From positions 1 through 20,113 of IMG/VR virus record IMGVR_UViG_3300009002_000067: DNA of 20,113 bases; one strand, 5' to 3'. Below, piece after piece: positions 1-20,113 of the stretch; position 1 is the first letter of the stretch, and each line of letters begins with the position of its first letter. The notes under the pieces were generated by a model that saw nothing but the letters and a program-made list of their open reading frames with translations, made no database searches and had not been told where the DNA came from. The translations under genes and the position numbers were made by a program. Origin of the DNA: a virus.

Positions 1-183
1 GGCATGGAGTATCCTGAGATGCAAGCAATGACAGGCTGGCATGTCAACATTCGTATTCGTGGTGGTATCTTAAACAAAGATGCAGAAGATGCTGAAGCAC
101 CTGACACACTACGAGATATTGTAGAAGCACTTGATACATCACACGGAGTAACACCTGAAACACCTATGAGAGTTTGGTTATAA
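1..183 (+). CDS. C-terminal part of an unknown phage protein
   Basis: Frame 1 is open from the first base to a TAA at 181-183 and encodes 60 residues ending in PETPMRVWL. The 5' end lies outside the window. The visible part is a short hydrophilic protein end containing a GWHVNIRIRGG stretch, which looks beta-rich. It ends 3 nt before the tail fibre start, so it is probably co-transcribed with the fibre. I do not recognise a domain and assign no function. Its place before a fibre gene would fit a tail-associated or accessory structural protein, but that is only inference from position. In-frame ATG codons at 4, 19 and 28 are probably internal. Confidence 0.6.
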   Translation, partial: GMEYPEMQAMTGWHVNIRIRGGILNKDAEDAEAPDTLRDIVEALDTSHGVTPETPMRVWL

Positions 184-186
184 GAA

Positions 187-1005
187 ATGGCTAAGAAACC
201 CACAGTAACTACATTAGCATCAGGGTTTAATTCTACTGAAACCTTGAATGCTAACTTCGAGAACGTCAAAGAAAGTTTTGGTAACACTCTTTCTTTAGAT
301 GGGAGTACTCCTAATGCTATGGAGGCTAGTCTAGATTTAAATAATAACGACATCATAAATGCTGGAGTTATTGGAGCATCAAGCCTAGTAGTCAATGGTA
401 AGTTAATATCTGTATCTAATGATCCAGTATACGATGGAACTATCTCAACTTTTGGTGCATCTTTGATTGATGATGTAGATGCAGCTACAGCTAGAACAAC
501 TTTAGGACTATCTACTGTAGCAGCTACTGGAAGTTACACAGATCTATCTAATCAACCATCTTTTGCTTCCCCTGCTCAGGGTGCTTTAGCTGATTCATCT
601 GTACAACCTACAGATACTCAAGCTACAAGTGCATGGACAACAGGTACATCTACTGCAGAAGGTATTGTAAGCCCTCTTAAGGTTGCTTCTGCTATAGATG
701 CTCTAGCATTTTCATCTTATGATCTTAATTCTGACGGTTATCTTGTTTTAGGAATGGGTCTAGAGGTTGTATGGGGTACTTTTTCAAGTACAGTCGATAA
801 CAATCAAACAGTAGATTTTCACAGGGCTTTTACGAATGAATGTTGGGGTGTTGCAATGGGTGGCTTTACACCAGCTCTGACAGGGACTTTGACTGGTAGT
901 TTTCAATTTGCAGCTAAAGTTCTTAGTAAAACACAATTTCTGGTCGACAGAAATGATACAATAAGTGGTATACAAGACTATACCTACATCGCATGGGGTA
1001 AGTAA
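187..1005 (+). CDS. short tail fibre protein with gp53-like C-terminal domain
   Basis: A 272-residue protein with two recognisable parts. Residues 1-60 (starting MAKKPTVTTLASGFNS, then LDGSTPNAM and DLNNNDIINAG) match the N-terminal module common to many podovirus fibre and tail proteins, thought to attach the fibre to the tail. Residues about 184-272, with VVWGTF near the start and YIAWGK at the end, match the C-terminal beta domain of gp53-like tail fibres. The middle is low-complexity, rich in Ala, Ser and Thr. The likely role is host receptor recognition on the virion. It is short for a podovirus fibre and lacks an obvious enzymatic or chaperone domain. It lies directly upstream of the large terminase with a 9-nt gap. 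Its ribosome site is weak, so translation may depend on coupling to the preceding gene. Confidence 0.8.
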   Translation: MAKKPTVTTLASGFNSTETLNANFENVKESFGNTLSLDGSTPNAMEASLDLNNNDIINAGVIGASSLVVNGKLISVSNDPVYDGTISTFGASLIDDVDAATARTTLGLSTVAATGSYTDLSNQPSFASPAQGALADSSVQPTDTQATSAWTTGTSTAEGIVSPLKVASAIDALAFSSYDLNSDGYLVLGMGLEVVWGTFSSTVDNNQTVDFHRAFTNECWGVAMGGFTPALTGTLTGSFQFAAKVLSKTQFLVDRNDTISGIQDYTYIAWGK

Positions 1006-1014
1006 AATCCTGAC

Positions 1015-2559
1015 ATGGCTACAGTACAAGAAATAAAAGAGGCTGCTGAACGTAGTCTTATTACCTTCATTAAACTAGTTGCACCTCAACGTGTACTAGG
1101 TAACTGTCATGAGGATGTTTGTAAGTGGTGGACTAGACAAGATTCTAAGACACACCAGCTTCTCTTGTTCCCTCGTGATCACGGTAAGTCAGCTATGGTA
1201 GCTTACAGGGTTGCTTGGGAATTAACTAAGAACCCTACCCTAAGAATTCTCTACATCTCAGCTACATCTAACTTAGCTCAGAAACAGCTCTCGTTTATTA
1301 AGAACATATTCGAATCAGACATACACCAAAAGTATTGGCCTGAACACTTAAACAAAGATGAAAGTAAACGAGAGAAGTGGACTACTTCAGAGATTGCTTT
1401 AGACCATCCTGATAGAAAGAAAGAAGCAATACGTGACCCGTCTATTTTTACTGGTGGTCTTACTACTTCTCTTACAGGGATGCACTGCGATATTGCTGTA
1501 CTCGATGACGTAGTTGTTTTTGAGAATGCTTACACTGGTGAGGGAAGAAACAAGGTTAAGTCACAGTACTCACTTCTATCATCTATTGAGGGTAGTGAAG
1601 CTAAGGAATGGGTAGTAGGTACTAGGTATCACCCTAAGGACTTGTACTCTGACTTGATGGGTATGGAAGAAGATATATACTCAGACAAGGGTGAACTAAC
1701 AGGTAAAGAGAATATCTATGAAGTACTAGAGAGAGCAGTAGAAGACGGAGGGGATGGGACAGGTGATTTCCTTTGGCCTAGACAACTACGTAAAGATGGT
1801 AAGTACTTCGGGTTTGACATTAAGATCTTAGCTAAGAAGAGAGGTCAGTACCTAGACAGGGTACAGTTTAGAGCACAGTACTACAACGATCCAACAGATC
1901 CAGATACACAACCTATAGCCTATGAGAAGTTTCAGTACTATGACCGTAAACATCTAAACAGAGATAATGGTCAGTGGCAGTATCAAGGTAGAAAGTTAAA
2001 CGTTAGTGCAGCAGTTGACTTTGCCTACAGTGTAAGTAAACGAGCTGACTACACGGCTATTGTTGTGATAGGTGTTGACTTTGAGAATAACGTTTATGTC
2101 TTAGACATTGATAGATTTAAGACAGATAAGATCTCTGAGTACTTCAGACACATCCTAGACTTACTTAATAGATGGGACTTCAGAAAGCTACGAGCTGAAT
2201 GTACAGCTGCTCAGTCAGCTATCGTAACAGAGTTAAAAGATAACTACATTAAACCTAACGGTCTAGCTTTAAAGATTGATGAGCATAGACCTAACCGTCA
2301 CCAAGGTTCTAAAGAGGAACGTATAGCTGCTGCTCTTGAACCAAGGTACGACAACTTACAAATGTATCATTACCGAGGTGGTAACTGTCAGGTACTAGAA
2401 GAAGAACTAGTATCTTACAATCCAGCACATGATGACTGCAAAGACTGTTTAGCTGCAGCCGTAGAGGTAGCAATTAAACCGAGCATGACAACAATTAGAA
2501 GACATAAAACCGACAATAATGTCGTATTCCACCCTAAGTTTGGTGGAGTAGCATTTTAA
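1015..2559 (+). CDS. terL: terminase large subunit (packaging ATPase and nuclease)
   Basis: A 514-residue DNA-packaging motor protein. It hydrolyses ATP to push DNA through the portal and cuts the concatemer. The ATPase half shows a Walker A-like PRDHGKSA at residues 53-60 (Lys58), a Walker B DIAVLDD at 159-165 and a coupling-type GTR motif near 202-204 in WVVGTRYHP. The RNase H-like nuclease half shows Asp335 in AAVDFAYS, Glu395 in RAECTAAQ and Asp473/Asp477 in the HDDCKDCLAAA segment, which fit the usual metal-binding acids. It is somewhat shorter than T7 gp19. No small terminase gene lies immediately upstream, where a fibre gene sits instead. The gene ends just before a promoter that drives portal. 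Confidence 0.95.
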   Translation: MATVQEIKEAAERSLITFIKLVAPQRVLGNCHEDVCKWWTRQDSKTHQLLLFPRDHGKSAMVAYRVAWELTKNPTLRILYISATSNLAQKQLSFIKNIFESDIHQKYWPEHLNKDESKREKWTTSEIALDHPDRKKEAIRDPSIFTGGLTTSLTGMHCDIAVLDDVVVFENAYTGEGRNKVKSQYSLLSSIEGSEAKEWVVGTRYHPKDLYSDLMGMEEDIYSDKGELTGKENIYEVLERAVEDGGDGTGDFLWPRQLRKDGKYFGFDIKILAKKRGQYLDRVQFRAQYYNDPTDPDTQPIAYEKFQYYDRKHLNRDNGQWQYQGRKLNVSAAVDFAYSVSKRADYTAIVVIGVDFENNVYVLDIDRFKTDKISEYFRHILDLLNRWDFRKLRAECTAAQSAIVTELKDNYIKPNGLALKIDEHRPNRHQGSKEERIAAALEPRYDNLQMYHYRGGNCQVLEEELVSYNPAHDDCKDCLAAAVEVAIKPSMTTIRRHKTDNNVVFHPKFGGVAF

Positions 2560-2562
2560 ATG

Positions 2563-2591
2563 TTGACATATTTATCACACTGTGATATAAT
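2563..2591 (+). promoter_or_regulatory. consensus sigma70-type promoter for portal and head genes
   Basis: The -35 hexamer TTGACA is at 2563-2568 and the -10 hexamer TATAAT at 2586-2591, separated by exactly 17 bp; both match the consensus fully. The predicted start of transcription is about 2598, giving a leader of about 22 nt that contains GGAG at 2612-2615, 5 nt before the portal ATG. It lies in the only gap (2560-2620) of the packaging and head block. Such a perfect site implies strong transcription by host-type RNA polymerase. Its spacer and -10 are covered by inverted repeats, listed separately. Confidence 0.85.
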
Positions 2592-2598
2592 TATCACA
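2573..2598. repeat. operator-like alternating inverted repeats over the portal promoter
   Basis: Three 7-bp half-sites alternate in orientation: TATCACA (2573-2579), TGTGATA (2581-2587) and TATCACA (2592-2598). The first pair forms a palindrome around a single C; the second pair forms one around TAAT. They occupy the promoter spacer, the -10 and the expected transcription start, so a bound protein should block RNA polymerase. The TGTGA/TCACA halves recall CRP sites, but the second pair has 8 bp between them rather than the CRP spacing of 6. A repressor operator is an inference. Confidence 0.55.
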
Positions 2599-2620
2599 TA
2601 GCTAGGAACTTGGAGTTAAA

Positions 2621-4414
2621 ATGGCTGGCACTACTATTGACATTGAAAGTATTATAGATCCTCATACCCTAGCTGTGGAGATAGCTAACCGTTGGTCTTC
2701 ATGGAATAGCTCTCGTTCTTCTAAGTTAGAAGAGTGGAAAGAGTTACGTAATTATATCTATGCTACAGATACTAGAACAACTAGTAACAATAAGTTACCT
2801 TGGTCTAACTCAACAACTACACCTAAGCTAACACAAATTGCTGACAACCTACATGCTAACTACTTTGCTGCATTGTTCCCTCAGAAAAGATGGTTCAGGT
2901 TTGAAGCTACAGATGCCTCATCAGATGTTAAGATTAAACGAGACATCATACAAGCATACATGGAAAACAAGCTAAGTCAATCTGACTTTGTTAACACAAC
3001 AAGTAAACTTATTAATGACTACATACAATACGGTAACTGTTTTGCTACTGTAGACTTCAAAAGAAAAGTTACTAACTTTGAAGATGGTGACAGAGTAGTT
3101 AACTACGTAGGACCTAAGCTAGTACGTATCTCACCTTTTGATATCTGCTTTAACCCAGTAGCTGCTGAGTTCTCAGATACACCAAAGATTGTTAGATCTA
3201 TTCTAACCTTAGGTGAAGTACAACGTATGGTTGAGACATCACCTGACAAAGACTACATGAGTGGTGTGTTTGATAAGATGCTCGGCAATAGAGGATCAGC
3301 TAAAGGTAACGAAGTAGATGTAGATAAGTCAGAAGGTTTTGTAGCTGATGGTTTTTCTAACTTAACTGATTACTATGAATCTGACTACGTAGAAGTATTA
3401 ACATTCTATGGTGACATCTACGATACACAAAAAGGTGAGTTCCTAAACAACAGAGTTATTACTATCGTTGATAGAGCCTACGTTTTATCTAATGAAGAGA
3501 ACCCTAGTTTCTTAGGTAGAGATCCTATCTTCCATGTAGGTTGGAGAGACAGACCAGATAACTTGTACAGCATGGGACCACTAGATAACTTAGTCGGTAT
3601 GCAGTACAGAATAGATCACTTAGAGAACCTCAAGGCAGATGTATTTGATCAGATAGCTTATCCTGTATTAAAGATAAGAGGTGACGTAGAGGACTTTGAC
3701 TTCGAACCTAATGCTCGTATATACTTAGGAGATGAAGGTGATGTAGGTTACCTAGTACCTGACAGTACAGCATTGAATGCTGACTTCCAAATACAGAACC
3801 TAGAAGCTAAGATGGAGATGATGGCTGGAGCACCAAGAGAAGCTATGGGTATCCGTAGTGCAGGTGAGAAGACAGCCTTTGAAGTTAACCAACTTATGAC
3901 TGCAGCAGGTAGAATATTCCAGCACAAGACTGCTCACTTCGAGAGAGTATTCTTAGAGCCAATCTTAAATGCTATGCTAGAAGTATCTAGACGTAACATG
4001 GATTATGAAGACACAGCTAAGGTACTAAACGAAGATACTGGTTTGTATTTCTTCACACAGATTACAAGAGATGACATTAAGTCTAACGGTAAGATTGTAC
4101 CGATGGGTGCTAGACACTTTGCTGAAAGAGCACAACGTGTACAGAACCTAACTACTATGTACCAGATCAAAGCATCTGATCCAAGTGTTGCATCACATCT
4201 ATCAGGTAAAGAGTTTGCTAGATTGTTAGCTGATGAACTAGGTGAACCAGCTCTATTTGGTGAGAACGTTGCAGTATCTGAACAACTAGAGACTCAGAAG
4301 GTTGTCACAGAGGCACAGGTTGAGTATGAGGCTGATCAAGAAGAAAAAATAGAAGAAGGTAGCCAAGAGCTAGAGATGGCTACTGAGGAAGCTCCTGAGG
4401 AGCCTATTGAATGA
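2621..4414 (+). CDS. portal (head-tail connector) protein
   Basis: A 597-residue portal protein, expected to form the dodecameric ring at one capsid vertex through which DNA enters and leaves, and to bind terminase, internal proteins and tail. The identification rests on family-typical segments (WKELRNYIYATDT, LPWSNSTTTPKL, ADNLHANYFAALFPQ near residues 40-90; the DNLVGMQYRIDHLENLKAD helix near 325-343; MAGAPREAMGIRSAGEKTAFEV near 400) and on its place between terminase and scaffold. The last 45 or so residues are strongly acidic and Glu-rich, probably a flexible tail. A good GGAG ribosome site at 2612-2615 supports this ATG. The gene overlaps the next by 4 nt (ATGA), implying coupled translation. 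It has its own promoter just upstream. Confidence 0.93.
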   Translation: MAGTTIDIESIIDPHTLAVEIANRWSSWNSSRSSKLEEWKELRNYIYATDTRTTSNNKLPWSNSTTTPKLTQIADNLHANYFAALFPQKRWFRFEATDASSDVKIKRDIIQAYMENKLSQSDFVNTTSKLINDYIQYGNCFATVDFKRKVTNFEDGDRVVNYVGPKLVRISPFDICFNPVAAEFSDTPKIVRSILTLGEVQRMVETSPDKDYMSGVFDKMLGNRGSAKGNEVDVDKSEGFVADGFSNLTDYYESDYVEVLTFYGDIYDTQKGEFLNNRVITIVDRAYVLSNEENPSFLGRDPIFHVGWRDRPDNLYSMGPLDNLVGMQYRIDHLENLKADVFDQIAYPVLKIRGDVEDFDFEPNARIYLGDEGDVGYLVPDSTALNADFQIQNLEAKMEMMAGAPREAMGIRSAGEKTAFEVNQLMTAAGRIFQHKTAHFERVFLEPILNAMLEVSRRNMDYEDTAKVLNEDTGLYFFTQITRDDIKSNGKIVPMGARHFAERAQRVQNLTTMYQIKASDPSVASHLSGKEFARLLADELGEPALFGENVAVSEQLETQKVVTEAQVEYEADQEEKIEEGSQELEMATEEAPEEPIE

Positions 4415-4653
4415 AGGCAGCTTGGTTCAAAGACTGTAAGACAAAGAAAGATAAAGAGGCGGTAGCACAAACACTGCAATCTCAGAGAGAGGGATTAGAC
4501 CGTCTTAAAGAAATCCTAGAGCCTATGCTAAAGGATACAACCCCTGCAAATGATTATGATTCCCCTTCTTGGGCTTATAAACAGGCAGATCGAAACGGAT
4601 ACAACAGAGCAGTGACCACTGTGTTGGATCTAATTAACTTAGATAAGGAATAA
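4411..4653 (+). CDS. small conserved-looking phage protein between portal and scaffold
   Basis: An 80-residue soluble, charged protein. Its ATG overlaps the portal stop in an ATGA, so it is probably translated by re-initiation after portal. The first half is Lys/Glu-rich and likely helical (KTKKDKEAVAQTLQSQREGLDRLKEIL); the second has the distinctive SPSWAYKQADRNGYNRA segment at about residues 52-68, a pattern I have seen in small proteins at the same place in other podovirus head blocks. No enzymatic motif or membrane segment is visible. A role in head assembly or portal function is possible from position alone. An AAGGA ribosome site for the scaffold gene lies inside its 3' end at 4645-4649. 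Confidence 0.75.
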   Translation: MKAAWFKDCKTKKDKEAVAQTLQSQREGLDRLKEILEPMLKDTTPANDYDSPSWAYKQADRNGYNRAVTTVLDLINLDKE

Positions 4654-4655
4654 CA

Positions 4656-5423
4656 ATGAGTGTATTTTCTGAGGATCAGGTGACCCCTGCAACACAGAGT
4701 GAACAAGTATCAGCATTTGAAGAGCCAACCAGCCCTTCAGTCTTGGGTGATCTTGTAGGAGACGGACGTAAGTTCAACGATGTAGAGGCGTTAGCAAAAG
4801 GAAAGTTAGAAGCAGACAGGTTCATTGAACAAATGAAACATGAGAATGCTACTTTAAAAGCTGACCTAGAGAAACAAGCCTACAGACTTGGAGTTACAGC
4901 TAAGATGGAAGAAATGGCCTCGGCAACCACAGCCGAACTTCCTGATCCTAATAATAATAATAGTGGCACTTCGGATACAGCTAATACCCAGTTTAGTTCG
5001 AGTGAAGCAAACATTGAGAGCCTAGTAGAACAGACCCTGAAGAGGCGAGAGCAAGAGAGTTCTGCAAAGAATAACATTGCAATCGTTGAATCGGAACTTG
5101 AAAAAGCCTATGGGACTGAAGCATCTTCTGCTGTAAAACAGAAATCTTCTGAACTAGGTTTGCCAATGAATGAGTTACAAGGTATGGCTGCTAAGTCACC
5201 TGCTGCGTTTATGCAGTTGATGGGTAAGTCAGCACCAAGTATTTCACCAGTGGTTCAAGGGAGCATTCGCACTGAAGGTTCTACAATGCAAGCATCCTCT
5301 GAAAAAGACTTTGGCTACTATCAAAGACTTCGAAGAGAAAACTCGTCACAATACTACAAACCATCTACTCAACGTGCAATGATGGCTGATGCCGAACGTT
5401 TGGGTGATAATTTTTATAGATAA
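4656..5423 (+). CDS. capsid assembly scaffolding protein
   Basis: A 255-residue protein immediately upstream of the major capsid gene, the standard place for scaffold. Scaffold guides capsid subunits into a procapsid around the portal and leaves before or during packaging. Residues 33-64 carry the family-like VGDGRKFNDVEALAKGKLEAD segment followed by a helix (FIEQMKHEN) that leads into a coiled region. The middle is a disordered linker containing four Asn in a row (residues 99-102) encoded by an AAT repeat. The C-terminal part includes a conserved-looking end (KDFGYYQRLRRENSSQYYKPSTQRAMM is split across 223-250). The acidic, helical, low-complexity composition fits. An AAGGA site 6 nt upstream of the ATG supports the start. 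Confidence 0.85.
   Translation: MSVFSEDQVTPATQSEQVSAFEEPTSPSVLGDLVGDGRKFNDVEALAKGKLEADRFIEQMKHENATLKADLEKQAYRLGVTAKMEEMASATTAELPDPNNNNSGTSDTANTQFSSSEANIESLVEQTLKRREQESSAKNNIAIVESELEKAYGTEASSAVKQKSSELGLPMNELQGMAAKSPAAFMQLMGKSAPSISPVVQGSIRTEGSTMQASSEKDFGYYQRLRRENSSQYYKPSTQRAMMADAERLGDNFYR
4949..4963. repeat. short AAT triplet repeat in the scaffold gene
   Basis: TAATAATAATAATAG: four consecutive AAT codons at 4950-4961 encode Asn99-Asn102 of the scaffold linker. It is a minor repeat that could vary in length among relatives without breaking the frame. Confidence 0.7.
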
Positions 5424-5434
5424 GGAATAGAACT

Positions 5435-6415
5435 ATGGCTGGTAATACAGTAAGCACTCTAGCTCTCGCAAAAAGAGCAGAAGTTTGGGGTGCAGAATTA
5501 AAAGAGATCTTGCGGGATGAGCTGCAAGGTATGAAATACGTAAATTGGTTGAATGACTTTCCAGATGGGGACACGTTTAAGATCCCATCATTAGGTGATG
5601 CAACTGTTCGTGACTTCTTGAACCAAGCTAACGGTAGTCCGCATACAAACGGAACTGAAGATAACTCAGTTATTTATGATCCGATTGATGATGCACAGTT
5701 TACCTTTAGTATCACTGAGTACCTGTCGTCTGCTAACTACATCACCAACAAGGCGATGCAGGATGTATACTACTCAAATCAGATCATGTCTCAGTTTGTG
5801 CCTCTACAAGAACGTGCCTTAATGGAACGTCTAGAGACAGACATCATGAAGTTAGGTCAAGACCAAACAGCTGCTGATCCTAACACTATCAACGGTGTTG
5901 CTCACCGTATGATTGGTTCAGGTACTGATGGTAAAATTGCAGTTGAAGACTTTGCTAAAGCTCTTCGTGCATTAAAAACTGGTAAAGTACCACAGAAGAA
6001 CCTAGTGGCTATTGTTGATCCATCAGTTGAATTTGAAATGAATACAATTTCAAACTTAACAAGTGTATCAAACAACCCACGTTGGGAAGGTATCGTCAAC
6101 TCAGGTATCGCATCTGGTATGTCTTTCATTGCTAACATCTACGGTTTTGATGTATACACATCTAACTACTTAGCTACAAAGTCTTCAGAAACTATCAGTG
6201 GTTCAGCTGCTCCAGCTAACGCAATCAACAACATGTTCTTCTCTGCTGACCAAGCAGTGCAGCCATTTGTTGGTGCATGGAGACAGATGCCAAATGTGGA
6301 CACTGAGTACAACAAAGATTACCAACGTACAGAGTTTGTTACTACTGCACGTTACGGTCTTAAATTGTACCGTCCAGAGAACTTGGTTTCTGTTCTTACA
6401 AAGCCATTGGCTTAG
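5435..6415 (+). CDS. major capsid protein
   Basis: A 326-residue coat protein, assigned from position directly after scaffold and from family-like features of HK97-fold capsid proteins: an N-terminal helix (VSTLALAKRAEVWGAEL), a beta-rich E-loop-like region with GDTFKIPSLGDATVRDFL at about 45-65, the long helical stretch around YYSNQIMSQFVPLQERALMERLETDIMKLG at about 110-140 (spine helix), and a C-terminal DYQRTEFVTTARYGLKLYRPENLVSVLT. Several hundred copies form the icosahedral shell. A strong AAGGA (5422-5426) overlaps the scaffold stop, with 8 nt to the ATG, as expected for the most abundant virion protein. A hairpin and a new promoter follow it. There is no protease gene in the block, and no N-terminal delta domain is evident. 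Confidence 0.9.
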   Translation: MAGNTVSTLALAKRAEVWGAELKEILRDELQGMKYVNWLNDFPDGDTFKIPSLGDATVRDFLNQANGSPHTNGTEDNSVIYDPIDDAQFTFSITEYLSSANYITNKAMQDVYYSNQIMSQFVPLQERALMERLETDIMKLGQDQTAADPNTINGVAHRMIGSGTDGKIAVEDFAKALRALKTGKVPQKNLVAIVDPSVEFEMNTISNLTSVSNNPRWEGIVNSGIASGMSFIANIYGFDVYTSNYLATKSSETISGSAAPANAINNMFFSADQAVQPFVGAWRQMPNVDTEYNKDYQRTEFVTTARYGLKLYRPENLVSVLTKPLA

Positions 6416-6430
6416 TGACATAAATACAAG

Positions 6431-6462
6431 GGGAGGGGAGAAATCTCCTCCTCTATCTCTTT
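6431..6462 (+). terminator. weak terminator-like hairpin after the capsid gene
   Basis: The sequence 6435-6440 (GGGGAG) pairs with 6445-6450 (CTCCTC), including one G-T pair, around an AAAT loop, with partial extension at 6431-6433. It is followed by a short T-rich run TATCTCTTT (6454-6462). The tract is poor in T, so this is at best a leaky terminator or an mRNA 3'-end stabiliser. T7 also has its main terminator just after the capsid gene. Confidence 0.5.
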
Positions 6463-6467
6463 AACAC

Positions 6468-6496
6468 TTGACAACTATTTTACTTATGTGTATAAT
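6468..6496 (+). promoter_or_regulatory. consensus sigma70-type promoter for tail and ejection genes
   Basis: TTGACA at 6468-6473 and TATAAT at 6491-6496 are separated by exactly 17 bp, a full consensus match like the portal promoter. The predicted start is about 6503, giving a leader of about 32 nt with AAGGA at 6520-6524 before the ATG at 6535. The gap 6416-6534 is the longest non-coding stretch in the window. Unlike the portal promoter, it has no clear inverted repeats over the -10. Confidence 0.85.
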
Positions 6497-6534
6497 AGTC
6501 TTAACAAGTCTCCCCTACTAAGGACTTATTTACA

Positions 6535-7107
6535 ATGGCAAACGTAGAACATTCATCCCTTACTGGTAGTGCATTACATGAACCTAAAGGTACAGCCACT
6601 GCTTCTAGTGGTTCAGCCTATATTGCTAATGGTTCAGGTAGTGGTACATGGCAACCAATCCACAGACATCTAAGTGCTGCTACAGCATTCAACCACTCTT
6701 CCCCTTATGCTTATAGTTTAGATACGGATATTACTGAGAAGTTTCTTTCTCCTCCAGTATCAGCTTCTATAGTATCTGGGTTCACAGTGGTAACCTCCCC
6801 TAACCTAAGATTTCAATACAACGATGCTACTAATCTCACAGCATTGTTAAATGTTACAATGTCATCCTCTCAAAGTACAGGTAGTGCTAAGGACGTTGAA
6901 TGGGCATTGTTTAAGAACGGTACAGAGATTGTTGGCTCTAGAGCTATACGTACTATATCATCTGGTGCTTGGGGTTCAATAAGTGTAACTGGCTTAACTG
7001 CTTTAACACAGAACGATTACATAGAAATTAAAACAAAAGCTAGTGTAGATAACGTAGATGTTAACTATGCTAATATCTATGTTTCTATTATAGGAATGAG
7101 TGCATAA
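6535..7107 (+). CDS. probable head-surface or decoration structural protein
   Basis: A 190-residue protein placed between the capsid and tail tubular genes and first behind a strong promoter. Residues 1-40 (MANVEHSSLTGSALHEPKG, then Gly/Ser-rich repeats ending GSGTW) match a short N-terminal module with the LHEPKG signature that I recognise from phage structural proteins; it probably anchors the protein to the particle. Residues about 60-190 are beta-rich, with alternating hydrophobic residues (LRFQYNDATNLTALLNVTMSS, VEWALFKNGTEIVGS, YIEIKTKASV), suggesting a compact jelly-roll-like outer domain. A head fibre or decoration role is inferred from position, architecture and expected high expression. 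A short tail protein is the alternative. No catalytic motif is visible. Confidence 0.65.
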   Translation: MANVEHSSLTGSALHEPKGTATASSGSAYIANGSGSGTWQPIHRHLSAATAFNHSSPYAYSLDTDITEKFLSPPVSASIVSGFTVVTSPNLRFQYNDATNLTALLNVTMSSSQSTGSAKDVEWALFKNGTEIVGSRAIRTISSGAWGSISVTGLTALTQNDYIEIKTKASVDNVDVNYANIYVSIIGMSA

Positions 7108-7108
7108 C

Positions 7109-7858
7109 ATGAAAATGACTCTTCTCGAAATGGTACAAAATATCTTATCCGATATGGATTCGGAAGAGATCAACAGCATTTCTGATTCTAACGAAGCTGA
7201 ACAAATAGCTAAGGTAGTAGAGAACACCTACTTTAATTTAATCTCTACTCGTATAATACCTGAACATGCACAAACAATAAAGCTAACATCTTTCTCTAGT
7301 TCAGTAAGACCTACTCACTTTAAATTCCCTAGTAGAGTAAAGAACATAGAGTTCTTAGACTACAACGTTTCTAAGACTGTAGGTGGAGTAGAATATGAAA
7401 GACTAACATACCTAACACCAGATGAGTTCTTTAGTTTATCTGATAGTAGGGACAGTCTTTCATCTGATGTGTTACAGGTTAATGATGTAGCATCAGATAG
7501 TATTTTACTTATACGTAACGATACTATGCCGACGTATTATACCTCATTTGATGATGAGAATGTAGTGCTAGATGCCTACGATTCATCAGTAGACTCTACC
7601 CTTACATCAGCTAAGACAAGAGCATACGGTACTAAGTATCCTAACTTTGACTCATTCTCAGATACATTTATACCTGACGTAGATGACGTAATGTTCCCAT
7701 TACTCTTAGCAGAATCTAAATCAACTGCTATGTCTTTATTTAAAGCAGGATCAGATCCTAAGATAGAACAGGCAGCCCGAAGACAAAAAGTGTATGTACA
7801 GAATGACATGCACAAGGTAAACAAAGGAAGGCCTAAGAATAAGTATGGTAGACATTGA
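7109..7858 (+). CDS. tail tubular protein A (gp11-like gatekeeper)
   Basis: A protein of about 249 residues that forms the ring joining portal to the tail nozzle. The N-terminal segment MTLLEMVQNILSDMDSEEINSI and the following EAEQIAKVVENTYFNLIS are typical of T7 gp11 relatives, as is the C-terminal helix ending ARRQKVYVQ...GRPKNKYGRH. Its place before the gp12-like gene supports this. The frame opens at a GTG at 7100, overlapping the previous gene, but the ATG at 7109 (or 7115) gives the family-typical N-terminus MKMTLLEM, so I chose 7109. AGGA at 7092-7095 is rather distant, and translation may be coupled to the preceding gene, whose stop (7105-7107) is 1 nt away. The gene overlaps the next by 14 nt. 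Confidence 0.85.
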   Translation: MKMTLLEMVQNILSDMDSEEINSISDSNEAEQIAKVVENTYFNLISTRIIPEHAQTIKLTSFSSSVRPTHFKFPSRVKNIEFLDYNVSKTVGGVEYERLTYLTPDEFFSLSDSRDSLSSDVLQVNDVASDSILLIRNDTMPTYYTSFDDENVVLDAYDSSVDSTLTSAKTRAYGTKYPNFDSFSDTFIPDVDDVMFPLLLAESKSTAMSLFKAGSDPKIEQAARRQKVYVQNDMHKVNKGRPKNKYGRH

Positions 7859-8162
7859 GCTAACTAGAGATGAAGACAATCAAGAAATAAAAGTTAAAAG
7901 TAATAAGACTGAAAAAGATTTAGTAGTCTACAAACCACAAGATGGTTACAAACTATACAAAGTAAAATATGAGAGTGGTGCTAAAGTACCTAGTGAACTA
8001 GAAGGATCTTGGACAGGACCAGCAGGAGCACTAGCAGCAGTTGAAAGACATTTAGCTACTAAGAGGGTAACCCCTCGTAAAGCTGTTAACGATAGGTTTA
8101 AGGCTCGAAGGGCCAAAAAGGAAACTATAAATGCCACAGAGCCTAACACAGAAACAAGTTAA
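7845..8162 (+). CDS. small basic protein of unknown function between tail tubular genes
   Basis: A 105-residue protein with an acidic N-terminus (MVDIELTRDEDNQEIKVKS), a middle WTGPAGALAAVERHLATKRVTP segment and a basic C-terminal stretch (FKARRAKKE) before a Thr/Glu tail. It overlaps tail tubular A by 14 nt and tail tubular B by 32 nt, so it is embedded in the tail operon and translation is likely coupled. The ribosome site of tail tubular B (AAGGA, 8118-8122) lies inside it. Small genes at this place occur in many T7-like genomes; I do not know its function. The lack of membrane segments or enzyme motifs, with a basic tail, would suit nucleic-acid binding or an assembly factor, but this is weak inference. 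Confidence 0.7.
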   Translation: MVDIELTRDEDNQEIKVKSNKTEKDLVVYKPQDGYKLYKVKYESGAKVPSELEGSWTGPAGALAAVERHLATKRVTPRKAVNDRFKARRAKKETINATEPNTETS

Positions 8163-10377
8163 TACTTTTACTGGTGGATTAATAACAGAAGCTAGTGAAT
8201 TAACATTTCCTGAGAATGCTTCTGTAGACGAATTGAACTGTTCCTTAGAGAGGGACGGTACTCGTCGTCGTCGTAAAGCTGTATCCTTAGAAGACAATGC
8301 AGTTACAGATGGTATAGTTATTCCTGAAGGATCAGTATTCCACACAGCTACTTGGTATAATGTTGGAGGACTCCCTAATTTAGAGTTTTTAGTTGTGCAG
8401 ATTGGCTCTAATATTTCATTCTACGAAAAAGCAAAAGAGCCTTTATCTGCTCAAAGAGTGCTGAACTACTCAATTGATCTAGCTACTCAGGCTGGTTCTT
8501 CTGGTGGAACTATTTCAGCTAATAATTCTTTTGTTCCTTCTGAAGAAAAAATACAAGTTACATCTATAAACGGTTTATTAATTGTTGCTTCACCAGCAAT
8601 CAATACTTTTTATTTTGAACGTTTATCTGATGGAACATTTCTAAATGAAATAATTGACTTTAAAGAAAGAGACTTTGAGTGGCAAGGTACTGCCTACGAA
8701 GTAGAAGAGCAGTATTCTGAAAAAACTGGTTCTAGTGGTTCTGGCCTTATCACTAGCTACAATCCTGTTTCTAATGAAAGAAAATATGATACTGCTAACT
8801 CTGGTTGGGTTGGACAATACGGTCATACAGCTATAGCTAATTATTATGATGGTGGGGATGGTTATCCTCCCCTCACTCATCCTTGGTATTCAGGTAAGGA
8901 TGCTGACGGAAACTTTAGTGAAGCCGAATTTAAGAAAATTTATAGAGGGACTACTTTAACAGCTAATGGTCATTTTGTTACAGGAGTATTTCAAAAAGAA
9001 AGAAGATTTTTACCTTCTACAAGTGCTTGGACTTCTACTTCCTATACTTCTTTAACTGTTGAAACTGAACCCAATAGATTTAGGACAGTTGCCTCTTTCG
9101 GTAACAGAGTTTTTTATGCTGGTGTTGACTCAGCTAAGAATGGTGGTAAGATTTACTTTTCTAAAATAGTTGAAAGCAATGCAGAGTTAGGAAATTTCTA
9201 CCAAGTAAACGATCCAACTTCAGAAGATATTTCTGACTTATTAGATACAGATGGTGGAGTTGTGAAGATAGCTGAAGCTCACAACATACGTAAGTTACAC
9301 GTCTTTGGAGCAGCTATTTTAATATTTGCTGAGAATGGTGTTTGGTCTATATCTGGTGTTGATAATGTCTTTAGAGCTACTGAGTTCTCTATCTCTAAGA
9401 TATCTGATGTAGGTCTAGTAAATGAAAATAGTTTTGTTGTAGCTGGTGGTGCACCTATCTGGTGGTCTAAGACTGGCATATACTCTATACAAACATCTGA
9501 AACATCTGGTCAACCAGAAGCTAGAAATCTTTCTTTAGCTTCTATACAAACTTTATGGAATGCAATACCTAACGGAAAGAAAGCTCAAGTCTTTGTTGAG
9601 TATGATCAGATTAACCAGAGAGTATTTTGGTTCTATCCTGATACTGAAGAAAATATAGACTATAAGTACAATAACGTATTAGTACTTGATGTTAACTTAC
9701 AAGCCTTCTATCCTTGGAAAATATCTGATGGTACAGCAGGACACTACATTATAGGTAGTTCTTATTTTAGTGGGTTAGGCTCTACAGCTACAGAAACACA
9801 GGTTGTAAACGGAGCTGATACTATAATCAATGGTTCGGATACTGTAGTAGCAACTGTGTACAAAGATTTCTTACAGAATGAAAGTGAAATTAAGTTAATT
9901 GTTAGAAGTGGTGTAGATGGTAAATTAACTGTTGCTCACTTCTCAGGAGATAGTTACCTAGATTGGGGTACAGGTGATTACTCTAGTTTTGCTGAAGCAG
10001 GTTATGACTTCATGGGAGACATGACAACATTTAAGAATGCTCCATACGTTACAACATACATGAGGGTAACTGAAGATGGTTACACTTATAATGGTGTAGG
10101 CTACGATTTTATTAATCCTTCTAGCTGTAAGATGTCAGTGTCTTGGAACTTAACTAAGGCTAACTCTACACCTAGAGAGATTTACAAACTAAAGAATGTA
10201 CCAGTTGTAGACCCAGATGATTTGGGTTCTATTCATTACCCTTCAGACACCGTAGTAACCAAGTCTAAAGTAAGGGGTAGAGGGAGATCAATGAAATTAA
10301 GGTTTGAAAGTTCTGCAGGTAAAGACTTTCACCTAGTAGGTTACGAGGTAATAGGTGCTAAAAACACAAGATTCTAG
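8131..10377 (+). CDS. tail tubular protein B (gp12-like nozzle protein)
   Basis: A 748-residue protein expected to form the six-subunit nozzle of the short tail. The N-terminus is strongly family-like: a TGGLITEAS segment, then NCSLERDGTRRRRKA with four consecutive Arg (residues 45-48, encoded by a CGT repeat). Later segments also fit gp12 relatives: RFRTVASFGNRVFYAGV, LDTDGGVVKIAEAHNIRKLHVFGAAILIFAENGVWSISG, and QINQRVFWFYPD, followed by the C-terminal RGRGRSMKLRFESSAGKDFHLVGYE. AAGGA 8 nt upstream supports the ATG. It is close to the length of T7 gp12 (about 794). Its last 23 nt overlap the GNAT-like gene, and a GAGG in its 3' end serves that gene. Confidence 0.92.
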   Translation: MPQSLTQKQVNTFTGGLITEASELTFPENASVDELNCSLERDGTRRRRKAVSLEDNAVTDGIVIPEGSVFHTATWYNVGGLPNLEFLVVQIGSNISFYEKAKEPLSAQRVLNYSIDLATQAGSSGGTISANNSFVPSEEKIQVTSINGLLIVASPAINTFYFERLSDGTFLNEIIDFKERDFEWQGTAYEVEEQYSEKTGSSGSGLITSYNPVSNERKYDTANSGWVGQYGHTAIANYYDGGDGYPPLTHPWYSGKDADGNFSEAEFKKIYRGTTLTANGHFVTGVFQKERRFLPSTSAWTSTSYTSLTVETEPNRFRTVASFGNRVFYAGVDSAKNGGKIYFSKIVESNAELGNFYQVNDPTSEDISDLLDTDGGVVKIAEAHNIRKLHVFGAAILIFAENGVWSISGVDNVFRATEFSISKISDVGLVNENSFVVAGGAPIWWSKTGIYSIQTSETSGQPEARNLSLASIQTLWNAIPNGKKAQVFVEYDQINQRVFWFYPDTEENIDYKYNNVLVLDVNLQAFYPWKISDGTAGHYIIGSSYFSGLGSTATETQVVNGADTIINGSDTVVATVYKDFLQNESEIKLIVRSGVDGKLTVAHFSGDSYLDWGTGDYSSFAEAGYDFMGDMTTFKNAPYVTTYMRVTEDGYTYNGVGYDFINPSSCKMSVSWNLTKANSTPREIYKLKNVPVVDPDDLGSIHYPSDTVVTKSKVRGRGRSMKLRFESSAGKDFHLVGYEVIGAKNTRF

Positions 10378-10813
10378 AATACGAGAAGCCACCCAAGAAG
10401 ATATATTTGACATACTAGTTTTAGCTAGAGAGTTCTCAAGGGAAGCACCTAAGAGCCATAAGTGGGATAAAGATAAAACAGAACAGTTTGTTCTATCAGC
10501 TATACAGAACACTAACATGGGTGTGTTTGTAATAGATGTAGATGGTGAGATACAAGGAGCTTTAATTGGTTTACTATCTGAGTTCTACATGTCCCACATA
10601 GTACAAGCAACTGAGGTGGCTTGGTTTGTATCTAAAGAGTTCAGAGGTAAAGTAAGTTCTATAAAGTTAGTTAAACACTTTGAGAAGTGGGCTAAAGTTA
10701 ATGGAGCATCATACGTTGGAATGGGTGATATTGAAAGTATTAGTAGCTTAGGTTCTCTGTATACTCGTATGGGTTATAATAAAGCAGAGACAATATATTT
10801 AAAGGAGATATAG
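10355..10813 (+). CDS. GNAT-fold acetyltransferase-like protein in the gp13 position
   Basis: A 152-residue protein starting at GTG, with GAGG at 10345-10348 as ribosome site. It has the GNAT order: RIREATQEDI at 8-17, strands FVIDVDGEIQGALIG at 58-72, EVAWFVSKEFRG at 87-98 leading into a helix, and a C-terminal LYTRMGY at 135-141. The acetyl-CoA pyrophosphate loop, normally [RQ]xxGx[GA], reads R97-G-K-V-S-S, so it lacks the second Gly/Ala and may be inactive. In T7, gp13 between gp12 and gp14 also has a GNAT-like character and is needed for assembly of the internal proteins; this gene sits between the equivalent neighbours. A true acetyltransferase acting on host or virion protein is the alternative. 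It overlaps tail tubular B by 23 nt and ends 1 nt before the next gene. Confidence 0.78.
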   Translation: MLKTQDSRIREATQEDIFDILVLAREFSREAPKSHKWDKDKTEQFVLSAIQNTNMGVFVIDVDGEIQGALIGLLSEFYMSHIVQATEVAWFVSKEFRGKVSSIKLVKHFEKWAKVNGASYVGMGDIESISSLGSLYTRMGYNKAETIYLKEI

Positions 10814-10814
10814 T

Positions 10815-11249
10815 ATGGTAGCAACAGCAATAGCAATAGCTGGTTTAGCTGTAGGTGTAGGTAGTGCCGTAGCAGCAACTAAAGCACAAAAGAAACAAGC
10901 TCAAGCTCAACAAAGAGCACAGCAAGTACAAACTCGTAGACAGAGAAGAGCTGCAATAAGATCTAATAAACTTGCTACAGCTAGAGCAGAAGCTACAGCA
11001 GCAGGTACGGGTACAGCAGATAGTTCAGGATTATCAGGAGGTCTAGGTGGAGCTGCCTCTAACTTATTCTCTGGTTTAGGAACAGGTACACAGCTATCAG
11101 CTATATCTGGTCAGATATCTAAGTATGGTTTACAAGCCTCTCAGTACCAAGCCTTAGGTGGACTAGGTATGCAAGCATTCCAGTTTGGTATAGATAATCC
11201 AAATTTTGGAAAAGGGGGAGATGGAACTCCTACTAAACAGGATAAATAA
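10815..11249 (+). CDS. small internal virion protein (gp14-like)
   Basis: A 144-residue protein with a hydrophobic N-terminal helix (ATAIAIAGLAVGVGSAVAA, residues 3-21), a Lys/Gln/Arg-rich helical stretch (KAQKKQAQAQQRAQQVQTRRQRR, about 23-45) and a Gly/Ser/Ala-rich remainder ending in GLGMQAFQFGIDNPNFGKGG. This architecture, one membrane-seeking helix plus a long amphipathic or coiled region, is typical of T7 gp14-like internal proteins. These are ejected first and form the pore in the outer membrane. The position between the gp13-like gene and the giant internal protein agrees. A strong AAGGAG at 10802-10807, 7 nt before the ATG, predicts high expression. Primary sequence similarity in this family is low, so the call rests on composition and order. 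Confidence 0.75.
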   Translation: MVATAIAIAGLAVGVGSAVAATKAQKKQAQAQQRAQQVQTRRQRRAAIRSNKLATARAEATAAGTGTADSSGLSGGLGGAASNLFSGLGTGTQLSAISGQISKYGLQASQYQALGGLGMQAFQFGIDNPNFGKGGDGTPTKQDK

Positions 11250-11251
11250 TA

Positions 11252-14200
11252 ATGGATATGATCCCAACTATTGAAGATACTTCTACAACTCTTGAAGAAG
11301 AAATGGGTCTACTTGATACTAAGAAAAAGTATGTAGATCCTGCCTCTCCTAATGAGTTAAGAAAAGTAGATGAACAAGCTACATTATTAAATGTAGATCC
11401 TTCAGAAGTTTCTAAAACTAGAGTAAATGAAGATTCATCCTATGATGATTTAATTAAACAGTACTCAAGTCAAGAGGTGTATCTAGAATATCTAAGGGAT
11501 TTAAACACCCCTGTAGATGAAGCAGCTCAAATGTTATTTGATCGTAACAACAAACTACAAGATAGTGTGGCTTCGTCAGAATACCTTATGAGATCAGCTC
11601 TTATGGCTGATGACGAAAGTATGAACCCTGAAGCTGCACATTTATTTAGTAACTATGAACTGGCTTTAGAAATAATATCTAAAAAGGTAGAAGAAGAAGA
11701 TCCTTCAACATTTAAGTTTATAGCAGGTGGTTTCCTTGAATTTGGTAGGGAAATATCTGTAGGTATATTTGAAAACCTTACTAAACAAGATCAAAAGTTA
11801 TCTACTGAATTGAGCAACGCCCTTCTTTTACCAACAGAAGATTTTGAAATTTATCTTAAAGATAAAATAGAAACATACCAAGACAGGGGTTTATTTAATT
11901 TACGTAAAGCTAAGAACGTAGAAGAGATAAGACAAAGACTTGAGGAATTTGGTACAGATAAAGATGCTTCTTTAAAACAATTCATAGCCCTTGCTGAAAT
12001 AGCAACAGCAGGTACAACCAGAGGTCTTGGAAAACTTTCTATAGTGGCTGGACAAGCAACTAAAAGAAAATTATCTGAGGCTACACTAAGTACACTTGAA
12101 AAAGTTATGTCATCTAAGACAGGAGCTGAATTAGTAACAGCTACTAGAGGTCCTATAGCTGGAGCTAAGGTTACAGTTAAACAATTAAATACTAAACATG
12201 CTCCTGACCGTGTAGCAGGTAGTGCAGGTCCTACCACTCTAGATCCCTTCCAAGGTGCTCTACCTACTAACACTCCCCATGCTGCTACAATTATAAATGA
12301 GACAAACAAGTCTAATATCTTTGATGCCCTAGTAAAGATGATGGGATTTAAAGGTAAACAAACTGTTACTGGTAGAGCTTTTGATTATGGTAATCTTGAT
12401 GAACTTGTAGATCAAGTAAACAAGAGAATTATAAAGTCTTCTAATAACCCTGTAGTAAAAATAATTTCTAAACCTAGTGCTATTGCAGACGAAGGATCAG
12501 ATACCTTTGTTTATACTGCAACATTAGGAAATGCTATAGATGGTTTACCTTTTCCTACTAAAGAAGCTGCACTAAGAGTTGTTAAAAACAACCCAGCATA
12601 CAAGGTAGTAGAAGCACCAAGAACTATACGTAAAGAAGTTGATGAAGGTGTAGAAAAACTTCCAGAAGTAAAAGAAAAAGATGGGTATTATCTAGAATAC
12701 AGTGAAAGACTAGACACTCGTAAACTAGCAGAAGAACTAGAGGATATAAACTTACAAGAAAACATCATTGTGAGAACGATAAATAATGTATTGGCTGCAC
12801 CTCAGACAATTTTAGGAGCTAGGGTAGGTTCTTTAATAAACGCATCAGAGAATGTTACAATACGAGCTGGTCAACTTGCAAATGAAGCATTTAAGTCAGT
12901 AAGAAAACTAGACAAACGTAGCTTCAATGAACTAGAAACAGTTATGCTAAGTTACCGAGATGGTGTTTTAGGTGACATGGAGACAGGTCTATCTTCTTTA
13001 AGAGCTGCTCCTACAGATGCTGAGTTTACCAGAGACTTCTTTTCTATCTTCGGTAAAATACCTACAGAATCTCAGTTAAAAGGATATGCTGCCTTAACTG
13101 ATTTAAACAATGCAGCATGGAATATAAAAGCTACCGACATACTAAAGAGAGTAGCAGAAAAAAATGGTCGTACTGTTACAGTAACAGAAGGTACAGATGG
13201 AACTATGTACAATACTATAGGTTATGCAGTTGATAGTATAGCTGATGAAGTTGTTGTGTTTAGTAGATTAACAGGTCAAGTAACAAAAGAAACTTTAGGT
13301 GATCGTATTGCCTACAAACTAGACGAACCTTTTGAAGCAGCTGATGGTATCTTTTATGACCATGTAACTGATGTACTAGATTCTAGAGTACCTATAAAAA
13401 CTGATGTACTAGGATATAATGTAGGTGGTACAAGAAACAATGAAGGTCTTCGTCACTTTATAGGTAAGGTCTTTACTAACTTAGTAGCTGGTAAAGGAGA
13501 AGTAGACGGTGGTTTCAGAACACTGCTAGGTTCTTTCAGTAACAAAGAAGCAAGAAAAGCTGTTAACGAATTAAATAACATTCAGAAGGCTTTAGACCCC
13601 TTTCTTAAAGTAGCAGGTTTAAAAGGTATAAGAAAACTTACCTTAACTGGGGATGACTTAGTAAAAGTTAATGCTGTTATTGCTCGTAATACTACATGGA
13701 ACCCTCATGTATCTGACTTCACATCTTTAAAGAAAATTGCTGAGAGACACGGAGAATCTTTTGCTCCTGATAGTGAGTTTATTACTAGAGGTAGAGACGA
13801 AAGTCTTGATATGTTAGGTAGCAAAGCTGAAGGTATGACTGCTGGGGAATATCAGTCTATGAGGGTAAGTCGTAAACGTGGTGACACCCCACCTATGACT
13901 TATGGTGGAGCACAAACAATAAATCAAAGCCCTATACAAAACATAATAGATCAGTTTAAATCTGAGACATACAGATACTCTCACTATAAAGCTACTCAAT
14001 CTGCTGTAAACGGATGGGTGCAAAAAGCTAATAGATTAAAGAATGTTGAATTTGCTAAAGGTGTAGACCCGAAAACTCTTACACCTGAAGAGTTTATACA
14101 GACAGCTAAAGTTAGTCCAAAGAATAGCCCAGAGAATGCAGAACTAAGATCACAACAAAGAGCAATAAAATCTAGATTAGGTCTTATGGAAAGAACAGAT

Positions 14201-15859
14201 AAGTTTACTCCTTTGGCTCATGGTCTAGCTGAATTAATATATGATAAGGGTATCTTAGGTTTTAAGAAAGGTATGCAAACTAAGCCTGAAGATTGGATAG
14301 GTAAAGGTGCTGGTCAACTAAGAGCACTTTCTTTCCATATGAAAATGGGAATGTTTAATCCAGACCAGTTTGTTCTTAACGCATCCCACGTTGCTCAGAT
14401 AATGGCTATATCTAATTCTGGTTTTAAAGCTGCACCTAACGTACCAATTATTGCAGGGCTTTTATTTAAGACTAAAAAAGCTGCTGAAAAAGATATTGAG
14501 AAGATTGTAGAGACTACCCTAAGAGAAAACGGCACTCTTGGAATGACTAAACAAGAGCTTATAGATACTGTTAGATATATAAAAGAAACAGGTAGACACG
14601 TTATAGGTACAAACACTCTTGAAAGAAGTGGTGCAGCCTTTAATGATAAGACAAGTAAACTTAATGAGCTACTAGAATTAGGTCTTACTCCGTACAAAGG
14701 CGGTGAATTGTTTGGACGTATTGCTGCAATAGCTACAGCAGTTATCGAACACAATGTTGGTAAGGTTTCTAAAGATGTTTTCTCTGACAAAGGTATACAG
14801 TTTGTCTCTAACAGAGAGCAAGTTCTTTCTTATCGTATGACATCTGGTCAAAGAGGTCAGTATCAAGAAAATTCTATAATGGCTTTAGCTACTCAGTGGC
14901 AATCTTATTCTCTTAGGTTTGCTGAGAATGTCTTGATAGGTAGAGATTTAACAGGTATAGAAAAAACAAGAGCACTTGCAGCTAACATATTACTATTTGG
15001 TGCTAGAGGTGTAGGTTTACCACCTAGAATGATAGCTGCTATGGCTTCTTTAGGTATAGATCCAGAAGATGAGAATGCTGTAGCTGTCTTAAATGCTGTA
15101 AAGTTTGGTACTTTTGATATGCTTTTATCTAAAGCTGTAGGAACGGATGTATCTTTAGGTGTTCGTATTGGTCCTATGAACGGTGTACTACAACAGTACT
15201 ACGATTATATATCTGACGAGTCTGTAGTTGAGCTAATAGGTGGTCCATCAGCTCAGATAATCTCTGATTCATACAACACTTTAAAAAGTTTAAGACTTAT
15301 TACACCTCTTTTATTTGAAGATGGAAGTTATTTACCTACAAAATGGAGTCCATTACTAACTCAGCAAATGATAGAACTGTCAAGAAATGTTAAGTCAGCA
15401 GACATGTGGTTTAAGGCCAGAGATTTAGTAATGACAGGGAAGTACCAAAGTAAAAAAGGTTCAATTGCTGGAGAGTTTAGTAGAGAAGAAGTGACGTACC
15501 CTCTGTTAATGTCAATGGCTGGTGGTGCTACGCCTATGAATGTTCTAAACTTCTATGATGCTAAAGATATTTCTTATGGAGAAACGCCTAGATATAAAGA
15601 GGCTCGTAATCTAATTAATAGAAATGCGGATAGAGGTTTAGATTTAATTAGAACTGGTGATCCTGATAAAATAAAAGAAGGTAAGGCTTTGTATACCCAA
15701 GCTAGAGCTTTAATATTTGTAGGTGGTTTTAGTGTAGATGATCAACGCAAGCTTAACAGAAGTATTGCTAACATTAGAGCAATTTTAGACATAGTAGAAG
15801 AAACTAAAGGGCAATCTAAAGAAGCCCGAATAACAGCAAAAGCTGCTCAAGGAGATTAG
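11252..15859 (+). CDS. giant internal virion (ejection) protein
   Basis: A 1535-residue protein, the largest in the window, in the ejection block. It is expected to be packed inside the capsid and ejected to build the channel across periplasm and inner membrane, as T7 gp15/gp16 do. The N-terminus is acidic (EEEMGLLDTKKK). Residues about 440-490 contain a TKEAALRVVKNNPAYKVVE segment and a KDGYYLEYSERL segment, a small beta-rich module I associate with large podovirus internal proteins. Around 1020-1045 is the recognisable ALSFHMKMGMFNPDQFVLNAS segment, followed by hydrophobic helices. The rest is mostly helical, with no nuclease or polymerase motif and no lysozyme or transglycosylase signature at the N-terminus, where T7 gp16 has one. 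A muralytic function may instead be supplied by the gene at 18042. Its last bases contain the AAGGAG for the next gene. Confidence 0.8.
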   Translation: MDMIPTIEDTSTTLEEEMGLLDTKKKYVDPASPNELRKVDEQATLLNVDPSEVSKTRVNEDSSYDDLIKQYSSQEVYLEYLRDLNTPVDEAAQMLFDRNNKLQDSVASSEYLMRSALMADDESMNPEAAHLFSNYELALEIISKKVEEEDPSTFKFIAGGFLEFGREISVGIFENLTKQDQKLSTELSNALLLPTEDFEIYLKDKIETYQDRGLFNLRKAKNVEEIRQRLEEFGTDKDASLKQFIALAEIATAGTTRGLGKLSIVAGQATKRKLSEATLSTLEKVMSSKTGAELVTATRGPIAGAKVTVKQLNTKHAPDRVAGSAGPTTLDPFQGALPTNTPHAATIINETNKSNIFDALVKMMGFKGKQTVTGRAFDYGNLDELVDQVNKRIIKSSNNPVVKIISKPSAIADEGSDTFVYTATLGNAIDGLPFPTKEAALRVVKNNPAYKVVEAPRTIRKEVDEGVEKLPEVKEKDGYYLEYSERLDTRKLAEELEDINLQENIIVRTINNVLAAPQTILGARVGSLINASENVTIRAGQLANEAFKSVRKLDKRSFNELETVMLSYRDGVLGDMETGLSSLRAAPTDAEFTRDFFSIFGKIPTESQLKGYAALTDLNNAAWNIKATDILKRVAEKNGRTVTVTEGTDGTMYNTIGYAVDSIADEVVVFSRLTGQVTKETLGDRIAYKLDEPFEAADGIFYDHVTDVLDSRVPIKTDVLGYNVGGTRNNEGLRHFIGKVFTNLVAGKGEVDGGFRTLLGSFSNKEARKAVNELNNIQKALDPFLKVAGLKGIRKLTLTGDDLVKVNAVIARNTTWNPHVSDFTSLKKIAERHGESFAPDSEFITRGRDESLDMLGSKAEGMTAGEYQSMRVSRKRGDTPPMTYGGAQTINQSPIQNIIDQFKSETYRYSHYKATQSAVNGWVQKANRLKNVEFAKGVDPKTLTPEEFIQTAKVSPKNSPENAELRSQQRAIKSRLGLMERTDKFTPLAHGLAELIYDKGILGFKKGMQTKPEDWIGKGAGQLRALSFHMKMGMFNPDQFVLNASHVAQIMAISNSGFKAAPNVPIIAGLLFKTKKAAEKDIEKIVETTLRENGTLGMTKQELIDTVRYIKETGRHVIGTNTLERSGAAFNDKTSKLNELLELGLTPYKGGELFGRIAAIATAVIEHNVGKVSKDVFSDKGIQFVSNREQVLSYRMTSGQRGQYQENSIMALATQWQSYSLRFAENVLIGRDLTGIEKTRALAANILLFGARGVGLPPRMIAAMASLGIDPEDENAVAVLNAVKFGTFDMLLSKAVGTDVSLGVRIGPMNGVLQQYYDYISDESVVELIGGPSAQIISDSYNTLKSLRLITPLLFEDGSYLPTKWSPLLTQQMIELSRNVKSADMWFKARDLVMTGKYQSKKGSIAGEFSREEVTYPLLMSMAGGATPMNVLNFYDAKDISYGETPRYKEARNLINRNADRGLDLIRTGDPDKIKEGKALYTQARALIFVGGFSVDDQRKLNRSIANIRAILDIVEETKGQSKEARITAKAAQGD

Positions 15860-15862
15860 AGA

Positions 15863-18040
15863 ATGGCATTTAGACCTGAACAAGATATAAGAGGAGCAGA
15901 AGCTTACGAGAAGGCTGTAGCTGACCCTAGTTATACTACTACTGCTTTGAATTTAGGCACAAGTATCCTAAAATCTTTTGGTTCTGCACCTGCAGTTAAA
16001 GGTCCTACACAAACAGACAGAGACAGAGACTTATATAAGAAGACCCTTAATGAAGCTAAAGATGCAAAAACTAAACAACCTTTAGACGATGTGATTAAAG
16101 ATTTTGCACCAATCTTTGCTAGTCTAGGAATGAACGACGAGGAGAGAGCACTTGTAGAACAAGAATTTGGACCAGATATCTTTGTTACTCCTAAAGCCGT
16201 TAAGAGTGAAGCAGATTTAGAAGTAGAAATATTTAGTAAGATAGATCCTAATCTTCAGTTAGCTCGTATACAATCTGTAAAAGATAGAGTTCTTCAAGAA
16301 ACTGGAGGGAACATATCTGATTCTGAAGCAGGTCGTATGGCAGCTAAAGAGTATTCTTTCTCTCTTGCAAGAACTAATCAAGCTATTATGAGAGCAAACA
16401 CTGATTGGTTAGGTGCATACCCTGATAGTATTGCTACTTTAGATGACCTTGCAGATGCCTACAATCAGATCCTATCTATTGAAGGAGAGAGGGACTTTGA
16501 TATATCTCAGACCTTACAACTAGGGACTTTAGTAGATAATGTGCTGTCTCAGAAAGCCTTCCAAGAACCAGCTAATAATATGTATGCCTCCCAATATGCT
16601 GAGATAAAAAAGAAAAAGGATACACTGTTAGAGTTAAGAGAAACATTAAAAGACTTTGATGATAAACAGGCAACACAAAAGCAAACAGCATTTATGGCTC
16701 GTATGGTATTAAGTGCAGAAGGAGAAGGCTTACCTTTATTAGCAGCCTTAAAGGATAACCCAGTAATAGCTGAAAGTATTTTAAGTAGTCAATTTGATGA
16801 TGCAGCTGCTTTTATAGACTCTTATGTTGAAGGACCAAAGGTAACGTTTACTGATCTTGACTTTAGTCCAGAACTTTTAAGCATGTTAGGTGAAAGTACA
16901 ACACCTGAGGGAGAAACTAAACCTACTATAAATATGGAGTTCCCTGAAAATTTAATAGAAGAACATGCTAGTATTATTCCTAAAGGGACGAACAACAAAC
17001 AAGATAAAAAGAGAAAAGCTAGTTTCTTTAATACACTAAATGCTAACAGAGCTGCAATAGATGGTTATTTTGTTGATATTGTAAACAAACCTACAGGTGC
17101 TGAGACATTTAAAACTGATATGATTGAACAAGCTTACCTCCTTAGTAAGATTACAAGTCCATCAGCCGAACACTTAGACTCTTTAAGCTCTCGTAAGAAT
17201 ATGCAAACTTTAAATCTTCTAGAAAGATCTGGAGAGAATGGTGCTAGAGATGCTGAAGTTATTAGGTTATCTATGAAAGCAGCAATAGATAGATCAAAGA
17301 CACTTGTAGTTAGACGAGCTTTAGGTCTTGTAAGGGGTGTAGATAATCTTCGTTTTAATAGCACAGATGGGGATTGGTCTTTAGCTGACAACGAGTTTGG
17401 TCAAAAGGTATCTGCATTAGCTAACAGATATGGCATGAACGTAGGAGAACTACTAGCCTTAGGTACAAGAGCAAGACAAACACTTCAAGTTAAACTTGTT
17501 GCTGAGGGTGTTTTCCCTCAACCTGATGGAACTTTCTTTGAAGGTGCTATAAGCAGGGGTGGTAGGTTAAGTGATAAAGCACCACAATCCTTTAAAGCAT
17601 TTTATCAAGCTGCAGAAATACTGAAGTCAGAAGAGTTCGTTGCTTTATCAGAAGAGTTTGAACCAGTAGCTGATACACCTAAACGAATAAAGCAGTTAGA
17701 TAAGTACAGACAACAGCTAGGGTATAGTCCTATACAGTATGCTATATCTGAAGATATGCTTGATCAACAACAGTCTCAAGAAACTGATACAAGTTCTCCT
17801 GAAACAGAGGCAGAGTTTGTACCTCAAGCACAACTTGGTCAACAAGTACAAGGTGGCTTTGGTAGACCTATACCTACACAGTTTTCAGGTGGAGCAGCTA
17901 CTATAGAAACGGTAGGCACTCAGGAGAACCCTTATGACACCCCAAGGACAGCTGCTGAATTTGATAGGATTCCTATTGGTGGTTTATTTATTGGTCGTAA
18001 TGGTGAAATCAGAACCAAACGAAAAGAAAGAAACAAGTAA
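15863..18040 (+). CDS. second internal virion (ejection) protein, gp15-like in size
   Basis: A 725-residue, mostly helical hydrophilic protein following the giant internal protein, with AAGGAG at 15849-15854. It is close to T7 gp15 in length (747) but lies after the giant protein rather than before it. Residues about 245-275 (EIKKKKDTLLELRETLKDF) are highly charged and probably coiled coil. Residues about 635-690 are a Gln/Pro/Thr-rich linker. The last 35 residues (ENPYDTPRTAAEFDRIPIGG, then LFIGRNGEIRTKRKERNK) resemble a short C-terminal motif, roughly P-T-x-x-[EQ]-F-D-x-[IL]-P-x-G-x-x-[FY]-x-x-x-[DN]-G, that I recognise at the ends of phage virion proteins. No catalytic motif is seen. An ejection role is inferred from position, size and this tail. 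Confidence 0.7.
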   Translation: MAFRPEQDIRGAEAYEKAVADPSYTTTALNLGTSILKSFGSAPAVKGPTQTDRDRDLYKKTLNEAKDAKTKQPLDDVIKDFAPIFASLGMNDEERALVEQEFGPDIFVTPKAVKSEADLEVEIFSKIDPNLQLARIQSVKDRVLQETGGNISDSEAGRMAAKEYSFSLARTNQAIMRANTDWLGAYPDSIATLDDLADAYNQILSIEGERDFDISQTLQLGTLVDNVLSQKAFQEPANNMYASQYAEIKKKKDTLLELRETLKDFDDKQATQKQTAFMARMVLSAEGEGLPLLAALKDNPVIAESILSSQFDDAAAFIDSYVEGPKVTFTDLDFSPELLSMLGESTTPEGETKPTINMEFPENLIEEHASIIPKGTNNKQDKKRKASFFNTLNANRAAIDGYFVDIVNKPTGAETFKTDMIEQAYLLSKITSPSAEHLDSLSSRKNMQTLNLLERSGENGARDAEVIRLSMKAAIDRSKTLVVRRALGLVRGVDNLRFNSTDGDWSLADNEFGQKVSALANRYGMNVGELLALGTRARQTLQVKLVAEGVFPQPDGTFFEGAISRGGRLSDKAPQSFKAFYQAAEILKSEEFVALSEEFEPVADTPKRIKQLDKYRQQLGYSPIQYAISEDMLDQQQSQETDTSSPETEAEFVPQAQLGQQVQGGFGRPIPTQFSGGAATIETVGTQENPYDTPRTAAEFDRIPIGGLFIGRNGEIRTKRKERNK
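17922..17936 (+). promoter_or_regulatory. good Shine-Dalgarno and alternative ATG for a longer lysozyme-like protein
   Basis: AGGAG at 17922-17926 stands 7 nt before ATG 17934, inside the 3' end of the 725-residue gene and in frame with the lysozyme-like gene. Starting here adds 36 residues, including an uncharged hydrophobic stretch at residues 7-24 (LLNLIGFLLVVYLLVVMV) followed by KSEPNEKK. The start at 18042 has only a weak purine-rich site. The hydrophobic stretch could also be a chance product of the overlapping conserved frame. Confidence 0.4.
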
Positions 18041-18041
18041 C

Positions 18042-19121
18042 ATGGCTGATTTTAACTATGAAGAATACAGTGATGTCTTTGAGGATACTCAAGAACCTAT
18101 AGACTTTGAGGCTTTGAGTGACATCTTTGAGGACACTGGTGTACCTACAGAAGAGATGGCTAAAGAAAGTGCAATGGAAGCTAGAGAGACTTCAACTGCT
18201 ACTAGGTCTTTGACAAAAGAAGAGAGAGCTGCAAAGTTTCCACCTATCATTCAAGAAACTATAGCTACTGAAGATAGCAAAGGCAGTGAAGTAGGGGTTA
18301 TGTCTGCACCTATTGTTCAAGAAACTATAGCTACTCAAGATAGAAAAGGTAGTGAAGCAGTTCTAATGAGTAGTCCTGCTATTACTTTAACAGCTCCTTT
18401 ACAAAGTGGCTTTGAATCTTTAACAAAATCAGAAGGTACAGATATACATTTAGATGGTAGAAATATAATTACACTACCTTATGGTATAGTCCCTGACAAA
18501 AATAGTATTAAGAAATCTGACGGTACTGCTATTGATCCTGAAGGAACTCATGGTTTAAAAGAGTCAGATTTAAATGACATAGACTACTCAGGAGCCACTA
18601 AGTTTGGTCTTTCTAGATCTTCTTATTCTTCAGATGAACAGTTTGCAAAGGCTGTTTATGTGGAGTTTGGAAAGCAAGCTGGAGAGAATTACGGTACAGG
18701 TTTTAAAGATTTATCGGATAAGGCTAAAGAAGCTGCATATGATATAGCTTGGAATAGTGGTGTTAAAAGTACAGGTTGGTCTTCTGTTAAAACAATGTTG
18801 GATGAGACAAGCAAAGATGCATCTACTCAAACAACTGCCAATTTAATTGGGTTCACTACTAACTTTAAATCTGGTAAAGAAAAAGTAAACAATGTTTCAG
18901 TAAACAATTACCCTAGAGGTTTGCTAAAACGTAGACTAATTACTTATAATCTTGTTGCAAAAACAGGTGAAGAAGCTGTGGATATTGTTACTACTTCTGT
19001 TGAGACAAACGGAAAAAGAACAGGTACGAAATATGACATCCGTAAATCAGACGGAACAGTGTTGAAGTCTTGGACTAAACCTGACCTAAACGAAACTCTT
19101 GGTACATTAAGTGTAAACTGA
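18042..19121 (+). CDS. lysozyme-like (muramidase-type) virion or lysis protein
   Basis: 359 residues from the ATG 1 nt after the preceding stop; I prefer this start because it avoids a 107-nt overlap and gives the typical MADFNYEEYSD N-terminus, but see the alternative ATG at 17934. Residues 1-35 carry two acidic copies (YSDVFEDTQEP and LSDIFEDTGVP). Residues 67-106 hold two copies of a PI[IV]QETIAT motif. From about 122 a lysozyme-like domain begins: FESLTKSEG, with Glu131 the candidate catalytic acid, then TLPYGIVPD, a KFGLSRSSYSSDEQFAKAV helix, AAYDIAWNSG at about 228-238 and a C-terminal YPRGLLKRRLITYN near 289-302, resembling the G(L/I)xxRRxxE helix of muramidases. It probably cleaves peptidoglycan, either during DNA entry as a virion component or at lysis. 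Exact family and catalytic pair are uncertain. Confidence 0.6.
   Translation: MADFNYEEYSDVFEDTQEPIDFEALSDIFEDTGVPTEEMAKESAMEARETSTATRSLTKEERAAKFPPIIQETIATEDSKGSEVGVMSAPIVQETIATQDRKGSEAVLMSSPAITLTAPLQSGFESLTKSEGTDIHLDGRNIITLPYGIVPDKNSIKKSDGTAIDPEGTHGLKESDLNDIDYSGATKFGLSRSSYSSDEQFAKAVYVEFGKQAGENYGTGFKDLSDKAKEAAYDIAWNSGVKSTGWSSVKTMLDETSKDASTQTTANLIGFTTNFKSGKEKVNNVSVNNYPRGLLKRRLITYNLVAKTGEEAVDIVTTSVETNGKRTGTKYDIRKSDGTVLKSWTKPDLNETLGTLSVN
18241..18359. repeat. 66-bp tandem duplication in the lysozyme-like gene
   Basis: Two 53-bp copies, 18241-18293 and 18307-18359, lie 66 bp (22 codons) apart. Both begin CACCTAT and share CAAGAAACTATAGCTACT, then GATAG...AAAGG.AGTGAAG. They encode PIIQETIATEDSKGSE and PIVQETIATQDRKGSE. 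The changes are mostly single bases, suggesting a recent in-frame duplication in a flexible tether region. Confidence 0.85.
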
Positions 19122-19135
19122 AGAAAGTTAAACAA

Positions 19136-19579
19136 ATGTTTGGATTACCATTAGAACTAATTACAATGCTAGGCTCTACCGTTCTCGGTGGGGTCATGTC
19201 CATATGGGGACAAAGCATTAAAGCTAAACAAGCACAGAACGAGATGCTACTACAAAGAGCTGAGTTCAACAGGGGTGCTGTAGATGAGGCTCGTAATGCA
19301 GGTAAGAATGACAAACACTTTGCTTGGACACGTAGGCTCATAGCTCTGTCTGCTGTGTTTGCTATCATAGTATTACCTAAGTTAGTTGCTGTATTCTACC
19401 CTGAAGTAAATGTAATTGTTGGTTACACTGAGGTAGAGGGTGGTATATTTAACTGGCTTCTCGGTGCTAACGAGACTGTAAGATGGCAAGCTGCATCTGG
19501 CTTTGTCATAACACCATTGGATACTCACATTGTGTCAGCTATAGTTGGCCTATACTTCGGAGCAGGATTTACTAAATGA
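19136..19579 (+). CDS. three-helix membrane protein, holin candidate
   Basis: A 147-residue protein with three hydrophobic segments: residues 6-25 (LELITMLGSTVLGGVMSIWG), 67-88 (RLIALSAVFAIIVLPKLVAVFY) and about 126-145 (TPLDTHIVSAIVGLYFGAGF). A long charged linker (26-66, Lys/Gln/Glu/Arg-rich) separates the first two. The topology and the place between a lysozyme-like gene and a spanin-like pair suggest a holin, which would permeabilise the inner membrane at a set time. Proteins of this general type are widespread in phages and gene-transfer agents. It is larger than many holins and has an unusual central linker, so a structural membrane protein is the alternative. The ATG is preceded by GAAGAAAG, and the gene overlaps the next by 4 nt (ATGA). 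Confidence 0.6.
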   Translation: MFGLPLELITMLGSTVLGGVMSIWGQSIKAKQAQNEMLLQRAEFNRGAVDEARNAGKNDKHFAWTRRLIALSAVFAIIVLPKLVAVFYPEVNVIVGYTEVEGGIFNWLLGANETVRWQAASGFVITPLDTHIVSAIVGLYFGAGFTK

Positions 19580-19845
19580 TAAACAAAGACACAGAATGGC
19601 ATCTCTCTAAGTCAGTACCCATCACATTAGTTGTAGCTATAGTGTGTCAAACCATAGCCCTTGTCTGGTATGTATCGTCCTTAGATAACAACGTAAAGAA
19701 TAACACTAAGGAAATACTCAGGCAAGAGGTACGTCTTGAAAGGTTAGAGACTGTAGTACAAAGCCAAGCCTTAACTCTAGCTCGTATAGATGAAAACATT
19801 AAGTCTATCCGTATAATGATGGAAGCTATGAATGCTAAAGACTAG
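19576..19845 (+). CDS. membrane-anchored coiled-coil protein, inner-spanin candidate
   Basis: An 89-residue protein with a short hydrophilic N-terminus (MINKDTEWHLSKS), one transmembrane helix at about 14-34 (VPITLVVAIVCQTIALVWYVSS) and a charged heptad-like helix from about 36 to the end (NNVKNNTKEILRQEVRLERLETVV...). This is the layout of an inner-membrane protein with a periplasmic coiled coil, as in Rz-type i-spanins, and the next gene is a lipoprotein overlapping it by 14 nt. Spanin pairs fuse inner and outer membranes in the last step of lysis of Gram-negative hosts. The coil is short for an i-spanin. A different small membrane protein family common in phage lysis blocks is possible. 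Start and coupling come from the ATGA overlap with the preceding gene. Confidence 0.55.
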   Translation: MINKDTEWHLSKSVPITLVVAIVCQTIALVWYVSSLDNNVKNNTKEILRQEVRLERLETVVQSQALTLARIDENIKSIRIMMEAMNAKD

Positions 19846-20053
19846 CAGATGTTTGTTACTCTTAGTTATCCTAACTGGTTGTTCATCTACGATCATAGAG
19901 TACCCATCTGTTTGTCCTAACAACGAACCTAAATGTCAGAGAAACTTAAATGCTCGAACACTCTCCCTTCTTGGTAACCCTGAAGCAGCTACTAAACTTC
20001 TCTGCCAAGATCCTGATTTTAAAGCTGTCCTTGGTGACGATTGCACTAGCTGA
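19832..20053 (+). CDS. small outer-membrane lipoprotein, outer-spanin candidate
   Basis: A 73-residue protein with a lipoprotein signal: MLKTSR, a hydrophobic core CLLLLVIL and lipobox LTGC with Cys17 as the lipidation site, followed by Ser-Ser (no Asp at +2, so outer-membrane sorting is expected). The mature part of about 57 residues has four Cys (28, 35, 58 and 71), probably two disulfides, and a helical LGNPEAATKLLCQDPDFKAVLG segment. It overlaps the preceding coiled-coil gene by 14 nt, as Rz1 genes often do with Rz genes. It lacks the Pro-rich character of many o-spanins, so it may be an unrelated phage lipoprotein. A Gram-negative host is implied either way. Confidence 0.6.
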   Translation: MLKTSRCLLLLVILTGCSSTIIEYPSVCPNNEPKCQRNLNARTLSLLGNPEAATKLLCQDPDFKAVLGDDCTS

Positions 20054-20113
20054 CAATGTAGAGTTAGGTGACTTCAGTAACAACTACGAAGACTCAACTG
20101 TAAGTAGTAACAA
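19950..20113 (+). CDS. possible start of a secreted protein, cut by the right edge
   Basis: A frame shifted relative to the lipoprotein gene is open from ATG 19950 to the window end. It contains a hydrophobic stretch ending LKLSLVTIALA, directly followed by DNVELGDFSNNYEDSTVSSN, which looks like a signal peptide with an ALA cleavage site and a polar mature start. Bases beyond the lipoprotein stop (20053) continue to read as plausible coding sequence, so a gene very likely continues right. The true start is unclear: ATG 19950 implies a 104-nt overlap, while downstream choices are non-ATG (for example CTG 20013, TTG 20031, GTG 20034). The product is unknown; export to the periplasm is inferred only from the leader. 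Confidence 0.45.
   Translation, partial: MLEHSPFLVTLKQLLNFSAKILILKLSLVTIALADNVELGDFSNNYEDSTVSSN

Follow-up and report, generated by a model that had tools for sequence, protein, structure and literature searches.

A conserved operator-like dyad centred on the -10 hexamer of the portal promoter in Siovirus-like roseophages

The window analysed here is a whole IMG/VR virus record of 20,113 bases from a Siovirus-like roseophage (Zobellviridae, Cobavirinae). The 61-bp gap between its terL and portal genes contains a sigma70 promoter, P3, with an 18-bp dyad centred on its -10 hexamer, and relatives of the phage keep this dyad with paired changes in the two arms. Judged from the sequences compared, the dyad is very probably a real conserved element of the operator type. 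The fuller explanation, that P3 is timed by a dimeric protein which is probably encoded by the phage and probably shared with sites in the terminal repeats, is moderately favoured as a whole.

Cobaviruses (the SIO1 group) are marine phages found worldwide, the hosts of Siovirus are Rhodobacteraceae and, to our knowledge, Cobaviruses have no RNA polymerase of their own. No description of how their early, middle and late genes are timed with host sigma70 only was present in the papers found, and no description of Siovirus promoters was met in the literature searched. The dyad of P3 and its match in the terminal repeats provide a handle on such timing, with a 36-bp probe for the regulator and the natural arm variants as a set for specificity tests.

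The portal promoter and the gene unit behind it

The terL-portal stretch of the window shows matches of about 79% to Celeribacter phage P12053L and Roseobacter phage SIO1, and the closer relative G010 is 98.5% identical to the window across terL-capsid. The earlier note described an exact TTGACA-N17-TATAAT before portal, and this promoter was confirmed at 2563-2591 with a 12/12 match to the consensus. The window contains two promoters of this quality, P3 and P2, the latter 3' of the capsid gene, in comparison to none for a reversed-pattern control. The features of the region are collected in Table 1.

Table 1. Features of the terL-capsid region of the window
Feature	Positions	Strand	Basis or remark
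Terminase large subunit (terL)	1015..2559	+	PHROG 38
Degenerate copy GTTGACA-TATT-TATCACA, 19 bp upstream of main dyad	2562..2579		Partly conserved only
-35 hexamer TTGACA of portal promoter (P3)	2563..2568	+	Identical in 32/32 distinct relatives' gaps
Operator-like 7-4-7 dyad TGTGATA-TAAT-TATCACA (TGT-N12-ACA), centred on -10	2581..2598		Conserved palindrome
-10 hexamer TATAAT, extended -10 TG ahead; TATTAT in most relatives	2586..2591	+	Sequence and relatives' gaps
Predicted transcription start region	2598	+	Inferred from -10 spacing
GGAG ribosome-binding site of portal	2612..2615	+	Sequence
Portal (head-tail connector), first gene of P3 unit	2621..4414	+	PF12236; PHROG 332
80-aa protein (p80) in P3 unit	4411..4653	+	PHROG 8956, function unassigned
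Scaffold-like protein in P3 unit	4656..5423	+	PHROG 7931; ICBM1 homologue annotated scaffolding
Major capsid protein, last gene of P3 unit	5435..6415	+	PHROG 267
Intrinsic terminator closing P3 unit	6429..6454	+	Kept in relatives
Second perfect promoter P2, TTGACA-N17-TATAAT, without -10-centred dyad	6468..6496	+	Sequence and relatives

Conservation was assessed in 32 distinct promoter regions from the terL-portal gaps of relatives, comprising 13 distinct dyads. TTGACA and the N17 spacing are unchanged in all 32, and the -10 hexamer is TATTAT or TATAAT (TATWAT type) with two exceptions, both in the centre of the hexamer.

The terminator hairpin behind the capsid gene has a folding energy of -18.9 kcal/mol (z -2.9). 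Since relatives keep both this terminator and P2 3' of the capsid gene, P3 heads a discrete portal-p80-scaffold-capsid unit. The terL-portal gap had been called the only gap of the packaging block, a description that has to be abandoned since 6416-6534 is also a promoter-bearing gap in the head block; in its 6429-6496 part the terminator is followed directly by P2. In most Siovirus genomes P2 and the late-arm promoter P1 have GTGTATAATAGTCTTAACAAG in common, as far as the beginning of the leader.

Promoter and dyad are present in all Siovirus gaps sampled. In 24 distinct distant relatives on the side of the sister genus Veravirus (portal identity 65-78%) the end of the upstream gene reaches or crosses the portal start codon, leaving no terL-portal gap and no promoter. 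In ICBM2 terL and portal overlap, and the phage has neither the dyad nor the terminal-repeat sites, though it shares its host with ICBM1. Promoter and dyad thus came or went as a unit, gap and promoter being absent together on the Veravirus side.

Conservation of the dyad and paired changes in its arms

Three half-sites are present in the P3 region: TATCACA at 2573-2579, TGTGATA at 2581-2587 and TATCACA at 2592-2598. TATCACA or TGTGATA occurs four times in the window against a chance mean of 3.5, and three of the four copies fall within 26 bp. A lone dyad with 7-bp arms is not significant by itself in 20 kb, and the significance of this one derives from its conservation in relatives rather than from its single occurrence.

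Across the 32 variants pairs 1-7 of the dyad are complementary in 94, 100, 100, 100, 78, 100 and 100%, respectively, and 2581-2598 was the best among all palindrome centres and lengths tried. The consensus is TGTKNTA-N4-TANMACA. The part common to the variants is TGT-N12-ACA, with the first T in 30/32 (A in 2/32) and the other bases in 32/32, and the TA..TA within the dyad does not vary either. Each genome has a single copy of the strict 18-bp form.

The arms fall into several types: TGTGATA/TATCACA in the window, TGTGTTA/TAACACA in SIO1 and most others, TGTGGTA/TATCACA, and TGTTGTA/TACAACA (class 2) with close variants. When the dyads were placed on a portal tree (44 genes), four changes of position 4 were seen in the left arm and four in the right, in the same clades, and arms of the TGTGWTA/TAWCACA kind had switched to the TGTTGTA/TACAACA type in four separate clades, both arms jointly. 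Shuffling of arms among the 13 distinct dyads gave p = 0.003 for positions 4 and 5, a statistic that still includes the relatedness of the phages. If the gap recombined, the independent paired events could be fewer, and the four switches would in part represent one moved allele.

A conserved dyad symmetry with paired arm changes is what the operator of a dimeric protein would display. The earlier note had taken a strong promoter under symmetric sites as a sign of control by a repressor, and so possibly of the timing of head genes, and had reasoned that half-sites lost in relatives and lacking other copies would speak against it. The opposite was seen: the -10-centred dyad is kept with its paired changes, and relatives have further TGT-N12-ACA sites in their terminal repeats.

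Of the two overlapping palindromes proposed there, 2581-2598 proved to be conserved but the 15-bp palindrome at 2573-2587 did not, its pairs being complementary in 19-94% of the variants, and the idea that the two are of equal standing was rejected. On sequence grounds 2573-2587 reads best as the place where the main site adjoins the degenerate copy that begins 19 bp further upstream; the right arm of this copy is the first half-site (2573-2579) and its left arm overlaps the -35. This reading is based on the same TCACA-C-TGT arrangement in the terminal repeats of related phages (TGTCACA-C-TGTTGTA in G010 versus TATCACA-C-TGTGATA in the window).

The symmetry could also be a by-product of the extended -10, the discriminator and shared ancestry in a strong unregulated consensus promoter. 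The relatives are close, and the -35, the extended -10 TG and the -10 account for much of the left arm. However, the right arm (2592-2598) lies outside the known promoter elements and is invariant save where the left arm varies with it, the class-2 arms are without the extended -10 TG, and P1, P2 and P4 of the same genomes are consensus or near-consensus promoters without such a dyad. An unregulated P3 is therefore regarded as rather unlikely.

Related sites in the terminal repeats and candidate binding proteins

Terminal sites were read in the genome ends of relatives; the window record is without its own. The 18-bp TGT-N12-ACA motif was found in the direct terminal repeat at 14 of the 15 Siovirus genome ends examined. 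The 14 Siovirus records, each with at least one terminal site, contain 31 such sites; 300 Markov simulations gave 2.9 on average and never more than 11. These records represent about three clades, however, and the 31 sites are not independent events. Twelve is the peak among spacings from 4 to 24, and no other spacing reaches 31 sites. Veravirus genome ends lack these terminal sites, with a single TGT-N12-ACA in the spacing scan. The ends of four Veravirus-side contigs (L085, L388, L342 and L345) contain repeats TTTGTGATCACAAA or TTTGTGGTCACAAA, made of the Siovirus TGTGR half-site with the halves lacking a spacer.

The terminal half-sites, TGT-[T/G]-[G/A]-[C/T]-A, cover both arm classes of P3. 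Adjacent sites frequently follow each other at a distance of 18-20 bp, and the intervening gaps are mostly either 0-2 bp or at least about 15 bp long. The conserved terminus is TTGTACATACA, and the array is situated some 35-110 bp inside it; examples are TGTTGCCATTATGCAACA, TGTTGCGCATGGGCCACA and TGTTGTAATTGTGACACA in G003 and TGTGGTATAAATGTCACA, TGTTGTAAAAATAATACA and TGTGGTAATTATGTCACA in G010. A scan with a class-1 dyad matrix revealed a secondary site in P12053L, SIO1, ICBM1 and G001, TGTTGCATAATTATCACA (for ICBM1, TGTTGCATATTTATCACA), close inside the direct terminal repeat; its score is no higher than chance maxima and its value comes from its recurrence at the same place. TGT-N12-ACA is also found inside P1 and P2 (TGTATAATAGTCTTAACA), without further symmetry, and is absent from the P1 of G003. 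In ICBM1 (L137, at about 140-160) and relatives the end of the terminal repeat bears a 7-1-7 palindrome, TGTTATA-N-TATAACA, which holds a -10-like TATACT/TATAAT; most Siovirus ends have it, as does ICBM2, and it may be an early promoter under an operator of its own.

From the dyad and the terminal sites we infer protein binding, repression, a phage origin of the binder and its action at both places. The terL-portal gap would thus provide a dedicated sigma70 promoter for the portal-p80-scaffold-capsid unit ending at the terminator, and the dyad would be the operator of a dimeric DNA-binding protein which, when bound, would keep host RNA polymerase off the full-strength P3 until head proteins are needed; the degenerate site over the -35 may sometimes help binding. 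Negative control by the dyad is somewhat more likely than not. The binder would be an early-made phage protein acting on the genome end and on the capsid promoter, the most likely candidate since the direct terminal repeat, where the early arm begins, holds sites of the same form, and the chance that it is phage-encoded is put at about even. A more specific version, in which one phage protein at the terminal array and the capsid promoter of a strictly lytic podovirus couples head-gene transcription to the state of the genome ends (entry, circularisation, concatemer formation or packaging), is offered tentatively and at a low probability. Its site would exist in two classes of specificity, with TGTG or TGTT arms, between which paired changes have led more than once.

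The search for the binder covered several phage proteins. The early protein gp07, with a winged helix (HTH_39), is encoded by P12053L, SIO1, ICBM1 and G001; it was rejected since no homologue was found in G003, which carries the dyad, and since it is present in the dyad-less ICBM2. gp25 has an HTH-like look but is very acidic and gave no convincing family match, and it was likewise set aside. No other clear regulator was seen among the ICBM1 left-arm proteins scanned, and two further scans for the early regions of class-2 phages gave no contig extending that far. The early/middle genes of ICBM1 (L137) include 12099-12278 and 1535-1918, whose products show a DUF1127 domain and a match to the S-adenosylmethionine-lyase family. 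The temperate-like state that had been considered for the window is not borne out: those early and middle proteins of ICBM1 that were scanned gave no recognisable repressor family, CI/Cro-type or integrase gene, and ICBM1 and ICBM2 are described as strictly lytic (PMC6775973).

A repressor of the host could bind the dyad instead. PpsR/CrtJ-type proteins of Rhodobacteraceae recognise TGT-N12-ACA, frequently placed over the -10 and -35, and this is the very part common to all dyad variants; Siovirus infects Rhodobacteraceae, and the terminal-repeat sites likewise stand in series. The lower CrtJ site of bchC spans the -10 (PMC5362033), and PpsR sites of Dinoroseobacter shibae overlap the -10 and -35 of bchF (PMC10890935). 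Were this so, transcription of the capsid unit would follow the light or redox state of the host, and virion production would be tied to it. The match comprises just six bases, however, and the TA..TA inside the dyad is invariant as well. Site neighbours are mostly 0-2 bp apart here, whereas tandem sites in the literature are separated by 8-9 bp or by much more (PMC4452267), and P3 has no second TGT-N12-ACA, the upstream copy being GTT-N12-ACA at a distance of 1 bp. Finally, ICBM2 has neither set of sites though it grows on the same host as ICBM1, and binding by PpsR/CrtJ is considered improbable.

The same low probability is given to a packaging protein, such as the TerS-like gp57 of ICBM1, binding the terminal array and P3 and so coupling head-gene transcription to packaging. 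The array lies close inside the conserved terminus, and gp57 is the first late-arm protein, small-terminase-like by its position, conserved within Siovirus and only about 31-33% identical to the Veravirus protein; its homologues contain an AT-hook-like RGRP stretch, with a weak AT_hook match in one. Against this, gp57 belongs to a family of unknown function (PHROG 8035) with no recognised terminase domain, and the Siovirus contig L096, with an 81% identical gp57, has a different terminal repeat (2306-2400) with GTTAATGTGATGGATTAAC twice, which are not TGT-N12-ACA sites. The type of site does not track the TerS-like protein, which weakens gp57 as the binder of the array. L096, which keeps P3 and its TerS-like gene unchanged in type despite its different repeats, is the chief sign that P3 and the terminal array can part and that their binder need not be common.

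It is very improbable that the symmetry works in the nucleic acid itself, as an RNA hairpin in read-through transcripts before portal or as a DNA cruciform at the -10, since, although paired changes would also suit a stem and the perfect forms fold at about -6 kcal/mol, the mismatch at pair 5 leaves several variants with a stem of -2 kcal/mol or less stable and one with no stem, a transcript from P3 would be without the left arm, and neither structure needs the -35 and -10 to be kept.

Comparison with known systems

The dyad shares TGTGA/TCACA half-sites with CRP/FNR sites (TGTGA-N6-TCACA; the alternative form is TTGAT-N4-ATCAA). The earlier note had already remarked that its spacing differs from that of a CRP site, and the difference extends to all relatives, in every variant of which it is N8; the TGTTG classes (positions 4-5) also fit poorly, and a CRP site was rejected.

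The exact promoter plus dyad pattern was found in 28 genome contigs, mostly of Clostridia and none alphaproteobacterial, and a search of plasmids found nothing. In several of the 28 it precedes a gene for a small membrane protein followed by a 67-77 aa XRE-type regulator. These small XRE (Cro/CI-type) operons (L271, L277 and L291) resemble P3 in carrying TTGACA-N12-TGTGATATWATTATCACA over the promoter, but belong to unrelated genomes with unrelated genes, and the Siovirus proteins scanned included no recognisable XRE protein. The likeness is probably convergence; at the level of sequence it shows that a dyad of the exact P3 form over a -10 also precedes genes linked to a small HTH protein. In L271, L277, L291 and other Clostridia TTGACA-N12-TGTGATATWATTATCACA is followed by an AGGTGA-N8-TCAC-type element, and the set is an apparent regulon. 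By itself the TGTTGTA dyad is so frequent in viral contigs that it carries no information. Four unrelated phage contigs (L173, L182, L213 and L185) have a TGTTGTATAATTACAACA dyad over the -10, three of the four with TTGACA, and a stem-loop leader, GTCAGCA...TGCTGAC, 3' of it.

P3 resembles lambda-type immunity in that symmetric sites of the repressor type cover a strong phage promoter, but it drives the late capsid unit of a lytic phage in which no CI/Cro-type gene was recognised among the proteins scanned. The row of similar sites that relatives have close inside the genome end recalls the lambda cosB and pac arrays bound by small terminase; unlike these, the type of site is not tied to the TerS-like protein, as L096 demonstrates, and one copy lies over an internal promoter.

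The CrtJ/PpsR operators of the Rhodobacteraceae photosynthesis promoters bchC and bchF have, like P3, a TGT-N12-ACA dyad over the -10, and more than one site per regulated region. The phage sites differ from them in the additional invariant TA..TA and in spacing, with neighbours 0-2 bp apart, and they stand in the capsid promoter and the terminal repeat of a lytic phage.
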